Part shown: piece by piece, positions 1 to 64,000 of the stretch
How positions within the stretch are numbered: position 1 is the stretch's first letter
Layout: each line of letters starts with the position of its first letter
The notes under the pieces: model-generated
The model's input: only the letters and a program-made list of their open reading frames with translations
What the model was told of the DNA's origin: nothing
Database searches by the model: none
Source: Elusimicrobiota bacterium
GTDB taxonomy: Bacteria; Elusimicrobiota; Elusimicrobia; JACQPE01
Assembly: GCA_016180815.1 (NCBI GenBank)
Contig: JACPAN010000010.1
Coordinates: 79,913-143,912 of the forward strand
Length of the DNA: 64,000 bases
Direction: 5' to 3'
Made by a program: the position numbers and the translations under genes

Positions 1-360
1 AACGTTTTTGCCCAATCGGACGGTTCTGGCCACATGAGCCGCGGGGTCGATGCCCCAGGCGGCCTCGGCCATGGAACGCTCCCAAAGGGCGAGCAGTTTG
101 GCCCAAGCCAGCATGATATTGGGAACAAAAATTTTGCGGCCGCGAAAATGTTCGGTCAACGGACGCAGCTTATCCGCGGCCAGGATGGCGCCGGCGCGCG
201 TCGTAGTCAAATCATCGGCGTACCGGTCGCTGGAAAACAGCGCGATATCCGAGGCTTCGGCGTCCTTAAGCGTCGCCGGGGCGCGCACCTCAAAATGAGC
301 GTCGCCCTCCAGCGTCGCTGGGCCGATTGTTTCCAAAATTTTTAAGAGAGGGTGATTCAT
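1..360 (-). CDS. lpxD: UDP-3-O-acylglucosamine N-acyltransferase LpxD, N-terminal part (cut by window edge)
   Basis: The reading frame starts at the ATG at 358-360 and runs off the left edge without a stop, giving about 120 residues. It begins MNHPLLKILETIGPATLEGD and contains a stretch on being decomposed into building parts (ATLKDAEASDIALFSS) followed by AAHVARTVRLGKNV. This matches the N-terminal uridine-binding domain of LpxD and the first hexapeptide-repeat turn. LpxD adds the second hydroxy-acyl chain in lipid A synthesis in the cytoplasm. It lies 8 bases after the ompH-like gene, and bamA-ompH-lpxD is a well known gene order, which supports the call. The catalytic histidine and most of the left-handed beta helix are outside the window. 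Confidence 0.85.
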   Translation of the reverse strand, partial: MNHPLLKILETIGPATLEGDAHFEVRAPATLKDAEASDIALFSSDRYADDLTTTRAGAILAADKLRPLTEHFRGRKIFVPNIMLAWAKLLALWERSMAEAAWGIDPAAHVARTVRLGKNV

Positions 361-368
361 GGAGGCCG

Positions 369-1073
369 CTATTCGCGCTCGATCATGGCGCTTTTGAGCT
401 TGCGCAAGAGTTCGTCGGTCAAATCGAGCTTAGATGCTCCCCAAAGAATAGCATTTTTGTCCACGACGACGTCCACATTTTTCTCCTCGGCCAGCTCCCG
501 AACGGCAAAATAAATCTTGGCCAAGAGCGTCTTGGTTTTGGCCTCCTCCAGCGCTTCCAAATTCTTTTCGGCTTCCCGCTCCATTCGGCGCAATTCCTCT
601 TTTTTGGTCTTCAACTCGGCTTCCTTTTGATTGACGGCGGCCTGCTCGGCGCCGGCATCGATGTTGGGTGCGGCAGGCTCCGGCTGGCTAAACCCGGGCA
701 AATCCATGGCCGCCGTACTTCCCCCGGTCAATGTCTCGGTGCTTGACTGCGGCGTGGCAGTGGAAGGCGGAGGCGGCGCGGAATTTGACGACGACGATTG
801 AGTTTTTAAGCGCGCCAGTTCCTCGGTCAGCCTGAAAATCTCAGCCCGTTTGCCCGCAATCTCGTTTTCTTTGATAAGAATGAGTTTTTCCAGCTCTTCC
901 TTCGCTTTCTTGGTGCCCGGATAAGCCTGAAAAATGCGCTCCAAGTCAATGGTTGCGATCACCACGCCGCGCCTCGGCGCAACCTGGACTTTGGAAACGG
1001 AAACAGCGCCGGCCGGGGCAACGCCGGCCATGAGCAAAACAGCCAAAACGAATAGAAGGGCTTTCTCCCTCAT
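369..1073 (-). CDS. OmpH/Skp family periplasmic chaperone
   Basis: A 234-residue protein with an N-terminal signal peptide (hydrophobic core LLFVLAVLLMAGVAPAGA, residues about 5-22). It then reads VVIATIDLERIFQAYPGTKKAKEELEK, the typical OmpH start, followed by a long charged coiled coil of about 150 residues. A proline/serine/threonine-rich insertion (about residues 95-125) interrupts the coiled coil, making it longer than the usual 160-170 residue Skp. The C-terminus (KNVDVVVDKNAILWGASKLDLTDELL) is the conserved OmpH end. Skp-type proteins hold unfolded outer-membrane proteins in the periplasm. The stop of bamA and this start abut, so the two are likely cotranscribed and functionally linked. 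Confidence 0.85.
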   Translation of the reverse strand: MREKALLFVLAVLLMAGVAPAGAVSVSKVQVAPRRGVVIATIDLERIFQAYPGTKKAKEELEKLILIKENEIAGKRAEIFRLTEELARLKTQSSSSNSAPPPPSTATPQSSTETLTGGSTAAMDLPGFSQPEPAAPNIDAGAEQAAVNQKEAELKTKKEELRRMEREAEKNLEALEEAKTKTLLAKIYFAVRELAEEKNVDVVVDKNAILWGASKLDLTDELLRKLKSAMIERE

Positions 1074-3608
1074 TTAGAGTATGCTACCAATTGTGAAGTA
1101 AAACTGGCTGATGGATTCGCCGGGCTGATGATGAAGGCCCCAACCCCAGTCCAGACGCACCGGGAAAGCCGGGGTCTTAAAGCGCAGGCCGAAACCAACC
1201 CCTGTCTTCAATTTGTCTAATTCTCGCCCAAATTTCAAATTAACATCCCTTGTTCCCCTCCAAGCGCCGCCGATATCCGTGAACAAGGCGAACTGGATGA
1301 TGGTGAAACGCCCTTCCATGACGATCGGCATTTTGTATTCGATATTGGCCACGCCGAAAACTTTGCCGCCTTGAATCGGTCCGATTTGGCCGGTATACGT
1401 ATAGCCCCTGACCGTTTCCGCGCCCCCGACGAAAAACCGGTCCGAGACAGGCACCGGGTTGGAAGTGCGGTATTCCTTGACCATGCCCCAGCGCAGAGCA
1501 TTCGACAAAACAAAAGTGTGGCGTCCGATCGAAAACGTCGGGATATGAAACGAATGCGTGAGCGTGGGTTTAACGAAATGAACATCCCCGCCCGCAGGGC
1601 CGCCCACAAACTCGGCGGAAAGCGTATGCTCCATGCCGCGCTTGGGATCCCAGACAAAATCCCTGGTGTCGCGTGTAATTCTGGTGTTGATCGCGGAACG
1701 GCGGGTGACGGTTTCAGGAATATCGACTTTATAAACGGGCAAAACATCATAAATTTCGTCTTCCTGAAGCGTATACCCGGCGCCCAGAATCCATTTATCC
1801 TCCTCGAAACGGGGAGCAAAAAAAACGCTGCCGCCCTTGGAGCGCCTCTTAAAACCGGTAGTATCCGAAGCGAACTGAAGGTGCCGGTTGGTATTAAAAA
1901 GCGATAGGGACGTGGACATGCGCCGGTCGAACGTCCACGGCGTTTTCCAGGTCACGTCATAGCTTTGACGCCGCTTGCCGAATTCAGTGGACAAATTCAT
2001 ATTTTGCGCCCGTCCCAAAAGGTTCAAATGCTGAAGAGAAATCGTGCCCACCACCCCGTCGACGGACGAGAAGCCGGCGCCTGCGGTCAGCATGCCCGGG
2101 CGCCCCTCTTTAACGTCGAAGATCAAATCAACGTAATCGGGATTGGGCGTCGCGTCATAATCCGGGCGGACGTCCTCGATAAAGCCCAGGTTGTAAATCT
2201 TGTCCGTGGAGCGAAGCAGCCTTTTCCAGCTGAACAAATCGCCTTCTTTGAGCAAAATCTCGCGGCGGATCACATGAGGTTTGGTCTTCAAGAGGCCTTC
2301 CACATAGATATTGGCGATGTAAACCAACTGGCGCTCGTCGATTTTGAACGTCAAGATAACGCCGTCCGGATCTTTTTTCCATTCCTTATCGATTTGGAGC
2401 GAAGCGAACAGCCGCCCGCGATCCCGATAAGCGCTAAGGATGGCCATTTCCGCCTCCCTTAAAGCGGATTCTTTGAGCACCTTGCCGGCCGGAAGATTCG
2501 CCAGCTTGCGCAGTTCCTGCTCCGTCATGGTTTCAAAACCGGTGAATCCGTAGCCCAGTAAAAAGTGGCGCCGGCCCTCGGCGGCGGCGTAATTTAAGAC
2601 CAAGGGAAGCTCATCGGGTTTCCAACGGCGCTTGACCGCATCGCGCTCCTCATCAGTCGCGGTCCGGGTGGTGACGGTCACGATGAAATCAAGCCAACCT
2701 TCTTCTTTGTACAAACTGTTTAATTTTTCAAAACCGGTTTTTGTTTTTTTTGCGTCGAACGGCTTGCCTTTTTTGATCTTGATCGTTTTTGTTATTTTTT
2801 TGATAGGGTAGCTCTCAAAACCAGCGAGCTCAATTTTAGCCACGCGCGCCTTGCGGCCTTCCTTAATCTTAAGCGTCAATTCGATCTTGTTTAATTTCTC
2901 ATCGAGCTTTTTCTCGACTTCGATTTCCGTGTCGAAAACGGCTTTTTCACGGTATTTATCATGAATTTTGGCCAATGTCTCGCTCAGTTTGGCCTCATCG
3001 AAGAAAGCCCCCTCGGCGATTTCCACGCGAAATTCGCCGGCCTTTCTTCCCGAAAGCCCTTCCGGGGCATCCGTGCGCGATGAATCATCAGTGCGCGCCG
3101 GTGAAAGGATGTCCTTGATCGTTCCTTTAGACACCTTTTTAGCTCCAAGAATGTGAACCTTCTTGACTTTGGGCTTCTCCGTCACCTGGAACGCCACGCT
3201 TAAATAGATTTTCTCCTTGATCGTAATCGTCGAGACCGCGGCGTCGGCCGATGAAAACGGGCCCAGGCCCATGAGCCTTTTGATATCCGACCTGGCCTCG
3301 ATGGAATCGAAAACTTCCCCTTTTCTTGTTTTGATCTGAGAACGGACCAGGGACTCTTTGATGTTCTGAATGCCTTGAATTTTGACTTCCTGAATAATCA
3401 GGGTCTCAAAATTCATCTCCTCGGAAGCCTCTTTTTTTTCCGAATCCGGCCCGACCGGCGTTTCGGGTTCGATCGGCGAGACGGGGGCCGCCTCTGGAGG
3501 CTTAAGGTCGAGCGATTGGGCCGATCCCCCGCGACCGGAAAAAATCAGGCCGGAAAAGATCGCAAAACCAATAAAAAACGGCGCGCGAAAGTTTTGAAAT
3601 TTACGCAT
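1074..3608 (-). CDS. bamA: outer membrane protein assembly factor BamA (Omp85)
   Basis: An 844-residue protein with a signal peptide, a short proline-rich linker and a run of POTRA modules (about residues 65-490, e.g. VKIQGIQNIKESLVRSQIKTR). A C-terminal 16-strand barrel of about 350 residues follows. The lid-loop signature ETVRGYTYTG lies near residue 745, and the protein ends in an aromatic-rich last strand (QFYFTIGSIL). BamA inserts beta-barrel proteins into the outer membrane. The first part is unusually rich in lysine and glutamate. No Shine-Dalgarno sequence is visible before the ATG at 3606-3608. Genes downstream are ompH and lpxD, the classical envelope-biogenesis neighbourhood. Confidence 0.95.
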   Translation of the reverse strand: MRKFQNFRAPFFIGFAIFSGLIFSGRGGSAQSLDLKPPEAAPVSPIEPETPVGPDSEKKEASEEMNFETLIIQEVKIQGIQNIKESLVRSQIKTRKGEVFDSIEARSDIKRLMGLGPFSSADAAVSTITIKEKIYLSVAFQVTEKPKVKKVHILGAKKVSKGTIKDILSPARTDDSSRTDAPEGLSGRKAGEFRVEIAEGAFFDEAKLSETLAKIHDKYREKAVFDTEIEVEKKLDEKLNKIELTLKIKEGRKARVAKIELAGFESYPIKKITKTIKIKKGKPFDAKKTKTGFEKLNSLYKEEGWLDFIVTVTTRTATDEERDAVKRRWKPDELPLVLNYAAAEGRRHFLLGYGFTGFETMTEQELRKLANLPAGKVLKESALREAEMAILSAYRDRGRLFASLQIDKEWKKDPDGVILTFKIDERQLVYIANIYVEGLLKTKPHVIRREILLKEGDLFSWKRLLRSTDKIYNLGFIEDVRPDYDATPNPDYVDLIFDVKEGRPGMLTAGAGFSSVDGVVGTISLQHLNLLGRAQNMNLSTEFGKRRQSYDVTWKTPWTFDRRMSTSLSLFNTNRHLQFASDTTGFKRRSKGGSVFFAPRFEEDKWILGAGYTLQEDEIYDVLPVYKVDIPETVTRRSAINTRITRDTRDFVWDPKRGMEHTLSAEFVGGPAGGDVHFVKPTLTHSFHIPTFSIGRHTFVLSNALRWGMVKEYRTSNPVPVSDRFFVGGAETVRGYTYTGQIGPIQGGKVFGVANIEYKMPIVMEGRFTIIQFALFTDIGGAWRGTRDVNLKFGRELDKLKTGVGFGLRFKTPAFPVRLDWGWGLHHQPGESISQFYFTIGSIL

Positions 3609-3651
3609 AAGAATAGTGAATGGTGATGATATTAAATACGACCTACCTGCG

Positions 3652-4281
3652 CTATTGTAAGCGGGTCAAGGGCGTCGGGAAACCCTTGAGAGAATTTTTT
3701 CCGCGGATGAAAATCGCCAGGTGATGATATCGCCGCACCATGCCGCCGCGATCTTCGTAATCATGCCATCGATCCATTAGCTCCTGTTTGGGCATGTATC
3801 CGTAGCCCGAGGCCACGGCCGGGTCCATCACATAAACATTGTCTTGATCCATCGCGATCAAAACGACGTAATGCCCGTCTTCCCAAGTATCTTTCCAAGG
3901 AACCGGCTCTGACGCTTCATCCCGCCAAGCCTGGATATCCAGGATTACGGTTTCCCCTTTTTTAAGAGCCGACTCAATTGCTTCAAGATTCAAACGGTGT
4001 TTCCATGCCGCCTTGAGGCCGAATTCGCGCGCGACTTTCACGATCCTGGAAGGTTCCGTCCCATCGTTCGGCGTTGTCTCAAGGCGTTCATAAAGATGGG
4101 TTTCCGGTCCGTCGAAAACCTGCCAATAGTGCAACACCGCCGCCAAAGCTGCGGCTCCGCAGCTATATGTATTGGCCTGCCTGATGATGGGGACCGGGAG
4201 AAAATTTTGAGGAAGCGCCGGTCGCGAAGGCGTGGCCGATAAAACCCCGGGAAACCAAAGAGCTAAACCGATGAGATTCAA
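3652..4281 (-). CDS. secreted C39-like cysteine peptidase
   Basis: A 209-residue protein with a hydrophobic N-terminus (signal peptide, about residues 1-17). The catalytic cysteine lies in TYSCGAAALAAVLHYW (about residue 42), the histidine in DGHYVVLIAMD and the aspartate in MDPAVASGYG. This is the C39 or bacteriocin-processing peptidase fold, also seen in stand-alone peptidases and inactive C39-like domains. The start is a TTG, because no ATG or GTG lies between the clpC stop and the conserved core. It sits 18 bases after clpC and before bamA. It has no ABC transporter fused to it, so a bacteriocin-exporter role is not indicated. Its substrate is unknown. Confidence 0.7.
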   Translation of the reverse strand: MNLIGLALWFPGVLSATPSRPALPQNFLPVPIIRQANTYSCGAAALAAVLHYWQVFDGPETHLYERLETTPNDGTEPSRIVKVAREFGLKAAWKHRLNLEAIESALKKGETVILDIQAWRDEASEPVPWKDTWEDGHYVVLIAMDQDNVYVMDPAVASGYGYMPKQELMDRWHDYEDRGGMVRRYHHLAIFIRGKNSLKGFPTPLTRLQ

Positions 4282-4299
4282 GAGACGACTTCGATCCGG

Positions 4300-6804
4300 C
4301 TATTTGCCGGCTTTGACTTTGGCCGGGAAAGGTTCAAGCGAAAAGAGCAATTTTTTATTGGATTCGTCGTAATCGACGTAAACCGTCGTCGGTTTGGGGA
4401 ATTTTTTGGAAAGCATCTCCTCGGCCAGAGGATCCTCCAAATATTTCTGAATCGTCCGCTGCAGAGGCCGCGCGCCGTAATTGGGATCAAACCCCATTTC
4501 CGTCAGGAAGCCTTTGGCGTCCTCGGTCAAGTCAACGGTCAATCCCTGATCCTTGAGTTTTTTGCCGACCTTAGCCAGCATCAGGTCCAAAATCTTCCTT
4601 GTATGCTCTTGATTAAGCGGATGAAAGACGATCAACTCGTCGATTCTGTTTAAAAATTCCGGGTTGAAGACGCGCTTCAACTCCTCCAACACGGTATCTT
4701 TCATTTTCGCGTAATCTTTCTGAGCCGCGACCTCTTCATCGGTGACGAAGCCCAGAGCCTTGCCGCGGGAAATCATGCGCGCTCCGACATTCGAGGTCAT
4801 GATCAAAACCGTATTTTTGAAGCTGACCTTATGACCGAGGCTGTCGGTCAGCGATCCCTCGTCCATGATTTGAAGAAGAATATTAAAGACATCCGGATGC
4901 GCTTTTTCAATTTCATCAAGCAGCACGACCGAATAAGGCCTACGCCTAACGGCTTCGGTCAGTTGTCCGCCCTCTTCGTACCCCACATAACCGGGAGGCG
5001 CCCCGATCAGGCGCGAAACGTTGAATTTTTCCATGTATTCCGACATGTCGATTCGGATCATGTGTTCTTCGTTGCTGAATAAAAATTCGGCCAAGGCCCG
5101 CGCCAATTCTGTTTTACCCACGCCGGTCGGACCCAAAAAAACGAACGTGCCGATCGGTTTCTTGGGGTCTTTCAAACCGGTTCGACTCCTGCGGATGGCC
5201 TGAGAAATCGCTTTGATGGCTTCATGTTGGCCGATGACCCGCTTATGCATCTCATCTTCCATATGGATGAGTTTTTCCTGTTCGGATTCGGTTAACCGCG
5301 TCACCGGAATGCCGGTCCATTTGGCCACGACATTGGCGATATCTTCGGCCGTCACCACCGGACTCTCGGCATCTTTAGTGGCTTTCCATTTCTTTTTCAT
5401 GTCTTCGATCATTTTTCTGAATTCACGTTCTTTGTCGCGCAGTTTCGCGGCTTTTTCGTAATCCTGCTGTGAAATGGCTTGGTTCTTCGACTCCATGATG
5501 GTATTGAGCTCGGTTTCTTTATCCTTGATAGGAGCCGGGAGCTGGCTTGTGGCCAGACGCGCCCGTGAACCCGCTTCATCCAAAAGATCGATGGCTTTAT
5601 CCGGCAAATGCCGGTCCGTAATATAACGCTCGGACAAAACAGCCGCTTGACGAATGGCCTCGTCTTCATACTTGACCCTGTGATGCTGCTCATAACGGTC
5701 CTTAAGGCCCATCAAAATCTGAATCGCCTCTTCGATGGAAGGAGGATCAACGGTGACCGGCTGAAACCGCCGTTCCAAGGCTGAATCATGCTCGATATAG
5801 CGCCGGTATTCATCGAGGGTCGTGGCCCCGATGCATTGAAGCTCCCCGCGCGCCAAGGGCGGCTTTAAAATATTGGCGGCGTCGATGGCCCCTTCCGCGG
5901 CTCCGGCGCCGATGACGGTATGAAGCTCATCAACGAACAAAATGACTTGATTTTTTGCGCGGCGAATCTCATCAATGATGTTCTTTAAGCGCTGCTCGAA
6001 TTCGCCGCGATACTTCGTGCCGGCGACGACCGCGGCTAAATCCATGGTCACGACCCGCTTATTGGCCAGCATTTCCGGCACGTCGCTGGAGACGATTTTC
6101 TGGGCCAAGCCCTCGACGATGGCCGTTTTACCGACGCCGGGCTCACCGATGAGAACCGGGTTATTTTTTGTGCGGCGGGAAAGAATTTGAATGACACGTT
6201 CGATTTCGTTCTGACGGCCGATGACGGGGTCAAGTTTTTGCTCGCGGGCCAATTGCGTCAAATCCCTGCCGAATTCATCGAGCGTCGGGGTTTTTGAGCG
6301 CGATTTTGACGGAGCCGCCGCATGATGGGGGGCTCCGGGTTGGGACTCCTTGCCCTCCATGCCGCCTAAAAGATTCAACACCTCTTCACGCACGACTTCC
6401 AAACGCACGCCCAGATTTTCAAGCACCCGCGCGGCCACGCCTTCTTCCTCGCGGATCAAGCCGAGGAGGATGTGTTCGGTGCCGACATAGGTATGGCCCA
6501 TCTTTTGGGCTTCCTCCACGGCCAATTCCAAAACTTTTTTCGCCCTGGGGGTAAACGGAATTTCCCCCAACTGCATGATATTGTCCCCGGTACCCACGAT
6601 TTTTTCGATTTCCGCGCGCACGCGCTTGGAATCCACGCCGAGATTCGCCAGCACCTGGGCGGCGACGCCTTCATTTAACGCGACCAGTCCGAGCAAAATA
6701 TGCTCGGTCCCCACATAATCGTGATTCAGGCGCTTGGCCTCTTCCTGGGCGATCAGAATGGCTCGCTGCGCTCGTTCTGAAAACCTGTTATAGAACATCG
6801 CCAT
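4300..6804 (-). CDS. clpC: AAA+ unfoldase ClpC
   Basis: An 834-residue Hsp100 protein. The N-terminal double Clp repeat (about 1-145) contains EHILLGL twice. The first AAA+ module has Walker [10 protein letters not shown] and Walker [11 protein letters not shown] middle domain carries a UVR-like segment ([19 protein letters not shown]), and the second AAA+ module has Walker [10 protein letters not shown]. The M-domain length and UVR motif separate ClpC from ClpA and ClpB. ClpC feeds proteins, including those marked by phospho-arginine, to ClpP. It is the last gene of mcsA-mcsB-clpC. A Shine-Dalgarno-like AAGGTG lies 9 bases before the ATG. No clpP or ctsR gene is present in this window. Confidence 0.95.
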
Positions 6805-6863
6805 AATTGTTCACCTTATTTTAATTATTACAGATATCCTACTACAATGCCACGAGATTTTTC

Positions 6864-7928
6864 TCACATTCGCCCCACAATGCCCTGCCGGATCAACGCC
6901 GCCCGGCGCTCATCCCGCTCTTGCGCTCTGATCTCGCGTCCGGCCTGCATCTGAATATGAGCCGGCTGAGTCAGGATAATCAGTTCGTTCACCTTGGCCA
7001 TGGACACGTGATCGATATCGAAGCGCGCCGCTAAGCCCATGCGCAACAACGAAAGCTCCTGCATCGTCTCTTCATAAGAAATCAAGCGGGAATAGGCAAG
7101 CTTCGCGTACGCCCGCCAGATGCGATCCGTGGTTTTCACCCGGGCCGCGCCCTTTAAAAGTTTTTCGCGCATCTGGGCCTCGTGAGCGATGACGTTTTTT
7201 AAAATATTCTCGATGGTCTGCGTCAACTCGCCTTCGCTTTTGCCGATGGATGTCGCGTTGGAAATTTGAAAAAGATCGCCGTAAACCTGCGAGCCTTCGC
7301 CATAAAAACCCCGGACCACGAGGCCCACGCGCGAAAGTTCCTGAAAGACCGGCGCGATGGCCTGGCTCTGGACGAGCCCGGGCAAATGGACGAGGCAGCT
7401 GGCGCGAAGCCCGGTGCCGACGTTCGTGGGGCAGCTCGTCAAATAGCCGAACTCATTATGGAAAGCGTAAGGCAACTCCGCGCCCAAAGCGCGGTCAAGG
7501 CCCGCCGCCGTCTCTAAAGCGCCCCTCAAATCAAGCCCCGGCACCAAGGTCTGGATCCGCAGGTGATCCTCTTCGTTGACCATCACGCTCAATAATTCCC
7601 GATCGCCGATGATGACGGCGCTGCTCTGGGGCCGATGCAAAAGATCGGCGCTCACCAAATGCCGCTCAACTAAAAAATGCTGGTCGACCTTATCTAAATC
7701 TTCAAGACGAACGTAGGCTGCTTTGGACAACTCTTTCGTCTTCCTGGCGACGCGAAACGCATGATCTATGACCAGGCGAAGCTCCTTGGCGCCAGCGGCC
7801 GGAGGGAATCGCCCATTGGCCAAATTTCTGGCCAAACGGACGCGCGATGACAAAACAAAATCGCTCAGTTGACCGGAAGAATCCAGCCAACCGATGGAAT
7901 TCTTGAGCAGATTGCTCAATTGAAACAT
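6864..7928 (-). CDS. mcsB: protein-arginine kinase McsB
   Basis: A 354-residue ATP:guanido phosphotransferase family protein if read from the ATG at 7926-7928; a TTG at 7949 would add 7 residues and overlap mcsA. Signatures seen are FVLSSRVRLARNL (nucleotide-binding arginines), MVNEEDHLRIQ (the guanidine-binding glutamates of the family), and TSCPTNVGTGLRAS, which holds the catalytic cysteine. The C-terminal half (FDIDHVSMAKVNELIILTQP) is typical of McsB rather than of creatine or arginine kinases. McsB phosphorylates arginines on substrate proteins and so tags them for ClpCP. It lies directly after mcsA, whose protein activates it in Firmicutes. Confidence 0.93.
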   Translation of the reverse strand: MFQLSNLLKNSIGWLDSSGQLSDFVLSSRVRLARNLANGRFPPAAGAKELRLVIDHAFRVARKTKELSKAAYVRLEDLDKVDQHFLVERHLVSADLLHRPQSSAVIIGDRELLSVMVNEEDHLRIQTLVPGLDLRGALETAAGLDRALGAELPYAFHNEFGYLTSCPTNVGTGLRASCLVHLPGLVQSQAIAPVFQELSRVGLVVRGFYGEGSQVYGDLFQISNATSIGKSEGELTQTIENILKNVIAHEAQMREKLLKGAARVKTTDRIWRAYAKLAYSRLISYEETMQELSLLRMGLAARFDIDHVSMAKVNELIILTQPAHIQMQAGREIRAQERDERRAALIRQGIVGRM

Positions 7929-7935
7929 CGCCGAG

Positions 7936-8508
7936 CTATTCGAACCCAAGGGCTCTGATCCTATCCCTTAGGACCACGGCTTGCTCATAAGCCTCTTTCT
8001 GCAACGCCGCCTCAAGCTCTTTCTTGAGCCGGGCCAGTTCCTGCCTGGGATTCTCGCGGACCCAATGAGCTCCACCGGCTCCGGGCTCATTGGACGGTTT
8101 GCCCGAAGCATAGCGCGAGCCGACGTGCACGGCGGAGCCATGGATTCTCTTGATGATCTCGCGCATGGAAGAGTAGAACGTCTCGTAACAGACGGCGCAA
8201 CCCACGAAACCGTTTGCTTTGAAGCCGGCGTACGTGGTCGCGCACTGCGGGCAACGCAATTCCTTGGGTTTGGCCGCGGTTTTAAACGATTTGACCAACT
8301 CCTCTTGGGCCGATGAGGTCAAGCTGCCGATGACATCGGAAAGCGAGAAGGCTCCTTTGACCAATCCGGGAAAACTCCAGTCCTGCGCCAGGATGCCCCG
8401 CTCGCGCGCGCATTCTTCGCATAAACTCATCTTCGTCGTCTTATCATCGACGACCGCTTTAAAAAAAACGCTGGCCGGGTTTTGACCGCAAGACTCGCAA
8501 AGAGCCAT
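7936..8508 (-). CDS. mcsA: McsA, zinc-finger activator of the McsB arginine kinase
   Basis: A 190-residue protein with two pairs of CxxC motifs at the N-terminus and centre: CESCGQNP, CEECARERG, CPQCATTY and CAVCYETF. A C-terminal UVR motif follows (LARLKKELEAALQKEAYEQAVVLRDRIRAL). That arrangement is diagnostic for McsA, the zinc protein that binds and stimulates McsB and links it to ClpC. The gene follows ilvE by 3 bases and precedes mcsB by 7, so all are probably translated from one message. The ctsR repressor gene that heads this operon in Firmicutes is not upstream; ilvE is. Confidence 0.92.
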   Translation of the reverse strand: MALCESCGQNPASVFFKAVVDDKTTKMSLCEECARERGILAQDWSFPGLVKGAFSLSDVIGSLTSSAQEELVKSFKTAAKPKELRCPQCATTYAGFKANGFVGCAVCYETFYSSMREIIKRIHGSAVHVGSRYASGKPSNEPGAGGAHWVRENPRQELARLKKELEAALQKEAYEQAVVLRDRIRALGFE

Positions 8509-8511
8509 CCG

Positions 8512-9408
8512 TTATCTTAGAACCGGATGATTTTCGTAGACGGGCGTGCCGGTGCCGGCCGTGACTTGCCGGAAAAGTTTTTCCACCTCGCGGGTAAACT
8601 TGCCCGGCTTGCCGGCGCCGATTTTGCGTCCGTCAATCTCGGACACGCCGATGATTTCGGCCCCGGTTCCGGTGATGAACGCTTCTTCAGCCTGGTAAAG
8701 ATCAAAGGTCGTAAATAAATTCTCCATCAACGGCACGCGCAATTGTTCTTTCAAAAGTTCCATGACAACCTGCCTGGTCACGCCGGGGAGAATGCCGGCG
8801 GAAACCGGCGGCGTGACAACCCGCCCTTTCTTCAAATAAAAAATATTGTCCCCGGAACATTCGGCGACATAACCCTGCATGTTGAGCAAAATCGCCTCCT
8901 GCGCGTCGGCGCGGGCGGCCTCGGCGCGGGCCAAAATATTATTCAAATAGTTCAAGGATTTGACGCTGGGCGACAGGCATTCCACAGGGGTGCGCCGCAA
9001 GGAGCTGGTGATCAGCCTGATGCCTTGCTCATAAACGAATTCGGGATAAAGCTCGATCGTGTCCGCGATCACGATGACCGTCGGTTTTTTGCATTTCCTC
9101 ATGTCCAACCCCAGATCGCCGAAGCCCCGGGTGATCACGACGCGGACATAAGCGTCTTTCAAATTATTGATCCGTACCGATTGAAGGATCAATTTCTCCA
9201 TCTGCTCGGGAGATTCCGGAATATTAAGGAGGATGCCCTTGGCGCTGGCGTAAAGCCGCTCAACGTGCTCAGCGAGCCTAAACACCCGGCCGCCGTAGGC
9301 GCGGATGCCTTCGAAAATCCCGTCACCGTAAAGCAGGCCATGGTCGAAAACCGAAACTTTCGCTTGTTCGCGCTCGACCCATTTGCCGTCGATATAGATT
9401 TTGCCCAT
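8512..9408 (-). CDS. ilvE: branched-chain amino acid aminotransferase
   Basis: A 298-residue fold-type IV PLP enzyme. The N-terminus is MGKIYIDGKWVEREQAKVSV, followed by FDHGLLYGDGIFEGIRAY. The PLP lysine lies in LSPSVKSLNYLNNI, and the C-terminal EEAFITGTGAEIIGV binds the cofactor phosphate. It transfers amino groups between glutamate and the branched-chain 2-oxo acids; D-amino-acid transaminase or aminodeoxychorismate lyase are the alternatives within the fold. The longer open frame reaching 9495 was not used. An AAGG/GGGGGG-type Shine-Dalgarno stretch lies about 10 bases before the ATG at 9406-9408, and the extension would overlap lolD. Confidence 0.88.
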   Translation of the reverse strand: MGKIYIDGKWVEREQAKVSVFDHGLLYGDGIFEGIRAYGGRVFRLAEHVERLYASAKGILLNIPESPEQMEKLILQSVRINNLKDAYVRVVITRGFGDLGLDMRKCKKPTVIVIADTIELYPEFVYEQGIRLITSSLRRTPVECLSPSVKSLNYLNNILARAEAARADAQEAILLNMQGYVAECSGDNIFYLKKGRVVTPPVSAGILPGVTRQVVMELLKEQLRVPLMENLFTTFDLYQAEEAFITGTGAEIIGVSEIDGRKIGAGKPGKFTREVEKLFRQVTAGTGTPVYENHPVLR

Positions 9409-9464
9409 ATGATTGAACCTTCCCCCCTGCCCTTTGGACAGATTTTTATGCTGAGGCTCTTGTT

Positions 9465-10193
9465 TCAAAGAGCGTTTGTTTCGCTCTTTAGACACAATCG
9501 GCCCTCCGACAACACCAAGATTCTATCGGCCTGGGACGCCACGTCGCCGTTATGCGTCGCCAACACGATGGCCGGCGGCGCGAGCGGCCCTGCGTGAGCG
9601 CGCCCCAACAGCCCCAAAAATTCTTCAATCAAATTTTTAGCATTTTTAGCGTCGAGATTCCCCGTCGGCTCATCGGCAAAAATCAATTCCGGGGATCCGA
9701 GCAGGGAACGGATCAAATTTCCGCGGCAGCATTCGCCGACCGACAGGTCCCGCGGATAAGCGCCCAGACGTTTAGTCAAGCCCAAGGCTTCGGCCAAGCG
9801 CTCGATTTCGAGAGCCGCCCGACGTTCGCTTTGTTCGGGCGATCTCACCCGTGAAGTCAGGGTCAAATTTTCCCTGAGCGTCAATTCTTCCAGCAAACTG
9901 TTGAATTGAAAAAGAAATCCGATGGCGCGCCGGCGCAGCCGGTCGCGTTCTTGTTCGGTCAACAACGCGGCGTCGCGGCCAAGCAAACGCAGCCGCCCCT
10001 CATCCGGCTTGGCCATCAGCCCCAGAATATGCAGCAGCGTGGATTTTCCGGAACCGCTGGGGCCCATGATCGCCACCATTTCGCCGGCGGCGACTTCCAG
10101 ATCAACGCCTAGCAGAACAGGAACGGCTTCTCCGTTGGGCTGCCGGAAATTTTTCGTCAGCCCGACGGCTTCGATGATTTTTTGATTATCCAT
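9465..10193 (-). CDS. lolD: lipoprotein-release ABC transporter ATPase LolD
   Basis: A 242-residue ABC ATPase with Walker A MGPSGSGKSTLLHIL (about residues 39-53), a Q-loop FLFQFNSLLEELT, a signature loop LSVGECCRGNLIRSLL, Walker B LIFADEPTGNLD and an H-loop LATHNGD. The ABC signature is unusual: the canonical LSGGE(Q/R)QR is here LSVGECCRGN, with the second glycine replaced by valine. It overlaps the permease gene by 8 bases. The LolD family energises release of outer-membrane lipoproteins from the inner membrane through LolCE. MacB or FtsE-like ATPases are close relatives, but pairing with a LolC-type permease favours LolD. Confidence 0.85.
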   Translation of the reverse strand: MDNQKIIEAVGLTKNFRQPNGEAVPVLLGVDLEVAAGEMVAIMGPSGSGKSTLLHILGLMAKPDEGRLRLLGRDAALLTEQERDRLRRRAIGFLFQFNSLLEELTLRENLTLTSRVRSPEQSERRAALEIERLAEALGLTKRLGAYPRDLSVGECCRGNLIRSLLGSPELIFADEPTGNLDAKNAKNLIEEFLGLLGRAHAGPLAPPAIVLATHNGDVASQADRILVLSEGRLCLKSETNAL

Positions 10194-11493
10194 ACCTCAA
10201 AATCTGGCTCGGATCCAAACGCGCGGTTCGATAGGCGGGCAGGGCGCTCGCCAACAAGCTCATCACCCAAGTGAACGCGGACACGCCCAAAATATCCCAC
10301 AAATCAAGAGCGACCGGGAAATGCTCCAGCATGTAGACTTCCGGCGGCAGCCGGATCCAGCCGGATTTCAAAATAATAAAAATAACGGGGCAGGAAATCG
10401 CCAGCCCGGCCAGCACGCCCAAAAAGCCCAGCGTGCCGCCCACGGCCAGCATCAAACGGGCCAGCTCTTTTTGAGTGATTCCCAGGCTGCGCAAGGAACC
10501 CACCATTTTCGTTTTCTGCGCGGACAGCATGATCAAATTGCTCGTCACCGTGATCGAAGCCACGAAAATGATCAGAGAAAGAACGAGCGTCAGCATCAAT
10601 TTTTCGAGCTTGAGCGCCGCGAACAGGCTTTTGTTCATCTGCCCCCAGGTCAACACTTGCGACACCCGGTCGCGCGCGGCCAATTGACGGCTTAAATCGC
10701 CCGCGATGGTTTCCGCGTCATCGGGATCGCGGCTTCTTAAGCCGAGCCAAAAAAGAGCGTTGACGTCATCCTGCGAAGCCCAAAGCTCTTTGGCCCGGTC
10801 AAGAGGCATATACGCCAAGGTCGAATCGTATTCATAGTAACCGGATTCAAAGACGCCGGTAATTTCACCGGCCAAAATCCTCGGTAAGCCGACCAAGGAA
10901 TCGGCGCCGGTCGACGCGATCAGGGCCACGCGGCTGCCCGGCGAGGCCGCTAGCGTCTGCGCCAGCTCGCCGCCGATCACAAGCGGGATGGCGGGACGAA
11001 CCCCGTCGACGGGGTGAGACGGCTCCGAAGAAAACCACCGGCCCCGTTTGAGGCTTTGGGGCAAATTCGTCGCTTTAGCCTCGGCGTCCGGATCCACGGC
11101 CTTGACCACCACGCCCAAGGTCGCGGCCGGGGTCCGAACCATGGCTTGACCGATGGCGAAAGGGGCGAGGCTCAGGCCGGCGCGAGCGCCCAAAACCTCA
11201 TGAACCGCCTTGATCTCCCCGGCCCTGGTTTCGGCGTCCGTATCCAACCGCACAAACACATGCGGAGAGAGGCCCAGGATACGTTTCTGAACTTCCTGAT
11301 GAAATCCGTCGATGACGCCGATGGTCACCAACAGGCTGGCCACGCCCACGCCCATGGCCGCGATGGCCGTGGCCACGGAAAATTTCTGGATGGTCGGGTT
11401 GCCTTTGAAAAAAATAATTTTCCAGGCCAGCCAAATGTACGGAAATTTCGACGGGGTCCCGTTGGGCGACGGGGTCAATGAATTGGGCGTCAT
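10186..11493 (-). CDS. lolC: LolC/LolE-type lipoprotein-release permease
   Basis: A 435-residue membrane protein. One transmembrane helix near the N-terminus (about 40-62, VATAIAAMGVGVASLLVTIGVI) is followed by a periplasmic MacB-like domain of about 230 residues. Three helices form the FtsX-type C-terminus (LMLTLVLSLIIFVASITVTSNLIMLSA and two more). It begins with FPYIWLAWKIIFFKG, a typical LolC/E N-terminal amphipathic region. It forms the inner-membrane complex with LolD that extracts outer-membrane-bound lipoproteins. Only one permease gene is present, so it may act as a homodimer, as in bacteria with a single LolF/LolC. It overlaps lysS by 4 bases. Confidence 0.83.
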   Translation of the reverse strand: MTPNSLTPSPNGTPSKFPYIWLAWKIIFFKGNPTIQKFSVATAIAAMGVGVASLLVTIGVIDGFHQEVQKRILGLSPHVFVRLDTDAETRAGEIKAVHEVLGARAGLSLAPFAIGQAMVRTPAATLGVVVKAVDPDAEAKATNLPQSLKRGRWFSSEPSHPVDGVRPAIPLVIGGELAQTLAASPGSRVALIASTGADSLVGLPRILAGEITGVFESGYYEYDSTLAYMPLDRAKELWASQDDVNALFWLGLRSRDPDDAETIAGDLSRQLAARDRVSQVLTWGQMNKSLFAALKLEKLMLTLVLSLIIFVASITVTSNLIMLSAQKTKMVGSLRSLGITQKELARLMLAVGGTLGFLGVLAGLAISCPVIFIILKSGWIRLPPEVYMLEHFPVALDLWDILGVSAFTWVMSLLASALPAYRTARLDPSQILRYG

Positions 11494-12956
11494 TGCTGGG
11501 GCCCTCCGGTTTTAGGTTTTAAGGTCGGGAACAAAATAACCTCGCGGATCGACTCGATGCCCAAGAGCGTCATCACCAAACGGTCGATGCCGACCCCCAG
11601 ACCCCCGGTCGGCGGCATGCCGTGGCTCAACGCCTCGATAAAATCTTCGTCCAACGGAGGAGCTTCCTCATCGCCTTCCTTATCGCGGTTTTCAACTTGA
11701 ACTTCCATGCGCCGCCGCTGTTCGGCCGGGTCGTTTAGTTCGCTGAAGGCATTGGCCAATTCCGATCCTTTATAGAACAGCTCGAAACGTTCGACCCATT
11801 CGGGCTTGCCCGGCATGTTCTTAGCCAACGGGCTGATCGCGGTCGGGTAATCGAAAAGAAAACAATAATCGCCGAGCGAGGGCAAAATTTTATGATCCAA
11901 AATTCTATCGAAAATTTTGTGCGTCGGCGCTTTGCCGTCATAAGGAACGCCCAGCTTGCGGGCGCAAGCTTCGATTTTTTCCCGGTCAAAATGATAGGGA
12001 TCGGCCAGAAAACGCTCCAACTCCTCCCCCGCGACCTGTTTCCAAACCTCAGGGAGCTTGGCCCGTTCAAATGTCATGGAAGCGGCCAAGCCGCAGGCTT
12101 CGGCCGATTTCCGGATCAACTCCTCGATCAAATCAGCCATATCATTGTAATCGGCGTAAGACTGATAAGCCTCAAGCATGGTGAACTCCGGATTATGCTT
12201 GGTGTCGATGCCTTCGTTCCTAAAGCACTTGCCGATTTCATAAACCCGCTCGATGCCGCCCACAATCAATCTTTTTAAATAAAGTTCGGTGGCGATGCGC
12301 AGATAAAGGTCGACGCCCAGAGCCTCGTGAAAAGTGACGAAGGGCTTGGCCGCGGCCCCGCCGGCCTGGGGCTGAAAAATCGGGGTTTCAACCTCCAAAA
12401 AACCGCGTCCATCGAGCACGCTGCGAAACGCGCTGACCACGGCGGAACGCTTGCGGAACGTCTCGCGCACCTCGCGGTTCGAAATTAAATCAAGGTGGCG
12501 CTGGCGGTAACGCGCCTCGGTATCCTTCAATCCATGCCATTTCTCGGGCAACGGCAGCAGCGTTTTCGACAACAAGGCCCAGGACTCGGCATGCACGCTG
12601 GGTTCTCCTGTTTTTGTCTTAAACGGAAAACCCGCAATAGAAATAAAATCTCCCGCCTCCACGCTGTCGACAAAAAGCGGGTATTCGACGCCGGCGTCAT
12701 CGGCGCGCAAATAAACCTGAAGTTTGGAGGAGCCGTCCTCAATATGGAGAAAACAGGACTTCCCCATCAAGCGCAGTTGAGTAATCCGGCCGGCCACGGA
12801 GACTTTCTCTTCCTTGCGCTCTCCGGGGCCCAACCCATTGAGGCTGTTTTTGACGTCAAGGCAAATGTTGACGCGCTCGGAACGCGCCGGGTAAATCGGC
12901 CGGCCGGCCTTTTGCAATAAATTTATTTTTTCCCGCTTCGCCTCATCGATTTTCAC
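11490..12956 (-). CDS. lysS: lysyl-tRNA synthetase, class II
   Basis: A 488-residue class II synthetase. An N-terminal OB-fold anticodon-binding domain (VSVAGRITQLRLMGKSCFLHIED) is followed by motif 1 (RKRSAVVSAFRSVLDGRGFLEVETP), motif 2 (FRNEGIDTKHNPEFTMLEAY) and motif 3 (GLGVGIDRLVMTLLG). It charges tRNA-Lys in the cytoplasm. The start ATG at 12956 lies 7 bases after the prfB stop. The prfB-lysS order is also found in other bacteria. Nothing is unusual apart from a slightly shortened N-terminus. Confidence 0.95.
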   Translation of the reverse strand: MKIDEAKREKINLLQKAGRPIYPARSERVNICLDVKNSLNGLGPGERKEEKVSVAGRITQLRLMGKSCFLHIEDGSSKLQVYLRADDAGVEYPLFVDSVEAGDFISIAGFPFKTKTGEPSVHAESWALLSKTLLPLPEKWHGLKDTEARYRQRHLDLISNREVRETFRKRSAVVSAFRSVLDGRGFLEVETPIFQPQAGGAAAKPFVTFHEALGVDLYLRIATELYLKRLIVGGIERVYEIGKCFRNEGIDTKHNPEFTMLEAYQSYADYNDMADLIEELIRKSAEACGLAASMTFERAKLPEVWKQVAGEELERFLADPYHFDREKIEACARKLGVPYDGKAPTHKIFDRILDHKILPSLGDYCFLFDYPTAISPLAKNMPGKPEWVERFELFYKGSELANAFSELNDPAEQRRRMEVQVENRDKEGDEEAPPLDEDFIEALSHGMPPTGGLGVGIDRLVMTLLGIESIREVILFPTLKPKTGGPQQ

Positions 12957-12963
12957 AATAACC

Positions 12964-14086
12964 TCAATCCTTGATCTCTTCTCTTTTCCACGGCATTTTA
13001 GGTTTCTTCTCGATCAAATACGTCAAAAATCCCTCGATCAAAGCATCGAGATCGCCGTTCATCACGCCCTCAATATCCGAAGTTTCCACTCCGGTTCTCA
13101 AGTCCTTGACCATTTGATAAGGCATGAACACGTAGGAACGGATTTGATTTCCCCAGCCGATATCGCCTTTCTCCGTGTAATGGCGCTCCGCCTCGGAGCG
13201 TTTTTTGTCCATCTCGATTTCATAAAGCTTGGCCTTGAGCATTTTCATGGCCATCGAACGGTTCTTAAACTGCGAGCGCTCCACCTGGCAGGCGACCACG
13301 ATCCCCGTGGGCACATGCGTCAGGCGCACGGCGGTTTCCACCTTATTGACGTTTTGACCGCCGTGTCCGCCCGCGCGAAATGTATCCATTTTAATATCGC
13401 TTTCCGCAACCTCGATATCATGCGTATCTTCGATATCCGGCAGCACGTCGCAACTGGCGAAGGAGGTGTGCCGGCGCTTATTCGAATCAAAAGGGCTGAC
13501 CCGCACCAGACGATGCACGCCTGTTTCCCCTTTTAAAAATCCGTAGGCGTTTTCGCCTTCAACCAAAACGGACGCGCTTTTAACCCCCACTTCTTCGCCC
13601 GGCAGAAGAGACGTGATCGTGAACCCAAGGCCTTTTTTTGCGGCCCACATTTTATACATGCGAAACAACATATCCGCCCAGTCGCAGGCTTCCGTGCCTC
13701 CGGCGCCGGAATGAATGGATAGAATCGCGCTGGCCTTGTCGTTCTCGCCCGAGAGTTTCAGGCGCATTTCCCAATCCCTGATTTGCCGGGCGAACGAATC
13801 GCCGGCTTTCCGCGCTTCGCCGAGCTCTTGCTCATCTGCGGCCTCGGCGGCCAGGTCCCAATGCGCTTTGACATCCTGCAACTGCCGCTCCATGCGTTCC
13901 ATATCCGTCAATTGCCGGCGCAAATCCGAGACTTCCTTGTTGACGTCCTTGGCTTTCTGCGTATCGGCCCAGAGAGCGGGATCATTAGCCTGGGCCTCGA
14001 GGGTTTTCAGGCGAGCGGATTTCCCCGGCGCGTCAAAGCAACCTCCTTAACGCATCCAGGCGTTCGGACAACTCTTTAATTTCCAC
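12964..14086 (-). CDS. prfB: peptide chain release factor 2, expressed by programmed +1 frameshifting
   Basis: RF2 is encoded in two frames. A GTG at 14084-14086 opens a 17-codon frame ([17 protein letters not shown]) ending at a TGA at 14033-14035. Skipping the T at 14035 enters the long frame ([18 protein letters not shown]...), giving a total of about 373 residues, normal for RF2. The long frame carries the tripeptide anticodon region [13 protein letters not shown] and the catalytic GGQ in [14 protein letters not shown]2 ends translation at UGA and UAA, and the frameshift at UGA is its own feedback control. The GTG is fixed by an in-frame TAA four codons upstream; a TAAAAT hexamer stands 6 bases before it and no Shine-Dalgarno sequence is seen. 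Annotating only the long frame from a TTG near 13923 would lose about 54 residues. Confidence 0.93.
14033..14047 (-). promoter_or_regulatory. prfB +1 recoding site
   Basis: On the minus strand the site reads AGGAGG-T-TG-CTT-TGA, followed by C. An internal Shine-Dalgarno-like AGGAGG (14042-14047) stands three bases before the slippery CTT (14036-14038) and the in-frame stop TGA (14033-14035). This spacing is the same as in the well studied E. coli prfB site. The internal pairing with 16S rRNA pulls the ribosome forward when RF2 is scarce. Confidence 0.93.
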
Positions 14087-14100
14087 GGGTGTATTTTAGC

Positions 14101-14143
14101 CAAAAACAAACTCCTCGGGGTCCTTTGCAGAAGCCCCGAGGAG
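14101..14143 (-). terminator. rho-independent terminator after the glycine-zipper gene
   Basis: On the minus strand a perfect 10-bp stem, CTCCTCGGGG (14134-14143) with CCCCGAGGAG (14111-14120), encloses a 13-base loop. It is followed by TTTGTTTTTG (14101-14110). It stands 35 bases after the stop of the gene at 14178-15116 and just before the prfB start, so it ends the upstream transcript. Confidence 0.88.
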
Positions 14144-14177
14144 CGGGAGGGAGAGTACGCGGTTGGGAATCTATTGT

Positions 14178-15116
14178 TTAGGAGACATTCTCCTCTTCAG
14201 GATGCGTATGTTCCGTATGTCCATCGGCTGAGGCCGTCGTAGAAACCGATTCTGGCGCAGGAGGATTTTCTCCGCCTTCCGTGTTGCCGCCGTCAGCCGG
14301 CGGATTGGTCGGTGTTTCTCTACTTTCTCGCTCCTTATTCTTGGCCATTTTCTCAAAATAGGGCAAGGTGCCCAGCGCCGCGCCGACGATAGCGCCCACG
14401 ATGGCGCCGATAATGCTGCCGCCCGGACCAAAAAGGCCGAACAGGCCCAAGCCAACGGTCAACAACGTCATCCAGGTGGGATACATCATGTCCGCGCCAA
14501 TGGCATCGGCCCATAATGCGCCCAGACCGAAAACAAGACCGGGGATCAGTCCAATCAGACCGACGACAGGGCTTCCCGCAATAAGAGAGGCGGCAACATA
14601 CCCGCCCGCGCCGACCACGCCGGCCCAAAACATTTTATTCTTGAAAAAGTCCGTCCAACTCCCGGAAGACTCCGCTTCCTCAGCCGGAGGCGACGCTCGA
14701 TCAGGACGCTCCGGCGTCACGGGCGTGGCTTCGTAATGAGGGCGGATATCCGGATTAATCTCGGATGATCCGGCATCAGCGACTCTAACGGCGCCGGCCG
14801 AACCGTAATCATTGGATGGATCGCCGTCGCCGTCATGATCGCGTCCGTCAAAAATCAAATCTCCCTGACGTACTGCGGTGTCCGTTCCACCATCAGGCGT
14901 TGGAGGATTGGGCATCACATCGGGCGCTGTGGACGACGTCGTTGAACCGTCGACAGAAAGCGGATCCTCTTCATTGGGCACGCCGGGACTGCCGCTGCCG
15001 GAACCCCGGGCTGAAGCGCGCAAAGTATCCTCGCGGGTATCGGCATAGGCCAAATGAGCCGTCAAGCCGAAACCAACCATCACAATCAGACTTAAGAACG
15101 CGAATTTTTTCGACAT
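14178..15116 (-). CDS. secreted glycine-zipper protein, function unknown
   Basis: A 312-residue protein not recognised as a named family. A signal peptide (MSKKFAFLSLIVMVGFGLTAHLAYA) is followed by about 130 residues of low-complexity, Ser/Gly/Asp/Pro-rich sequence. A hydrophobic block follows (about 155-255) with several glycine-spaced segments, such as GPGGSIIGAIVGAIVGAALG. The tail is charged (NKERESRETPTNPP...EHTHPEEENVS). Glycine zippers of this kind pack as membrane helices or pores in other proteins. The same plan is seen in the next two paralogue-like genes upstream (15131 and 17130). A Shine-Dalgarno-like GAGGAG directly precedes the ATG. The terminator follows. Confidence 0.7.
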   Translation of the reverse strand: MSKKFAFLSLIVMVGFGLTAHLAYADTREDTLRASARGSGSGSPGVPNEEDPLSVDGSTTSSTAPDVMPNPPTPDGGTDTAVRQGDLIFDGRDHDGDGDPSNDYGSAGAVRVADAGSSEINPDIRPHYEATPVTPERPDRASPPAEEAESSGSWTDFFKNKMFWAGVVGAGGYVAASLIAGSPVVGLIGLIPGLVFGLGALWADAIGADMMYPTWMTLLTVGLGLFGLFGPGGSIIGAIVGAIVGAALGTLPYFEKMAKNKERESRETPTNPPADGGNTEGGENPPAPESVSTTASADGHTEHTHPEEENVS

Positions 15117-15130
15117 CTCCTCACACCTCT

Positions 15131-16153
15131 CTATAGATTTTTAAGCAATCCGATTAATCCGAAAAACAGACCGATGCCCAGGCCGACGGCGCCGCCAAGT
15201 AAAGCGCCGCCTAACAATCCGCCGCCCAGGGCTCCGGCGACGCCGAGCAAGCCGCCGATGAAAGCGCCGACTCCGCCCAGGATCAGGATCGGGGCAAGCG
15301 CTTTGCCCAATTTGTCCAATGTGCCTGAGGCGCCGAGTCCATAAATCAAGGCGAAAGCCCCGAGGCCGATTAAAATCGGCAGGCCGATGCCTAAAAATGT
15401 TGCTGTCGCGCCCAGCGCCGCCGAACCAAAGGCTCCGAGCAATCCCACGCCGGCGCCGATCGCGCCCCATTTAATGTGATTGCCCCAATCAACGCCTTCT
15501 GATTCGCCGCTTTCGCCGCCAGATTCTCCGTTGGGAGCAGGCGCCGCGCTGGTGGAAGCTGAGCCTGATGGAGCAGCCGTTTCCGCGGAAGCGCTTCTAG
15601 GTAAAACTTCATCCCCGGACATGGCCGGGCGAACAGGACTTGGGCTGCCCTCCGAAGCGCCGGCGCCGTCATAAACCACGCTTCCTTCCCTGGCCACCTC
15701 ATCGGGTGTGCCCCTTAAGGCCGGATCAGCCGTGCCGCGATCAACCGCCCTGGCGATGCTGAACGCCGGGCTGGTTTCCAGCGTTCCATCGGTATTGCGA
15801 TAAATCACTTGCGCCCTCTGCCCGTCCTCCATAGGGACGACATTGGCCACGCGTTTGCCTTCCGGGGTGGGCGGTAAATTAACTCGGTACGATTCACCGC
15901 TGGCGGGGTTTGTAATTTGAATATAGGTTGCGGAACGGGACACGGCCATGCATCGCCCGTCGCCTAAAGGTTCTGCGCCCGCGGGGCAATCAGGCTCCGG
16001 AGCTCCTGAGCCGGGGCCTTCGGCAAAAGAAAAAGACAAAAATGACAGGAACAGCCCTGCAACAATTAAAAAATGGGCGCTTCTATTTTTTTCCAAAACA
16101 GCCGCGTTATTCCCTGTCTTCTCTCCCTTCACGTTTCTCCTGAGGTTTTTCAT
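15131..16153 (-). CDS. secreted glycine-zipper protein, function unknown
   Basis: A 340-residue protein from the ATG at 16151-16153, chosen because GGAGG stands 7 bases upstream; a TTG six codons earlier would swallow that site. A long N-terminal segment ends in a hydrophobic stretch (HFLIVAGLFLSFLSFSFA), probably a signal peptide. A middle part of about 170 residues is rich in Pro, Ser, Ala and Gly. The last 120 residues are very hydrophobic and glycine-rich (e.g. GGVGAFIGGLLGVAGALGG), ending GLIGLLKNL. Its layout mirrors the neighbours at 14178 and 17130. It may be an outer- or inner-membrane-associated oligomer; no function is claimed. Confidence 0.68.
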   Translation of the reverse strand: MKNLRRNVKGEKTGNNAAVLEKNRSAHFLIVAGLFLSFLSFSFAEGPGSGAPEPDCPAGAEPLGDGRCMAVSRSATYIQITNPASGESYRVNLPPTPEGKRVANVVPMEDGQRAQVIYRNTDGTLETSPAFSIARAVDRGTADPALRGTPDEVAREGSVVYDGAGASEGSPSPVRPAMSGDEVLPRSASAETAAPSGSASTSAAPAPNGESGGESGESEGVDWGNHIKWGAIGAGVGLLGAFGSAALGATATFLGIGLPILIGLGAFALIYGLGASGTLDKLGKALAPILILGGVGAFIGGLLGVAGALGGGLLGGALLGGAVGLGIGLFFGLIGLLKNL

Positions 16154-16184
16154 CTTTCCCTCCTCGAACAAATACTAACACAAG

Positions 16185-16280
16185 AAGGAAAAATGACCTA
16201 GGGTCCAAAGGGCCTTTTTGATATAGCTAAAGGTCCTATGCATGGATAGGACTTTAGTCCTATATTAAAAATAGGAAAAA
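16185..16280 (-). other. overlapping inverted repeats between HEAT gene and glycine-zipper gene
   Basis: This spacer holds several competing hairpins built on the repeated units GTCCTAT and ATAGGAC. An 11-bp stem with one bulge lies at 16228-16256 (TAAAGGTCCTAT against ATAGGACTTTA). A palindrome GGACTTTAGTCC lies at 16249-16260, and TCCTAT pairs with ATAGGA across 16258-16276. Because they share arms, only one can form at a time. GGGTCC-AAA-GGGCC plus a T-run (16201-16219) is an additional wobble hairpin on the plus strand. A regulatory role is possible but only inferred. Confidence 0.45.
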
Positions 16281-16299
16281 AGCGGTTTTATTGCTTCTT

Positions 16300-17094
16300 T
16301 TAGCGAGAAATAACGAATCCTGGGGTTTGAGGGGGACGCAAGGCCGGTGGAAGCTGCTGGGAAAGCTCCTCCGGCATGGGTAAAACCTGCCTGGGGGCGC
16401 ATTCTTGTGGATTATCAGGGCAAATCCAGGCCGCAAATTTCCAAGCGTCTTTAGACAACGTTTCCACGGCTGCTTGACGGACGGGAACATTGGAGTCCTT
16501 GGTCAAATCCCGAACCTTAGCGGCCGCCGGACGGTAATCGTCCACAACCGCCCAATAAAGGCTTTTCACGCAGGCCACCTTTATAGGGAGATCGGCGTTG
16601 CGCACTTCACGTAGGAGGAAATCATACACATCATGTTCCACGCCTGCCGATCGAAATTGGCCCAGCGCCCGGACGGCTTCAAACTTCGGGCCCAAATTGT
16701 ACTCATCATCCGCTCGTTCCAACAAAAAATCCCGGACATCGTCGTAAGTGTTGACCGCCCAGCCGAGGACTCGAAGACTGATCATCCTGACTTCCATCGT
16801 TGAATCGCGCTGGGCCAATCGTTGCAAAGGATCATGCGTGGCCGGATCGCTCGCAACATGGTAGCGAAGACCATAGATGGCGGCGAGACGAACGTTTAAA
16901 GGCTGCGAGGTGTCTTGGGCGACCCTGAGGAGATCGTCGCGGCTGTCGGCCGCAGCCCGAAGCTCACGGGTTGACTCAAGCTCAGGCAGGATCAAGCCCT
17001 CGTCTAATTGGGCGTATGCTTGCTCAGCTTCGCCGATACTTAAAGAAGCCCAGGAAAAAGACGAACACAGCAGAACCAACGCGAGTCCGCGCAT
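16300..17094 (-). CDS. secreted HEAT-repeat protein
   Basis: A 264-residue protein with a signal peptide (MRGLALVLLCSSFSWA). It has about five HEAT-like helical pairs, e.g. LNVRLAAIYGLRYHVA, MEVRMISLRVLGWAV, GPKFEAVRALGQFR, LPIKVACVKSLYWAV and VPVRQAAVETLSKDAWK. HEAT arrays are protein-binding scaffolds. The C-terminus is proline-rich with two cysteines (ICPDNPQECAPRQ) that may form a disulphide. A strong Shine-Dalgarno (GGAGGAGG) precedes the ATG. It sits between two glycine-zipper genes on the same strand, so it is probably part of their operon and may bind one of their products. Confidence 0.72.
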   Translation of the reverse strand: MRGLALVLLCSSFSWASLSIGEAEQAYAQLDEGLILPELESTRELRAAADSRDDLLRVAQDTSQPLNVRLAAIYGLRYHVASDPATHDPLQRLAQRDSTMEVRMISLRVLGWAVNTYDDVRDFLLERADDEYNLGPKFEAVRALGQFRSAGVEHDVYDFLLREVRNADLPIKVACVKSLYWAVVDDYRPAAAKVRDLTKDSNVPVRQAAVETLSKDAWKFAAWICPDNPQECAPRQVLPMPEELSQQLPPALRPPQTPGFVISR

Positions 17095-17129
17095 TTCCCC
17101 TCCTCCGCTAAGTTTCGCTTAACGTTTTC

Positions 17130-17666
17130 TTAATCCGGGAATAATGTTTCGCCGACCTTCAAAAGGCCGACCATGGAACCGACCAGAAAACCAAGCGCAA
17201 CAAACCCGATGGCAACACCGAGGCCCAAGCCGATGCCTGCAGTCAGGGCCGCGGCCGTGGACCAGCCGGCAGCGCCTGCCGCAGAATACGCTAAAGCGCC
17301 GCCGAGAACACCCATGCCCACGCCCACACCCGCGCCCACGCCCAAACCGATTTTGATGGACTTTTGAATCATTTCTTTGGGTTTCGGCGCCTCCGGTTGA
17401 TCGGCCGGCACCGCGGGAACAGGCCTCACCGGAGCAGGTTGAACGGGCATGATTACCGGGCCTTCGGAATCATCGGCCGGAGCCACCGGGCGCGCGTCAC
17501 CGGCCGGATCGGCCTGCGCCACGCGCAGCGGACGAAAATTAAGACGAGGAGAAACGTCAAATCGACGGCCCAACTCTCCATGCTGGCCTTCCGGTTGTCC
17601 CGAAACAGGATTAACGAAAGCGACGCCGGCGATCAAAAGCGCTGACAAGATCAGGGTTTTAGACAT
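17130..17666 (-). CDS. small secreted glycine-zipper protein, function unknown
   Basis: A 178-residue protein. A signal peptide (MSKTLILSALLIAGVAFVNPVSG) is followed by a Pro/Ala/Asp-rich linker with repeated PVRPVPAVPADQPEAP-like sequence. The C-terminal hydrophobic glycine zipper (about 105-170) reads IGLGVGAGVGVGMGVLGGAL and GIGLGLGVAIGFVALGFLVG. An excellent Shine-Dalgarno (AAGGAGG, 7 bases before ATG) is present. It is the first gene after lnt on this strand and heads the group 17130-16300-15131-14178. The linker-plus-zipper plan repeats that of the other two zipper proteins. It is not recognised as a known family. Confidence 0.68.
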   Translation of the reverse strand: MSKTLILSALLIAGVAFVNPVSGQPEGQHGELGRRFDVSPRLNFRPLRVAQADPAGDARPVAPADDSEGPVIMPVQPAPVRPVPAVPADQPEAPKPKEMIQKSIKIGLGVGAGVGVGMGVLGGALAYSAAGAAGWSTAAALTAGIGLGLGVAIGFVALGFLVGSMVGLLKVGETLFPD

Positions 17667-17678
17667 TGTGTTCCTCCT

Positions 17679-19256
17679 TCATTTTCCTATCCTCCCACGG
17701 TTGGAAAGTTTAGCAACAACGGTGATGCCTGTAAAGAACAAGCAAAGCCATGGAAAAGCGGTTTGACTCTCCGCCCACAACAACGACGGCTGCGGCAATT
17801 CTTCAATGAATCCGGAGAGAACCGTCCTGGTATTGAGCTCGGCCCTGGCCGTCACTTTCCCCAAGGGATTGATCACGGCCGAAATCCCGGTATTAGCCGC
17901 CCGAATCAACGGCAGTCTGGTTTCAATGGTCCGGGCGATATTCATCAGAAAATGCTGATGAGGGGCCGCTGTGTCGAGATACCAGCCGTCGTTGGTGACA
18001 TTAACCAGGACTTTGGCCCCGCGCCGGCGCGCGGCGCGGGCGATGACCGGGAAAACGGCTTCGTAGCAAACGGAAAAACCCGCCTTGATGCCCGGCAGGA
18101 CTTCGATAGGCATGGGTGTTGGTCCGGGCGTAACCTCTCCGGTCGTCACGATCACCGGGGTTTCTTCGGCGTTCACGAAAAAACGCAAAACCGGCATGAT
18201 CGCCCATCGAAAAGGCAAATACTCGCCGAAGGGAACAAGACGCACCTTGCTGTAAATGCCGGACTCGGCCCCATCCAGAAAACAGACCACGCTGTTAAAA
18301 AAACGCCGGTGATCGGTAAGAACCAACCCGCCCAAATAAGCGGTTCCTTTATTCATCGGGATGTCCTTAAAAAATTCGATCCGGTCGGACGCCGGCAAAG
18401 AAGCGCCGGAAGATTCCATCCTAAGCGCATAAGGATAGAAGGATTCCGGATAAACGATCAGATCAGGATTTGTTGAGTTGGCTTCTCGCGTCATCTCGCG
18501 ATAGACGGCGGTCACATGAGCGGCTCGGCCGTCATCCCACTTTTCATACTGATAAATATTGCCCTGGATTACCGCGACATCGAGGGTTCTATTTAAAACT
18601 CGAGTCAAAGACCGCAAACGCCAGGCCCCCCACCCTGCGGCCAGCGATACGATCAGGGCGGCTAAGGCGATCAACTTGGTTTGCCGCCGGCAAAAAGCCC
18701 GCCAGATCAAGGCCTGTGTAAAAACCATCAAGAATCCCAACAAAGGCACGCCGCCGATTTCAGCCAACTGCGCCAAGGGCTGCACGGGGATCAGGGCATA
18801 ACCCAAATAACACCAAGGAAATCCGCCGAAAACAACGGGCGCCAAACGCAAAAATTCGAAAGCAACCCAGGCCGCGCCCACAGCCATCGCAAAAACCAGG
18901 GAATTTTTTATGCGCTCAACAGCCGTTTTCATACAGAAGCCGAACCCCGCCCAAAAAACACCGATCACCGCGGCCAAAAGAATCCAAGCAGTCCAGGCTG
19001 CCGGCCAATGAGCGCCTCCGGCGCGCAGAGTAACGGGAATCCAATTAAAAATGAAGAGGTTGCCACAGACGCCGGCCGCAAAAGCAAGCCAAGCCCCCTG
19101 GCGTGCGTTCCCGGCGCGGGATAAGGACCAAAAAAGAGGGATCAGGCAAAACCAGCCGGTCAGCCGGCCGAAATTAAACTTGGGAAAACACGAAGCAAAA
19201 AGAACGCCCGACGCCAGGGAGCAGAGCAGAAGCGGATTAATTTTTTTGATGAACAA
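17679..19256 (-). CDS. lnt: apolipoprotein N-acyltransferase Lnt
   Basis: A 525-residue inner-membrane protein with six to seven N-terminal transmembrane helices, a periplasmic nitrilase-fold domain (about 225-480) and a last C-terminal helix. The nitrilase triad is visible: Glu in VYPESFYPY, Lys in YSKVRLVPFGEYLP and Cys in FSVCYEAVFP. Lnt adds the third acyl chain to lipoproteins, which lets LolCDE recognise them, so it fits the lol genes nearby. The start is a TTG immediately after the secA stop; no closer ATG or GTG exists. Confidence 0.92.
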   Translation of the reverse strand: MFIKKINPLLLCSLASGVLFASCFPKFNFGRLTGWFCLIPLFWSLSRAGNARQGAWLAFAAGVCGNLFIFNWIPVTLRAGGAHWPAAWTAWILLAAVIGVFWAGFGFCMKTAVERIKNSLVFAMAVGAAWVAFEFLRLAPVVFGGFPWCYLGYALIPVQPLAQLAEIGGVPLLGFLMVFTQALIWRAFCRRQTKLIALAALIVSLAAGWGAWRLRSLTRVLNRTLDVAVIQGNIYQYEKWDDGRAAHVTAVYREMTREANSTNPDLIVYPESFYPYALRMESSGASLPASDRIEFFKDIPMNKGTAYLGGLVLTDHRRFFNSVVCFLDGAESGIYSKVRLVPFGEYLPFRWAIMPVLRFFVNAEETPVIVTTGEVTPGPTPMPIEVLPGIKAGFSVCYEAVFPVIARAARRRGAKVLVNVTNDGWYLDTAAPHQHFLMNIARTIETRLPLIRAANTGISAVINPLGKVTARAELNTRTVLSGFIEELPQPSLLWAESQTAFPWLCLFFTGITVVAKLSNRGRIGK

Positions 19257-21878
19257 TCAAGCAGCATCGCGTCCGCAGCAGCGCTTGTACTTTTTGCCGC
19301 TTCCGCAGGGGCAAGGATCGTTGCGGCCGATAGTTTTCATAGACGGCGCTGCGACCGGAGCCGCGACCTTGGGTCTGGGACGCCGCCCAGCCCCATCCGG
19401 CGGCGAAGCGGCCGCCTCAAGTTCTTGGGCGCTTTTTTGCTCGGCCGGAGTCGGCAGCCTCATGAGAAAAGCGATGGTTTCCTCACGGATTCTACCCATC
19501 ATGCTCTCGAACAACGCGAAGGACTCTTTTTGATACTCGATCCTGGGGTCTTTCTGCGCGTAAGCCCGCAAACCGATGCCTTGCTTTAAATGGTCGAGCT
19601 GATGCAAATGATCCTTCCAGGCCAAATCAATCACCTGAAGCAAAACCTGGCGCTCAATCTCGCCGAAATCAAGGCCCTCGTCCTTAAAAAGTCCGCTGCG
19701 GCGCTCATAAACTTCCCGCACGCTCCGGCGCATGATTTCCGTTAAAGGCTCGCCGGATTTTGTGACCTGATCGAGATCCAAATCAACCCCGAAGGTGGCC
19801 TTAAACCATTGCTGCATCGGCTCCCGGCTCCACTTTTCATAATGCTCTTTCGGCGGGCACCACAACAATTCGCGCTCCTCGAGCGATTCATCGATCATGA
19901 CCTGAATGCGGGGCCGGATATTTTCCCCGTCCAAAATCGCATTCCTGAGCGCGTACACGGCTTCTCGCTGCCGGTTCATGACATTGTCGTATTCCAACAA
20001 TTGCTTGCGAACGTCAAAATGATAAAGCTCGACTTTGCGCTGCGCGTTCTCGATGGCTTTACTGACCCAAGGGTGCTCGATGACTTCGCCTTCTTCCATG
20101 CCCAGCTTCTGCAAAAGGCCGGAAATGCGCTCGGAGCCGAAGAGGCGCATGAGCTCATCATCTAACGCCACGTAAAAAATAGAAGAGCCTGAATCGCCTT
20201 GGCGCCCGGAGCGGCCACGCAGCTGATTGTCGATGCGGCGGGATTCATGGCGCTCGGAACCGATAATGCGCAGGCCGCCGGCTTTCAGGACCTCATCATG
20301 TTCCGAGGCATCGGGCGGATTGCCTCCCAAAACAATGTCCGTGCCCCGTCCGGCCATATTCGTGGCGATGGTAACGCCCGCTTTTTTGCCCGCCTGGGCG
20401 ATGATTTGAGCCTCCATTTCATGATACTTGGCGTTCAATACCTGATGCGGAATGCCCTTGCGATGAAGCATGGCGGAGAGTTTCTCGGATTTTTCAATGG
20501 AACGGGTGCCGACTAAGACCGGCTGGCCTTTTTTCCAGCAGCGCTCGATTTCCGTGATGATGGCGCCGAATTTTTCGCGCTCCGTCCGGTAGACCTGATC
20601 CGCCTCATCGGCGCGGATCATGCTTTTATTGGTGGGGATTTCCACGACGTCCAATTTGTAAATTTCCCAGAATTCCCGCACCTCGGTCATGGCCGTGCCC
20701 GTCATGCCGGAGCGTTTTTCATAAAGCTTGAAAAAGTTCTGAAACGTGATGGTGGCCAAGGTCTGGTTTTCTTCCTTGATCCGCAGATTCTCCTTGGATT
20801 CGATGGCCTGGTGCAGGCCGTCCGACCAGCGCCGCCCCGGCATCAAGCGCCCGGTGAATTCATCCACGATCAGCACTTCGCCGTCTTTAACCACGTACTG
20901 AACGTCGCGCTTGTAGAGATGATGCGCCCGCAGAGCCTGGGTGATATGGTGCGGCCATTCGGCCCGCACGTCGTCGTAAATATTGGACAGGCCCAAGAGT
21001 TTCTCCGCATGGCGCACGCCGTCTTCGGTCAATGACGCGTTGTTGTTTTTCTCATCCACGACCGCGTCGTACCCCGTTTCCAAGGACGTGCCTTCGTACT
21101 TGGCCTTGATCTCCTCGCCTTCGGTGATGGCGCGAACTTTCAAATGCGGGATCAGGCGGTTGGCGATGTGGTATTTTTCCGTCGACTCCTCGGCCGGCCC
21201 GGAAATAATCAGCGGGGTGCGCGCCTCGTCGACCAAGATGGAATCCACTTCGTCGATGACGGCGTAATAAAAACCGCGCAGGCATCGCTCTTCTTTCCTG
21301 GTGACCATATTATCCCGCAAATAATCAAAACCGATTTCGTTATTGGTCACGTAAGTGATGTCCGCGGCGTAAGCCGAACGCCGGTCCGCGTTTTTCATGT
21401 CGTGCTGAACGAAGCCCACGGTCAGGCCCAAACTCTCGAAAATCGGGCCCATCCAAAACCGGTCGCGTTTGGCCAGATAATCGTTGACCGTCACGATATG
21501 CACGCCCCGCCCGGTTAATGCGTTCAGATAAGCGGGCAGGGTGGCGACCAAGGTTTTCCCTTCGCCGGTTCGCATCTCCGCGATATTGCCTTTATGAAGC
21601 ACGACGCCGCCGATCAATTGCACGTCAAAATGGCGCATATTCATCGTGCGCTTGGCCGCTTCGCGCGCCAAAGCGAAAGCCTCAGGCAAAATGTCGTCGA
21701 GTTTAGCGCCTTGCTGGATACGTTCTTTAAGCTCTTGAGTTTTCTTGGGAAAGTCGTTTTGGGAAAGCTCAGCGATGGACGGCTCTAAAGCGTTAATTTG
21801 CTCCACCAAGGGCAGAATTTGCTTGATGTCGCGCTCGCTTTTAGTGCCGAAGAGCTTGCGTATCAGATCGAAAGGCAT
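19257..21878 (-). CDS. secA: preprotein translocase ATPase SecA
   Basis: An 873-residue SecA from the ATG at 21876-21878 (a TTG three codons earlier is also open). It has Walker A MRTGEGKTLVATL, the DEAD-like VIDEVDSILVDEARTPLIISG, the preprotein cross-linking domain and the second helicase lobe with VATNMAGRGTDIVLGGNPP. The C-terminal zinc-binding tail NDPCPCGSGKKYKRCCG binds SecB and lipids. It drives Sec-dependent export. A -10-like TATATT ends 7 bases before the ATG with no clear Shine-Dalgarno. It is divergent from the metallophosphoesterase gene at 21959. Confidence 0.96.
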   Translation of the reverse strand: MPFDLIRKLFGTKSERDIKQILPLVEQINALEPSIAELSQNDFPKKTQELKERIQQGAKLDDILPEAFALAREAAKRTMNMRHFDVQLIGGVVLHKGNIAEMRTGEGKTLVATLPAYLNALTGRGVHIVTVNDYLAKRDRFWMGPIFESLGLTVGFVQHDMKNADRRSAYAADITYVTNNEIGFDYLRDNMVTRKEERCLRGFYYAVIDEVDSILVDEARTPLIISGPAEESTEKYHIANRLIPHLKVRAITEGEEIKAKYEGTSLETGYDAVVDEKNNNASLTEDGVRHAEKLLGLSNIYDDVRAEWPHHITQALRAHHLYKRDVQYVVKDGEVLIVDEFTGRLMPGRRWSDGLHQAIESKENLRIKEENQTLATITFQNFFKLYEKRSGMTGTAMTEVREFWEIYKLDVVEIPTNKSMIRADEADQVYRTEREKFGAIITEIERCWKKGQPVLVGTRSIEKSEKLSAMLHRKGIPHQVLNAKYHEMEAQIIAQAGKKAGVTIATNMAGRGTDIVLGGNPPDASEHDEVLKAGGLRIIGSERHESRRIDNQLRGRSGRQGDSGSSIFYVALDDELMRLFGSERISGLLQKLGMEEGEVIEHPWVSKAIENAQRKVELYHFDVRKQLLEYDNVMNRQREAVYALRNAILDGENIRPRIQVMIDESLEERELLWCPPKEHYEKWSREPMQQWFKATFGVDLDLDQVTKSGEPLTEIMRRSVREVYERRSGLFKDEGLDFGEIERQVLLQVIDLAWKDHLHQLDHLKQGIGLRAYAQKDPRIEYQKESFALFESMMGRIREETIAFLMRLPTPAEQKSAQELEAAASPPDGAGRRPRPKVAAPVAAPSMKTIGRNDPCPCGSGKKYKRCCGRDAA

Positions 21879-21885
21879 GTGTTCC

Positions 21886-21891
21886 AATATA
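21886..21891 (-). promoter_or_regulatory. candidate -10 element of secA (leaderless type)
   Basis: TATATT on the minus strand ends 7 bases before the secA ATG. A TTGAAG lies 15 bases further upstream and is a weak -35 candidate. Transcription would start at or next to the start codon. Confidence 0.4.
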
Positions 21892-21958
21892 GTTTAACTG
21901 TTTCAGCTTCAAAATAGACCCCCCTTGCGCAAAACTCAAAAAGCGAGATAAACTTATT

Positions 21959-22939
21959 ATGTCTGCCTTGAGTCGGACAATCATGTCGGCAATAACGGGA
22001 GTTTTAGCGTGGCCGTATCCGTGGGGAGCCAACGGTGGGAAATCCTGGACTCCGGTCAATGGCGCAACGTGTCTTTATGATACGAAGACGCGTTTGCCTC
22101 AAATTTTAATTTCAAAGCGTCTCTACCAAACGGCCAAATCTTGGAACCTGAAAAATCAACTCGGCAAACTCCAAAGCGTTCCCGCCTGCGCCGAGGGCGG
22201 CGCGCGTTTCGCGGTCATCGGTGATACGGAACCGGGCCGGTTTCTTTTTTCCCGGCTTCTCTGGGGGCGTCCCGGCGTAGCAAAAACATTAATCCGCAAC
22301 ATTCAGAAAGAACGCATTGAATTTTCCGTTCAGTTAGGAGACATGGTCAGTTGCGGCACCGAACAACACTATGGAAATTTTTTCGAAAAACTGTCTTCGC
22401 TCAAGCCGTCCGCTCCGTACCTGAGCGTTCTTGGCAACCATGACCGCCGCTACCCCCACGGCGTGGCGGACGCCGCGCTTTACGAAGAACTGCTCGCTCC
22501 GGCCAATCATTATTTCGACCGCGGACTCTGTCGCTTCATCTTCGTGGACACCACGGCCGGCGGCGTCAATGCCGCGCAAATTGAATGGCTCAACCGCGCT
22601 TTAAACACGACGCTGACGAAAATCGTTTTCATCCATATTCCGCCGATGCAGGTTAAATCCCTTCTGCCCTGGGGGCGCGGCGGCTTCATCAAAGGCAGCG
22701 AGGATTTCGTCAACCTCATGTCCGACTGCCGTGTTGCGCGGGTCTACATGGGCCATGTCCACGGTTTCGGCATTTCCGAATATCAGGGCGTGCGCTATGT
22801 CCTCTCCGGCGGCGGCGGTTCGCCGTTGTACCCGTCCCCCCTTCAACGCTTTTACCACTTCATCACGGTTGACGCGTCTCCCGAAGGCGTTCATGAAACC
22901 GTGCACTGCCTCGACGGCAAATCCTTCTACCTGGCTTAA
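21959..22939 (+). CDS. calcineurin-like metallophosphoesterase
   Basis: A 326-residue protein with all blocks of the metallophosphoesterase fold: VIGDTE (about 87-91), QLGDMV (125-130), LGNHDRR (158-164), FIHIPP (224-229) and the metal-binding GHVHG (265-269). The N-terminal 80 residues are not recognised, and a second in-frame ATG lies at 21983. Such enzymes hydrolyse phospho-mono or -diesters with two metal ions; the substrate cannot be told. The start region has TAAACT only 4 bases before the ATG and TTGCGC 18 bases upstream of that, a plausible promoter divergent from secA. Its 3' end recurs in degraded form at 24981-25027. Confidence 0.75.
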   Translation: MSALSRTIMSAITGVLAWPYPWGANGGKSWTPVNGATCLYDTKTRLPQILISKRLYQTAKSWNLKNQLGKLQSVPACAEGGARFAVIGDTEPGRFLFSRLLWGRPGVAKTLIRNIQKERIEFSVQLGDMVSCGTEQHYGNFFEKLSSLKPSAPYLSVLGNHDRRYPHGVADAALYEELLAPANHYFDRGLCRFIFVDTTAGGVNAAQIEWLNRALNTTLTKIVFIHIPPMQVKSLLPWGRGGFIKGSEDFVNLMSDCRVARVYMGHVHGFGISEYQGVRYVLSGGGGSPLYPSPLQRFYHFITVDASPEGVHETVHCLDGKSFYLA

Positions 22940-22957
22940 ATTTTCTTATTAAAATAT
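22933..22957 (+). repeat. left copy of direct repeat flanking the AbiE-like pair
   Basis: GGCTTAAATTTTCTTATT (22933-22950), including the metallophosphoesterase stop codon, recurs exactly at 25003-25020. The next seven bases match at five. The two copies are about 2.07 kb apart and enclose the two-gene AbiE-like module. Confidence 0.75.
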
Positions 22958-23787
22958 CAAGGTCTCTCTGATTGAAAACCTTTTTTGAAAGCGGCCAATA
23001 GAGCACGGCCCTCCGCTCTCTTTTTATCGGCGCTCTCCTCAAGAAAACCTGCGGCCAAAGCATCCATAAACGGCGAATCCGGGTCCTCGGATTCCTTCAA
23101 TAACCGCTCCACGTAGGCCGCGGCATCCGAGGACGCGAGCGCGCGGACCTCCCTGCCAAGCAATGCGGCCCCGGCGGTCTCATAGTCCTCATGGACCAAG
23201 CCAGGCTTTCCGGCCAAATCAAAGCGCCGGTCATCTTTAATGCCGCCGGCATAATTGTGAAGCCAGTACTCAATATCCCTGGCGTCATCCCGGCGCTTCG
23301 CGTCATTGCGCGCCTTGCGTTCAAGATAGGCAATCACTTTCAAAAGAACAAAACCAGACACAGTGATCACCGGCACGGGAAGTTCCTTCTCCGAAGCGGC
23401 CTTACGCGCCGCGGCGCAGACTTCATCAAAACCCAACACCGACATTTCAAGTTCGGATTTCGGCCAAGTTATCTTTCCATCCGGGGCAATCTCCCGCCCG
23501 TATGGAATGAGATCAACCATCGCGGTCCCAAGGTGCAAGCGATGTTCAATTCTGGGATTGGGCTTAAAATCGCGCTTCATCAGTTCTTCGTGAAACTTTT
23601 GATAAGTAGGCCAGTCACGCACGTACACGCCGAAGTCGGCGTCGTTGGTGCGCCGGAACCGCGGATAATCGGAGCCCATCTCCGGCGTAAACTCCGCCAT
23701 CAACGCCCCGACTAAAACGATGTCGAGTTTAAGGCTTTCCGCGGCTCCGCAAACTTCCTCAACCGCCTTCTTAAGCGCTTTATCCAT
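22957..23787 (-). CDS. predicted nucleotidyltransferase, AbiEii-like toxin component
   Basis: A 276-residue protein from the ATG at 23785-23787, chosen because GGAAG stands 6 bases upstream; a TTG six codons earlier is also open. The segment LVGALMAEFTPEMGSDYPRFRRTNDADFGVYV resembles the nucleotidyltransferase core, with the two aspartates of NDADF as metal ligands. A later strand, GTAMVDLIPYG, would supply the third acidic residue. The rest is helical. It overlaps the upstream gene by 8 bases. By position and fold it is the toxin-like half of a type IV AbiE-like pair. A chromosomal nucleotidyltransferase of other function is the alternative. Confidence 0.65.
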   Translation of the reverse strand: MDKALKKAVEEVCGAAESLKLDIVLVGALMAEFTPEMGSDYPRFRRTNDADFGVYVRDWPTYQKFHEELMKRDFKPNPRIEHRLHLGTAMVDLIPYGREIAPDGKITWPKSELEMSVLGFDEVCAAARKAASEKELPVPVITVSGFVLLKVIAYLERKARNDAKRRDDARDIEYWLHNYAGGIKDDRRFDLAGKPGLVHEDYETAGAALLGREVRALASSDAAAYVERLLKESEDPDSPFMDALAAGFLEESADKKRAEGRALLAAFKKGFQSERP

Positions 23788-24850
23788 GAACACTTCCGGC
23801 TTCAAGGAAGCGTTCGTAAATCATTTGCGCCGTTTCCACCTCGCGCGCGCCTCCGGCCTCCAGAAGCTCGGCATAAATTAAAAGAGGAGTCGCCAAGGGC
23901 CATGGAACTTTCAATTCACCCCCGATCGCCGCGGCGCCAAAGAGCCGGAACACCGTCACATTGCCGGCCGCATCATCGCGCAGCATAGGCTCCCCCTCCA
24001 GCTTCGTCCTCGCTTGATCGTCCACAAAAAGCGCAACGGCATCCGGCTCCAAATAATGAGTCATCTCCCGCGCGGCCATGCCGCCGGTAACGGCCCAGTG
24101 GCCTCCCATACCGGCCAAACGCTGCGCAAATCCTTCAAGAATTTCCTGCGGCGCCCGCATCTTGTGCCTGTAACGCCCCAGCAGGCATACAGGCCGCAGC
24201 TTAAAGGCATACCCTCGCACAAATAACTCAATCAACCCCTTAATATCGCCGAATCGCTTCGTGCCCCCAGCCGCAGGCAAAAGCCACTGCCCATTTTGCA
24301 GTTCTTTCATGACGGCTTGCGCGGTCCCGAGGGCAACATCCGCCCCTCCCGCGATCGCTCGCAAAGGGTCTCCCACGGCTTGGGGGTGAGTGAGAAGATA
24401 ATGAATAATTTTAAGCCCGCCCATCTCGATGAGCCTTCCCGGCTCAGCTTTCAAGGGCCGATCCGGTTTCCTGCCCCGAATATCAACCACCACTTGCGGA
24501 GGCTTCTGGATAAAAGCGTTGCCTTGAGCGTCAATAAAAAAAACGCCCGCTCTGCGGAACTCCTCCGCCGCCGGCTCCGGAATCCAATGGGTAAAAACCA
24601 TCGCTCCCGCATTGCCGGCTTGGCCTTTCAACTGAAGAATAATATGAAGCGCTTGGTTACGGTTGTCAATTCGCGCCTTCACCTCTATGGCCAAATTCAC
24701 AGCCGGCTTAGTTCCGATGTGGAGGTCAAAATCATAACCGCGTTTCGCCGCTTCCAAACGAAGAGGCAACCCAGGCCCCATGGCTTCTTTGAGCCTCTCC
24801 ATACAAGCCTTAGCCAGCTCTATAGTGTTCTCTAAAACGATAGTGTTCAT
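23780..24850 (-). CDS. AbiEi-like antitoxin / transcriptional regulator
   Basis: A 356-residue protein. The N-terminal half has a nuclease-like alpha/beta region (YDFDLHIGTKPAVNLAIEVKARID). A winged-helix-like segment follows (GGLKIIHYLLTHPQAVGDPLRAIAGGADVALGTAQAVMKELQNGQWL, about 145-190). The C-terminal domain includes WAVTGGMAAREMTHYLEPDAVALFVDD. This order fits the AbiEi_2 (COG4861-type) antitoxin family, which partners nucleotidyltransferases and represses its own operon. It is the first gene of the pair and is preceded by a strong promoter with an operator-like palindrome over the start codon. Function is inferred from family resemblance and pairing. Confidence 0.65.
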   Translation of the reverse strand: MNTIVLENTIELAKACMERLKEAMGPGLPLRLEAAKRGYDFDLHIGTKPAVNLAIEVKARIDNRNQALHIILQLKGQAGNAGAMVFTHWIPEPAAEEFRRAGVFFIDAQGNAFIQKPPQVVVDIRGRKPDRPLKAEPGRLIEMGGLKIIHYLLTHPQAVGDPLRAIAGGADVALGTAQAVMKELQNGQWLLPAAGGTKRFGDIKGLIELFVRGYAFKLRPVCLLGRYRHKMRAPQEILEGFAQRLAGMGGHWAVTGGMAAREMTHYLEPDAVALFVDDQARTKLEGEPMLRDDAAGNVTVFRLFGAAAIGGELKVPWPLATPLLIYAELLEAGGAREVETAQMIYERFLEAGSVHG

Positions 24851-24890
24851 TTATATTGAACATTTTAATATGAAGAACTACACTTGTCAA
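24844..24890 (-). promoter_or_regulatory. promoter and operator-like palindrome of the AbiE-like pair
   Basis: On the minus strand TTGACA (24885-24890) and TAAAAT (24862-24867) are separated by exactly 17 bases, a near-consensus sigma-70 promoter. TGTTCA-N7-TGAACA (24844-24862) covers the predicted transcription start and the ATG at 24848-24850. A repressor bound there would block both transcription and translation start, as expected of an autoregulating antitoxin. Confidence 0.7.
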
Positions 24891-24980
24891 GACCAGGTCA
24901 GGCCCAAACTGGGGGTCCAAACATTACGAGCCCGTACTATGACACGCTATGCCAATTTACTGTGCCAACGGAATCGCCTA

Positions 24981-25027
24981 AAATGGCCGTGTCCACGGTT
25001 TCGGCTTAAATTTTCTTATTGAAATAC
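24981..25027 (+). pseudogene. deleted copy of the metallophosphoesterase 3' end
   Basis: The segment ATGGCCGTGTCCACGGTTTC (24983-25002) matches the codons for MGHVHGF at 22748-22768 with one mismatch and one missing base. It runs directly into GGCTTAAATTTTCTTATT, the sequence around the stop codon at 22933-22950. It is therefore a second copy of the gene's end with about 160 bases deleted between two GGC triplets. Confidence 0.7.
25003..25027 (+). repeat. right copy of direct repeat flanking the AbiE-like pair
   Basis: Identical to 22933-22950 over 18 bases and similar over the next seven. See the left copy. Confidence 0.75.
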
Positions 25028-25229
25028 CCTCGCAGTAATCCCCATATTCGATCTGAAGAAATTCCGAGGCCTTTTGAGGCTAAAACCGTGAACCGACGGC
25101 AAGAAAAAGTTTAAAAAGCCGACTTTTCGCTCAATGACAAAAAATGAGATACTGACTTATCTGAAATCTTGGAGCAATCCGGCGGACTAAGTAAGACTGC
25201 TGGAAAATCCTTAAAACAGGGGTCATAAT

Positions 25230-25478
25230 ATGGGTATGGCAAAGCGAAAATTAGAACTGCCCCTATTGGTTGAAAAAGACGAAGACGGGCTTTATGTTGT
25301 TGAGTGTCCAGTGCTTTCCGGATGTTACACTCAGGGTAAAACCTTGGATGAAGCTTTGAAAAATATTCAAGAAGTCATAACGCTTTGCGCCGAAGAAGAA
25401 GAAAATCGTAAGGTTTTGCGTGATTACCATCCGCAGTCTTTTTCCTTTCATACCATCACCTCGATGGTAAATGTCTAA
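25230..25478 (+). CDS. hicB: HicB-like antitoxin (short form)
   Basis: An 82-residue protein with the HicB core: LPLLVEKDEDGLYVVECPVLSGCYTQGKTLDEALKNIQEVITLCAEEE, the partial RNase H-like fold of the family. The C-terminal DNA-binding helix-turn-helix or ribbon-helix-helix found in many HicB proteins is absent, as in other short forms. A Shine-Dalgarno (AGGGG, 7 bases before ATG) supports the start. It overlaps hicA by 8 bases, so the two are translationally coupled. HicB neutralises HicA. Confidence 0.82.
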   Translation: MGMAKRKLELPLLVEKDEDGLYVVECPVLSGCYTQGKTLDEALKNIQEVITLCAEEEENRKVLRDYHPQSFSFHTITSMVNV

Positions 25479-25704
25479 AGAATTACCCACTATTTCACCC
25501 GAACGGGCTATTCGTGCGTTTGAACGGCTGGGCTACAAAGTGGTCCGCCAGCGTGGCAGTCACGCCCGTTTAATTCATCCAGACGGTAAAAACCGAAAGC
25601 CTCTGACAATTCCTCGCCATCACAAAGACTTGGGTCGCGGTCTTCTGCGTAAGTTGTGCCGAGACGCAGGCGTAATGCCGCAGCAACTGGCAGATTTGCT
25701 TTAA
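25471..25704 (+). CDS. hicA: HicA-like mRNA interferase toxin
   Basis: A 77-residue YcfA/HicA protein. The double-stranded-RNA-binding-like fold is visible as ERLGYKVVRQRGSHARLIHPDG, with the catalytic histidine in GSHARL, then LTIPRHHKDLGRGLLRKLCRDAGV. HicA cuts mRNA when not bound by HicB. The order antitoxin-then-toxin is reversed compared with the classical hicAB order but is common. It lies between the AbiE-like module and the integron remnant. Confidence 0.85.
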   Translation: MSKELPTISPERAIRAFERLGYKVVRQRGSHARLIHPDGKNRKPLTIPRHHKDLGRGLLRKLCRDAGVMPQQLADLL

Positions 25705-25740
25705 GCTAAATCCTTCTTGAATTTTTTTCGAATCTGGGCT

Positions 25741-25914
25741 TAACTATTATTACAGCCTTGACGAATCTGCCTTAAACCCTTATCCACCTCCAATCCAGCC
25801 AACCAACGTTCAAGCTGAGCGGCTCACGCCATGAACCCGCGCCTTTCGCAGCATGAGCAGCTCATCGGGCTCAACTTCGGCTAAGACTCGCTTCTCGGTT
25901 CTTCCGGCATCTTG
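25741..25914 (-). pseudogene. frameshifted gene fragment
   Basis: Two minus-strand frames look coding but have no start. The first reads EKRVLAEVEPDELLMLRKAR and on to HGVSRSA, then hits TGA near 25815. The other continues ERWLAGLEVDKGLRQIRQG to a TAA at about 25741. Together they look like the C-terminal 60 residues of a protein interrupted by a single-base change near 25815-25820. The first frame begins immediately after the stop of the gene at 25915-26397, so the 5' part is missing. The family is not recognised. It may mark the far end of the integron insertion. Confidence 0.4.
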
Positions 25915-26397
25915 TCATCCTTCGAACCGTATGCCTAGATGCAAAATCCTTTCAATGGCTTTGGATATTCTCAGACATTCATCCTTATTGGTGTGCCAAT
26001 AGACCGTTAAAGGAATCCACTCATCGTTTCTCAGAACGGCAACGCGCCGAAAGTGGTCGGTTGGTTTGACTCCCGGCAGTTCCTGTATGCGAACAGAAGA
26101 AATATCCGTCAAGGCGCATTTAAATAATTTTGTGCTAAACAGGCCTCGCCGAATCAAAGAGAAGCAATCCAATTCCCTGTCCAAAATGATCTCCGTCTTT
26201 TGAGCAATATTCAGCATCATCCAGGTCAGGAAGAAACCGCCGCCCGTAATCATAAAACGCTTCGGCCCGACGAACTGCTCAAGGTTCATAACTATGACGA
26301 CAATCATGGTAGCCAAGAATAATATGCAGCACGCTACCGTAAAGGTTGGGAAATCACTAAGAACAAGCCTGGAACTACTTTGATCAATAATCTTCAT
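25915..26397 (-). CDS. membrane protein with PH-like domain, integron cassette gene
   Basis: A 160-residue protein. Two transmembrane helices near the N-terminus (about 18-37 and 48-66) are followed by a cytoplasmic beta-rich domain (TEIILDRELDCFSLIRRGLFSTKLFKCALTDISSVRIQE). This topology resembles small bacterial PH-domain membrane proteins. The ATG lies 7 bases beyond attC1 (26405-26477), placing it as the last gene of the cassette array. It should have its own attC beyond the stop at 25915, but none is recognisable, so the distal end appears eroded or deleted. Function unknown. Confidence 0.65.
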   Translation of the reverse strand: MKIIDQSSSRLVLSDFPTFTVACCILFLATMIVVIVMNLEQFVGPKRFMITGGGFFLTWMMLNIAQKTEIILDRELDCFSLIRRGLFSTKLFKCALTDISSVRIQELPGVKPTDHFRRVAVLRNDEWIPLTVYWHTNKDECLRISKAIERILHLGIRFEG

Positions 26398-26779
26398 ATA
26401 GAGGGCCTAACGGGGACTGCCCAGCGGCGGCTACTGAAACCCCTTGCTGGCCGCCAGAGCTCAAGTTGATGTTAGGCGTCATCATCCCATGTCTTCGGAC
26501 TTCCGGGCAACCGATCAGCCACATAATAAACTGCCCGAAGGCTATCAAGGCTCCTGCGACTGTCCCGGAGATGGCCAATTTTTACTTCACGTACGCCCAA
26601 TATAGGGAAGGATTCTCCTCCCGACGGACACTAAGGTTCGGCAGCGGCCTCCTCTGTGAAACGTTCGCTTCGCCGGTGTAGATTTCAATGCCCGCGATTA
26701 GAGCAAACGGAGAAAAAAACAAAAAGCCCGCCATTATGCAGAATTGTCTCACCGACGCTGGGCTGACATTTTTCAGCAT
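26384..26779 (-). pseudogene. two-TM cassette gene with an in-frame stop
   Basis: The ATG at 26777-26779 has a Shine-Dalgarno-like AAGGATCC and opens a 65-codon frame. This includes one transmembrane helix (IMAGFLFFSPFALIAGIEIY) and ends at TAA (26582-26584). In the same frame directly after this stop comes KLAISGTVAGALIAFGQFIM, a second hydrophobic helix, then WLIGCPEVRRHG. The frame then reads through attC1 to 26384. Hence the gene probably encoded a two-helix protein of about 105 residues before a nonsense mutation; alternatively only the 65-residue product (26582-26779) is made. Its cassette is bounded by attC2 and attC1. Confidence 0.6.
26405..26477 (-). other. integron attC site 1
   Basis: It is bounded by GCCTAAC (26405-26411) and GTTAGGC (26471-26477), which are complementary and match the consensus core sites RYYYAAC and GTTRRRY. 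Between them are imperfectly self-complementary GC-rich arms (GGCGGC near 26425 with GCCGCC near 26450). Length 73 bases. Confidence 0.85.
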
Positions 26780-26800
26780 AGGATCCTTTGTGTCCGGTAC

Positions 26801-26860
26801 GCCTAACGACCGAGCTCAGCCGCCGCGCTGCCTGCGGTCGGTTGTAGCGACTTGTTAGCC
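26801..26860 (-). other. integron attC site 2
   Basis: A 60-base site bounded by GCCTAAC (26801-26807) and GTTAGCC (26854-26860). On the minus strand CAACCGACCGC and GCGGCGGCTGAGCTCGGTC resemble the L'' and L' arms of classical attC sites, so the site is oriented with the minus-strand cassettes. The stop codon of the IS-interrupted cassette gene (TAA at 26855-26857) lies in its outer core, as usual for cassettes. Confidence 0.87.
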
Positions 26861-27057
26861 ACACCTTAGTACCAGTACCACGGAAGCCGCAAGTAGGGAT
26901 GAGAAGAACTTAAGCTTATTATCTCCGTAATCACGGCGGATTCCCGCATTCGTGGGCGTGTTCATGATGTGCGGATGCTGTGCATTGAACCAGCCACGAA
27001 AAATAATAAAGTGAGGGACTTCCTCTCCTGTTAGTATCTGGTACGTCTCGCATGAAT

Positions 27058-27738
27058 CTAGTGCTCTGACCGCATAGAATCCATAAAATTATATTTGAAT
27101 TTCTTCCTCGCATCCTTGACCGTAAATCTCCAGTCAATCTTGAGTCGCCGACGGTTCGCTTGACGATTCCAGGCGGAGGCCTGAGACCGCAAGGATTGAA
27201 TGTCTCCAATACGATCCTTGCCGAGACACTGACGGGAAAACACCCCAATCTCAATCTCCGCCTGGTCAAGCCAGCTTCCATGTTTTGGAGTGTAGTGGAT
27301 TGTAAACCGGTTCCAGATGCTTGCGCCCCGCTTCTTCCCGTAGAAGTCCGTCAAGGATTTCCCGCAGTGGGTATTGAGATTGTCCACGACCAGGTGGATT
27401 GTCCTGGCTTTAGGATAGGCCTTTGCGATCCTGGAGATTATTTTGGCGAACTGGGGTCCCTTTCGATTCTTGGTCACCTTCGTGATATGACGCCCCGCCT
27501 TGGGTTCTACGGCGCAGAACACGTTGGCGGTTCCACTTCGGACATATTCGCTGTCGCGTTTGAAAATAGTCCCGGGCTTGTCCGCCGGCAGAGAGGGCCG
27601 GGCGTCTTGGAGTAATTGCACCGGCTTTTCATCCAAGCAGACAACTGGCTCTTTCTTGTCCAAGGGTTTTTCGTAAAGGTCCAGGACATCCTCCATCTTT
27701 TCAACGTATTCCGTCGTCAATTCAGGAATGCACCACAT
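27058..27738 (-). CDS. IS630-family transposase, DDE catalytic part
   Basis: A 226-codon frame holding the catalytic triad of the IS630/Tc1 superfamily. The first Asp is in VVCLDEKPVQLL, the second in HLVVDNLNTHCG and the Glu in KHGSWLDQAEIEIGVF. It starts at ATG in the frame that continues the upstream helix-turn-helix part. The junction is an A7 run, so the full transposase needs a shift (equivalent to loss of one A). The TAG stop at 27058-27060 is formed by the target TA plus the base outside, not by the element itself. Confidence 0.88.
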   Translation of the reverse strand: MWCIPELTTEYVEKMEDVLDLYEKPLDKKEPVVCLDEKPVQLLQDARPSLPADKPGTIFKRDSEYVRSGTANVFCAVEPKAGRHITKVTKNRKGPQFAKIISRIAKAYPKARTIHLVVDNLNTHCGKSLTDFYGKKRGASIWNRFTIHYTPKHGSWLDQAEIEIGVFSRQCLGKDRIGDIQSLRSQASAWNRQANRRRLKIDWRFTVKDARKKFKYNFMDSMRSEH

Positions 27739-28287
27739 TTTTTTCCCGCCAGGGTTTGAGGTGGTGGCTTTTTAGGAGAACCCGGACGGTTTCCCGTCCC
27801 ACCCTGGGTACCAACTTGCGTTTGCGAACCTCTTCGACGATTAAGCGCACGCTCCAACGAGCGAATCCTGCCGGCGGCGCGCTGCAGACCATGGCAACGA
27901 TTTTTTGCCGCTGTTTGTCGTTGAGCGCGGGGGCCTTTCCAGGACGAGGCGCATCCCGTAAAGCACGATTAAAGCCGCCCTGCTCATACCGCCATGCGGT
28001 CTCATAGGCAGTGGCAATCGCGGCGCCAGCCGCCTCGGCAGCGGCCTGCCCTGATTTCCCCGCATCCAATAACTGTAAAATTCGCGCCCTTTTTACAACC
28101 CTGACGGATTCTCTGCCTTTGCTCATAAGCTCCTTGAGTCTTTTCCTATCCTTCGGCAGCAATTTTAGCTTCAACTTCCCATTTCTCTTCTTTCTCCCCT
28201 TCCCTGATTTGTACGCCATACGCTAAGGATAACCAATATGGCGCGCTGGGTAATAATAATTTTCTGTATTTCATGCGGTCAGAGCAC
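27061..28287 (-). mobile_element. IS630-family insertion sequence, 1227 bp
   Basis: The ends are inverted repeats: GTGCTCTGACCGCAT at 27061-27075 and its complement at 28273-28287. Similarity continues inwards (TAAAATTAT and AAAATTATT). The element is flanked by TA at 27059-27060 and 28288-28289, the target duplication of this family. It carries two transposase frames on the minus strand. It sits inside a cassette gene of the integron. Confidence 0.93.
27722..28219 (-). CDS. IS630-family transposase, N-terminal DNA-binding part
   Basis: A 165-codon frame with a basic N-terminus and two helix-turn-helix units, e.g. VVKRARILQLLDAGKSGQAAAEAAGAAIATAYETAWRYEQGG and ARWSVRLIVEEVRKRKLVPRVGRETVRVLLKSHHLKPWRE. 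It ends NVVHS after the A7 run at about 27738-27744. The next frame begins MWCIPELT, the residues that normally follow LKPWREK in this family. Either slippage on A7 makes a fusion transposase or a one-base insertion has split the gene. Confidence 0.85.
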   Translation of the reverse strand: MAYKSGKGRKKRNGKLKLKLLPKDRKRLKELMSKGRESVRVVKRARILQLLDAGKSGQAAAEAAGAAIATAYETAWRYEQGGFNRALRDAPRPGKAPALNDKQRQKIVAMVCSAPPAGFARWSVRLIVEEVRKRKLVPRVGRETVRVLLKSHHLKPWREKNVVHS

Positions 28288-28607
28288 TAGAAGGAAGTAA
28301 TCATTAATATCTGGGTAGAAAGTAAAAATACCTTTTGGGTCCCTGTCGGCATGTTTAAAGAAATTTCTTGCTTCTTTCAGCCACCCTCTAAATTCCTCTT
28401 TGTACTGCTCGTTAATCAACGAATCGCTCATTATTGTTGGTGAATTCCCTGCCTCCTTGTTGAGCGTTACCAGGACTTCGTGCGATGCACATGTGAGAGT
28501 ATGAATTGACACCGGATCAGCATCGTTAAAATAGAGCGTAACGGCAGTTTCAAGTTGCCGTTTTGCTACATCTAGCTTGGTAAGCGCCATCTCTTTATTC
28601 ATAGTGT

Positions 28608-28687
28608 GGCTAACGCCGAGGATGAGTGGCGGCGGCTATCAAGATATCCCTCACCGAGCCGCCGACCGCTCTATCCATTGGTTAGGG
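28608..28687 (-). other. integron attC site 3
   Basis: An 80-base site bounded by GGCTAAC (28608-28614) and GTTAGGG (28681-28687), with GC-rich arms GGCGGCGGC and GCCGCCGAC that can pair. The stop of the adjoining cassette gene (TAA, 28682-28684) is within its outer core. Confidence 0.85.
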
Positions 28688-29116
28688 GTCCCTTGGCTTT
28701 TGGCCTGACGCCCAGAGCCAAACTTTAAACGTTTCCGGATCGTCCGAAGGAGAAATCGCCAAATCCTTGCGGATCTCAAAAAAGAATTTGGACATCAGCG
28801 CATCATGACGTTCAAGAGATTTGTCCTTATTTGAGATTTTAATTTCCTGCTGAAATCCGTGAAGCGCATCCATCACTTGTTGAGGTGCTACCAGCATCAT
28901 CTTATTGCACGCGCGCGAAAAATTCCTGTGGCCCTCAGGAGTGGCTTCCCCTGAAATTACGCCGCTTAAGCTGGCTACAAAATCCTTGTAGTGCTCCAGC
29001 TTTTCCTTTCGCCAGTCGGCCTCGCGCTCCCGTTGCTTGGTGAACCAATAGCTCAGCCCTGCGACGGTGATACCGCCGAACATTGCGATTAATGCCGTTG
29101 CCACTTGTGCTGACAT
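28682..29116 (-). CDS. membrane-anchored helical protein, integron cassette gene
   Basis: A 144-residue protein. One N-terminal transmembrane helix (VATALIAMFGGITVAGLSYWF) is followed by a charged, helical cytoplasmic domain (REREADWRKEKLEHYKDFVASLSGVISGE...). Single-helix anchors with such a domain are a recurrent cassette-encoded type; function unknown. AGAGGAAAC directly before the ATG provides a Shine-Dalgarno. The stop codon is embedded in attC3 and the start lies 16 bases from attC4, so this is a complete, intact cassette. Confidence 0.72.
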   Translation of the reverse strand: MSAQVATALIAMFGGITVAGLSYWFTKQREREADWRKEKLEHYKDFVASLSGVISGEATPEGHRNFSRACNKMMLVAPQQVMDALHGFQQEIKISNKDKSLERHDALMSKFFFEIRKDLAISPSDDPETFKVWLWASGQKPRDP

Positions 29117-29132
29117 GTTTCCTCTTGGGGAC

Positions 29133-29204
29133 CCCTAACGCTGCCGCTCAGCAGCCGCGGCCATAGGAACTCCTTCGAAGCCGCGGTCTGCTGAAGGGTT
29201 AGGG
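29133..29204 (-). other. integron attC site 4
   Basis: A 72-base site bounded by CCCTAAC (29133-29139) and GTTAGGG (29198-29204). On the minus strand the arms CAGCAGACCGCGGC and GCCGCGGCTGCTG pair perfectly except for one unpaired base. That is the extrahelical base expected in the L'' arm, which defines orientation. It is the best-formed of the four sites. Confidence 0.9.
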
Positions 29205-29726
29205 GCTCCACTTTTCTGCTGTTTCGATCGACGAGTCCGGCCACTCCAGTTCCTCCAACAAGCTAATGCCTCCCGAATCAAAAAATTTCGCGTAATCTCT
29301 ACGAGGTTTTGGCACACCATTCCTTAACGTAGCCGGCTGGCACCGCCATCCTCTTCCCGTCGGTTTGATCTGATTTCTAGGCATATATGCAACGCAAACT
29401 GGCTCGGAAGGGTTTTGAGACGAAAAGTACGGGATTGCGAGGACCATCTCATCATGTAGCTCGCTCAGCTCCTCAGTATAACCATACGCATCCTTATCGG
29501 CAGTTCCCGATCTTGGGTATTTGCCCTTCACTTGAACTGGGCGGATAATTGGAACGCCAATTGGGTACTTCGTGATGATGAAATCAAAGCCCTGGTCGCG
29601 ATGCGGAAAGTAGATGTTCCACCCCGCATCCGCCAAACGGCCAGCCACGTAAAGCTCAGCAAAATAGTCACTAACACGGACAAACTTGCCCTGAGCTTCT
29701 GAGCTCCCCGGTTCTCTGTTTCTCAT
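29199..29726 (-). CDS. PD-(D/E)XK nuclease-like protein, first integron cassette gene
   Basis: A 175-residue protein from the ATG at 29724-29726; a TTG at 29762 is open but would precede the cassette boundary. The N-terminal region FAELYVAGRLADAGWNIYFPHRDQGFDFIITKY...VQVKGKY has the helix, then D-x(n)-QxK pattern of restriction-endonuclease-like folds of the DUF4365 kind. D of GFDF and Q-V-K would be the active-site residues. No methylase partner is near, so a stand-alone defence or repair nuclease is possible. Its stop TAA lies in attC4. It is the first cassette next to the integrase remnant. Confidence 0.65.
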   Translation of the reverse strand: MRNREPGSSEAQGKFVRVSDYFAELYVAGRLADAGWNIYFPHRDQGFDFIITKYPIGVPIIRPVQVKGKYPRSGTADKDAYGYTEELSELHDEMVLAIPYFSSQNPSEPVCVAYMPRNQIKPTGRGWRCQPATLRNGVPKPRRDYAKFFDSGGISLLEELEWPDSSIETAEKWSP

Positions 29727-29755
29727 CGGGCGGCCTATCCTCCCCAAACAACAAT

Positions 29756-30019
29756 TTTTCAATATACAAGATTCAGGGAACTCCCCTCAACGCGCTGGCC
29801 GAAGGAAAACAAGATGATCTTCAGGCCTTCGCCCAATGGTTAAACGATGATCAGCATTGCCGGCCATGGCAAGTCAGCCAGGCTCTTGACGCGGTCAATT
29901 TTTTTAATCGGACATCCGGAAAGCCGGGGCCGGCCATCGCCCGTGACAACGTGCTTGAAAAAGCGCAAGATTATTTCAAGCTAAAGCATTTTTCGAGCCG
30001 CACCTCCGATCTGCCTTAA
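29756..30019 (+). pseudogene. truncated integron-integrase (IntI-like) fragment
   Basis: An open frame without ATG, GTG or TTG runs to TAA at 30017-30019. The clear coding part begins near ATT 29771. It reads LQAFAQWLNDDQHCRPWQVS, continues ALDAVNFFNR, and ends VLEKAQDYFKLKHFSSRTSDLP. The last part aligns with the start of the SAM-like core-binding domain of integron integrases (IntI1: [22 protein letters not shown]). The preceding part looks like the N-terminal extension of many environmental relatives. The catalytic domain with its R-H-R-Y residues is entirely missing. Orientation is divergent from the cassette array and adjacent to it, exactly where intI belongs. Confidence 0.62.
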
Positions 30020-30097
30020 GGACCCTTAACAACTCTCAAGTCCAAAATTTGAAGCAGGATAGGTAAGGTCAGAAGTATCAAATGTAAAATATCAGGG

Positions 30098-30607
30098 ATG
30101 TCCATGGGCAACAAAAAAAATGCAACCCTGCTCTGCCTGGGAACAATTTTGTTTTTGGCGGCGATGGCGTCGGCGGCGGGCAAAAAAGCGAATCCGGTTG
30201 AGAAACGAATGGCCGCTGCTTGGCAAAACGGCAAAACCTTTCAAATTGAAATCGAGGCGAAATACAAGGACTTGGAAGGTTCCGTTAATTTCGCCGCGAC
30301 GGAAGGGACGTCCGCGAGCCATCTCTCCGGCGGCGAAAAACAACTGGTTTCCGGCAACGATAAAAAGGCTGGTTATAAAAAATGGGGATTCCTCGCCAAT
30401 GTTTTGCCTGTCGCCAACCCCAAAAACGATCAAGAGATGCTCTTGCAACTGCAACTGGAGCTCTCCGGCCCCTGTAAATCATCCGGTGTTGTCAATATAG
30501 AGACCTGGCAACTGCAAACGACGGTTAAGTTGATTCTGGGACGCAAAACAGTGATCGCGCAAACGCCGGCGCTTGTTGAAGTCACTGTCAGAGAACTCAA
30601 AGAATGA
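30098..30607 (+). CDS. small secreted protein, function unknown
   Basis: A 169-residue protein with a signal peptide ([18 protein letters not shown]). The mature part is predicted mostly beta ([62 protein letters not shown]). It is not recognised. TAAAAT ends 7 bases before the ATG at 30098; a second ATG is at 30104. Its TGA overlaps the pdxS ATG (ATGA), so pdxS may be translated by reinitiation after it. Why a periplasmic protein heads a vitamin B6 operon is unclear. Confidence 0.65.
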
Positions 30608-31521
30608 GCCAAATTTTCTATGATGATTTCGTCATGGAAAAAACCACCGGGACTTGGACCGTCAAATCAGGTTTGGCCCAAATGTTCAAAGGCGGCGTCA
30701 TCATGGACGTCACCACCGCGGACCAAGCCAAAATCGCCGAGGAAGCCGGCGCTTGCGCGGTCATGGCCTTGGAGCGCGTGCCCGCGGATATCCGCAGGGA
30801 AGGCGGCGTCGCGCGCATGGCCGATCCTGAAAAAATTCTGAAAATCATGGAGGCCGTGTCCATCCCGGTGATGGCCAAATGCCGCATCGGCCATTTCGTC
30901 GAAGCCCAGGCCCTCCAATCCATGGGCGTTGATTTTATCGATGAGTCCGAAGTGTTGACCCCGGCCGACGAAGAACACCATATCGACAAGCAGCCGTTTA
31001 ACGTCCCTTTTGTCTGCGGCTGCCGCAATCTCGGAGAAGCCCTGCGCCGCATCGCGGAAGGCGCGGCCATGATCCGCACCAAGGGCGAAGCCGGAACTGG
31101 CGATGTCGTCGAAGCCGTGCGCCATGCGCGCGCGCTCAAACGTGAAATTCTTGCGCTCAAGGATCTCAGCGGCAAAGAGCTTAAGCGGGCGGCTAAAGAC
31201 ATGCGCGTTCCCCCGGCCTTGGTCAAAGAAGTGGCGGCCAACGGCAAATTACCGGTGGTCAATTTTGCGGCCGGCGGCATTGCGACGCCTGCGGACGCGG
31301 CGTTGATGATGCAATTGGGCATGGAAGGGGTTTTTGTGGGCAGCGGCATCTTCAAGTCCGGTGATCCCGCCAAACGAGCCCAGGCCATTGTCCGGGCGAC
31401 CACGCATTATCATGACCCGGCCGTTATCGTCGAGGTTTCCAAGGGCCTCGGCGAACCCATGTCCGGCATCGCGGCTAGAACCATCCCCGAAACACAACAA
31501 CTCGCCGCCCGCGGCCTCTAA
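30604..31521 (+). CDS. pdxS: pyridoxal 5'-phosphate synthase, lyase subunit PdxS
   Basis: A 305-residue TIM-barrel protein. It has [49 protein letters not shown] with the substrate-binding lysine, [12 protein letters not shown] with the second lysine, and the C-terminal [20 protein letters not shown]. It builds PLP from ribose 5-phosphate, glyceraldehyde 3-phosphate and ammonia supplied by PdxT. The N-terminus is about 10 residues longer than usual; an internal ATG at 30634 (MEKTTGTW) is an alternative start. pdxT follows 4 bases after the stop. Confidence 0.96.
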
Positions 31522-31525
31522 GTTC

Positions 31526-32095
31526 GTGGTTAAAATCGGCATTCTCGCCCTGCAAGGGGATTTTCATGAACATGCCTTGATGCTGAGCTCGCTCAACGCC
31601 CAAGCCCGCGAAGTGCGTCGAGAACAAGATTTGCAAGATTTAAACGGCCTGATTATCCCCGGCGGCGAAAGCACGACCATCGGCCGCTTGGCCCGGGATT
31701 ACGGTCTTCTGGAACCCCTGCGCCGTTTTGCCGGTTCGGGCCGCCCGGTCTGGGGCACCTGCGCCGGGATGATTTTTTTGGCTAAAAACATCGGCCCGGA
31801 ACCTGCGCACCTGGCCTTGATGGATATCGAAGTCAGACGAAACGCTTTCGGCCGCCAAACGGAAAGCTTCGAAGCCGACCTTGAATCTCCTTTCGGGGCA
31901 TTCCGCGCCGTTTTCATACGCGCCCCTTTAATCGAACGCGCCGGCCCGGACGTCGAGGTCTTAGCCAGGCTCCCGAAAGGCGCCATCGTCGCCGCCCGTC
32001 AAAAAAACCTCCTGGCCACCAGTTTTCATCCGGAATTGACCGCAGATACCCGCTGGCACCGCTTTTTTTTAACCTTCCTGGCAAACGCGAATTAA
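31526..32095 (+). CDS. pdxT: pyridoxal 5'-phosphate synthase, glutaminase subunit PdxT
   Basis: A 190-residue class I-type glutamine amidotransferase. It starts at GTG 31526 (VVKIGILALQGDFHEH) because the conserved fold begins there. The oxyanion region is IIPGGESTTIGRLA, the nucleophilic cysteine lies in WGTCAGMIFLA, and the His-Glu pair is in TSFHPELT. It channels ammonia from glutamine to PdxS. A CCCTG-N5-CAGGG hairpin follows the stop, but without a T-run. Confidence 0.95.
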   Translation: MVKIGILALQGDFHEHALMLSSLNAQAREVRREQDLQDLNGLIIPGGESTTIGRLARDYGLLEPLRRFAGSGRPVWGTCAGMIFLAKNIGPEPAHLALMDIEVRRNAFGRQTESFEADLESPFGAFRAVFIRAPLIERAGPDVEVLARLPKGAIVAARQKNLLATSFHPELTADTRWHRFFLTFLANAN

Positions 32096-32143
32096 CCCTG
32101 GCTAACAGGGACTTTCCCGCCTAGCCTATAGTAGGGATTATTC

Positions 32144-33610
32144 GTGTATTACTCTTCTAAAACCGGTTTAACCGCAGTTTTATTGCCGTTGGCCTGGGCT
32201 CTGGCTGCGATCTTAAGCCTTTTGATATTGGATTTCGCCTTTAAAAACATCCAGGTGTATCAGCGCGTCTTCTTCATCGCCAAAATCTTAAGCATGGGTT
32301 TGCCCTTGGCCGCGATTCTTGGTTTGGGCCTAGGCGCCCTTTGCGCCTTTTGGAAAAAAGAAACCAGCATCGCTCCCTACGCGGGAATGGCCCTCTCCGT
32401 CATTATCTTGATGAGTTGGGCTTTCGCCAGAAGCAGCTTGACGCGCGCCATGACCGCTCGGGAGGCCCAAATCGAGGCCCGTAAAATAGCGTACCTGTCA
32501 AGATTCCACCTAAAAAACGAAACTGAGGACAGCAAACGCCTTTTGCGCGAAAAACTTGATGAATTTTTCCGGTCGTTCAACGCCAAGGAATCAAGCCAAA
32601 TGGACGCCTGCGTGGTCGCGGTCTCGGCCGCGGGTTCGCTGCTGGCTTACGAAGACGAAGGGTTCGTAAAAACCATCGATGAAAGCCTGAACCGGATCAA
32701 AACACCCACCAGCGAGTCAAGCTTGACGCTGGGAACCTGCTTGTTGGCCTTTCACACCATCATGTTCAGCGTCGACGTGGGCCAGGCGCTCAGGTTCCAG
32801 CAAGCCGGAGATATGCCCGCCCATTTTGAACATTGGCGCCATGCCCTGGATCACTGGGAATCCGGCCAGGCTTCGCGCAAACGCATGGTGCAAGCCATGG
32901 ACCGCTTCATGACCGAAGAGCGCTACCTCAAGCTTTCCGGCGCGGAACAAGACAACCTCATGCAGACGGTCATGGCTCCCGGGTACGAACAATTGAGACG
33001 GCGCCATCAGCCCCTGCTGGAGCACATAAAAACATTCTTCGTCAAATACAACGGCGATGAAAACTTCAAACGCGCAGCGGACAACCTTTACCAGGGCCGC
33101 CACGCCGCGGCTTATATAAGCCGGGAACAAGCCGAAAAACTTTATCGGAAATCCGTGGAACAATTCCCTGATTTCGGCAACGCCCATATTGAATTAGGGA
33201 TGATCTACGCCGACAAAGGAGAGCCCAAAACAGCCTTGGATTATTTCGAGAAAGGACTGAATTTAATCGAACGCCACGGATCGCAGGATTTAAACCCCGC
33301 AAAAACCATGTTATCGAGCGGTTATTATCAGGCCGCCAAAGCTTGGCTGGCCTTGGCCAATCGCAAAGAGACGAAAGAAGATCAAAAGAAAATTTATCGC
33401 AAAACCGCCGATCAGCTGCTGGTCAAATCCCTGCGCATCGATCCCAAAAACGCTGAAGTCCGCCAACTGCGCCGCTTCCTGAGCGCGGCGCTGGGGACTC
33501 AGGCTGTTTCCAAGAGACAGGCTTTTGCAACCCCGCCCCGGTCGCCGAAAAGCACGCCTTCACGCTCTAAAAGCCGGCGCTTGGCCCCCACCCCGCCGGA
33601 CGCGGAATAA
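32144..33610 (+). CDS. membrane protein with C-terminal TPR region
   Basis: A 488-residue protein from a GTG preceded by AGGGA. Three N-terminal transmembrane helices (about 8-30, 45-72, 82-100) are followed by a long helical region. TPR-like repeats lie near the C-terminus (AEKLYRKSVEQFPDFGNAHIELGMIYADKGEPKTALDYFEKGLNLIE). The last 35 residues are Pro/Ser/Arg-rich and lie entirely antisense to the MGMT-family gene, overlapping it by 112 bases. The TPR part may bind partner proteins; function unknown. Confidence 0.68.
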   Translation: MYYSSKTGLTAVLLPLAWALAAILSLLILDFAFKNIQVYQRVFFIAKILSMGLPLAAILGLGLGALCAFWKKETSIAPYAGMALSVIILMSWAFARSSLTRAMTAREAQIEARKIAYLSRFHLKNETEDSKRLLREKLDEFFRSFNAKESSQMDACVVAVSAAGSLLAYEDEGFVKTIDESLNRIKTPTSESSLTLGTCLLAFHTIMFSVDVGQALRFQQAGDMPAHFEHWRHALDHWESGQASRKRMVQAMDRFMTEERYLKLSGAEQDNLMQTVMAPGYEQLRRRHQPLLEHIKTFFVKYNGDENFKRAADNLYQGRHAAAYISREQAEKLYRKSVEQFPDFGNAHIELGMIYADKGEPKTALDYFEKGLNLIERHGSQDLNPAKTMLSSGYYQAAKAWLALANRKETKEDQKKIYRKTADQLLVKSLRIDPKNAEVRQLRRFLSAALGTQAVSKRQAFATPPRSPKSTPSRSKSRRLAPTPPDAE

Positions 33611-33858
33611 CCGCCGAGCGAGCCGTCCGAACGAACCACGCGGTGGCAAGGGATATCCGGAGCAAAAGGGTTCCTGGCCATGGCCATAGCCACGACGCGC
33701 GCCGCCCGGGGCCGGCCGATTGATCGAGCCAAAGAACCGTAGGTCGCCACTCTCCCCTTCGGAATCCGGGCGCAAGCCCCCCAAATCTCGCGGAAGACGG
33801 CGGGGTATCGATCGCTACTCTTGAGCGCTTTTCTGATCGCCTCTGGGATTTTGTTCAT
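33499..33858 (-). CDS. MGMT-family O6-alkylguanine DNA alkyltransferase (short)
   Basis: A 119-residue protein from ATG 33856-33858 with AGGAG 4 bases upstream. It carries only the C-terminal domain of the family: FREIWGACARIPKGRVATYGSLARSIGRPRAARVVAMAMARNP (helix-turn-helix and arginine finger), then IPCHRVVRSDGSLGGY. The Cys of PCHR is present, so it should accept alkyl groups, unlike alkyltransferase-like proteins that have Trp there. The start overlaps the 3' end of the M16 gene by 44 bases on the same strand. The 3' end overlaps the convergent TPR gene. Confidence 0.82.
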   Translation of the reverse strand: MNKIPEAIRKALKSSDRYPAVFREIWGACARIPKGRVATYGSLARSIGRPRAARVVAMAMARNPFAPDIPCHRVVRSDGSLGGYSASGGVGAKRRLLEREGVLFGDRGGVAKACLLETA

Positions 33859-35281
33859 GGGGCTCCTTAATCGCTCCGCTGTCGGGGTCCAGAATCTTGA
33901 CCGCGCCCAACGAAGACAAGTCTTTATCGAATTTTTCGGGGTTGCCGACAACCAAAATCAAGGCATTCTTGGGATCCCAATACTTTTTAGCGGCCTGCCA
34001 AACATCGTCTTTGCTCACCTTGGCGAGATGATCGGTGTAAGTATCCAGGTAATCGCTCGAGTAGCCGTAAAATTCAAGCTCGGCGATCCGCCCGGCCGTC
34101 TGATCCGTCGTCCTAAAATTCTGCACGAAGGAATTGATCAATTGGCTTTTGGCGATCTCCAATTCCTCATCCGTCGGCGGCGCCTGCCGCAGAGACTCGA
34201 TCTCCGCCAAAACTTCCTCGATAGCCCGGACCGTCGTCTCAGCCTTGGTGCCGACTGCGCAAAGCATCAAACCATCGACCTGAGGCGTAGTGAATCCGCT
34301 GCCGACCGAATACGCCAAACCTTTCCTCGACCGGATATTACGGAAAAGTCTGGAAGAAAAACCACCGCCTAAAATTTCATCAAGAACCTTGAGCTTGAAA
34401 AAATCCGGATGATGCCGGGAGACGCCCAAGCGGCCCAGCCTAATGGCGCTTTGTTGGGCCGTTTTTTTGTGGGCTAAGTAGATCGCCCTGGATGACGAGC
34501 CGGGACTCAAACCGACCGCCGGCGATTCCACGGCCGCCATGGGCCAAACTTTTGAACCTAAAGCCCATTCCAATTTCCTTTTTAGTTCGGCTTCAGTAAT
34601 ATCCCCGCTGACCGAGACCACCGCGTTATTGGGGTGAATGAGGCGGCGATGCAGCTCAACCAAATCACGGCGGGATATCTTTTGGATTGTTGCCGGCTCC
34701 GTGCGCCAACCCCAAGGCGAATTCGGTCCGTAGACGACGCGTTTAAACTCTCTCGCTGCAATGTTCCTGGGCTCGTCGTTTCTTCGAGCGATGCCGGCCA
34801 AAACTTTCTTTTTCTCAACCTCAAGCTTCCCGGCGTCAAGAGACGGCGCAACCATGATCTGGGCGAAAAGATCGAGCGTCCTGTCAAAATTCTTGCTCAA
34901 AGAAAAAAGCGACAGGCCGACCGACTCCTCCCCGGCGCCGGCATGCACGCTGGAAGCCATCAATTCCAATTCCTTGGTCAGTTCATCCGCCTTAATTTTT
35001 TTGGTTCCGCCATAAGGCCAAATCGCGGCATAAAGGGACGTAAGACCGATTTTATCCGCAGGATCAGCCACGGCGCCGCCATGGAACATCACGGAGAGCT
35101 GCACCTGAGGCAGCTCATGATCCTCAAGAAAATAAACCACTAATTTATTGCTCAACTCAAATCGCTTGCCTTTCGGCACTCTAAAATGAAGCGGCTTGAG
35201 CTCGGGGAGTTTAGGCGGCGTCGCCCGGACGCCGGTGGTGATTAAAGAAACGAGCGCGGCAGCGATAAAAAAAGGCCTCAC
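33815..35281 (-). CDS. M16-family peptidase homologue, non-catalytic subunit type
   Basis: A 488-residue protein with a signal peptide and two M16 domains. The zinc site HxxEH is not present: the corresponding region reads GLTSLYAAIWPYGGTKK. The C-terminal domain has RSRKGLAYSVGSGFTTPQ, the family's R/Y element. Such inactive partners dimerise with an active M16 subunit, which is encoded immediately upstream at 35278, overlapping by 4 bases. The pair probably forms a periplasmic, processing-peptidase-like heterodimer. Confidence 0.88.
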   Translation of the reverse strand: MRPFFIAAALVSLITTGVRATPPKLPELKPLHFRVPKGKRFELSNKLVVYFLEDHELPQVQLSVMFHGGAVADPADKIGLTSLYAAIWPYGGTKKIKADELTKELELMASSVHAGAGEESVGLSLFSLSKNFDRTLDLFAQIMVAPSLDAGKLEVEKKKVLAGIARRNDEPRNIAAREFKRVVYGPNSPWGWRTEPATIQKISRRDLVELHRRLIHPNNAVVSVSGDITEAELKRKLEWALGSKVWPMAAVESPAVGLSPGSSSRAIYLAHKKTAQQSAIRLGRLGVSRHHPDFFKLKVLDEILGGGFSSRLFRNIRSRKGLAYSVGSGFTTPQVDGLMLCAVGTKAETTVRAIEEVLAEIESLRQAPPTDEELEIAKSQLINSFVQNFRTTDQTAGRIAELEFYGYSSDYLDTYTDHLAKVSKDDVWQAAKKYWDPKNALILVVGNPEKFDKDLSSLGAVKILDPDSGAIKEPHEQNPRGDQKSAQE

Positions 35282-36771
35282 AGATTGCCTCCTTTCTTTT
35301 TGGTGACAAAGCCCACGGTTTTATTCTCCCTGTTCAAGTATTTCTTCGCCGCTTCCGTCAATTCTTCGGGTTTAATCGCCTGCCATCGCGTCGCGACGTC
35401 CCAATGATAAGACCAATCCCCGTAAAGAATCTCGTTCATGGTGATCGTATCCGCGATGCCTTCGTTGTTGTCCAAAATTTTGACCAGCATGGCTTCCATA
35501 TTGTTTTTTGCGCGCTCAAGCTCCCAAAGTTCGGGCGCCTTTTGCTTGATCGCTTCGATTTCTTGTTCAACGGCGCGCTCAAGGTCCAACGCGCTATGCG
35601 GACTCCTCGGGTAGCCCATCACCAGAAAAAGATTCGGGTAGCGGGCGCCCGGATCATCGTGGTAAGCATTGACGGATTGCGCCACCGCTTGTTTCTCGAT
35701 CAAATTGCGATAAAAACGGCTGGTGCGCCCGGAAGATAAAATATCGGAGAGCAGGGCCAGTTTTGTGTCGTCGGGGTGAGGGGCATTGGGCTTATGCCAG
35801 CCCATCAGCAGGATAGGCTCCGCTTCCCACATCAACTCCACGCGGCGTTCGCCTTGCTGGGGCGGCTCCTCGCCCGAAAATTCGACGGCGCCGTCTCTGG
35901 CCGGGATGGACTCGAAATATTTGCGTATGTTGACAAGCGTTTCTTTGGAATCAAAATCCCCCACCAAAGAGATGACGCAGCGCGAAGGCACGTAGCGCGT
36001 GGCGAAAAACCATTCGGCTTGGGTGGCCGTTAAGCGCTCCAAATCGCTCATCCAACCAACGACTTCCCGGCGATAGGGGCTGACGATAAAAGCATTGGCG
36101 GCGAAGAGTTCGTAGAGTTTGCCCAACGGATTGGACTCGGTTCGCATGCGGCGTTCCTCCATGACCACGTTGCGCTCGCGGTAGAACTCGCGCAGAACCG
36201 CGTTCTGGAACCGGTCCGATTCCATGGCCAGCCACAAATCCAAACGGTTCGACGGCAAACTGACCATATACCCGGTGACATCGTTCGAGGTGAAGGCGTT
36301 AAATCCCCAAGCGCCGTTGGCCTCGTAAATTTTTTCGTACTCGTCCTTGATCTCATATTGTTCGGCTTCGGCCTGCTTGGCCTGAAGTTCGGCTTGAAGC
36401 TTAGCGAGTTTTTTCAGGTCGGGGCCGCCGGGACGCGCCTGCTCTTTATTGATTTTTTCCGCGATGTCCTCAATCGCATTTAAAACGGTTTTCTCCTTGT
36501 GGTAATTCTTCGTGTTTACCGTCTTTGTGCCTTTAAAAGCCATGTGCTCGAACATATGCGCCAAGCCGGTTTGACCCATCTCCTCATCCACGGATCCCAC
36601 GCGGTAATAAATTCGGAAGGCGACTCCCGGCATGGAATGGCGCGGGTAAAGCAGCACGCGGATGCCGTTGGCCAGGGTATGCTTCTCAATCGGAGGCTTC
36701 GGGGGGACGGCGTAAAGCGAAGGCCGCCAACACAATAAACCGGCCGATAAAATTAATTTCCAGCTTTTCAT
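35278..36771 (-). CDS. M16-family zinc metallopeptidase (active subunit)
   Basis: A 497-residue protein from ATG 36769-36771 with GGAGG 6 bases upstream; the longer open frame starting at 36855 lies inside uvrC and was not used. A signal peptide is present. The inverted zinc motif HMFEH occurs in GLAHMFEHMAFKGTKT, with a downstream glutamate expected in the helix RNVVMEERRMRTE. A long charged insert (about 100-160) is predicted to be coiled. Its ATG overlaps the uvrC stop (ATGA) and its stop overlaps the next M16 gene, so the three are coupled. Confidence 0.9.
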   Translation of the reverse strand: MKSWKLILSAGLLCWRPSLYAVPPKPPIEKHTLANGIRVLLYPRHSMPGVAFRIYYRVGSVDEEMGQTGLAHMFEHMAFKGTKTVNTKNYHKEKTVLNAIEDIAEKINKEQARPGGPDLKKLAKLQAELQAKQAEAEQYEIKDEYEKIYEANGAWGFNAFTSNDVTGYMVSLPSNRLDLWLAMESDRFQNAVLREFYRERNVVMEERRMRTESNPLGKLYELFAANAFIVSPYRREVVGWMSDLERLTATQAEWFFATRYVPSRCVISLVGDFDSKETLVNIRKYFESIPARDGAVEFSGEEPPQQGERRVELMWEAEPILLMGWHKPNAPHPDDTKLALLSDILSSGRTSRFYRNLIEKQAVAQSVNAYHDDPGARYPNLFLVMGYPRSPHSALDLERAVEQEIEAIKQKAPELWELERAKNNMEAMLVKILDNNEGIADTITMNEILYGDWSYHWDVATRWQAIKPEELTEAAKKYLNRENKTVGFVTKKKGGNL

Positions 36772-38111
36772 GAGGCCTCCAAGAACTTTTTCTTGCGCAA
36801 TTTCTTGTGGTAAGTTATAGCAAAACGATGGGCTTCGTCCCGGATCCACATGCACAGTTTCAGTCCCTCGTGCGATTTGGCCAGGCGGATTTCCTTGGGG
36901 GGTCCGGGCGAACGATCCAGATAGAGCGTCTCTTCCTGCTTAGCCAAGGCCGCCAACGCGGGCCGGGTGCTCTTACCCGGCGCGGGTAACACCGTTTCCA
37001 GAGCGGAGCGGGCGGCTGAAAGCTGGCCCAGGCCTCCATCGATCAAAATCAAATCAGGCAATCTCTCCTTGCTTTCGATCAGGCGGCGATAGCGCCGGGA
37101 AACGACTTCACGCATCATGGAAAAGTCATCGATTCCGGCAACGCTTTTGATGCCGAAACGACGGTAATGCGCCTTATTGGGGCGGCCGTCCATAAAACAA
37201 ACCATGGAACCGACCGAATGCGTTCCGAACAACGTTGAAATATCGAAACCCTCGATATGCCGGGGCCGGCCCCCGGTCCCCAAGGCCTCCTGAAGTTTTT
37301 TCACGGCGGCTTTCGGCTCATACAAAGAGGCGAGGTCCTCGGCTTGAATTTCAGACAAAAGCACCCGTTCCCCGATATGCTCCAGGGCCTCGACTTCCCC
37401 CTTGATCCGTTGGGCTTCCTCAAACGCCAACTGCTTGGCCGCGGTTGTCATCCGGGCTTTCAGCGATGAGACCAGCCGTGACCGTTGCCCGCTGAAAAGC
37501 CGGGCCGCTTTTTGCGCGATGTTTCGATAATCCGTCTTGCTGATGTTGCCGGCGCAGGGCGCCGGGCATTGGGCGGTATGAAAATACAGGCAGGAATTAA
37601 TGATTTTTTGGGCCAACGGCTTTTTCAAAGAAAAATCCCAGCGGCAAGGACGAAGAGGAACCGCGCCTCTTCGAAAAAGCGTCCGGATCAGGCCTTTCAC
37701 TTTGCTGACGTCCGGATAAGGCCCGAACGCCGAGGCTCCCGGAGGGATGTGCTTTTTCCTGGCCAGGTAAAGCCTGGGGAAATCTTCCTGCATGGTCAAG
37801 ACGACGTAAGGGTACGATTTGTCGTCCTTCCACATGGCGTTGAACACGGGCTGATATTTCTTGATCCAGGATTCCTCCAGGAGAAGGGCTTCGCGCTCGC
37901 TGGCGCATAAAACGTAATCCACGCGGCGGACGACTTCTACGAGCGCCTGAATTTTCGGCCCCACGTCCGTTTTTTGAAAATACGAGGAAACCCGCTTCTT
38001 AATGTCGTTGGCTTTGCCGATATAAATAATACGGCCGGAGGCATCCCGCATCAAATAAACGCCGGGGCCGGAAGGAAGCTCGGATAATCCGAGCCCCGCG
38101 AATGAACTCAT
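36768..38111 (-). CDS. uvrC: UvrC-like excinuclease subunit lacking the C-terminal HhH domain
   Basis: A 447-residue protein. The GIY-YIG nuclease domain (PGVYLMRDASGRIIYIGKANDIKKRV) and the cysteine-rich region (CLYFHTAQCPAPCAG) are present. The UVR motif AKQLAFEEAQRIKGEVEALEHI binds UvrB. The RNase H-like nuclease domain shows EGFDISTLFG, LILIDGGLGQL and RDEAHRFAITYHKKLR. It stops just after this helix, about 150 residues short of the usual 600, so the tandem helix-hairpin-helix DNA-binding domain is missing. It makes the 3' and 5' cuts in nucleotide excision repair. It overlaps murJ by 4 bases. Confidence 0.88.
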   Translation of the reverse strand: MSSFAGLGLSELPSGPGVYLMRDASGRIIYIGKANDIKKRVSSYFQKTDVGPKIQALVEVVRRVDYVLCASEREALLLEESWIKKYQPVFNAMWKDDKSYPYVVLTMQEDFPRLYLARKKHIPPGASAFGPYPDVSKVKGLIRTLFRRGAVPLRPCRWDFSLKKPLAQKIINSCLYFHTAQCPAPCAGNISKTDYRNIAQKAARLFSGQRSRLVSSLKARMTTAAKQLAFEEAQRIKGEVEALEHIGERVLLSEIQAEDLASLYEPKAAVKKLQEALGTGGRPRHIEGFDISTLFGTHSVGSMVCFMDGRPNKAHYRRFGIKSVAGIDDFSMMREVVSRRYRRLIESKERLPDLILIDGGLGQLSAARSALETVLPAPGKSTRPALAALAKQEETLYLDRSPGPPKEIRLAKSHEGLKLCMWIRDEAHRFAITYHKKLRKKKFLEAS

Positions 38112-39424
38112 AGGTAATTTTTCTTTTTAACGATCAAAAACATGGCGACTAGACCGACCAAACTCGATCCGGTGAAGGCCAGGCCGATGCCCACGGCGCC
38201 CAAGCTCTCAAGCAAAAGGAAACATCCCGATGCGCTGACGAACAATTGCAGGACGCTGGTCAGCACCAAACTTTTGGTGTCGCGGTGGGCATAAAAAAGG
38301 CCCAAGAAAATTTTTTGGAGCGAATAAAAGAGCAGCGTGGGGCTTGATACAGCCAGCACTTTGGCCGTCAGGTAAAGGGCTTGTTCCTGGAAGCGCCCGT
38401 GAAAATAGAGAAGGCGGATGATCAGTTCCCCAAAAAAAATAAAGGCGAGGATCGCGGGAATTTCAAACATCAGCATACGCTTGGCCTGAGACCAAGCCAA
38501 ACGCCGCACCGCCGCTCGATCGTTGCGCTGAGCTTCCTGCGACAACAGGGGAAGCGCGGTGACCAAAGACCCCACGCCCACCAGCCCCAACGGCAATTGG
38601 ATCAGCCTGCTGGAATTATAAAGCGCGGCGATCGTGCCCGCCTCCGCAAAACTTCCGAAAAACGTGCCCACGAAACCGTTCACTTGATCCAGCGAAAACG
38701 TCAGGGTGTAGGGCCCGAACAAAAGCAGGGATTTTTTGAGCTCCGGATGGCCGGCCCAAAATGAGCGCCACTTCAAACGGCCGATCACGCCGTGGAGCTG
38801 GGGCCAGAGAACCGCGAACTGCAGAAACCCTCCGATCGTCGTCGCCCAGGCCAAACCCACGATCAACAGGCGCGGGCCCGGCGCGCTTGAACGCGACATC
38901 AAGAAATAGGCGATGATGGCGATCGAAGCGAACGCCGGCGACAGGCTGGACCAAAAAAATTTATTGTGCGCCTGGAGGGTGGCTTGAGCCCAGGCCGCCA
39001 AAGTGACGAACAAAAGAAAAGGGAGCAAAATTTTGGTCAAGGTCACGGCCCAAACCATTTTTTCCGGATCCGCCGAAAACCCCAGGAGCATGCCGCGGGT
39101 CAAGGGTTCGGCGAATAAAATACCCAGACCTACGATGACCGCCAAAACAGCCGCCAACCGGCCGGCATAAGATCCGGCAAATCGCGCGGCATCTTCCTTA
39201 TCTTGGGCGACAAGCGGGGCATAAACGGGCGTATACGCCGCATAAAGCCCGCCCTCCCCGACCAAATTGCGCAATAAGTTGGCCAAGCGGAACGTCGCAA
39301 AATAAAGATCGGCCCAACCGCCGCCGCCAACGAAGTGAGCGATGGACAAATCGCGCAAGTAGCCGAAAACGCGGGAAATCAGCGTTGCGCCGAAAAATTT
39401 GGAGAAATTCCTCCCCACAGGCAA
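38108..39424 (-). CDS. murJ: lipid II flippase MurJ (MviN family)
   Basis: A 438-residue polytopic membrane protein of the MOP exporter fold. It starts with NFSKFFGATLISRVFGYLRD and FRLANLLRNLVGEGGLYAAYTPVY, the conserved MurJ N-terminus with functional arginines. About twelve transmembrane helices follow, with the central PYTLTFSLDQVNGFVGTFFGS. It is shorter than the usual 500 residues, lacking the last two helices that many members have. It flips the peptidoglycan precursor lipid II across the inner membrane. The gene is divergent from the acyltransferase gene at 39469. Confidence 0.9.
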   Translation of the reverse strand: MPVGRNFSKFFGATLISRVFGYLRDLSIAHFVGGGGWADLYFATFRLANLLRNLVGEGGLYAAYTPVYAPLVAQDKEDAARFAGSYAGRLAAVLAVIVGLGILFAEPLTRGMLLGFSADPEKMVWAVTLTKILLPFLLFVTLAAWAQATLQAHNKFFWSSLSPAFASIAIIAYFLMSRSSAPGPRLLIVGLAWATTIGGFLQFAVLWPQLHGVIGRLKWRSFWAGHPELKKSLLLFGPYTLTFSLDQVNGFVGTFFGSFAEAGTIAALYNSSRLIQLPLGLVGVGSLVTALPLLSQEAQRNDRAAVRRLAWSQAKRMLMFEIPAILAFIFFGELIIRLLYFHGRFQEQALYLTAKVLAVSSPTLLFYSLQKIFLGLFYAHRDTKSLVLTSVLQLFVSASGCFLLLESLGAVGIGLAFTGSSLVGLVAMFLIVKKKNYL

Positions 39425-39455
39425 TATTTAGCATTTCTAAGCCGCCCTAGTTGGG

Positions 39456-39461
39456 TATACT
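39456..39461 (+). promoter_or_regulatory. candidate -10 element of the DUF374 gene (leaderless type)
   Basis: TATACT ends 7 bases before the ATG at 39469-39471. No Shine-Dalgarno and no convincing -35 are seen. Confidence 0.4.
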
Positions 39462-39468
39462 TTTTGAT

Positions 39469-40110
39469 ATGTGGCGGGCTTTAAAATTTACGCTGGTCAC
39501 CCGGTTGCTTTGGCTGTATATGACTTTGGTTGGGAAGACCACAACAACCATCAGTTTAAATAAACAGCATCGCTTGGATTTGGAAGCTGAAGGACGGCGT
39601 TACATTTACGCGCTGTGGCATGATCGCCAGGCTTTTTTTGTCTACTCTCACCGCAATTCCAAGATCACCTCGCTCGTGTCGCCCAGTAAGGATGGTGAGA
39701 TCATGGCGCGAGTTTTGAGTCTATTCGGTCTTGATGCTGCGCGGGGATCGTCGCGGCAGAACCCGGCCCGGGGCCTCATTTCTTTGATGCGCCGGGTGGA
39801 GAGCGGCTATCATCTGGGCATTACTCCGGACGGACCTTTGGGCCCGCGCCATGAAGTGAAACCCGGAGCTCTTTTTTTAGCTAGGAAACTGGGCCTTCCG
39901 ATCTTGCCGATCGCCAACGGCGTCAAACGCAAATTGGTTTTTAAGAGTTGGGACCGTTTTCAGTTCCCGTTGCCGTTTAACCGCGTTGCGATCGTGTATG
40001 GTTCTCCTATTTGGATCGGGCCGGAGGACAGCTTAGAAGATAAAGCACGGGATCTCCGGAGCGTGCTTAATGAAATTACGGAGCGCGCGGATCGGGAGGC
40101 GTGTTCTTAA
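39469..40110 (+). CDS. DUF374 lysophospholipid acyltransferase-like protein
   Basis: A 213-residue protein from the ATG at 39469; a TTG six codons earlier lies over the -10 element and was rejected. It has the COG2121 blocks YIYALWHDRQAFFVYSHRN (acyltransferase histidine-aspartate), LVSPSKDGEIMARVLSLFGLDAARGSS and LGITPDGPLGPRHEVKPGALFLARKLGLPILPI. These proteins are related to LpxL-type and plsC acyltransferases and are thought to act on lipid A or phospholipids at the inner membrane. Exact substrate unknown. Confidence 0.85.
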   Translation: MWRALKFTLVTRLLWLYMTLVGKTTTTISLNKQHRLDLEAEGRRYIYALWHDRQAFFVYSHRNSKITSLVSPSKDGEIMARVLSLFGLDAARGSSRQNPARGLISLMRRVESGYHLGITPDGPLGPRHEVKPGALFLARKLGLPILPIANGVKRKLVFKSWDRFQFPLPFNRVAIVYGSPIWIGPEDSLEDKARDLRSVLNEITERADREACS

Positions 40111-40237
40111 CAGCCCTGAAGAATTAGCGGATTCTTCGCACCCTTCACCCTCCTAAATCCATTTTTTGACCCGTAGCCTTTTTTCGCGGTGCGGGACATA
40201 TGAAAATTAGCCGTTATTCAGGTTAAAATATACGGCA

Positions 40238-41305
40238 TTGACGAAAAAAAGCCTTCCCGCGCTCATCCTTTTGCTATCCGCCCTCGGCCTCCGTGCCCAA
40301 ACGCCGGAACAGTCGGCCGGCGACTCAAACGCTATTTTTGAGCGGACTCCCAAAATATCCAGAGGCGCAGGCCCTTTGCCGGCCATGGATTGGAACCCGA
40401 CGCATGCCGTTTTCCTGAGTTTGCCTCCGGAAACCGCGCAAGTTCTGCCCCGCGGGCGGATGCGCTGGGAAACGACCTGGACCCAGACAAACTCCATGGA
40501 AGGAATTAAAACCCAAGACGGCGGCAACGGCCTTCTCCACGCTGAAACCACGCGTTTGACGCAGGTCTGGAGGATCGGTTTAGGCGAAGGTTTGGAAGCC
40601 GGAATTCAAATTCCGTTCATCTACCGCTCGCGCCCCTGGATGGACGGGCTCATCGGCTGGGTTGAGGAAACAGCCGCCGGAGAGATGTCCGCCACCCGGC
40701 GGCGCTACCAAGGCGACTCAACAACGTACGAAGTCAATCATCCTGAATTCACCGTCAAAGACAGAGTGGATCAATACGGACCTGGTGATATCGCTTTGAT
40801 CATCAAAACGCTGCTGGTTGAAGAAACCCCGCATCAACCGGCGCTGGCCGTAAGGGTAGGCGTTGAACTGCCCACCGGAAGCGTGACCGATGGACGCGGC
40901 AGCGGGGCCGTGGACGTTGCCGTTGAATTGGGGCTTCAAAAAGCCTTGACCTCTTGGCTTAACGCCTACGGTAATGTCAGCGCCACCATGCCCGGCAATG
41001 ACTCCCCTTACGTGCGGCCTTTCGGCGGCGCCTCATTCGCGCTGGAATTGCTCCCCCGCGAGAATATTTCATTGACCGCCCAATACTCCACGTTTTCTTC
41101 CCCGTACCAAGACACGAACGTCAAAGTTTTGGACGGACGCGATGATTTGGTCCTGATGGGCGTTAATTACAAATACCCGCTGTCTAAAAACCGGAAACTC
41201 ACGTTTCGATTGTTCGCCGCGGAGAACACCTTCTGGCGGGCGCCGGGCGAATGGGCCGGCAGCGCCGCGGATTTTACCGTCGGCAGCGGCATTTTTCTGG
41301 AATAA
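40238..41305 (+). CDS. DUF3187-like outer-membrane barrel protein
   Basis: A 355-residue protein starting at TTG 40238, just before a lysine-led signal peptide (KKSLPALILLLSALGLRA); no ATG or GTG is available. The mature protein begins with the family-type NPTHAVFLSLPPETAQVLPRGRMRWETTWTQTNS and continues with alternating amphipathic strands (LAVRVGVELPTGSVTDGRGSG; ISLTAQYSTF), ending in FTVGSGIFLE. It is predicted to be an outer-membrane beta barrel of unknown transport role. TAAAAT lies 8 bases before the start. Confidence 0.75.
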   Translation: MTKKSLPALILLLSALGLRAQTPEQSAGDSNAIFERTPKISRGAGPLPAMDWNPTHAVFLSLPPETAQVLPRGRMRWETTWTQTNSMEGIKTQDGGNGLLHAETTRLTQVWRIGLGEGLEAGIQIPFIYRSRPWMDGLIGWVEETAAGEMSATRRRYQGDSTTYEVNHPEFTVKDRVDQYGPGDIALIIKTLLVEETPHQPALAVRVGVELPTGSVTDGRGSGAVDVAVELGLQKALTSWLNAYGNVSATMPGNDSPYVRPFGGASFALELLPRENISLTAQYSTFSSPYQDTNVKVLDGRDDLVLMGVNYKYPLSKNRKLTFRLFAAENTFWRAPGEWAGSAADFTVGSGIFLE

Positions 41306-41327
41306 CGCGCGCGTTGGCCGGACTCAT

Positions 41328-42125
41328 TTATTCAGAATAATCCCGGTAACAGGCCGCCTGGGCCAAACGATTATGGCCGGCTTGCCCCAAATACGCTTGA
41401 AGCGGGCTCTGAGCAGCGCCCGCGCGGCGGGGAGTCACCGGGGTAGGCGAAGTCATGGCTTCTCCGCCGTAACGCTCAACCCAGGCCGCGTTCTCATGCA
41501 GCTCTTTGACGGCTTCCCGATCGGCCCGGGCCAAAAAACCTTCTTCCGAACCGTCATCACAGGCTTTCTTGACGACCTTCTCATTAGCTGTAAAAGGCAA
41601 CCGGTCGCGCGGCGTGCTGGCATACCGGCCGTTATTCTGAAGGCTAATCATCATAATGCGGGCCTCAAAATACTCCATCAATGCTTCGTCGAACGCCGTT
41701 CGATCATAATCGCCGGAATTTTCGCAGATGGTCTTGGCGTCATTGCTCATTTCATCGTTGATTTGAGGCGTTTGATTGGCGGCTGCGATGCGAAAATCCC
41801 GGCTTAAAACCTCGATATCCACTGAGGGACCGCTCGTTGCGCTCGCTCGTTCGGCGCGCGCTTCGCAAATAATGGTGATCACATCTGCTGTCTGCTCCGC
41901 GTCCAAGGGCTCATCCGTGGACGTCAAGACTCTCCTTCCGTCTTCACTGATTCCAAAACCGCTTTCTTGAACGGCGGCCCGATCCTCGGCTGAGAGCCGG
42001 GCGGCATCCACCGTTCTCGGACGCGGAGCCGCGCAAGGATAAGTTTCCGCGGCTGCGGCCCGGAAAGTTCCAAAGGTCATAAAAAAACCGACTGCCAGGA
42101 CCCTGTGAAGCGAAATTAATTTCAT
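41328..42125 (-). CDS. secreted protein, function unknown
   Basis: A 265-residue protein from ATG 42123-42125 (GGGGG 4 bases upstream; an ATG 7 codons earlier is open). The signal peptide HRVLAVGFFMTFGTFRAAAA is followed by about 240 residues, mainly helical and rich in Ala, Glu, Arg and Asp. Several cysteines could form disulphides (YPCAAPR, IICEARAE, TICENSGDYD, KKACDDGSEE, AACYRDYSE). No family is recognised. The cysteine-containing secreted style resembles the gene at 50380-51117. Confidence 0.6.
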   Translation of the reverse strand: MKLISLHRVLAVGFFMTFGTFRAAAAETYPCAAPRPRTVDAARLSAEDRAAVQESGFGISEDGRRVLTSTDEPLDAEQTADVITIICEARAERASATSGPSVDIEVLSRDFRIAAANQTPQINDEMSNDAKTICENSGDYDRTAFDEALMEYFEARIMMISLQNNGRYASTPRDRLPFTANEKVVKKACDDGSEEGFLARADREAVKELHENAAWVERYGGEAMTSPTPVTPRRAGAAQSPLQAYLGQAGHNRLAQAACYRDYSE

Positions 42126-42203
42126 AAAACCCCCGCAATTCCTCATAGCAATAGCCTATCAGGGAAAGCCTCCTATTTCCAGAGCACCGGCCACAGTCGG
42201 GCA

Positions 42204-42232
42204 TTGGCTGTGGGGCCGGGCTTTACTATAAT
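42204..42232 (+). promoter_or_regulatory. rpsT promoter, leaderless type
   Basis: TTGGCT (42204-42209) and TATAAT (42227-42232) are 17 bases apart. TATAAT ends 6 bases before the rpsT ATG at 42239, so the transcript should begin at the start codon. Confidence 0.72.
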
Positions 42233-42238
42233 GACGCC

Positions 42239-42547
42239 ATGGCAAAGATTAAAAAGACCGGGCGTCATACGGGCGCCATTAAAACTGCACGCCAGTCCCT
42301 GCGCCGCCGTCTGCGCAATTACAAAAAGAAAGAAGAAATGAAATCGCTGGTTAAAACAGCGGTCGGCGCCGTCGGCACAAAGGATCAGACGAAGGCCGAG
42401 GAAACGTTCCGCAAATACGCCTCACAGATAGATAAGGCCATTAAAACCGGCCTCCTGCACTGGAGAACAGGCGCTCGAAAGAAATCGAGCCTGGCGCGTT
42501 TAGTGGGTTCCCTGCGCGGCAAACAAACGGCTGCCGCCGCTTCCTGA
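42239..42547 (+). CDS. rpsT: 30S ribosomal protein S20
   Basis: A 102-residue, highly basic helical protein: AKIKKTGRHTGAIKTARQSLRRRLRNYKKKEEMKSLVKTA, then QIDKAIKTGLLHWRTGARKKSSLARLV. This is the three-helix S20 pattern, with a short Ala-rich tail. S20 binds 16S rRNA early in 30S assembly. There is no Shine-Dalgarno; the TATAAT box lies 6 bases upstream, implying a leaderless message. The last 48 bases overlap the convergent holA gene. Confidence 0.93.
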   Translation: MAKIKKTGRHTGAIKTARQSLRRRLRNYKKKEEMKSLVKTAVGAVGTKDQTKAEETFRKYASQIDKAIKTGLLHWRTGARKKSSLARLVGSLRGKQTAAAAS

Positions 42548-43606
42548 AGCCCCGCTCTTGCCCGCAACGCAGGCATCGGTGAAAGCCATTAGGAATTTTT
42601 TAGCGGCGCTTTCGGGCGCAAGACGCCCTGTCTTTAAATCCATTTCTCCATCGATTAAGACGCTGTAAAGTTTCCTCACGCTCTCCCAGGACCACAACGA
42701 AGCCGCTTTCTTAAGTCGAACGCCCAAATTGTAATCCCTTTTCTGCCGGCTCGAATACGTGCCTGATTTAGCCACCCCCAGCTCGTAAACAGCGTCCGCG
42801 AACGCGCGCATCAATCGCAGGGCCGCGGCCTGAGGGCCCTCGACGCCGGCGGCGAACAGGCCGTCGGATAAAAATAATGCCTGTCCCAGGCAGGCCGGCG
42901 CGGATCTGGAACGATCCAACAGCGCATAGGCGGTATCGCTTAATTCATCAAGCAGCCGGTCTTCCTTGGGCGAAGAATCCGCCAGCAGCATCTCCACATC
43001 CTGAGGCTCCGCCCGTTTCTTCGAGCCCAGGCTTAACTCCAAATTTTTAATCAAATTGGCCCAACTGTAAAGTTCGTTGGCATAGGACCGGGCGATACGC
43101 TCAAGAGACTCCTGGCCGACCTCGATATTTTTCCGGCGCAATTCGCCTTTGGCCCACGAAACGACGTCTTCCTCGGTTAAAACCGGAAAAAACACATGCG
43201 CCGCGCTGGGATTGGCCAGCAAAAAACCCTCCAGAGGATCGGCGACGTCCATGCGTTGGGCCTCGGATATCATCACAACGATTTTCCCCGCGGCCTCGGT
43301 CTCGAAATACGCTTCCAAAACCTCCAGCATCGAACGTTTGTCGGCGGCCTTGATTTTTTCCACTTTCTCGATGATGATGATTTCCCCCGAGGAAAAAAGC
43401 TGCGGGGAATTCAGGCTGTCCCATAATTCTTGAACGTCGAGTTCGCGCCCCTGCATGCGAACCCGGGCGAAACCGGCGCAATCGGGGCGCGCCAGCAGGC
43501 GCTCTTTGGCCCGGAGCTTAAGATATTCTTCGGGGCCGGTGAGATAAAAAACGGTAGGGGTCAGCTTATCAAGCTTGATGAAAAAATCTTTGAAACCGAG
43601 CTTCAA
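42500..43606 (-). CDS. holA: DNA polymerase III delta subunit
   Basis: A 368-residue clamp-loader subunit. The N-terminal part (TPTVFYLTGPEEYLKLRAKERLL) replaces the usual DYLIYGDE-like start. The AAA-like domain follows (FSSGEIIIIEKVEKIKAADKRSMLEVLEAYFE; KIVVMISEAQRM), then the helical collar domain. Delta opens the beta sliding clamp. The start is a TTG; none better lies in frame. The order leuS-lptE-holA is the same as in gammaproteobacteria, which supports both this and the lptE call. The C-terminal 16 codons are antisense to rpsT. Confidence 0.85.
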   Translation of the reverse strand: MKLGFKDFFIKLDKLTPTVFYLTGPEEYLKLRAKERLLARPDCAGFARVRMQGRELDVQELWDSLNSPQLFSSGEIIIIEKVEKIKAADKRSMLEVLEAYFETEAAGKIVVMISEAQRMDVADPLEGFLLANPSAAHVFFPVLTEEDVVSWAKGELRRKNIEVGQESLERIARSYANELYSWANLIKNLELSLGSKKRAEPQDVEMLLADSSPKEDRLLDELSDTAYALLDRSRSAPACLGQALFLSDGLFAAGVEGPQAAALRLMRAFADAVYELGVAKSGTYSSRQKRDYNLGVRLKKAASLWSWESVRKLYSVLIDGEMDLKTGRLAPESAAKKFLMAFTDACVAGKSGASGSGGSRLFAAQGTH

Positions 43607-43609
43607 GAC

Positions 43610-44203
43610 TTAGTAACTGCCTGAGCCGGGAGCGGGCACTTCCGGCGCAATTTTGCGCTGGCTCTCGCCGGTCACGGAGCCGAAGCCTTTGATCGTACGC
43701 TTTAAAACATCCTTGGATAAACGGTCCCAAACAATTTCACGCGCCTGTTCCTCGGTCATGCCGCCCGGCGAACTGGAAACCGGATAAACGATGGAGCCCA
43801 CCAAATTCGGCTCTTCCCAAAGAACCTGATTCGTTGTTTTATCGATAAACCGGATTTGGACCACCACATCGAGCTTATATTGGGTCGCCACCAGATTAGA
43901 GTCGTAAGCGATGGGGATATGGATATAGCGGGAAATTTCCCCGGCCAAGATGCCGTCCGCCTGATCATCGGAAACGATTTTATAGGTCCCGTCCGTCAAA
44001 AAACGGTTGTTGACCGCGATGGTCAGCTTGTCTTCCAACGCGAATTGCTGCGTCCTGTTGACGAAGGGGTGCATCGCCACTTTTCTGATATGAGAGGGCA
44101 TGATTTGCGGCGACGGGTTGTAAACGACCCCGTCCTTCGTCGACGCGCATCCGATCAGGCCCAGCGCAAAAAATAAAGGCCAGAATTTAATTGTTTTGAC
44201 CAT
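43610..44203 (-). CDS. lptE: LptE-like LPS-assembly lipoprotein
   Basis: A 197-residue lipoprotein: the signal peptide ends in ALGLIGCAST, with the lipobox cysteine at about residue 19. The mature part (VRKVAMHPFVNRT-like IRKVAMHPFVNRTQQFALEDKLTIAVNNRFLTDGTYKIVSDDQADGILAGEIS) has the alpha/beta pattern of the LptE family, and QVLWEEPNLVGS is typical. LptE plugs the LptD barrel that delivers LPS to the outer leaflet. The gene overlaps leuS by 17 bases and precedes holA, as lptE does elsewhere. The name rests on fold-like pattern and synteny. Confidence 0.72.
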   Translation of the reverse strand: MVKTIKFWPLFFALGLIGCASTKDGVVYNPSPQIMPSHIRKVAMHPFVNRTQQFALEDKLTIAVNNRFLTDGTYKIVSDDQADGILAGEISRYIHIPIAYDSNLVATQYKLDVVVQIRFIDKTTNQVLWEEPNLVGSIVYPVSSSPGGMTEEQAREIVWDRLSKDVLKRTIKGFGSVTGESQRKIAPEVPAPGSGSY

Positions 44204-46745
44204 CGGTTGACTCCTTTTGAATCACAAAATTCAGGATCCGTCCTGGGACATAAATCACCTTGAGGATTTTGGCATTTTCAAGGTGCTTGGAAACCCGCGG
44301 GTTCTCTTTTGCCAGACGCACCAGCTCCTGCTGGCTGATTGCGCCGCGGCCCAGCTCAAGCGTCTCCCTGACCTTGCCGTTGATTTGCACCGGCATCGCG
44401 ACTTTCTCATCCTGCGCCAAATTTTCGTCGTAAGACGGCCAAAGCGCCGAAGAAACGAACGGCTTGTTGCCCAAGAGCTCCCAGCATTCCTCGGCCAAAT
44501 GAGGAGCGAACGGCGACACCAGCTTCAACAACGTCTCCAAATCTTCGCGCCCGGCGCCCTGCGCGATCAGGGCATTGACATATTCCATCAACGCAGTGAT
44601 GGCGGTGTTGAATTTAAACGACTCGATGCGCTCGGTCACCAGCTTAATCGTTTTATGCCGCAGCCGCGCACAATCATCCGAACCGGATGCTTTGGCGCCG
44701 GATTTTTCCGCGACCAAGCGCCAAACGCGCTGGAGGAAACGGTGGACGCCTTCGATTTGAGTCATGTCCCAGGGCTTAGAGAGCTCGAATTCGCCCATGA
44801 ACATCTCGTAAAGGCGCATGGTGTCCGCGCCCCAATCGCGGATAATCTCATCGGGATTAACCACGTTCTTTTTCGATTTCGACATTTTCTCGATGCGCTT
44901 GCTTAAAACTTCGCCTGTGGCTTTCAGCCGGGGGTTTTCAGCCGATGCGTCGAGTTCGTCATAACCATGATAAGCGCCGCGCTGATCCTGGAAGCTATAA
45001 GACAAAATCATCCCTTGATGGCGCAGTTTAATGAAGGGCTCTTTGGTTGAAACAAGGCCCGAATCATAAAGCACTTTATGCCAGAAGCGCGAATAAAGCA
45101 GGTGCAGAACCGCATGCTCGGAGCCGCCCACATAAAGATCAACGGCCATCCATCGCTTCTCCAAAGCCTTATCCCAGGCCGCTTGATCGTTTTTAGGATC
45201 GATGAAGCGCAGGTAATACCAGCATGAGCCCGCCCACTGGGGCATCGTGTTGGTTTCCCGTTCAGCCGGTCCGCCGCAATCCGGGCATTTGGTATTCACC
45301 CAATCGCGCAGCCCCGCCAGCGGGGATTCCCCCGTTCCCGCCGGTTCATAACGCGCCACATCCGGCAATGTCACCGGCAAATCCTTCTCCGCGACAGGCA
45401 CGGCCTTGGCGCAGCGGCCCTTGCAATGAACGATGGGGATCGGTTCCCCCCAATAACGCTGCCTGGAAAAAACCCAATCCCGAAGCTTGTATGTCCGGCG
45501 TGCGAATCCCAATTTGCGATCCTTCAGCCATGCTGTGATTTTGACTTTGAATTCGGCCGTGGGCAAACCGTTAAACTCGCCGCTGTTGTGCGCGAACCCG
45601 TCATCCTCGTACGCACGGTCCACGGCAAAATATTTATCCGAAGTGGGCCAAACGACTTGGCGCATGGGCAGGTTATAAGCTTTGGCGAATTCAAAATCCC
45701 GCTGGTCATGCGCAGGAACGGACATAATGGCGCCGGTTCCGTAATGATAAAGAACATAGTCGGCCACCCAAATTGGAATTTTCTCCCCATTAACCGGATT
45801 GAGGGCGTAGCCGCCGGTGAAAACCCCGGTTTTCGCGCGGCCTTCATCCGTGCGCTCGATTTCCGTTTTGGCTGAGGCCGCCTGGCAATACTGTTCGACC
45901 TGACTGCGTTGTTGGGCCGTGGTTAAATTGTTGACCAACGGATGCTCAGGGGCCAAAACCATGTACGTCGCTCCGAATAAAGTATCGGGCCGGGTCGTAA
46001 AAATCGCGATTGTTTTGCCCTTGGATTGGGCGGGCTCCGCCACCTCAAAATCAACCTGGGCTCCGTCCGACAAACCGATCCAATTTTTCTGCATCAACAG
46101 GGTGGATGCCGGCCAATCCAAACCTTCCAAATCTTCAAGCAATCGATCGGCATAAGCCGTAATTTTGAGCATCCATTGGCGCATGTCTTTTTTGATGGCG
46201 GCCGTGCCGCAGCGCTCGCAGCCGCCCTGATGCACTTCCTCATTAGCCAAACCGGTTTTGCAGGAGGGACAAAAATTGATGGGCACAACGGCTTCGTAAG
46301 CCAGCCCTTTCTTGAACAACTGAAGAAAAATCCACTGAGTCCAACGGTAATACTCCGGGTCGGTTGTGTTGATTTCCCGGTCCCAATCGTAAGAAAAACC
46401 TAACGATTTGATTTGGCGCCTGAAATTCGTCACGCAATCTTGCGTCACCTTGGCCGGATGAATGCCCGTGGCAATGGCGTAGTTTTCCGTGGGCAGTCCG
46501 AAAGCGTCCCAGCCCATGGGATGAAGCACGCTCATCCCCTGCATTCTTTTCATGCGCGCGATGATGTCCGTGGCCGTGTAGCCTTCGGGATGGCCGACAT
46601 GAAGCCCGGCCGCGGAAGGATAGGGAAACATATCGAGAATGTAATATTTTGGGCCGGACCCCTTGTCCTGCGAACGAAAAATTTTGGCCTCTTCCCAACG
46701 CCGCTGCCACTTGGGTTCGATGCTGCGGGGCTCGTACCTGGACAT
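44187..46745 (-). CDS. leuS: leucyl-tRNA synthetase
   Basis: An 852-residue class I synthetase from ATG 46743-46745 (MSRYEPRSIEPKWQ), the conserved start; 29 upstream codons are open but overlap the neighbouring gene. The HIGH motif is HVGHPEGYTATD, and a zinc-ribbon (CPSCKTGLANEEVHQGGCERCG) is present. The CP1 editing domain includes TTRPDTLFGATY, and the KMSKS motif is KMSKSKKNVVNPDE. Nothing is unusual. Confidence 0.96.
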   Translation of the reverse strand: MSRYEPRSIEPKWQRRWEEAKIFRSQDKGSGPKYYILDMFPYPSAAGLHVGHPEGYTATDIIARMKRMQGMSVLHPMGWDAFGLPTENYAIATGIHPAKVTQDCVTNFRRQIKSLGFSYDWDREINTTDPEYYRWTQWIFLQLFKKGLAYEAVVPINFCPSCKTGLANEEVHQGGCERCGTAAIKKDMRQWMLKITAYADRLLEDLEGLDWPASTLLMQKNWIGLSDGAQVDFEVAEPAQSKGKTIAIFTTRPDTLFGATYMVLAPEHPLVNNLTTAQQRSQVEQYCQAASAKTEIERTDEGRAKTGVFTGGYALNPVNGEKIPIWVADYVLYHYGTGAIMSVPAHDQRDFEFAKAYNLPMRQVVWPTSDKYFAVDRAYEDDGFAHNSGEFNGLPTAEFKVKITAWLKDRKLGFARRTYKLRDWVFSRQRYWGEPIPIVHCKGRCAKAVPVAEKDLPVTLPDVARYEPAGTGESPLAGLRDWVNTKCPDCGGPAERETNTMPQWAGSCWYYLRFIDPKNDQAAWDKALEKRWMAVDLYVGGSEHAVLHLLYSRFWHKVLYDSGLVSTKEPFIKLRHQGMILSYSFQDQRGAYHGYDELDASAENPRLKATGEVLSKRIEKMSKSKKNVVNPDEIIRDWGADTMRLYEMFMGEFELSKPWDMTQIEGVHRFLQRVWRLVAEKSGAKASGSDDCARLRHKTIKLVTERIESFKFNTAITALMEYVNALIAQGAGREDLETLLKLVSPFAPHLAEECWELLGNKPFVSSALWPSYDENLAQDEKVAMPVQINGKVRETLELGRGAISQQELVRLAKENPRVSKHLENAKILKVIYVPGRILNFVIQKESTDGQNN

Positions 46746-46750
46746 GACGG

Positions 46751-48097
46751 CTATGATTTTACCTTTGGCCGGAACGTCAGGCGAATAAAATAAATGCTTG
46801 TGCCCATCGAGCTGATCTGCCCCCTGATCCAACTTGAATTGGGACGATCCAGGGGCGATGTGTAATTGGCGATTAGAAAATCATGCGGCCCCAAGCGCAT
46901 AATGGATGGGAACGCCGTATCTCCGGCCGAAGGCAAATCCGCGATCAACGCCACGCTCTTGGTTTTGCGGTCGATTTTATACAACGCGGTTCGCTTGGCG
47001 CGCCAAGAATAGCCGAGCATGTTGCGCGCGCGCTGAAGCCAGAAAGGAAGATTGCGGCCCCCGCGATCAAAAGGGCCGCCGATATCGCGCCGGGCGATCA
47101 TGTAAATCTCATCGCCGTGGCGAAACATGCGCGGCGAATCATAACGATCGGGATCGCTGGTTTGAGGAAAATCCCAGCGCCCCGGAGCGCCCGGCTGAGC
47201 CGTCGCCACATGAGAACCCCAGCCCGTGGCATCCCCGTCCTCATTGCGCGTCACCGCCCATAATGACCCATCCCGGGCAAACTCGAAAGCGGCTTCGGAG
47301 ACCCCTCCCTGATACACGAAGGGCTGCGAAGAATCCACGTTTTCCCAGTTAAGCCCGTCCGTTGATTCCTTAAAATAAAGCTCGATACGGCTCTGCTCGG
47401 CCCAGGCATAATGATTGCCTTTGTAAGAGGTGGCCCAAGCTTTGCCGTTGCGGACTTTCATTTCCCAAATGATTTCCCCCGGCGCGCCGATGGACACCGG
47501 CTGACTCCATTGTCCGGGCCCCGCGTAAACAATGGCCTTTGTCCCCCGAGGCTCAAAAGCGCTCGCTGATTGCCCGGCCTCCATGTAATAAAAAATCAGC
47601 TTTCCCCCCACCGTCAAAAAAAACGGTTCGCGGATATCCCTGCCGATGGCGATGGAATGCTCAAGCTCCCAGTTTCGCCCGCCGTCGGCCGAAGAAACCA
47701 CCTGCATCACGGTTTTTTTAGAAGCGAAATGAATCGGCCCCGTGCGCCAAGCCATGAACAACCGGCCGTTGTGCGCGGTGATGGCGACATTGTTGTTTGA
47801 GGCTTGGGCCAAGGCCAGGGAATTCAACGACGGGGAAGGAGCGACCCAAGACGGCTGGGAAAACACAGCCTCATACTCGCGGCCAACCTCGACTTGTTTA
47901 TCCATGCTTTCTTCGCCGGGCAAATGCAAAGCATCCGGCGGCAACAGAAACTCCCGGCCTAGCATCTCTCCTGACGCCTGCGATTGAGCCCCGCCGGCGC
48001 CATTGGCCTTGGGAGCAACCGGTAAATTTTTGCCGGTCTGACTGAAGACAAAAACATACGGAGCCAACACAAAAAACAGAACAATGTTTTTAAGCAT
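46751..48097 (-). CDS. secreted sialidase-like beta-propeller protein
   Basis: A 448-residue protein with a signal peptide (IVLFFVLAPYVFVFS) and propeller blades. BNR/Asp-box-like turns are visible: SSADGGRNWELE, ESTDGLNWENVD. ARDGSLWAVTRNEDG and RRDIGGPFDRGG lie on further blades. The neuraminidase fold is likely, but the arginine triad and catalytic Asp/Tyr/Glu of true sialidases cannot be assigned with confidence. It might be a glycan- or ligand-binding propeller. It overlaps tlyA by 8 bases. Confidence 0.6.
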   Translation of the reverse strand: MLKNIVLFFVLAPYVFVFSQTGKNLPVAPKANGAGGAQSQASGEMLGREFLLPPDALHLPGEESMDKQVEVGREYEAVFSQPSWVAPSPSLNSLALAQASNNNVAITAHNGRLFMAWRTGPIHFASKKTVMQVVSSADGGRNWELEHSIAIGRDIREPFFLTVGGKLIFYYMEAGQSASAFEPRGTKAIVYAGPGQWSQPVSIGAPGEIIWEMKVRNGKAWATSYKGNHYAWAEQSRIELYFKESTDGLNWENVDSSQPFVYQGGVSEAAFEFARDGSLWAVTRNEDGDATGWGSHVATAQPGAPGRWDFPQTSDPDRYDSPRMFRHGDEIYMIARRDIGGPFDRGGRNLPFWLQRARNMLGYSWRAKRTALYKIDRKTKSVALIADLPSAGDTAFPSIMRLGPHDFLIANYTSPLDRPNSSWIRGQISSMGTSIYFIRLTFRPKVKS

Positions 48098-48836
48098 CTT
48101 TAATGTATAAAAAATGTTCCACGTTACCCTCGGGCCCGGGCACGGGACTGGGGCACTCGCCGGCCACAGTCAAACCCATTTCCGCCTCGATAAACCGGCG
48201 GACGGATTCAATGGCTTTGCTGCGCAGGGCTTCGTCCTTGACCACGCCCCCCTTGGTCTTGCCGCGCCCGACTTCAAACTGCGGCTTAACCAGGGCTATT
48301 ATCTCAAAAGGCGGCTCCAAACAGGCGGCAGCCGGCGGCAAAACCATATTGACGGAAATAAAAGACACATCAATCACCGCTAAGCGGGGCTTGTGGTCGA
48401 ATAGCTCAGGTGACAAATACCGGGCATTCATTTTTTCAATCAAACGCACCCTGGGATCAGCCCGCAAACGCTCATGCATAAGGTTTTGGCCCACATCCAC
48501 GGCATAAACCAATTGAGCCCCGGATTGGAGCAGGCAATCCGTGAATCCGCCCGTTGACGAGCCCACATCCAAGGCGATTTTGCCGCTGACGCTGACCCCC
48601 AATGCCTGGAGCGCGCCCTCAAGTTTCAACCCCCCGCGAGAAACGTATTTAAGCGTGGAGCCCGGTGTAATTTCGATCTCCGCCCCTGAAGCGACGCGAT
48701 CCCCGGCCTTGGGCTTGGGCTCGCCGTTAACCAAAACACGCCCCGCCAAAATCAAGGCCTGGGCTTTGGCGCGCGTCGGCGCCAAGCCCTTGGCCACAAT
48801 CAATTCATCAAGACGGGGTTTGATGGGATTTTTCAA
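48090..48836 (-). CDS. tlyA: TlyA-family rRNA 2'-O-methyltransferase
   Basis: A 248-residue protein. The N-terminal S4 RNA-binding domain reads PRLDELIVAKGLAPTRAKAQALILAGRVLVNG, and the following YVSRGGLKLEGAL is diagnostic. An FtsJ-type Rossmann methyltransferase follows (KIALDVGSSTGGFTDCLLQ for AdoMet; VKPQFEVGR with the catalytic lysine). TlyA methylates ribosomal RNA riboses; older annotations call it haemolysin. It overlaps ispA by 4 bases, as in many bacteria where tlyA and ispA are neighbours. Confidence 0.92.
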   Translation of the reverse strand: MKNPIKPRLDELIVAKGLAPTRAKAQALILAGRVLVNGEPKPKAGDRVASGAEIEITPGSTLKYVSRGGLKLEGALQALGVSVSGKIALDVGSSTGGFTDCLLQSGAQLVYAVDVGQNLMHERLRADPRVRLIEKMNARYLSPELFDHKPRLAVIDVSFISVNMVLPPAAACLEPPFEIIALVKPQFEVGRGKTKGGVVKDEALRSKAIESVRRFIEAEMGLTVAGECPSPVPGPEGNVEHFLYIKDA

Positions 48837-49669
48837 GGGGTTAAATAAAGCTTACGAACCAAGCTCAATAAAATCGAAGGATACGGCTTTTTAAGCGGCA
48901 ACGCCACGGCCTTCCTCTCCAGCTTACGCTCAAGATTTCTAAGCCTGGCCTCAAGTTCCTTGGTTTTGCCCCTGGTCGCCAATGTTTGCACGTTTTTCTT
49001 TTTCTCTTCTTTGGCGTCGGCCAAATCATCCGCGATTTGGAAGCACTCGCCGAACAAAACTCCGAATGATCGCAACAGCGCCGCCGCTTGAGCGCCCTTA
49101 GAGGAACAAAAAGCGGCGCCCACGATCGAAGCCTCAAAAAGACAGGCTGTTTTAAGCTGATTAATTTTGTTCAAGGAGCGCGTGTCGTTTTTCTTGCCGC
49201 CTCCTAAACCCAAATCAAGCGCCTGGCCTAAAATCACGCCCCGCCCGCCGATGGACCGGGCCACAAGCCGCCCGATTTCCGGACGGCAACCGGCCAAAAG
49301 CTCAAAGGCATGGGTCAAGAGCGCGTCCCCGGTCAAGATGGCGCAGGCTTCTCCGTATTTTTTATGAACGGTGGGTTTTCCCCGGCGAAAATCATCATCG
49401 TCCATGGCCGGCAAATCATCGTGAATCAAGGTGTAATTGTGAATCAACTCCAACGCGCAGGCGAAATCAAGCAATGGCCGAGATTTCGCACCCAAACCCT
49501 CGCCGATCGCCATGGCCAGCAAAGGCCTGATCCTCTTGCCCCCCGGAAACAGCGCATGTTGGGCGGCTTCGCGCAAAATGCCGAAAGGAAAAAACGCGCC
49601 CATATGCGCTTTCAAAGAGCGGTCGATGAGCTTTTTGCGGGAGTCGCAATACTTTTCGAATGTCCCCAC
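48833..49669 (-). CDS. ispA: polyprenyl synthetase, farnesyl diphosphate synthase type
   Basis: A 278-residue all-helical prenyltransferase. The first aspartate-rich motif is HDDLPAMDDDDFRRGKPT, with the two-residue insertion before the second Asp pair typical of bacterial short-chain enzymes. The second is CFQIADDLADAKEE. GGKRIRPLLAMAIGEG is the conserved substrate-binding start. It condenses isopentenyl diphosphate with dimethylallyl or geranyl diphosphate. The chain length (FPP or GGPP) cannot be fixed by eye. Confidence 0.9.
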   Translation of the reverse strand: MGTFEKYCDSRKKLIDRSLKAHMGAFFPFGILREAAQHALFPGGKRIRPLLAMAIGEGLGAKSRPLLDFACALELIHNYTLIHDDLPAMDDDDFRRGKPTVHKKYGEACAILTGDALLTHAFELLAGCRPEIGRLVARSIGGRGVILGQALDLGLGGGKKNDTRSLNKINQLKTACLFEASIVGAAFCSSKGAQAAALLRSFGVLFGECFQIADDLADAKEEKKKNVQTLATRGKTKELEARLRNLERKLERKAVALPLKKPYPSILLSLVRKLYLTP

Positions 49670-49728
49670 GCAACTAGGCTATCAAACTTTATGGCATAGG
49701 GCTCGTTTTCATGGTATATCCATAGAGA

Positions 49729-50373
49729 ATGGCCGAAAATCCCTTTATCAAAGAATCCCGGCGAATCAACCCCCTCCCTGTCATCATTGTCGCCGTCATC
49801 GTGATGGCGGGTTTGTTCTTAGCGCGCAAAGGCGCGTTCATACGGCAACAACAAGAACAGCAAAACACGGAGGCTCCGGTTGCGATAACGCAAGTTGAAT
49901 CACCGCCGCTTGAGTCACAGCCCGTTGAAGAAATCCTCCCGCTTAATGAAGAAACCTCCACGATAGAATCCCAAGAACAGGAACTAGCTGCAGCCCAAGA
50001 AGCCAGGCGCGTCCACAAGCAAAAACAATTCAATATCGCTGAACTTCTTTTTACGACGCTGTTTTTATCCATATTCGTGGGCATCGGATTTTTCGTGCTG
50101 GGCCGGGCCATCGCGAGCCGGCATGTCTTTCTTATTATTTGGGGTTCTTTTTTCGGAGGAATGCCTTATATCGCTTCCAACCTGCCGCTGCTGAATAATG
50201 GTATTTTTTGGCCGTTTCTCTGGCACACCTTGCTGGCCGTCGCGGCCTTTAAGATGGGAAAAAAATTCGATCCGATCAAAGCCATGGACCGCATGATGGG
50301 CCCCAGAATCCGCATCAAAAAGCCGCCGACGAAACCCCCCAACGGCGACAACGATTTCATCAACGGGAATTAA
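49729..50373 (+). CDS. membrane protein, function unknown
   Basis: A 214-residue protein with one N-terminal transmembrane helix (VIIVAVIVMAGLFLA). A glutamine/glutamate-rich linker (about 40-90) is predicted to be coiled. Three further helices lie in the C-terminal half (LLFTTLFLSIFVGIGFFVLGRAI; VFLIIWGSFFGGMPYIASN; WPFLWHTLLAVAAFKMG), followed by a basic tail. AGAGA stands before the ATG. No family is recognised. It is convergent with the gene at 50380, with a 6-base gap. Confidence 0.6.
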   Translation: MAENPFIKESRRINPLPVIIVAVIVMAGLFLARKGAFIRQQQEQQNTEAPVAITQVESPPLESQPVEEILPLNEETSTIESQEQELAAAQEARRVHKQKQFNIAELLFTTLFLSIFVGIGFFVLGRAIASRHVFLIIWGSFFGGMPYIASNLPLLNNGIFWPFLWHTLLAVAAFKMGKKFDPIKAMDRMMGPRIRIKKPPTKPPNGDNDFINGN

Positions 50374-50379
50374 AACGAA

Positions 50380-51117
50380 TTATTTGCGTTTTGACTTTCT
50401 CTTCGATTTAGACTTCGATTCATCAAGCCGATAGTCCGAGCGGTAACTTTGACAACGGCTGGTGGCGTCATCACTGATGAGTCCGTTCTCCCCGGAAATC
50501 CCATCTCCCTCCAGGAATTCAACGAACAACTGACCGGCTATCGTAGCTCGAAATGAGGATTGCTCGATCAAATCTTTAATTGCTTCATTCTCAATTGGAG
50601 TAGTTTGATTAGACGGAGGAAAAAATTCCACCGTACGGCAGTCTGTTCCGACTCCAGCAATTGCTTGGGCGGGTGTAGGCTCGCCGTTGACCCCGATGTC
50701 CAGAGCCATCAAATAACATTGGATTTCACCCACGATATCCCATGCCTGCCCATAAAATTGCGTGGCCTGTTCCTGGGCTGTTTGCGCGCGTTCAACCAGA
50801 CCGGGGTCAGGCGGACGAGCATTCCTGGCACGTATCCAGCTACGCCGCGCCTCGCTCTTGAAACACTCAAGAACCCTCGTCGCGCCTACGGCGTGATTAA
50901 GATTACCCCCCACAAGGGTTCGCGCGCGGTCAGCACAATGTTCACGCTGGCTGAATTCACCGCAAAAACAATCGATCACCGGACTATCGCTGGAACATCC
51001 TCCGCCTTCATCGGCCGATGCGGCATCATCACCTTGGGCCTGCAAACCCTGGGGCCAAAGGCAAAAAACAAACCCCGCTAAAGCAACGACTGGAATGACT
51101 TTGCTCCTCATAGCCAC
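50380..51117 (-). CDS. secreted cysteine-containing protein, function unknown
   Basis: A 245-residue protein with a signal peptide (VIPVVALAGFVFCLWPQGLQA). Eight cysteines include the cluster GGCSSDSPVIDCFCGEFSQREHC. The tail is very basic, SKSKSKRKSKRK. The GTG at 51115-51117 is used as start because TATAAA lies 6 bases upstream; an ATG at 51109-51111 is the alternative. No family is recognised. Confidence 0.58.
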   Translation of the reverse strand: MAMRSKVIPVVALAGFVFCLWPQGLQAQGDDAASADEGGGCSSDSPVIDCFCGEFSQREHCADRARTLVGGNLNHAVGATRVLECFKSEARRSWIRARNARPPDPGLVERAQTAQEQATQFYGQAWDIVGEIQCYLMALDIGVNGEPTPAQAIAGVGTDCRTVEFFPPSNQTTPIENEAIKDLIEQSSFRATIAGQLFVEFLEGDGISGENGLISDDATSRCQSYRSDYRLDESKSKSKRKSKRK

Positions 51118-51123
51118 ATTTAA

Positions 51124-51152
51124 TTTATAACAGGAATTCCGACGTAAAACAA
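51124..51152 (-). promoter_or_regulatory. promoter of the 50380-51117 gene, leaderless type
   Basis: TTGTTT (51147-51152) and TATAAA (51124-51129) are 17 bases apart on the minus strand. TATAAA ends 6 bases before the GTG at 51115-51117. Confidence 0.6.
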
Positions 51153-51169
51153 GACCGCTTAGATTAGGG

Positions 51170-51625
51170 TCAGGTCTTTATTCCCCGTATGATGACACGA
51201 CTAAATCTTGTCAAATCTGTTGGAATCGACCAGACAGCTTGCTGCGCAGAATTGAAGGGATTCTTGATTGCGACTACTCGTCCATCAGAAAAAGATTCGG
51301 GTTGAAAATAGTAGGTGAAATCCGGAGAGGCGAAGACCGCTTGACTCTGAACATCGATCACCAGAAGCCTTTGTCGTCTAAAAATCATGAACCTATAAAA
51401 AAACTGCGGCACCGCAAGATACCGCGAGTCATCGGACCACAGGAAGCTCGGATTGCATCGTTCGATTTGGAGGCCCGTGGAAAGGCGCAGAGTTCCATAA
51501 GTCGGATCGCTCATGCCCGCTTCATATGCGGGGTCGATCTCGGCCCAGAGCCGGCCGTCGGGAGAAACCGAGCGATGAGCGCTGCGAAAAATCGGCAGAT
51601 TATACGGCCATTCCAAATCCGTCAT
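51170..51625 (-). CDS. uncharacterised protein downstream of MazEF
   Basis: A 151-residue soluble protein rich in aromatic residues and predicted beta strands (SVSPDGRLWAEIDPAY; PSFLWSDDSRYLAVPQFF; RRQRLLVIDVQSQAVFASPDF). The SPDGR and WSDDSRYLAV motifs resemble propeller-blade turns, but there is room for only two or three blades. It starts 4 bases after the mazF stop, so it is probably the third gene of that operon. Function unknown. Confidence 0.6.
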   Translation of the reverse strand: MTDLEWPYNLPIFRSAHRSVSPDGRLWAEIDPAYEAGMSDPTYGTLRLSTGLQIERCNPSFLWSDDSRYLAVPQFFYRFMIFRRQRLLVIDVQSQAVFASPDFTYYFQPESFSDGRVVAIKNPFNSAQQAVWSIPTDLTRFSRVIIRGIKT

Positions 51626-51629
51626 CTGA

Positions 51630-51980
51630 TTAAGCTAGAGCCAAGCTGATTCTCAAAGCCTTATCGACTTGAGATGAAAAAACCAAGGGCAGTTCCCCCA
51701 GCTTTCCTTGCAATAAAGTCTTGTCCACCGTGACCAAAACGCCGCAATCGATAACCGAATCTTTAGACAAACCGCCGATACCTTTGGGCACAGAGACATG
51801 GACAGGCAATCCCTTGCCCGTTTCCGAATGAATGGCGGCTACAATAGTTTTGGGAGAATAACGGTTTCCCAGATTGTTCTGCACAATCAACACCGGCCGT
51901 TTTTTCTCCATGGGTTTGGCAGGCGAACGGCTAAAATCCAACCAAAAAATATCGCCACGCTTGATATTAATCAGACTCAC
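51630..51980 (-). CDS. mazF: MazF/PemK-family mRNA interferase toxin
   Basis: A 116-residue protein: IKRGDIFWLDFSRSPAKPMEKKRPVLIVQNNLGNRYSPKTIVAAI, then SVIDCGVLVTVDKTLL and SSQVDKALRISLALA. This is the MazF fold with the conserved arginine of KKRPVLIVQN and the loop serine/threonine region. It cuts single-stranded mRNA. The start GTG shares one base with the TAG stop of the antitoxin gene, so translation is coupled. Confidence 0.9.
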   Translation of the reverse strand: MSLINIKRGDIFWLDFSRSPAKPMEKKRPVLIVQNNLGNRYSPKTIVAAIHSETGKGLPVHVSVPKGIGGLSKDSVIDCGVLVTVDKTLLQGKLGELPLVFSSQVDKALRISLALA

Positions 51981-52234
51981 TAATCAGGCCAATCCTCAAG
52001 ACCGGCGTCTTGCCAATCGCGCACCAAGTGCCGCTCTCGATTTTCATTCTCCGGCAGGGAGTAATAGCTTCTGTAGGCCTCCTCCATGCGTCGGCTCTCG
52101 CGAAAGGACAGGTAAAAATCAACGGCCTTTTGAATGACAACGCTATAAGGAGCTTTAGCGCGTTTAGCGATCTCCTGAATCTTTCGATCCTGTTCTGATC
52201 GCAAGCTGATAGCTTTCTTGACAACCGATGGCAT
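51980..52234 (-). CDS. ribbon-helix-helix antitoxin (MazE-like)
   Basis: An 84-residue protein with an N-terminal ribbon-helix-helix (AISLRSEQDRKIQEIAKRAKAPYSVVIQKAVDFYL). A charged, Trp-containing C-terminal tail (LVRDWQDAGLEDWPD) probably threads over the MazF surface. It should neutralise the toxin and bind the operator repeats just upstream of its gene. AAGG stands 6 bases before the ATG. Confidence 0.83.
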   Translation of the reverse strand: MPSVVKKAISLRSEQDRKIQEIAKRAKAPYSVVIQKAVDFYLSFRESRRMEEAYRSYYSLPENENRERHLVRDWQDAGLEDWPD

Positions 52235-52244
52235 AAATTACCTT

Positions 52245-52286
52245 AGTATTACCAATAGTATAACCAGAAAGAATACCAATTGTCAA
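52245..52286 (-). promoter_or_regulatory. promoter and repeated operator of the MazEF-type operon
   Basis: On the minus strand TTGACA (52281-52286) and TATACT (52257-52262) are 18 bases apart. The unit TGGTWATACT occurs twice in tandem with a 12-base period (52257-52266 and 52245-52254). A third partial copy TGGTATTC lies near 52270-52277. The -10 lies inside a repeat, so ribbon-helix-helix binding would exclude RNA polymerase. Confidence 0.65.
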
Positions 52287-52327
52287 TAAGCCACCATCAA
52301 AAATAGGAAGGAGCACTTTCGCGTTTA

Positions 52328-53611
52328 TTAATAGCTTCGCTTCCAAAACTTTTCCAGGCGTTCCTTCATTGTGGCTTCGGATCCGATCGTGGTGGGTTTA
52401 TAAAACTGGACGAATTTTTCCATGTATTTTTGGGTTACGAAATGCTCCGGGTAATCGTGGGCGTAGAGATAGCCTTCGCCGTGGCCTAATTCCGCGTCCA
52501 AATTGGAGTCTTTTAAATGGATGGGGACTTCTTGTTTATTCTTTTTTACCTCTTCCTGCGCGGCTTTTAAGGCCAAATAACAGGCGTTGGACTTAGGGGC
52601 GCAGGCCACGTAAATGGCGGCGTGTGCCAAGGGAATGGCTCCCTCCGGCAAGCCCAACATTTCGATGGCGTTAAAAGCGCTTTGGGCCACTACTAAAGCC
52701 ATGGGGTCGGCATTGCCCACGTCCTCGCTGGCTGCGATCACAATGCGGCGGGCAATGAATCTGGGGTCTTCTCCCCCCTCAAGCATGCGCGCCAGCCAAT
52801 AAATCGCGGCATCCGGGTCCGTGCCGCGCATGGATTTGATGAAGGCGCTGGCTGCGTCGTAATGCGCATCTTCTTTCTTGTCATAAAGGATTTGTTGGCG
52901 GCCCAAGAGCCGTTCCACGTCCTTGGCGCTCCAGGCGCTGGCCAAGGTTTGTTTGGCCACTCCGGATAAAAACTCAAGCGCGTTTAAAAGTTTCCGCCCA
53001 TCGCCGGCGGCAAAACGAAGAAGAAAACGCCGGGCGTCATCGCCCAAGGGCAAAGGCCGGCCTTTCTTGGCGATCGCGCTTAATGATCGATCCAGCACAA
53101 TGCCCAAGGCCTGATCGTCAAGGCTTCTGAATTCGTACACCAAAGCCCGGGATAAAATCGCCTTGTGAATGTAAAAAAACGGATTTTCCGTGGTCATGCC
53201 CACCATGGCAATCACGCCTGATTCCATGTACGGCAAAAGAATATCCTGCTGGGTGCGGTTTAAATGATGAATTTCATCGAGGACCAAAAGCGTCGTGCGC
53301 CCGGTCGTTTTTAATTTGAGTTCGGCGCCGCCGATGGCCTCTTTAATTTTAGGCAACCCGCTGGTGGCGCAGGAAATTTCCACGCAGTCCATGCCCTTTT
53401 TCTGGGCCAAGAGCCGGGCGAATGAGGTTTTGCCGCAGCCGGGCGGCCCGAAAAAAATGGCGTTAAAAGGCTGCTCGGATTCCAAAGCCAGACGCAAAGG
53501 GCAGCCGGGTCCGACCAAATGTTCCTGGCCGGTGAATTCGTCGAGGGTTTGAGGGGCGGATTGACGGGCTAAGGGAACCCAATCGGCTTTTTTAGTTTCG
53601 AAAAGTTCCAT
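52328..53611 (-). CDS. rarA: replication-associated recombination protein RarA (MgsA)
   Basis: A 427-residue AAA+ ATPase. Walker A is FFGPPGCGKTSFARLLA, Walker B is LLVLDEIHHLNRTQQD, and sensor 1 is GMTTENPFF. The family-specific C-terminal tetramerisation domain includes DAAIYWLARMLEGGEDPRFIARRIVIAASEDVGNADP. It begins with PLARQSAPQTLDEFTGQEHLVG. RarA acts at stalled replication forks. Its ATG shares a base with the preceding gene's stop. Confidence 0.94.
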   Translation of the reverse strand: MELFETKKADWVPLARQSAPQTLDEFTGQEHLVGPGCPLRLALESEQPFNAIFFGPPGCGKTSFARLLAQKKGMDCVEISCATSGLPKIKEAIGGAELKLKTTGRTTLLVLDEIHHLNRTQQDILLPYMESGVIAMVGMTTENPFFYIHKAILSRALVYEFRSLDDQALGIVLDRSLSAIAKKGRPLPLGDDARRFLLRFAAGDGRKLLNALEFLSGVAKQTLASAWSAKDVERLLGRQQILYDKKEDAHYDAASAFIKSMRGTDPDAAIYWLARMLEGGEDPRFIARRIVIAASEDVGNADPMALVVAQSAFNAIEMLGLPEGAIPLAHAAIYVACAPKSNACYLALKAAQEEVKKNKQEVPIHLKDSNLDAELGHGEGYLYAHDYPEHFVTQKYMEKFVQFYKPTTIGSEATMKERLEKFWKRSY

Positions 53612-53916
53612 TAATCGAAGTCAAAAGGCCGTTCGGGCGGGCCTTCGAGGCCTTCTTCTTTCACTTTTTTCAGCTGTTCGCCGAACAGGTCATCCGTTTT
53701 CTTTTTCTTTTCTTTCAACCGTTCGGCAGCCGAGGAGAAAAACTCATCCCTTTTTTTCTTGCCTTCTTCGAGCTTCTGCACGGCCTCGGAGAATCGCTCG
53801 CCCGCGGGCTTGTCCTTTCTTCCCCCTTCCCATTTATTGACGACTTTGCCGCTGCCGGCGTCAACCTCAAGGGTCCCTTTGCAAAAGGGGCAATCCACCA
53901 GATGAGTCTTGTTCAC
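53611..53916 (-). CDS. small zinc-ribbon-like coiled protein
   Basis: A 101-residue protein. One CxxC pair (VDCPFCKGTLEVDAGSGKVVNKW) forms half of a zinc ribbon, so a dimer or another ligand would be needed. A lysine/glutamate-rich helix (about 35-90) follows, ending PPERPFDFD. It is not a recognised family. It overlaps zapA by 4 bases and rarA by 1, suggesting coupled translation. Confidence 0.65.
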   Translation of the reverse strand: MNKTHLVDCPFCKGTLEVDAGSGKVVNKWEGGRKDKPAGERFSEAVQKLEEGKKKRDEFFSSAAERLKEKKKKTDDLFGEQLKKVKEEGLEGPPERPFDFD

Positions 53917-54200
53917 TTTAAAAGCTCCTCTAAAATTTTCTTTAAAGAAGAAACGCGGCGGCCGACGGTTTCAACGGTTTGATCGTGTTTGACCTGCAGG
54001 CGGCGAAGCTCATCCGCGAAATTCAACGCCGCCAGAACGGCCAGTTTCGAAGTATCCACGACCCTGGATTGACGCTGCAGCTCCATAATTTTCTCCGCCA
54101 CCAAATTAGCCAGGGCGCTGGCTTCGATTTCCGTCAAGCCTTCGATGTCCAATTCATAGCGGCGGCCCAAAATCTCGACGGTAATTTTCTCTTGAATCAT
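53913..54200 (-). CDS. zapA: cell division protein ZapA
   Basis: A 95-residue protein: ITVEILGRRYELDIEGLTEIEASALANLVAEKIMELQRQ (globular ZapA head), then a long helix SKLAVLAALNFADELRRLQVKHDQTVETVGRRVSSLKKILEEL. ZapA cross-links FtsZ filaments. zapA-like genes often stand next to pheT, as here. Confidence 0.87.
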   Translation of the reverse strand: MIQEKITVEILGRRYELDIEGLTEIEASALANLVAEKIMELQRQSRVVDTSKLAVLAALNFADELRRLQVKHDQTVETVGRRVSSLKKILEELLK

Positions 54201-54203
54201 CGG

Positions 54204-54446
54204 TTAAATCCTCAGGCGCTCGAGCCGGTCCAAAAGCTCGGTGATTTTTTCCCTCATGCGCTCTCGATCCTTCTGCATTTTTTCAAAATCATTCAAGAGC
54301 CGGGAGGCCTTTTTCTGATCGCTCTCCATGGCCGCCACCAGGCTGTTTAATTGAATGTTCTGCTCGCGAAACGCCTTGTGCCGCTTGGACAATTCCTGGA
54401 GCATGGACAACGACGAATCCAAATCTTCAATTAATTCCTGTTCCAT
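54204..54446 (-). CDS. small coiled-coil protein, possibly ZapB-like
   Basis: An 80-residue protein that is almost entirely heptad-patterned: LDSSLSMLQELSKRHKAFREQNIQLNSLVAAMESDQKKASRLLNDFEKMQKDRERMREKITELLDRLERLRI. Its size and place between pheT and zapA suggest a ZapB-type divisome coiled coil, but the sequence alone cannot prove it. Its start overlaps the pheT stop by one base. Confidence 0.62.
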   Translation of the reverse strand: MEQELIEDLDSSLSMLQELSKRHKAFREQNIQLNSLVAAMESDQKKASRLLNDFEKMQKDRERMREKITELLDRLERLRI

Positions 54447-56890
54447 TACGCCCTCAACTCAGCGCCCACGTCGCGCTTCAACGCGCCGACGGCTTTCTCA
54501 AGCCAGGATTGAATCTCTTCCTGGGTCGGGGTTTTTTCCTTGGGCCTTAAGGACAATCGCAAGGCCACGCTTTTTTTATTTTTTCCAAGCTTGGGCGAAG
54601 CGTAAACGTCGAAAGGCCGGATTTGCTCCAACAAGGGGCCCAATGCTTGGCGCACGGACGCCTCAATGGATGACCAGGGAATGTGCTCGTCGACAAGAAC
54701 AGCCAAATCCTTTTGAATAAGTCCGAGAATCGGGATCGCTTTGAAACGCAATTCGGGAATTCCCCGGCAGCAATCCCCCAGGGCATCCAAATTGATTTGG
54801 GCGTACGCGAGAGGAAAATTCGTTTTTGAGTCCAAGGACTCGTCCGTGGCCAACTCAGCCGCGCACCCGATGACTTTCCCGCAGGAAAGCCAAGCCAGTC
54901 TTTTCCCAGGATGAAAAGCGGCAAACGCGTCTTGGGTTTCGCCGCGTTCAAATGAAATCCGCAATTGCCCGAGCGCGCCCTCGACCAAACCGACCATCTC
55001 CCAAAAACCGACCGGAGACTTTTCCTGGCGCAGCCAATTGGGCTCGACCATGCTTCCAAAAGCAATGGCTGCCCAGATGGATTCGCTCACAAACGGCTCG
55101 GGGCCGGCCTGATCACCCCGGCCATGCACATACCCCGTCTCTTGAAGAAAAACTCTTTGCCTGGGATGATTTTTATTGGCCAACCAATTACGATAAAGCC
55201 CGATCAATAGAGAAGGCCGCAAGCAGGATAAATCCGCTGAAACCGGATTAGCCAAGCGGGCTGTTTTTTCCAAAACAGATTCGCCGCAAAGCTCATTGAT
55301 TTCTTTTTCGCCGCAAAGAGGGTAATTGGCCGCCTCATGAAACCCGACACCCCGGAACGTATCGCAAAAATGGGCTGAGAGTTCGCGATTGCCGCGTTTA
55401 AGCTCATCGGGCAAATTCGTCAGCGCCGGGATGCGCGCCTGATAACCCTCCTGCCCGGGCACGCGCGAAAAACCAAGGTAACGCAAAGCCTCCTCCGCCA
55501 CATCCTCGACCAAACGCAAATCCCCCCGGTGGCTGCGCGGAATCACCACCCATTCATCCGCCGAAACTTTCTTCGTCTCTTCGCACAGCGGCGTCAAAAC
55601 CGAAAAGAGCTCGTCCGCGCCGAGCTCCAAACCTAAAATTTTACCGACGACGGACGGCGAGAATTCGATTTTGGCCGGGGCCGGAGGCTTTGGGTACACG
55701 CTAGTCACGGAGCGCACCGTGGCGCCGCCGGAATTTTGAATCAGCTCAAGCACGCGGCCCAAAGCCGCGGGCAAAGCCGCGATATCCGTTTCCTTCTCAA
55801 AACGTGAGGATGATTCGGTTCTCAAACCCAGACGCCGGGCCGCGGGCCGCACCGCCGACCTGGAAAACCAGGCGCATTCAAAAAAAATGTCCTTGGTGGC
55901 GCCGGTAACGCCGGTTTCTTCGCCGCCGATGACGCCCGCCAAAGCCACGGGCCGCTCAGCGTCCGCAATCACCAAATCCGATGATAAAAGCTCGTATTCG
56001 CGCGCGTTCAAAGCCTTCAATTTTTCTCCCTGTTTAGCCCGGCGAACTTCGATCCTTGGCCCCCTGATCGTAGCCCAATCAAAGGCATGCAAAGGCTGGC
56101 CCATCTCTAACGTAACGTAATTAGTGGCATCCACAACATTGTTGATGGCCTTAAGCCCCAAAAGCTCCAAACGCCTCTGAATCCACCAGGGGCTGGGTTT
56201 AACCTGGCAGCCGGTCAGCAACAGCCCTTCGTACCGGCCGCAGGCTTCGGCCGCGTCCTCGGTAATGGTCACGGAAACCGTGTCCTGAGCGGAGGCCGGA
56301 AGCCCGGAAAATTTTTCCAGCGCGCAAGCGCGCCAAAAATAAACGGCCAGCTCCCTGGCCAAGCCCAAATGGCTGGTCAAATCCCAGCGATGAAAAGGCA
56401 ATTCGATATCTAAAATGGTTTCCGGCCGGATATATTTGTCGAGGGGCGCTCCCAGCGTCCAATCCTTGGGCAACACAAGAATGCCGTCATGATCATCGCC
56501 CAGGCCGAGCTCTTTAGAGGAACAAATCATGCCCTCGCTTTCCGAATTCCTTATTTTTCTTCGCTCGATCAACAAGTCCTGCCCGCCGGGCTTCAACCGG
56601 GCGCCGATAGGCGCAAAAGCCACTTTTTGATTCTGGGCCAAATTGGGGGCGCCGCAAACAACCTGATATGTTTTGGCGCCGTCGGAAACCCTGGCCATCC
56701 TTAAGCGATCCGCATTGGGATGGGGCCAAACTTCCTGCACCTCGCCGATCACCACTCCTTGAAAAGTAATCGGGTGCTGATCAACGGCCGCGACTGAAAG
56801 CCCGACCTGTTCCAAGGCCTCGATTGTCTTATCGACTGAAGGAAGAGGCTGGGGCAAAAATTCTTCGATCCAGCTCAATAAATAGCGCAT
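54446..56890 (-). CDS. pheT: phenylalanyl-tRNA synthetase beta subunit
   Basis: An 814-residue protein with the N-terminal B1 domain, an EMAP-like tRNA-binding domain (VVIGEVQEVWPHPNADRLRMARVSDG), and the B3/4 editing domain. The B5 domain and a class II-like core (VPGQEGYQARIPALTNLPDEL) follow, then a C-terminal ferredoxin-fold anticodon-binding domain (FPLAYAQINLDAL to the end, ILGLIQKDLAVLVDEHIPW). It pairs with PheS. Its ATG shares a base with the pheS stop. Confidence 0.95.
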   Translation of the reverse strand: MRYLLSWIEEFLPQPLPSVDKTIEALEQVGLSVAAVDQHPITFQGVVIGEVQEVWPHPNADRLRMARVSDGAKTYQVVCGAPNLAQNQKVAFAPIGARLKPGGQDLLIERRKIRNSESEGMICSSKELGLGDDHDGILVLPKDWTLGAPLDKYIRPETILDIELPFHRWDLTSHLGLARELAVYFWRACALEKFSGLPASAQDTVSVTITEDAAEACGRYEGLLLTGCQVKPSPWWIQRRLELLGLKAINNVVDATNYVTLEMGQPLHAFDWATIRGPRIEVRRAKQGEKLKALNAREYELLSSDLVIADAERPVALAGVIGGEETGVTGATKDIFFECAWFSRSAVRPAARRLGLRTESSSRFEKETDIAALPAALGRVLELIQNSGGATVRSVTSVYPKPPAPAKIEFSPSVVGKILGLELGADELFSVLTPLCEETKKVSADEWVVIPRSHRGDLRLVEDVAEEALRYLGFSRVPGQEGYQARIPALTNLPDELKRGNRELSAHFCDTFRGVGFHEAANYPLCGEKEINELCGESVLEKTARLANPVSADLSCLRPSLLIGLYRNWLANKNHPRQRVFLQETGYVHGRGDQAGPEPFVSESIWAAIAFGSMVEPNWLRQEKSPVGFWEMVGLVEGALGQLRISFERGETQDAFAAFHPGKRLAWLSCGKVIGCAAELATDESLDSKTNFPLAYAQINLDALGDCCRGIPELRFKAIPILGLIQKDLAVLVDEHIPWSSIEASVRQALGPLLEQIRPFDVYASPKLGKNKKSVALRLSLRPKEKTPTQEEIQSWLEKAVGALKRDVGAELRA

Positions 56891-57978
56891 CAGAGACCCT
56901 TAAATTGCTCTAAAAATTCCAAATTATTTTCGTAGAACAAACGGATATCGGGGACGCCCCAGCAAACCATGGCCACGCGCTCAAGCCCCAAGCCGAAGGC
57001 AAACCCGCGCCATTGTTTCGGGTCATGGCCCAGGCGCTTCAAAATCAATGGATGAATCATGCCCGCGCCGAGCATTTCGATCCATCCGTTTTTGCACGTG
57101 GGGCAGCCCTTGCCCTGGCAGCGGAAACAGCGCACCTCAACCTCGCAGGAGGGCTCGGTGAACGGAAAATAACTGGGCCGAAAACGGATGGCCGTCCCCC
57201 TGCCGAAAAGCTCGCCGGCCCAAAGTTCAAGCGTCGCCTTCAAATCAGCGAGACTGCAATGGGAATCGACATAAAACGCGTCGATTTGGTGAAAAACGGG
57301 CAAATGCGTGGCATCCACGGCCTCGCTGCGAAACACCTTGCCGCAGGTCACCACGCGCCAAGGCGGAGGGCTGTTTTTCATGATGGGGATCCAGACCGGG
57401 GTCGTGTGCGTGCGCAATAACCGCTTCCCGGATGTTTGGCCGGCGCCTGTTTCCAGATAAAGCGTGTCATGCATGTCCCGGGCCGGATGATCCTCGGGGA
57501 TATTCAGCATGGTGAAATTGTTTTCATCCGTCTCGATTTCGCGGCCTTCCACATAACGAAAACCAAGGCGGGAGAAAACCTCAAGGATGCGCTCCGCAAC
57601 AATGCCCAAGGGATGGCGGCGGCCTGCGGGCAGGGACAAGCCGGGCAAAGACAAATCTTCGGCGGAAGCCTTATCCAGGAGGAATTTTCTTCTCAATTCC
57701 CCGGCGCGCGCGTCAAAGGCCTGTTCCAACGCCTGCCTGGCCGCATTGGCTTTGGAGCCCAAATCGCGCTTCTCTTCGATGGACATGTGGGCGAGCGAGC
57801 GCAACAACAGGCTTAACTCGCTTTTACGGCCCAGGGTTTCAACGCGCAAATCCTCGAGAGCTTCGAGGGTTGCGGCTTGGGCGAGCGAACGGAGGGCTTT
57901 TTCTTTTAGCTCGTCGATCTGGCTTGCCGAGGACGGTTTTGACGCGGAGTCCTCAGGGAGCGGACGCGGCTTCGCCAC
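56890..57978 (-). CDS. pheS: phenylalanyl-tRNA synthetase alpha subunit
   Basis: A 362-residue class II synthetase subunit. The N-terminal coiled coil is followed by LLRTHTTPVWIPIMKNSPPPWRVVTCGKVFRSEAVDATHLPVFHQIDAFYVD (motif 2), IRFRPSYFPFTEPSCEVEV and AFGLGLERVAMVCWGVPDIRLFYENN (motif 3). An inserted CFRCQGKGCPTCKNGWIEMLGAG resembles a zinc knuckle, present in part of the PheS family. The start is a GTG 1 base after the rplT stop. Confidence 0.95.
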   Translation of the reverse strand: MAKPRPLPEDSASKPSSASQIDELKEKALRSLAQAATLEALEDLRVETLGRKSELSLLLRSLAHMSIEEKRDLGSKANAARQALEQAFDARAGELRRKFLLDKASAEDLSLPGLSLPAGRRHPLGIVAERILEVFSRLGFRYVEGREIETDENNFTMLNIPEDHPARDMHDTLYLETGAGQTSGKRLLRTHTTPVWIPIMKNSPPPWRVVTCGKVFRSEAVDATHLPVFHQIDAFYVDSHCSLADLKATLELWAGELFGRGTAIRFRPSYFPFTEPSCEVEVRCFRCQGKGCPTCKNGWIEMLGAGMIHPLILKRLGHDPKQWRGFAFGLGLERVAMVCWGVPDIRLFYENNLEFLEQFKGL

Positions 57979-57979
57979 A

Positions 57980-58327
57980 TTACGACGTCTTGGCCAAATC
58001 CAACAGCGCGCCGAAATTTTTGGGGTCGCTGACCGCCAGATCAGCCAGGCTCTTTCTATTTAGGTTGATGTTGTTTTTCTTCAAAATAGAAATAAACCGG
58101 GAATAGCTCAGCCCCGCCTCGCGCGTGGCCGCGTTGATCCTGGTGATCCAAAGGCTGCGGAAATCCCTCTTTTTCTGGCGCCGGCCGAGATAGGCGAAGC
58201 GCAGCGAACGCTCGACCTGCTGTTTGACTTGCCTCCAACGCCGGCCTCGATCAGAGTAATAGCTTTTGGCGATCTTAAAAACTTTCTTTTTTCTACGTCT
58301 GGTGTAAACGCCGCTTTTGACTCTCAT
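57980..58327 (-). CDS. rplT: 50S ribosomal protein L20
   Basis: A 115-residue basic protein: MRVKSGVYTRRRKKKVFKIAKSYYSDRGRRWRQVKQQVERSLRFAYLGRRQKKRDFRSLWITRINAATREAGLSYSRFISILKKNNINLNRKSLADLAV. This is the complete L20 signature. AAAGGAG precedes the ATG by 10 bases. In other bacteria L20 represses its own operon; no leader structure was resolved here. Confidence 0.97.
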   Translation of the reverse strand: MRVKSGVYTRRRKKKVFKIAKSYYSDRGRRWRQVKQQVERSLRFAYLGRRQKKRDFRSLWITRINAATREAGLSYSRFISILKKNNINLNRKSLADLAVSDPKNFGALLDLAKTS

Positions 58328-58356
58328 TGCCGATTAACTCCTTTCTAATTGAAATC

Positions 58357-58554
58357 CTAGGCGTAAGGAAGCAGGGTTTTAATAACGTCAGCATCGCCCT
58401 TGGGCAGTTGCCCTCTTTTACGCCTTGAACGCCCCAAATTGGAACTCCACCCGGCCAATAAATGGCGGGAGCCTGATTTTTTGTAAAGCACTTTGCCTCT
58501 TTTCGTTACTTTAAAGCGCTTCTTCGCTCCACTATGCGATTTCAATTTGGGCAT
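58357..58554 (-). CDS. rpmI: 50S ribosomal protein L35
   Basis: A 65-residue protein: MPKLKSHSGAKKRFKVTKRGKVLYKKSGSRHLLAGWSSNLGRSRRKRGQL, the standard L35. AGAGGA precedes the ATG. It lies between infC and rplT as usual. Confidence 0.96.
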   Translation of the reverse strand: MPKLKSHSGAKKRFKVTKRGKVLYKKSGSRHLLAGWSSNLGRSRRKRGQLPKGDADVIKTLLPYA

Positions 58555-58574
58555 TGTTATTCCTCTTTCCGCCG

Positions 58575-59084
58575 CTATTTCGGCGATAAAATCATCATGA
58601 GCCTCTTGCCTTCCAAGTGCGGCTCTTTGTCCACTTTTGCCTTATCCTTCAATCTCGTTTTAATACCGTCCATCAACCGGCGGCCGATATCCGGGTGCGT
58701 GATCTCCCTGCCCCGGAAAAAGACCGTGATGCGCACCTTGTCATGCTCGGCCAAAAACTCTTCGACATGCTTAAGCTTGGTCTCCAGATCATGATTGTGC
58801 ACCGAGGGCCGGAAACGGACTTCCTTCAACTCCCCGGACTTCTGCCTCTTGTGCGTATCTTTCCACTTTCTGATCTGATCGTACTTAAACTTGGCGAAAT
58901 CGATGATCTTGCACACCGGCGGGTTCGCCTGGGGCGCAACCTCGACTAAATCAAGCCCGTGGGTTTCCGCCAGCCTCACCGCCTCATGGATGGGTTTAAT
59001 GCCCAACTGAACGCCCATAGGATCGATGAGACGGACCTGAGAAGCCCGTATATCGCGATTAATCCTCCAACGCGGCAGCGAAAT
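58575..59084 (-). CDS. infC: translation initiation factor IF-3, apparent AUU start
   Basis: About 169 residues: ISLPRWRINRDIRASQVRLIDPMGVQLGIKPIHEA, then CKIIDFAKFKYDQIRKWKD (linker) and the C-terminal domain RFRPSVHNHDLETKLKHVEEFL...GREITHP. The conserved N-terminal domain extends well upstream of the first ATG (59016-59018). In that stretch the frame has no ATG, GTG or TTG back to a stop near 59130. The best start is therefore ATT at 59082-59084, or ATT at 59088-59090. AUU starts are known for infC and are used for self-regulation. GGGAGG lies 12-18 bases upstream. Confidence 0.88.
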   Translation of the reverse strand: MSLPRWRINRDIRASQVRLIDPMGVQLGIKPIHEAVRLAETHGLDLVEVAPQANPPVCKIIDFAKFKYDQIRKWKDTHKRQKSGELKEVRFRPSVHNHDLETKLKHVEEFLAEHDKVRITVFFRGREITHPDIGRRLMDGIKTRLKDKAKVDKEPHLEGKRLMMILSPK

Positions 59085-59183
59085 ATAAATCGGAGTTAAC
59101 GGCCTCCCGGCCCTGTTGTCTTAATCATGCTTGGTAGGAATTTTACCTAAAAAATACGGTCGTCAAACAAGCCCCGCGCACCT

Positions 59184-60089
59184 TTAAACACGAACGACAA
59201 AATTCCCCATAAGATTTTGAATAACCCGCTGCAAAATGGGGTTAGGTTTGGGATGTCTTCCGGAAATAAACCAGACACATTCCTTAACGCCGACGGCTTT
59301 GCGGTGCAAAGCCACCAGGCGGCGGCGCGCTAAATCATTGCGCGCCGTCAAAGCATCCATGGCCGCCACTCCCTGCCCGCGCAGGGCTAAAAAACGAATG
59401 AGCTCGGCATCCTCGATCTCCGTTTCCACTAATACGGAAATTTTATGACGCCACAGAAACTGATCCACCTCCTTGCGGACGGGATTCTCGGGGGCCATCA
59501 AAAGCATCGGCAGCTTGGAGAGGTCCGCCGGAAACCGCCGGATCTTGGCCTTGAGCCTCGGCGGCGCGACAAAATAAACGGGGATCGTTCCGGCCAATCG
59601 GCTCCTGAACTCCACGCCCATTTGCGGCGAGAAGTCCACGTTGGAGACGACCAAATCCAATTTATGTTTTTCCAATTGTTCCCTCAGTCCTTCGGCCGAG
59701 CCGCCTAAAATGCTGGTCCGAATCCGGCGGTTTAGACCGTAGGCGCGCTCAAGGATCTGCAGCACGACGTAGCGGGAAATCGGCCCCGCCACCCCCAGGC
59801 GAAAGAGCGCGGGCCTGACCGTTCGTCCCGGCTGCAACGCCGCGACCAGTTCGTCGCCTTGAGAAAATATCCGCTCGCAGTAATCGAAAGCGATCCTGCC
59901 TTCCTGCGTCAGCCTGACGCCCCTGCGGCTGCGCTCAAAAAGCCTCCTTCCCAGCGAGCGCTCCAACTGCTTGATCTGCAGGCTCAACGTAGGCTGAGCC
60001 AGGTACAGACGGCGGCTCGCCGCTCCGATGCGTTCCAGTTTCGCCGTGATCCAAAAATAATAGAGATGGTGATAATTGATCGGTATCAT
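59184..60089 (-). CDS. LysR-family transcriptional regulator (NhaR-like)
   Basis: A 301-residue protein. The N-terminal winged helix-turn-helix reads INYHHLYYFWITAKLERIGAASRRLYLAQPTLSLQIKQLERSLGRRLFERSRRGVRLTQEG; the LNYxHLYYFW start is typical of the NhaR branch. The co-inducer domain follows (about 95-300). It is divergent from the SH3-pal-M23 genes, and a palindrome in the shared spacer could be its binding site. Its target and inducer are unknown. Confidence 0.87.
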   Translation of the reverse strand: MIPINYHHLYYFWITAKLERIGAASRRLYLAQPTLSLQIKQLERSLGRRLFERSRRGVRLTQEGRIAFDYCERIFSQGDELVAALQPGRTVRPALFRLGVAGPISRYVVLQILERAYGLNRRIRTSILGGSAEGLREQLEKHKLDLVVSNVDFSPQMGVEFRSRLAGTIPVYFVAPPRLKAKIRRFPADLSKLPMLLMAPENPVRKEVDQFLWRHKISVLVETEIEDAELIRFLALRGQGVAAMDALTARNDLARRRLVALHRKAVGVKECVWFISGRHPKPNPILQRVIQNLMGNFVVRV

Positions 60090-60114
60090 TTATTTAATAA
60101 ATGAAAAATATTTA

Positions 60115-60133
60115 ATTTATAAGTTATATAAAT
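60115..60133. promoter_or_regulatory. palindrome between the LysR gene and the SH3 gene
   Basis: ATTTATA-AGTTA-TATAAAT is a perfect 7-bp inverted repeat with a 5-base spacer in a very AT-rich stretch (60090-60150). It contains the T-N11-A pattern of LysR sites. It is 26 bases from the LysR start codon. Confidence 0.5.
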
Positions 60134-60223
60134 CATTCTATATCATAGTAGAATAATTTTTAAAGAAGCTTGCGGCAATAGGGCCGTCGTTTCTTCCGGA
60201 CGATCGAAATTTAGACTGATGAC

Positions 60224-60694
60224 ATGTTGATGAATAAAAAACCGTGCCGCCTCACGATGGCAGGCTTGGCGTTTCTTCTGATTTGCTCCCATGGCAACGC
60301 CGAGTTCATGAGCCTTGCATCGAATAAAGCCAACATCAGGAAAGGGCCGGGAACCGAATATCCCGTGATCTGGCAGGCTTGGCGTTTCACGCCTTTTGAA
60401 ATTCTGGAACTGGGCAATGAATGGGCCAAAGTAAAGGACTTTGAAAACGATATCGGTTGGATTCATCAATCGCTGCTCTCGGATGTCTCCACGGTTATCG
60501 TGATGGGTAAATTCGCCAATATCCGCAAGGGCCCAGGCTTAAAGCACGCCGTCTTATGGATCGCGTACCGCGGCTATCCCCTGAAAGTGCTCGATCGCGA
60601 AGAAGATTGGCTGAAAGTTTCCGATGGAAAAAAGATCAAAGGATGGATTTTTAGGACGCTTGTTTGGGGAAGCACAAAAGAAGGAGGAGGTTAA
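60224..60694 (+). CDS. secreted protein with two bacterial SH3-like domains
   Basis: A 156-residue protein with a signal peptide (LTMAGLAFLLICSHGNA). Two SH3-like repeats follow: LASNKANIRKGPGTEYPVIWQAWRFTPFEILELGNEWAKVKDF.DIGWIHQSLL, then VMGKFANIRKGPGLKHAVLWIAYRGYPLKVLDREEDWLKVSDG.KGWIFRTLV. NIRKGPG is the classic motif. Such domains bind cell-wall peptides. TAGACT ends 6 bases before the ATG and no Shine-Dalgarno is seen. pal follows in the same direction. Confidence 0.87.
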   Translation: MLMNKKPCRLTMAGLAFLLICSHGNAEFMSLASNKANIRKGPGTEYPVIWQAWRFTPFEILELGNEWAKVKDFENDIGWIHQSLLSDVSTVIVMGKFANIRKGPGLKHAVLWIAYRGYPLKVLDREEDWLKVSDGKKIKGWIFRTLVWGSTKEGGG

Positions 60695-60699
60695 TACCA

Positions 60700-61230
60700 A
60701 TGATGCGATATGCAGAATTGATCACAAAACTATGCCTTATAGCGGCCCTATGCGGCTGCTCGGCCGCGAAAATGGCGGGCAAGACGTCCGGTCAAACCCA
60801 ATCCCCCGCCGGACACGCGCCTGAAGCCGCCATCCATGGCTCGGAATTCACAAGCACTGCCGAGCTTAAAACCATCCATTTCGATTTCGACCGCTATGAT
60901 CTCACTAAGGAATCGTTAAGGATCATCGAACAAAATGCCGAAGCCATCAAAAATAACAAAGATTGGGAGGTGCTGGTCGAAGGCCACTGCGATGAATGGG
61001 GAACGAGCGAATACAACCTCAGCCTCGGGCAAAAACGCGCCAAGGCCGTTCGGGATCACTATATGCGCCTTGGAATTTCCGGGACCAGGATCGCGACGCT
61101 TTCCTATGGAGAAGAAAAACCGGCCTGCGCACAACCTAAGCAAAATTGCTGGGCTGAAAACCGCAGAGCGGAAAGTAAAATTAAGACTAAGACCGCTGAA
61201 GCAGAGGCGAAATCGAAAGTGGATGATTAA
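60700..61230 (+). CDS. pal: peptidoglycan-associated lipoprotein Pal
   Basis: A 176-residue lipoprotein. It starts at ATG 60700, with GGAGGAGG 9 bases upstream. The signal peptide ends in LIAALCGCSAAK with the lipobox cysteine. The OmpA-like domain HFDFDRYDLTKESLRIIEQNAEAI...LVEGHCDEWGTSEYNLSLGQKRAKAVRDHYMRLGI binds peptidoglycan through its Asp and Arg residues. PACAQPKQNCWAENRRAE is the usual Pal ending with a cysteine pair. It anchors the outer membrane to the wall. No tolB is seen nearby. Confidence 0.92.
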   Translation: MMRYAELITKLCLIAALCGCSAAKMAGKTSGQTQSPAGHAPEAAIHGSEFTSTAELKTIHFDFDRYDLTKESLRIIEQNAEAIKNNKDWEVLVEGHCDEWGTSEYNLSLGQKRAKAVRDHYMRLGISGTRIATLSYGEEKPACAQPKQNCWAENRRAESKIKTKTAEAEAKSKVDD

Positions 61231-61256
61231 CATCCTTATTTCACGAGGGAATCGGT

Positions 61257-62513
61257 TTGGGCGCTAAAGAAATGCGGCCTCGCCGCTTGAAAAACCTTAT
61301 TTTCCGGACGCTTCTCTACGGAACGTCTCTGGGTTTAATCTGGATGGGGATGCGCCTTCATATGCGGCTTAACGCCCATGCAGCCTTTCACAATAATCGG
61401 CCTGATCAAGGGGCGGCCGCTTACGAAGGAATACTCAGCCGCCGGCGTCTCTATGACATCCTCAGGGAGACCGGATCGGATGCTCAAGAAGCGACCGCCA
61501 CATCGCAGGCCCTGGGAAAAGCCATAAATGTCCGGCGCCTGGGCCCGCAAGACCGCTATCGCGTCGTCCGCTCCACGTCGGGATCCTTTCTGCACCTGAC
61601 ATTGACGCACGAACTTGAACGCTATATCGTCACGACGGATGATGAGGGAAGATTCCGGGCTAAAAAACGCCGGATGGCCCTGATCGCCCATAATAATCAT
61701 GCCGCCGGAACCGTTGAAAACAGCCTCTGGCTTTCAATGGAATCCGCCGGTGTTCCCGCCGAAATCATTCTGCGTTTTACGGAAATTTTCCAATGGACGG
61801 TGGATTTCCTGACCGAACCCCGGGACGGCGACCGCTTCACCGTCGTCTGGAACGAACACAAAACAACGGACGGACGGCCTTGGGGTTACTCCATTAAATC
61901 CGGCGCTTACCGGGGCGCCGTCACCGGGGAACGCTGGGCCATCTTATTTGATAATGACTACTATGATGAAAAGGGAGAATCCCTCAGGCGCATGTTTTTA
62001 AGGGCTCCCCTGAGGTTCTCCAGAATCTCCTCCCGTTTCTCGAGGGATCGCTACCACCCCGTGCTCAGAATCAACCGTCCCCATCACGGCACCGATTATG
62101 CCGCTCCCCGGGGGACGCCGGTGCACAGCGTGGCCGGCGGCGTCGTCATCGCCGCCCACAGGGAACGGGGGTTCGGCAACATAGTCACAATCCGCCACAA
62201 CGCGGTGTACACGACTCTTTACGGGCACCTGAATAAATTCGCCAAAGGAATCCGTAAAGGCGTTAGGGTAAAACAAGGAAAAGTCATCGGATATGTCGGT
62301 TCCACCGGCCTGGCCACCGGCCCGCACCTGCATTTTCAAATAGAAAAAAACGGCCGGTGGATGGATTTTCTCAAGCTTGACCTTCCCTTCGCCCATTCCA
62401 TCGCCAAAAACCGCAGGGAAGCCTTTCTAGCCCACAGGAACAGGATCATGGCGGAGATTGAAGGCGCGACGGCTTCCGCGCAATCATCCGAAGCCGATGT
62501 CAAAATCCAATAA
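61257..62513 (+). CDS. M23-family peptidoglycan endopeptidase
   Basis: A 418-residue protein from TTG 61257 (GAGGGA 6 bases upstream; ATG 61272 is the alternative). One N-terminal membrane helix (LIFRTLLYGTSLGLIWMGMRL) is followed by an OapA/LysM-like middle part. The LytM domain (about 260-385) has RINRPHHGTDYAAPRGTPVHSVAGG, with zinc His and Asp, and GPHLHFQIEKNGRWMDF, with the last His ligands. It cleaves peptide cross-links, as MepM-type enzymes do. Confidence 0.88.
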   Translation: MGAKEMRPRRLKNLIFRTLLYGTSLGLIWMGMRLHMRLNAHAAFHNNRPDQGAAAYEGILSRRRLYDILRETGSDAQEATATSQALGKAINVRRLGPQDRYRVVRSTSGSFLHLTLTHELERYIVTTDDEGRFRAKKRRMALIAHNNHAAGTVENSLWLSMESAGVPAEIILRFTEIFQWTVDFLTEPRDGDRFTVVWNEHKTTDGRPWGYSIKSGAYRGAVTGERWAILFDNDYYDEKGESLRRMFLRAPLRFSRISSRFSRDRYHPVLRINRPHHGTDYAAPRGTPVHSVAGGVVIAAHRERGFGNIVTIRHNAVYTTLYGHLNKFAKGIRKGVRVKQGKVIGYVGSTGLATGPHLHFQIEKNGRWMDFLKLDLPFAHSIAKNRREAFLAHRNRIMAEIEGATASAQSSEADVKIQ

Positions 62514-62549
62514 GGCGTTGCGCTGCAAGCCGAAACCGAAGCGCGAGGA

Positions 62550-64000
62550 TTAAAACAACAGCGCGAATTGGGCGGCCACAGAGGCGTTGGCTGGGACTTC
62601 CTTCTCTTTGCCCTTGTCATCCGTAAACTTTTCCGTGGACGTGGACACCGATCCGCCGATGTCAATAATGAAATGCAGGAAATTGAATCCGACGCCGCCG
62701 GTGTAGGCGACTTTTGATCCCGACTCGGCGACGTTTTTAGCCAAGCCCACGCGCAGCGGGATATTCAACCACGGACGATTGAACACATTGATTTCCGTGC
62801 CCGCGCCCATCATGCGGGACTTAAAGCCGGGGATTTGCGTCTTATTTTCCGTGATATCCATGTCCGCGGCCAAGGTCCAAAAATTAAGAGGATTAAGCGC
62901 AACACCCATGCGGACTTGGCTCTCTAGAGCATACTTATCCCCTTCTCCGTTTTGCTTGGCCAAATCCGGCTGGTCGAATTTCGGCCTGTTGATGTTTCTG
63001 GCTACAGCGCCCACCCTGGGCCGAAACGGCAAAAACCCGAACGTTTTGTTTAAGTCGTACAAGACGCCTAGATCAATGCCGGGTTGCATGGATTTCTTTG
63101 CGTTTTGATCAAAATCGCTGAAAACATCCGATGATTCTGTCTCCTTCTTTAAAACATCGAATTTGGCATAGCCGATATTGCCCTGAATCGCCTTTAAATT
63201 AACGCCGACAAGGAGACCGGGTAAGACCAGTGGGCGCGCGTAACCCAAAGAAAGCTCCGTAAAAGAGGCGCCGCGCAAGGTCAAATTGCTGGTGTTGTTG
63301 GTATAGGGATTTGAAGAAAGCGCCGCGCCGATCAGCGTGGCCGCGGAAGCGGAATTATCGGCGATGATTTGAGCGGCCTGTGAAATCTGATCCACGCTCA
63401 AGCCTCCGTCTTCCGCCTGATCCACCAGCGCATTGGCGAAAGCATCCGCGTTGGTGATAGCGGCGTTCTGAGCGGCCAAACAGCCCGCAGAACCGCAAAT
63501 CAACGATTCAATGCCGGTAAATCCGATGGTATTGATCGCCGATTCGATTTTATCAGACGAGGCTTGATTGGAAGCGCTGATGGCGGTATCGACGCCGCCG
63601 CCGGAAAACGTCACGCCTCCGGAGCCGCTGATTTGCCCCAAACCGATGTTCTTGGTGTCCACGAACGGCCGGCCGCCGACGGATGTGTAATTGTTGACGG
63701 CCAAAACCACGCGGCCCAATTTCAAATTAAATCCGGCGTTAACATCGACCAATATGCCCTTGCCGTCTTTATTCAACGATTCCAACGTGACGATGCCCTG
63801 CAAAAACGCGGCCATTTTATCGGCATCGATGGCTTGACTGTTTTTCTGAGCGTCCTGAAGGGCGCTGTATTTGGCCGCAATATTGGACAAATTGTGGGCA
63901 TCTTTAAGGAGACCGGAGGTAAATTCGACCCGTCCGCCGACGGGAATCTGAATCCCGGAAATATTATTTTCCTGAGCCAAACCAGCCGGGTTCCAATATT
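62550..64000 (-). CDS. outer-membrane barrel protein, TraF/OmpP1-like (5' end cut by window edge)
   Basis: The frame is open to the right edge (YWNPAGLAQENNISGIQIPVGGRVEFTSG), so the signal peptide and start lie beyond 64000. WNPAGLA is typical of OmpP1/FadL-like and TraF_2-type barrels. A long Ala/Ser-rich helical insert (about 115-225) is followed by alternating barrel strands (ELSLGYARPLVLPGLLVGVNLKAIQGNIGYA; MGVALNPLNFWTLAADMDITEN) and a C-terminal aromatic residue (AAQFALLF). Substrate unknown. Confidence 0.75.
   Translation of the reverse strand, partial: YWNPAGLAQENNISGIQIPVGGRVEFTSGLLKDAHNLSNIAAKYSALQDAQKNSQAIDADKMAAFLQGIVTLESLNKDGKGILVDVNAGFNLKLGRVVLAVNNYTSVGGRPFVDTKNIGLGQISGSGGVTFSGGGVDTAISASNQASSDKIESAINTIGFTGIESLICGSAGCLAAQNAAITNADAFANALVDQAEDGGLSVDQISQAAQIIADNSASAATLIGAALSSNPYTNNTSNLTLRGASFTELSLGYARPLVLPGLLVGVNLKAIQGNIGYAKFDVLKKETESSDVFSDFDQNAKKSMQPGIDLGVLYDLNKTFGFLPFRPRVGAVARNINRPKFDQPDLAKQNGEGDKYALESQVRMGVALNPLNFWTLAADMDITENKTQIPGFKSRMMGAGTEINVFNRPWLNIPLRVGLAKNVAESGSKVAYTGGVGFNFLHFIIDIGGSVSTSTEKFTDDKGKEKEVPANASVAAQFALLF

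Follow-up and report, generated by a model that had tools for sequence, protein, structure and literature searches.

A palindrome array and a near-invariant hairpin element bracket genes for fast-evolving exported proteins in an uncultured member of the Elusimicrobia

Intrinsic terminators, as well as 3'-end-derived small RNAs with a C-rich anti-Shine-Dalgarno arm, are known kinds of bacterial element, while to our knowledge gene regulation in the Elusimicrobiota is almost unstudied. In a window of 64,000 nucleotides from an uncultured Elusimicrobia bacterium (genome G000), we analyzed a locus of four consecutive minus-strand open reading frames for exported proteins, flanked by lnt and prfB, which we take to be housekeeping genes (Table 1). 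A non-coding element at this locus resembles the known kinds in its GC-rich stem, T-run, and unpaired upstream C-rich arm but differs from them in a loop and arm nearly invariant over three genera, in lacking an Rfam match, and in a setting where no Hfq was found. The fourth protein, like HEAT_2 (PF13646) proteins, has an above-cut-off match and a solenoid model; unlike them, it is exported and bears a Cys-containing C-terminal motif. For the three remaining proteins (zip1, zip2, and zip3), the closest described system is Cdz of Caulobacter crescentus, which comprises the glycine-zipper bacteriocins CdzC and CdzD of 84 to 86 aa with RTX-like leaders, a dedicated type I exporter, and the immunity protein CdzI (PMC5380434). 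The zip proteins share with Cdz export, a Gly-rich apolar character, encoding in pairs, and lineage restriction, whereas the small size, the dedicated type I exporter, and a CdzI-like immunity protein were not seen at the zip locus. With the Gly-zipper Pfam families (e.g., PF13488) they have in common small-residue apolar helices in exported proteins, but none of them has a match over the Pfam cut-off; PF13488 (Gly-zipper_Omp) gave 0 matches in G000 at E <= 0.001.

Table 1. Features of the lnt-prfB interval and its boundaries (positions in the window)
Feature	Position	Strand	Remarks
lnt (left boundary)	17679..19256	-	gene call; presumably apolipoprotein N-acyltransferase
zip1, 178 aa	17130..17666	-	signal-like N-terminus, Pro-rich linker, apolar Gly-rich C-terminus
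Exported HEAT-repeat protein, 264 aa	16300..17094	-	C-terminal WICPDNPQEC motif
Palindrome array and -10-like box	16172..16262	-	same architecture in G001 and G003
Palindrome 1	16247-16262	-	TAGGACTAAAGTCCTA
Palindrome 2	16223-16238	-	TAGGACCTTTAGCTAT
Palindrome 3	about 16201-16214	-	GGCCCTTTGGACCC
-10-like TAGTAT	16172-16177	-	downstream of palindromes
zip2, 340 aa	15131..16153	-	signal-like segment, predicted beta domain, linker, apolar Gly-rich helices 229-339
zip3, 312 aa	14178..15116	-	signal-like segment, LIFDG linker, apolar Gly-rich block about 160-258, hydrophilic tail
Near-invariant non-coding element	14098..14172	-	C-rich 5' arm, stem, loop, T-run
Element core, 47 nt	14109-14155
prfB main frame (context)	12964..13923	-	taken to be prfB; frameshift site AGGAGGTTGCTTTGAC upstream

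The sequence-only reading had described a group of four genes, all with strong Shine-Dalgarno (SD) sequences and closed by a terminator, and had suggested that the products may assemble into membrane oligomers, with the HEAT protein as a putative scaffold. All four frames are present on the minus strand, an SD sequence precedes each start, and a terminator-like hairpin follows zip3, the last gene. The genes are indeed adjacent but do not look like a single unit: zip1 starts 12 bp past lnt, which zip1 and the HEAT gene closely trail, while the gap between the HEAT gene and zip2 measures 146 bp and contains a promoter-like region, so that the locus, as read from its sequence, probably consists of two transcription units rather than one four-gene operon. 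A single operon encoding one protein family was thus rejected, both on account of this promoter region and because pairwise similarity between the zip proteins is marginal. The probable start of prfB is a GTG near 14086, a few bases past a TAAAAT box at 14093-14098, and prfB was matched in 41 of 41 genomes.

Conservation across relatives is uneven. The order zip2-zip3-hairpin-prfB is kept in three of the four genomes of the family (G000, G001, and G003, representing three genera), and the conserved unit comprises the palindrome array with its promoter-like sequence, two exported apolar Gly-rich proteins, and the terminator-like hairpin before prfB. Co-occurrence of the four genes, proposed as a check, thus gave a mixed picture: the G001 locus lacks zip1, no HEAT gene was detected in G003 (whose assembly likewise yielded no lnt), and neither a zip gene nor a hairpin precedes prfB in G002. 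The HEAT gene and the zip pair adjoin in two genera, although in G001, where the HEAT gene directly follows lnt, the contig ends at an apparent zip2-type promoter with its SD sequence and the adjacency is deduced across that end. Judged by sequence comparison, the strongest conservation lies in the non-coding DNA, earlier registered just as "a terminator," and zip1 is an extra. Across the class, the 24 genomes with both lnt and prfB on the fetched stretch have no zip- or HEAT-type gene between them: the two protein matches are separated by at most 340 bp in 15 genomes, by an HDAC-like gene in 7, by two small genes (107 and 114 aa) in 1, and by about 600 bp with no clear gene in 1.

The hairpin element consists of a C-rich 5' arm (TCTCCCTCCCG), a 10-bp stem (CTCCTCGGGG/CCCCGAGGAG), a conserved loop, and a T-run (TTTGTTTTT); because the stem is GC-rich and leads into the T-run on the transcribed strand, it is a predicted intrinsic terminator. 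Its core is identical at 45/47 and 46/47 positions among the genomes that carry it, compared to at most 42 and 44 for the 1,682 47-mers of the neighboring genes. The match to G003 reaches 97% identity over 71 nt, other matches of the region lying at 68 to 74%. The element was found in 3 of 117 genomes, each time as a single copy, with fold z scores of -2.7, -3.7, and -3.9; Rfam covariance models gave no match at the element and two matches elsewhere far below the cut-off. Since the C-rich arm and loop are invariant, the sequence suggests an extra role as RNA besides termination. A search for Hfq was positive in 5 of 14 control genomes but in none of the four from the family, which leaves a classical Hfq-dependent small RNA without support. 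When pairing of the element with start regions was ranked, a weak test in which any strong SD sequence scores well, the HEAT gene came 3rd of 391 in G000 (zip2 50th, zip1 65th, and zip3 190th), zipB 5th of 54 in G001 (27th for zipA at the internal start chosen by the gene caller, the true one being past the end of the contig), and zipA 6th and zipB 19th of 39 in G003. It is conceivable, if unlikely, that what endures of the zip2-zip3 transcript is a near-invariant 3'-end RNA whose anti-SD arm feeds back on the translation of envelope genes, such as the neighboring HEAT gene, without detectable Hfq. The element, carried by three genomes only, may also be just a terminator that is conserved for a different reason.

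Upstream of zip2, three 12-bp palindromes start 24 and 22 bp apart (a period of 22 to 24 bp), and no good -35 box was seen in the promoter region; the G003 array was located by reading the position predicted from G000 and G001 and is absent from the motif-search list. Within the family, 36 sites of the palindrome were counted, most of them 55 to 109 bp ahead of start codons and often before exported proteins. Forward matches in the four genomes number 8, 7, 11, and 7, against 2, 0, 1, and 0 for the reversed pattern, and of 29 further palindromes, 23 match the period, in bins that cover 24 of 220 offsets. By a simple signal-peptide heuristic, the nearest gene facing the palindrome is positive in 15 of 31 cases, compared to a background of 92 of 372. 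An unbiased 389-kb sample held no strict palindrome pair at 21 to 25 bp; the regulon would therefore be small. In G009, from another family, the array lies past lnt and an HDAC-like gene, in front of an exported protein of unrelated type. Within the set of papers searched, no occurrence of the palindrome strings or of the element string was found.

All four proteins have a hydrophobic N-terminus scored as a signal peptide, these calls and those of membrane helices being simple heuristics. The secreted HEAT-repeat protein was borne out on this basis: it matches PF13646 (HEAT_2) at E 1.3e-10 (41.9 bits versus a cut-off of 27.7), and its model is an alpha solenoid resembling alphaRep/HEAT solenoids in Foldseek. 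Its only clear orthologue, in G001, has 35% protein identity and an invariant WICPDNPQEC motif. The "one plan" attributed to the zip proteins stands as regards signal-like segment, linker, and apolar Gly-rich block but is loose, given the marginal pairwise similarity, the small predicted beta domain of zip2 (about 60-127, followed by a disordered linker with a VVYDG motif), and some 55 hydrophilic residues C-terminal to the block in zip3; zip2 and zip3 have little in common beyond a short [FY]DG motif in the linker, through which alone profile comparison links them. The label "glycine zipper" fits zip1, with 11 GxxxG motifs versus 4.6 in shuffles of the same segment (P = 0.001), but neither zip2, which is at chance (10 versus 9.8; P = 0.54), nor zip3 (6 versus 4.1; P = 0.20); the longer GxxxGxxxG is in excess in zip1 and mildly so in zip3 (P = 0.011). 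Among 372 genes predicted in about 453 kb of G000, 11 encode a Gly-rich apolar block of 60 residues, and of the six also positive for a signal peptide by the heuristic, three are zip1, zip2, and zip3. The zip proteins evolve fast, positional orthologues aligning poorly (17 to 28% identity, the range for zip3). No match to zip1 was found in the other 40 of 41 genomes, and no zip homologue outside the family of G000; Pfam and NCBIfam gave nothing over curated cut-offs, NCBIfam and PHROGs weak matches only (best E in PHROGs, 0.0066), and the single-sequence model of zip2 (pLDDT, 57) no Foldseek match at E <= 0.001.

Such exported Gly-rich apolar domains, diverging rapidly and restricted to one family, could belong to contact-dependent or membrane-inserting antibacterial proteins, surface associated as in Cdz, and a second cluster of such genes in G000, beside two DUF4423-like regulators, points the same way. 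Yet the zip proteins, at 178 to 340 aa, carry Sec-type signal peptides, versus the 84 to 86 aa and RTX-like leaders of Cdz; they are not small bacteriocins (about 5 to 10 kDa) with extended GxxxGxxxG, the GxxxG excess being confined to zip1 and missing from zip2 and zip3. The lnt-prfB interval of G000 has no gene beyond the four, hence neither adjacent type I secretion genes nor an evident small immunity gene, and several helices past a long linker would equally fit a membrane protein of the producer. We regard an antibacterial function as quite improbable. That the proteins are structural or stress-related, membrane-anchored spacers of the envelope, co-expressed with other exported proteins and adjacent to the HEAT gene only because the lnt-prfB gap tolerates insertions, without interacting with its product, is an account we consider rather unlikely but worth retaining. 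It agrees with the different genes held by this gap in different families, the absence of zip1 from the G001 locus, the lack of a sequence signal for HEAT-zip interaction, and the G009 array before an unrelated exported protein; it is at odds with the arrangement of HEAT gene and zip2-type promoter, which two genera have in common although the HEAT proteins are only 35% identical.

The palindromes themselves might be REP/BIME-like repeats spread by a RAYT-type transposase instead of binding sites. They are short and lie in small intergenic arrays, and G002 has two transposase-like genes, presumably RAYT-type, one with the palindrome motif upstream. Such repeats prefer 3' ends and convergent intergenic regions, whereas only 1 of the 26 classed sites is convergent (13 are tandem, 11 divergent, and 1 inside a gene, with 10 more of the 36 at an edge), 22 of the 31 sites with a facing gene sit 55 to 109 bp from its start, and the three-copy array at the zip2 promoter is kept over three genera, which makes this origin highly improbable.

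The model that we favor, at about even probability and on sequence grounds, places two units in a housekeeping neighborhood: (i) lnt followed by zip1 and the HEAT gene would form one unit, and zip2-zip3, transcribed from their own promoter, the other; (ii) a putative dimeric regulator, probably an activator since no good -35 box was seen, would bind the palindrome array and switch on zip2-zip3 plus a wider set of mostly exported proteins; (iii) the zip proteins would leave the cytoplasm by Sec, their Gly-rich helices inserting and associating in a membrane of the cell envelope, while the linkers and the beta domain of zip2 would be periplasmic, like the HEAT protein, which may act as a binding protein; and (iv) the hairpin would stop transcription ahead of the prfB promoter and might additionally act as RNA, e.g., as a 3'-end RNA pairing with SD sequences. 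A shared, putative DNA switch in front of fast-changing proteins and an almost unchanging predicted RNA hairpin behind them hint at regulation so far undescribed. Two handles are at hand, namely, the palindrome-array motif, which marks a limited number of proteins, mostly exported, both within the family and outside it (G009), and the RNA element, which is conserved, single-copy, and syntenic. Should the element act in trans, a lineage in which no Hfq was found would possess a regulatory RNA of the 3'-end kind; should it only terminate transcription, one has to ask why the conservation of its loop and upstream arm exceeds that of prfB.

The FDG motif was rejected as a sorting signal used across the genome: [FY]DG is present in 11 of 169 proteins of exported type and in 13 of 238 others, the extended FDG...PV in 2 of 128 and 1 of 182, respectively. 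The recurrence of [FY]DG in several zip proteins was spotted after the fact.

As judged from sequence, a conserved front element (a palindrome array with a -10-like box before zip2) and a conserved rear element (a terminator-like hairpin between zip3 and prfB) flank a pair of fast-changing exported proteins, and this pattern is confined to one family. The flanking genes lnt and prfB enclose four minus-strand genes in the order lnt-zip1-HEAT-zip2-zip3-prfB, each with an SD sequence at its start and, by a simple heuristic, each encoding a signal-like N-terminal segment, which agrees with the sequence-only reading of secreted, SD-preceded genes. Their description as a single group, on the other hand, was not upheld, since the promoter-like region between HEAT and zip2 probably divides them into two units.

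The four genes between lnt and prfB (window coordinates)
Gene	Position	Strand	Spacing
zip1	17130-17666	minus	nearest lnt of the four; 12 bp gap lnt-zip1
HEAT	16300-17094	minus	35 bp gap zip1-HEAT
zip2	15131-16153	minus	146 bp gap HEAT-zip2
zip3	14178-15116	minus	14 bp gap zip2-zip3

The HEAT-repeat identity of one product was borne out by a Pfam match (PF13646, E 1.3e-10) and by a model built from two sequences (mean pLDDT 68.5), a solenoid similar to alphaRep and HEAT structures. A strong HEAT match was found only in G001, a genome of the same family, among 41 genomes; a phylum-wide profile search gave matches in 16/247 genomes, with E below 1e-140 in G001 and the window's own genome, the two rows from which the profile was built, and 8.8e-12 as the next best. 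The three zip proteins had nothing over the curated cut-offs in Pfam or NCBIfam, weak PHROGs matches (best E 0.0066) and no match outside the window's genome among the 41; positional orthologues share merely 17-28% identity. Their proposed glycine zipper holds for zip1, where GxxxG exceeds 2,000 shuffles of the protein's own apolar segment (11 versus 4.6, p 0.001), but not for zip2 (10 versus 9.8), and in zip3 only the longer GxxxGxxxG stands out (p 0.011; GxxxG 6 versus 4.1, p 0.20). The safer label is exported proteins whose helices are apolar and Gly-rich. These helices presumably insert into a membrane; in zip2, a low-confidence single-sequence prediction places C-terminal helices after a small beta domain and a disordered linker.

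Linkage of the genes persists in part among relatives. A zip pair precedes prfB in G001 and G003, and lnt-HEAT recurs in G001, where it runs to a contig end and zip-zip-prfB lies on another contig; zip-zip-prfB of G003 also reaches a contig end. In G002, on the other hand, an HDAC-like gene lies immediately 5' of prfB, in place of the zip pair. Because lnt was undetected in G002 and G003, the absence of HEAT from both is not firm. Across the class Elusimicrobia, to which the window's genome belongs, 24 genomes had both lnt and prfB within a single fetched stretch; the two protein matches are at most 340 bp apart in 15 of these, enclose a gene we take to be HDAC-like in 7, two small genes in 1, and roughly 600 bp lacking any clear gene in 1.

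The rear element, 3' of zip3, reads AGATTCCCAACCGCGTACTCTCCCTCCCGCTCCTCGGGGCTTCTGCAAAGGACCCCGAGGAGTTTGTTTTT. Over the 47-nt core of this element, G001 agrees at 45/47 positions and G003 at 46/47, against only 42 and 44 for the best of 1,682 neighbouring 47-mers (prfB, lysS and neighbours); over 71 nt the element matches G003 at 97%, while the identity of the region's other alignable stretches is 68-74%. It is single-copy and occurs in 3/117 genomes, exactly those with a zip pair before prfB. A terminator had been thought to close the group: the hairpin after zip3 does fold as one stem (z -2.7, -3.7, -3.9), and transcription probably terminates there. Since a TAAAAT box lies a few bases 5' of the probable prfB start in all four family genomes, the hairpin probably forms the boundary between the zip transcript and prfB. 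The element's C-rich arm is predicted to pair strongly at the start of HEAT (rank 3 of 391), but only moderately or weakly at the starts of the zip genes; Hfq was not found in the four family genomes searched. prfB itself appears nearly leaderless (14031-14098), with this box just before a probable GTG start and a frameshift site of the usual form (AGGAGG...CTTTGAC), much the same in three relatives.

The front element comprises three palindromes (GGNC-N4/5-GNCC, the middle one imperfect) starting 24 and 22 bp apart, followed by the -10-like box. The same layout occurs 3' of HEAT at the G001 contig end, together with the next gene's SD, and upstream of the first zip gene of G003, a site unlisted by the near-exact motif search. 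The four family genomes carry 36 near-exact copies; all entered the orientation count, with 13 tandem, 11 divergent, 1 convergent, 1 within an ORF of doubtful status and 10 at the edge of a contig or stretch. A gene faces 31 of the sites; its start is 55-109 bp away in 22 of them, and the nearest such gene is signal-peptide positive by heuristic in 15/31, versus 92/372 background genes. Additional palindromes near these sites fall at offsets of 21-25 or 44-50 bp in 23/29 cases. Such an array could be the target of a putative dimeric activator; a wide regulon is counted against by the lack of any strict palindrome pair in an unbiased 389-kb sample. Outside the family, in G009, the motif occurs 6 times versus 0 in the control, and a three-palindrome array there follows lnt and an HDAC-like gene and precedes a gene for a 254-aa exported protein (L165).

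To our knowledge, the nearest functional analogue of the zip locus is the Caulobacter glycine-zipper bacteriocin system Cdz; of its defining features, two were tested and neither is found here.

Other Gly-rich exported proteins were also encountered. About 453 kb of the window's genome, window included, has a Gly-rich apolar block in 11/372 called genes, of which 6 are signal-peptide positive by heuristic: zip1, zip2, zip3, one gene on contig C3 and two that belong to another cluster, on contig C5. This C5 cluster (L192 1417-7696; about 101.4-107.7 kb) was judged by eye to encode some seven small exported Gly-rich proteins and adjoins two paralogous 288-aa regulators with DUF4423 similarity just under the family cut-off. 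A zip family from another locus was found in 3/60 genomes, all inside the window's family. An exported Gly-rich family separate from zip1, zip2 and zip3 lies 3' of the palindrome motif in three family genomes (L131, L142, L153), its member in the window's genome adjoining an exported protein we assume to be thioredoxin-like. G002 carries two transposase-like genes, presumably RAYT-type, one with a palindrome upstream (L160 304-1275) and a second at L092 58-1074. In two family genomes, palindrome copies lie beside what we take to be GGDEF-type proteins (L146, L162).

Follow-up and report, generated by a model that had tools for sequence, protein, structure and literature searches.

The window, that is, the whole stretch of 64,000 nucleotides that was analysed, contains an array of four cassettes on the minus strand. 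The third cassette carries a gene that is split by an element assigned to the IS630 family. The genes of the array point away from a possible remnant of an integron integrase gene, which lies on the plus strand. The coordinates of all features are collected in Table 1.

Just beyond the array, a HicB-like/HicA toxin-antitoxin pair (Pfam HicB_lk_antitox, HicA_toxin) is encoded on the plus strand at 25230-25704. Positions 22957-24850 hold an AbiEi-type regulator gene (PF09952) followed by a 282-aa ORF without NCBIfam match, and these two may form a type IV toxin-antitoxin-like pair.

Table 1. Features of the cassette array, the inserted element and the split gene.
Feature	Positions	Strand	Evidence or remark
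Cassette 1, 610 bp	29139..29748	-	encoded protein has a relative on Qipengyuania plasmids
Cassette 2, 525 bp; gene 29116-28682	28614..29138	-	ends match over 12 nt
Cassette 3, 1807 bp; 578 bp without the IS and one TA	26807..28613	-	11-nt end match
Cassette 4, 396 bp	26411..26806	-	ends match over 9 nt
attC1; stop TAA of gene 29762/29726-29199 in R''	29133..29204	-	attC scan and cassette ends
attC2 (R'' CCCTAAC ... R' GTTAGCC), bounding the split cassette on its 5' side	28608..28687	-	
attC3 (R'' GGCTAAC ... R' GTTAGGC), site at which the split cassette recombines	26801..26860	-	
attC4	26405..26477	-	
Possible remnant of integron integrase N-terminus	29780..30019	+	divergent from the array; weak matches
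5' part of split cassette gene, codons 1 to ~104	28290..28602	-	profile positions 1-104 (74 homologues), E 1e-42
3' part of split cassette gene, ending at the TAA in attC3 R''	26855..27060	-	profile positions 106-156, E 3e-6
IS630-family insert of 1227 bp, present once in the genome	27061..28287	-	transposase models, inverted repeats, TA duplication
TA target copy, left	27059..27060	.	flanks the IS; empty site CTAG
TA target copy, right	28288..28289	.	flanks the IS
Transposase frame A, HTH part	27722..28219	-	NF033545 positions 1-119
Transposase frame B, DDE_3 part	27058..27738	-	NF033545 positions 124-297; A7 run shared with frame A

Cassettes, attC sites and integrase

The features of attC sites (R''/R' cores with palindromic arms, located at the 3' end of a gene) were present in attC1 to attC4, and in each of cassettes 1 to 3 the stop of the gene is contained in R''. 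A strict attC scan returned one site only, and a relaxed scan was noisy, with 9 chance sites expected per 64 kb. Matching of the cassette ends was therefore employed, and the case for the attC sites is carried by their spacing together with these end matches. In a cassette, the 5' end goes back to R' of the circle, and this end is complementary to the R'' of the same cassette. In cassette 3, the 5' end GTTAGCCACAC (at 28614) agrees over 11 nt with the reverse complement of R'' (at 26854), and the two matching ends are situated on opposite sides of the IS. Among random GTT/AAC pairs from the window, a match as good as that of cassette 3 occurred at a frequency of 3.5e-5. The 12-nt end match of cassette 2 was also found blind, as repeat I5. 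At 29749, the 5' end of cassette 1, GTTTGGGG, shows one mismatch to the expected GTTAGGGG and is a candidate for a degenerate attI-like border, situated beside the possible integrase remnant. Folding of attC3 alone was moderate (-11 to -12 kcal/mol), which counts against the best explanation given below. A lone attC-like palindrome (L141, C10:38854-38932) was observed on the same contig, approximately 68 kb from the array.

The frame of cassette 4 contains an in-frame TAA at 26584-26582 (codon 66), after which an open, membrane-protein-like continuation follows in the same frame. No homologue of this protein was found among plasmids or within the phylum, so that the stop is not callable as a mutation; the gene is possibly a second dead cassette gene.

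A complete integron integrase, searched for with TIGR02249, gave no match above the cut-off in the genome, which is 99.5% complete; among the 235 genomes of the class, such an integrase is present in 28. The segment at 29780-30019 may represent a remnant of the N-terminus of an integron integrase, as suggested by weak matches to Phage_int_SAM_4 (E 7e-4, below the cut-off) and, in a phmmer search, to the integrases of the class (E 0.002). A profile of the class scored this segment higher than all 1000 shuffles; a two-sequence profile was not significant. The simplest reading of the array is an integron after loss of its integrase. It shares attC sites, one gene per cassette, stops within R'' and loss of the integrase with the integron arrays with inactive or missing intI that occur in many Xanthomonas, and with CALIN-like arrays; it differs from these in comprising only four cassettes and in having a possible intI remnant still adjacent.

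The inserted element and the joined frame

Judged by its sequence, the insert is an IS630-family element with a DDE transposase, inverted repeats and a duplicated TA. The terminal inverted repeat extends over 36 nt (89%), a span that includes the TA and adjoining flank bases. The transposase is encoded by two frames, A and B, which overlap at an A7 run, GGGAAAAAAATG. NF033545, the NCBIfam model of IS630 transposases, matched frame B above the cut-off (1e-35) and frame A, taken alone, below it (1.5e-20); Pfam DDE_3 was matched with 1.6e-22. Because a 69% identical relative of the element in another family of the class (L130) has the same A7 two-frame overlap, the split frame is regarded as characteristic of this IS group rather than as decay. 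Frames A and B would be joined into one transposase by slippage, or by a frameshift, at the A7 run. Frame B ends at a TAG (27058-27060) to which the target TA contributes two bases and the adjacent flank base the third. A CTAG target would always provide this stop.

With the IS630 family of the Tc1/mariner/IS630 superfamily, including IS630 of Shigella and ISY100, the element has in common the DDE_3 transposase, the HTH part, the inverted repeats, the TA duplication and the CTAG target. Its transposase is distributed over two overlapping frames, whereas single transposase genes are described for IS630-family elements (PMC2170065). For ISY100, which belongs to the IS630 family, insertion is almost exclusively into TA, with duplication of this dinucleotide (PMC2170065), and a preference of IS630 for CTAG is given in the title of a work listed among the references of that paper (Tenzen and Ohtsubo 1991).

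Deletion of 27061-28287 together with one TA (1229 bp) results in a single minus-strand ORF of 172 codons, extending from the ATG at 28602 to the TAA at 26857-26855. The exact joining of the two frames, which had been proposed in the first-pass annotation, was thus confirmed to the base. As had also been proposed, the stop falls within an attC core: it is part of GGCTAAC, which forms R'' of the site at 26801-26860. The former designation of this site as attC2 is replaced, as it is the third of four recognisable attC sites when counted from the integrase end. The target TA falls in codon 105 (CTA) of the split gene, and the reconstructed empty site reads CTAG. Without splicing, the 5' part reads on for two codons after residue 105 and then meets a stop within the terminal repeat, giving 107 aa. 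The borders assigned earlier to the IS and to the cassette, as well as the TA target duplication, all hold, and the cassette-end match adds new evidence.

Homologues of the split gene

The product of the joined frame belongs to a widespread, unnamed family of proteins that are about 180 aa long and contain an NFFKHAD motif; the family occurs in many bacterial phyla and also on plasmids. Homologues were collected as plasmid copies, which were aligned, and as 80 genome loci (L048-L127) from many phyla. The genome search was performed with a three-sequence alignment as query; a single-sequence scan gave nothing, and a first alignment was too diverse. Most homologues comprise 165-219 aa, and 75 of the 80 genome homologues have at least 165 aa. 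Of the five shorter homologues, four (95, 135, 142 and 144 aa) do not end at residue 105, and the fifth (101 aa) runs off the end of its contig. A natural end at residue 105 was therefore not seen among the 80 genome homologues, and homologues in many phyla and on plasmids extend beyond the junction. A length of 172 aa fits the range of the family, whereas 107 aa does not. By the end-match test, 2 of 82 homologues were located in a cassette, compared to 0.15% at control positions.

No Pfam or NCBIfam model matched the family above the cut-off. Relatives of the joined protein were not found in viral contigs and phage records, PADLOC gave no meaningful matches, and a sequence search of the PDB returned designed proteins only. 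The AF2 model of one homologue (L048) is all-helical with a pLDDT of 90.8. When this model was compared to the PDB with Foldseek, no match reached E <= 0.001; the weak matches to natural proteins include several HEPN proteins (2hsb with prob 0.72, 1ufb, and AbiV 9bj7). The Apea-like HEPN model of Pfam gave a weak match in 3 of 70 family members. In the Rx4-6H motif, the His is invariant, an observation biased by the search pattern, which itself contained His; an Arg at -5 is present in 17 of 78 sequences, and a conserved catalytic Arg is absent. The split gene itself reads RNFFKH. The family is possibly HEPN-like and was not placed as a member of HEPN. It is a speculative and rather doubtful proposal that its proteins form a divergent HEPN-like clade, for the most part non-catalytic, which takes part in conflicts between mobile elements and their hosts. 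A separate family termed integron cassette HEPN is known (PDB 3jrt; PMC3710099). Both consist of all-helical proteins found on cassettes; in the present family, the HEPN-like structural and Pfam matches are weak, 3jrt is not among the 50 best Foldseek matches listed, and the Arg of Rx4-6H is restricted to the 17 sequences mentioned above.

Origin of the split gene and order of events

A shared reading frame by itself is weak evidence for one former gene; if the two flanks were unrelated ORFs, the same frame would arise by chance in one of three cases. A profile was built from 74 homologues, with this gene left out, and was searched with six-frame peptides of each flank separately, in unjoined form. 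Taken singly, the left flank matched profile positions 1-104 (E 1e-42). The right flank, likewise on its own, matched positions 106-156 (E 3e-6) with 23.8 bits, whereas none of 2000 shuffled versions of the right part exceeded 3.9 bits. As the matches of the unjoined flanks abut in the profile, the flanks represent neighbouring parts of a single domain that meet exactly at the junction. A coincidental joining of unrelated ORFs is refuted by these matches to adjacent parts of one homologous family, is further contradicted by the cassette ends that match each other across the IS, and retains practically no probability. On sequence grounds, the two halves once formed one gene, which was split by insertion of the IS. 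The continuation beyond residue 105, claimed earlier as part of the gene, belongs to the family: conservation is detectable for residues ~106-156, and the last ~16 residues are not detectably conserved and do not align with the homologues. The exact native C-terminus therefore depends on the stop placed in attC. Most of the conserved motifs, including NFFKHAD, lie within the first 105 residues, and the truncated protein of 107 aa, or a product restarted within the 3' part, might on this account still be functional; this is improbable, as no full homologue is so short and the helices beyond residue 105 in the predicted model would be lost.

A four-cassette array in which the gene of cassette 3 was split by an IS630-family transposition is almost certainly the correct explanation of the locus. 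As the sequence shows, cassette 3 was originally a unit of 578 bp with one 172-codon gene and an attC overlapping the stop of this gene. An IS630-family element transposed into CTAG at codon 105 and duplicated the TA. What remained was a truncated ORF of 107 aa, ending in the terminal repeat, together with a 3' part severed from its start. The split gene is presumably dead. Since both bounding attC sites are recognisable, cassette 3 would in principle still be excisable; no complete integron integrase is left in the genome to excise it.

The earlier statement that the IS arrived after the cassette stands in so far as the element entered after the gene and the cassette existed; it does not extend to the capture of the cassette by the array, relative to which nothing dates the insertion. 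The IS may already have been present at capture, in which case the 1.8-kb cassette moved as a unit. The recognisable attC sites on both sides are compatible with this, and the IS is single-copy in the genome and hence without another known local source. However, an IS-bearing cassette was not found in any other genome of the class, and in an array now without integrase an insertion after capture takes fewer steps, so that insertion before capture is the less likely order, though one to be reckoned with. In sister genomes, neither an uninterrupted cassette nor an empty site was found; the three genomes of the same family lack the gene, and no pdxS-like gene to anchor the locus was found in the same-family sister genomes.

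Insertion sequences and transposases within cassettes are frequently observed, and inactivation of intI is widespread (PMC12444791). The insertion of an IS630-family element into a cassette, the preferred explanation of this locus, is a clean new instance of such known, ordinary events. Its value is that the borders of the IS, the cassette and the gene are fixed together, by independent tests. It provides a worked example of an array falling silent, with its integrase gone, one gene split, and possibly another one interrupted by a stop. The more useful by-product is the recovered full-length protein, which exposes a widespread family without a Pfam or NCBIfam model above the cut-off.
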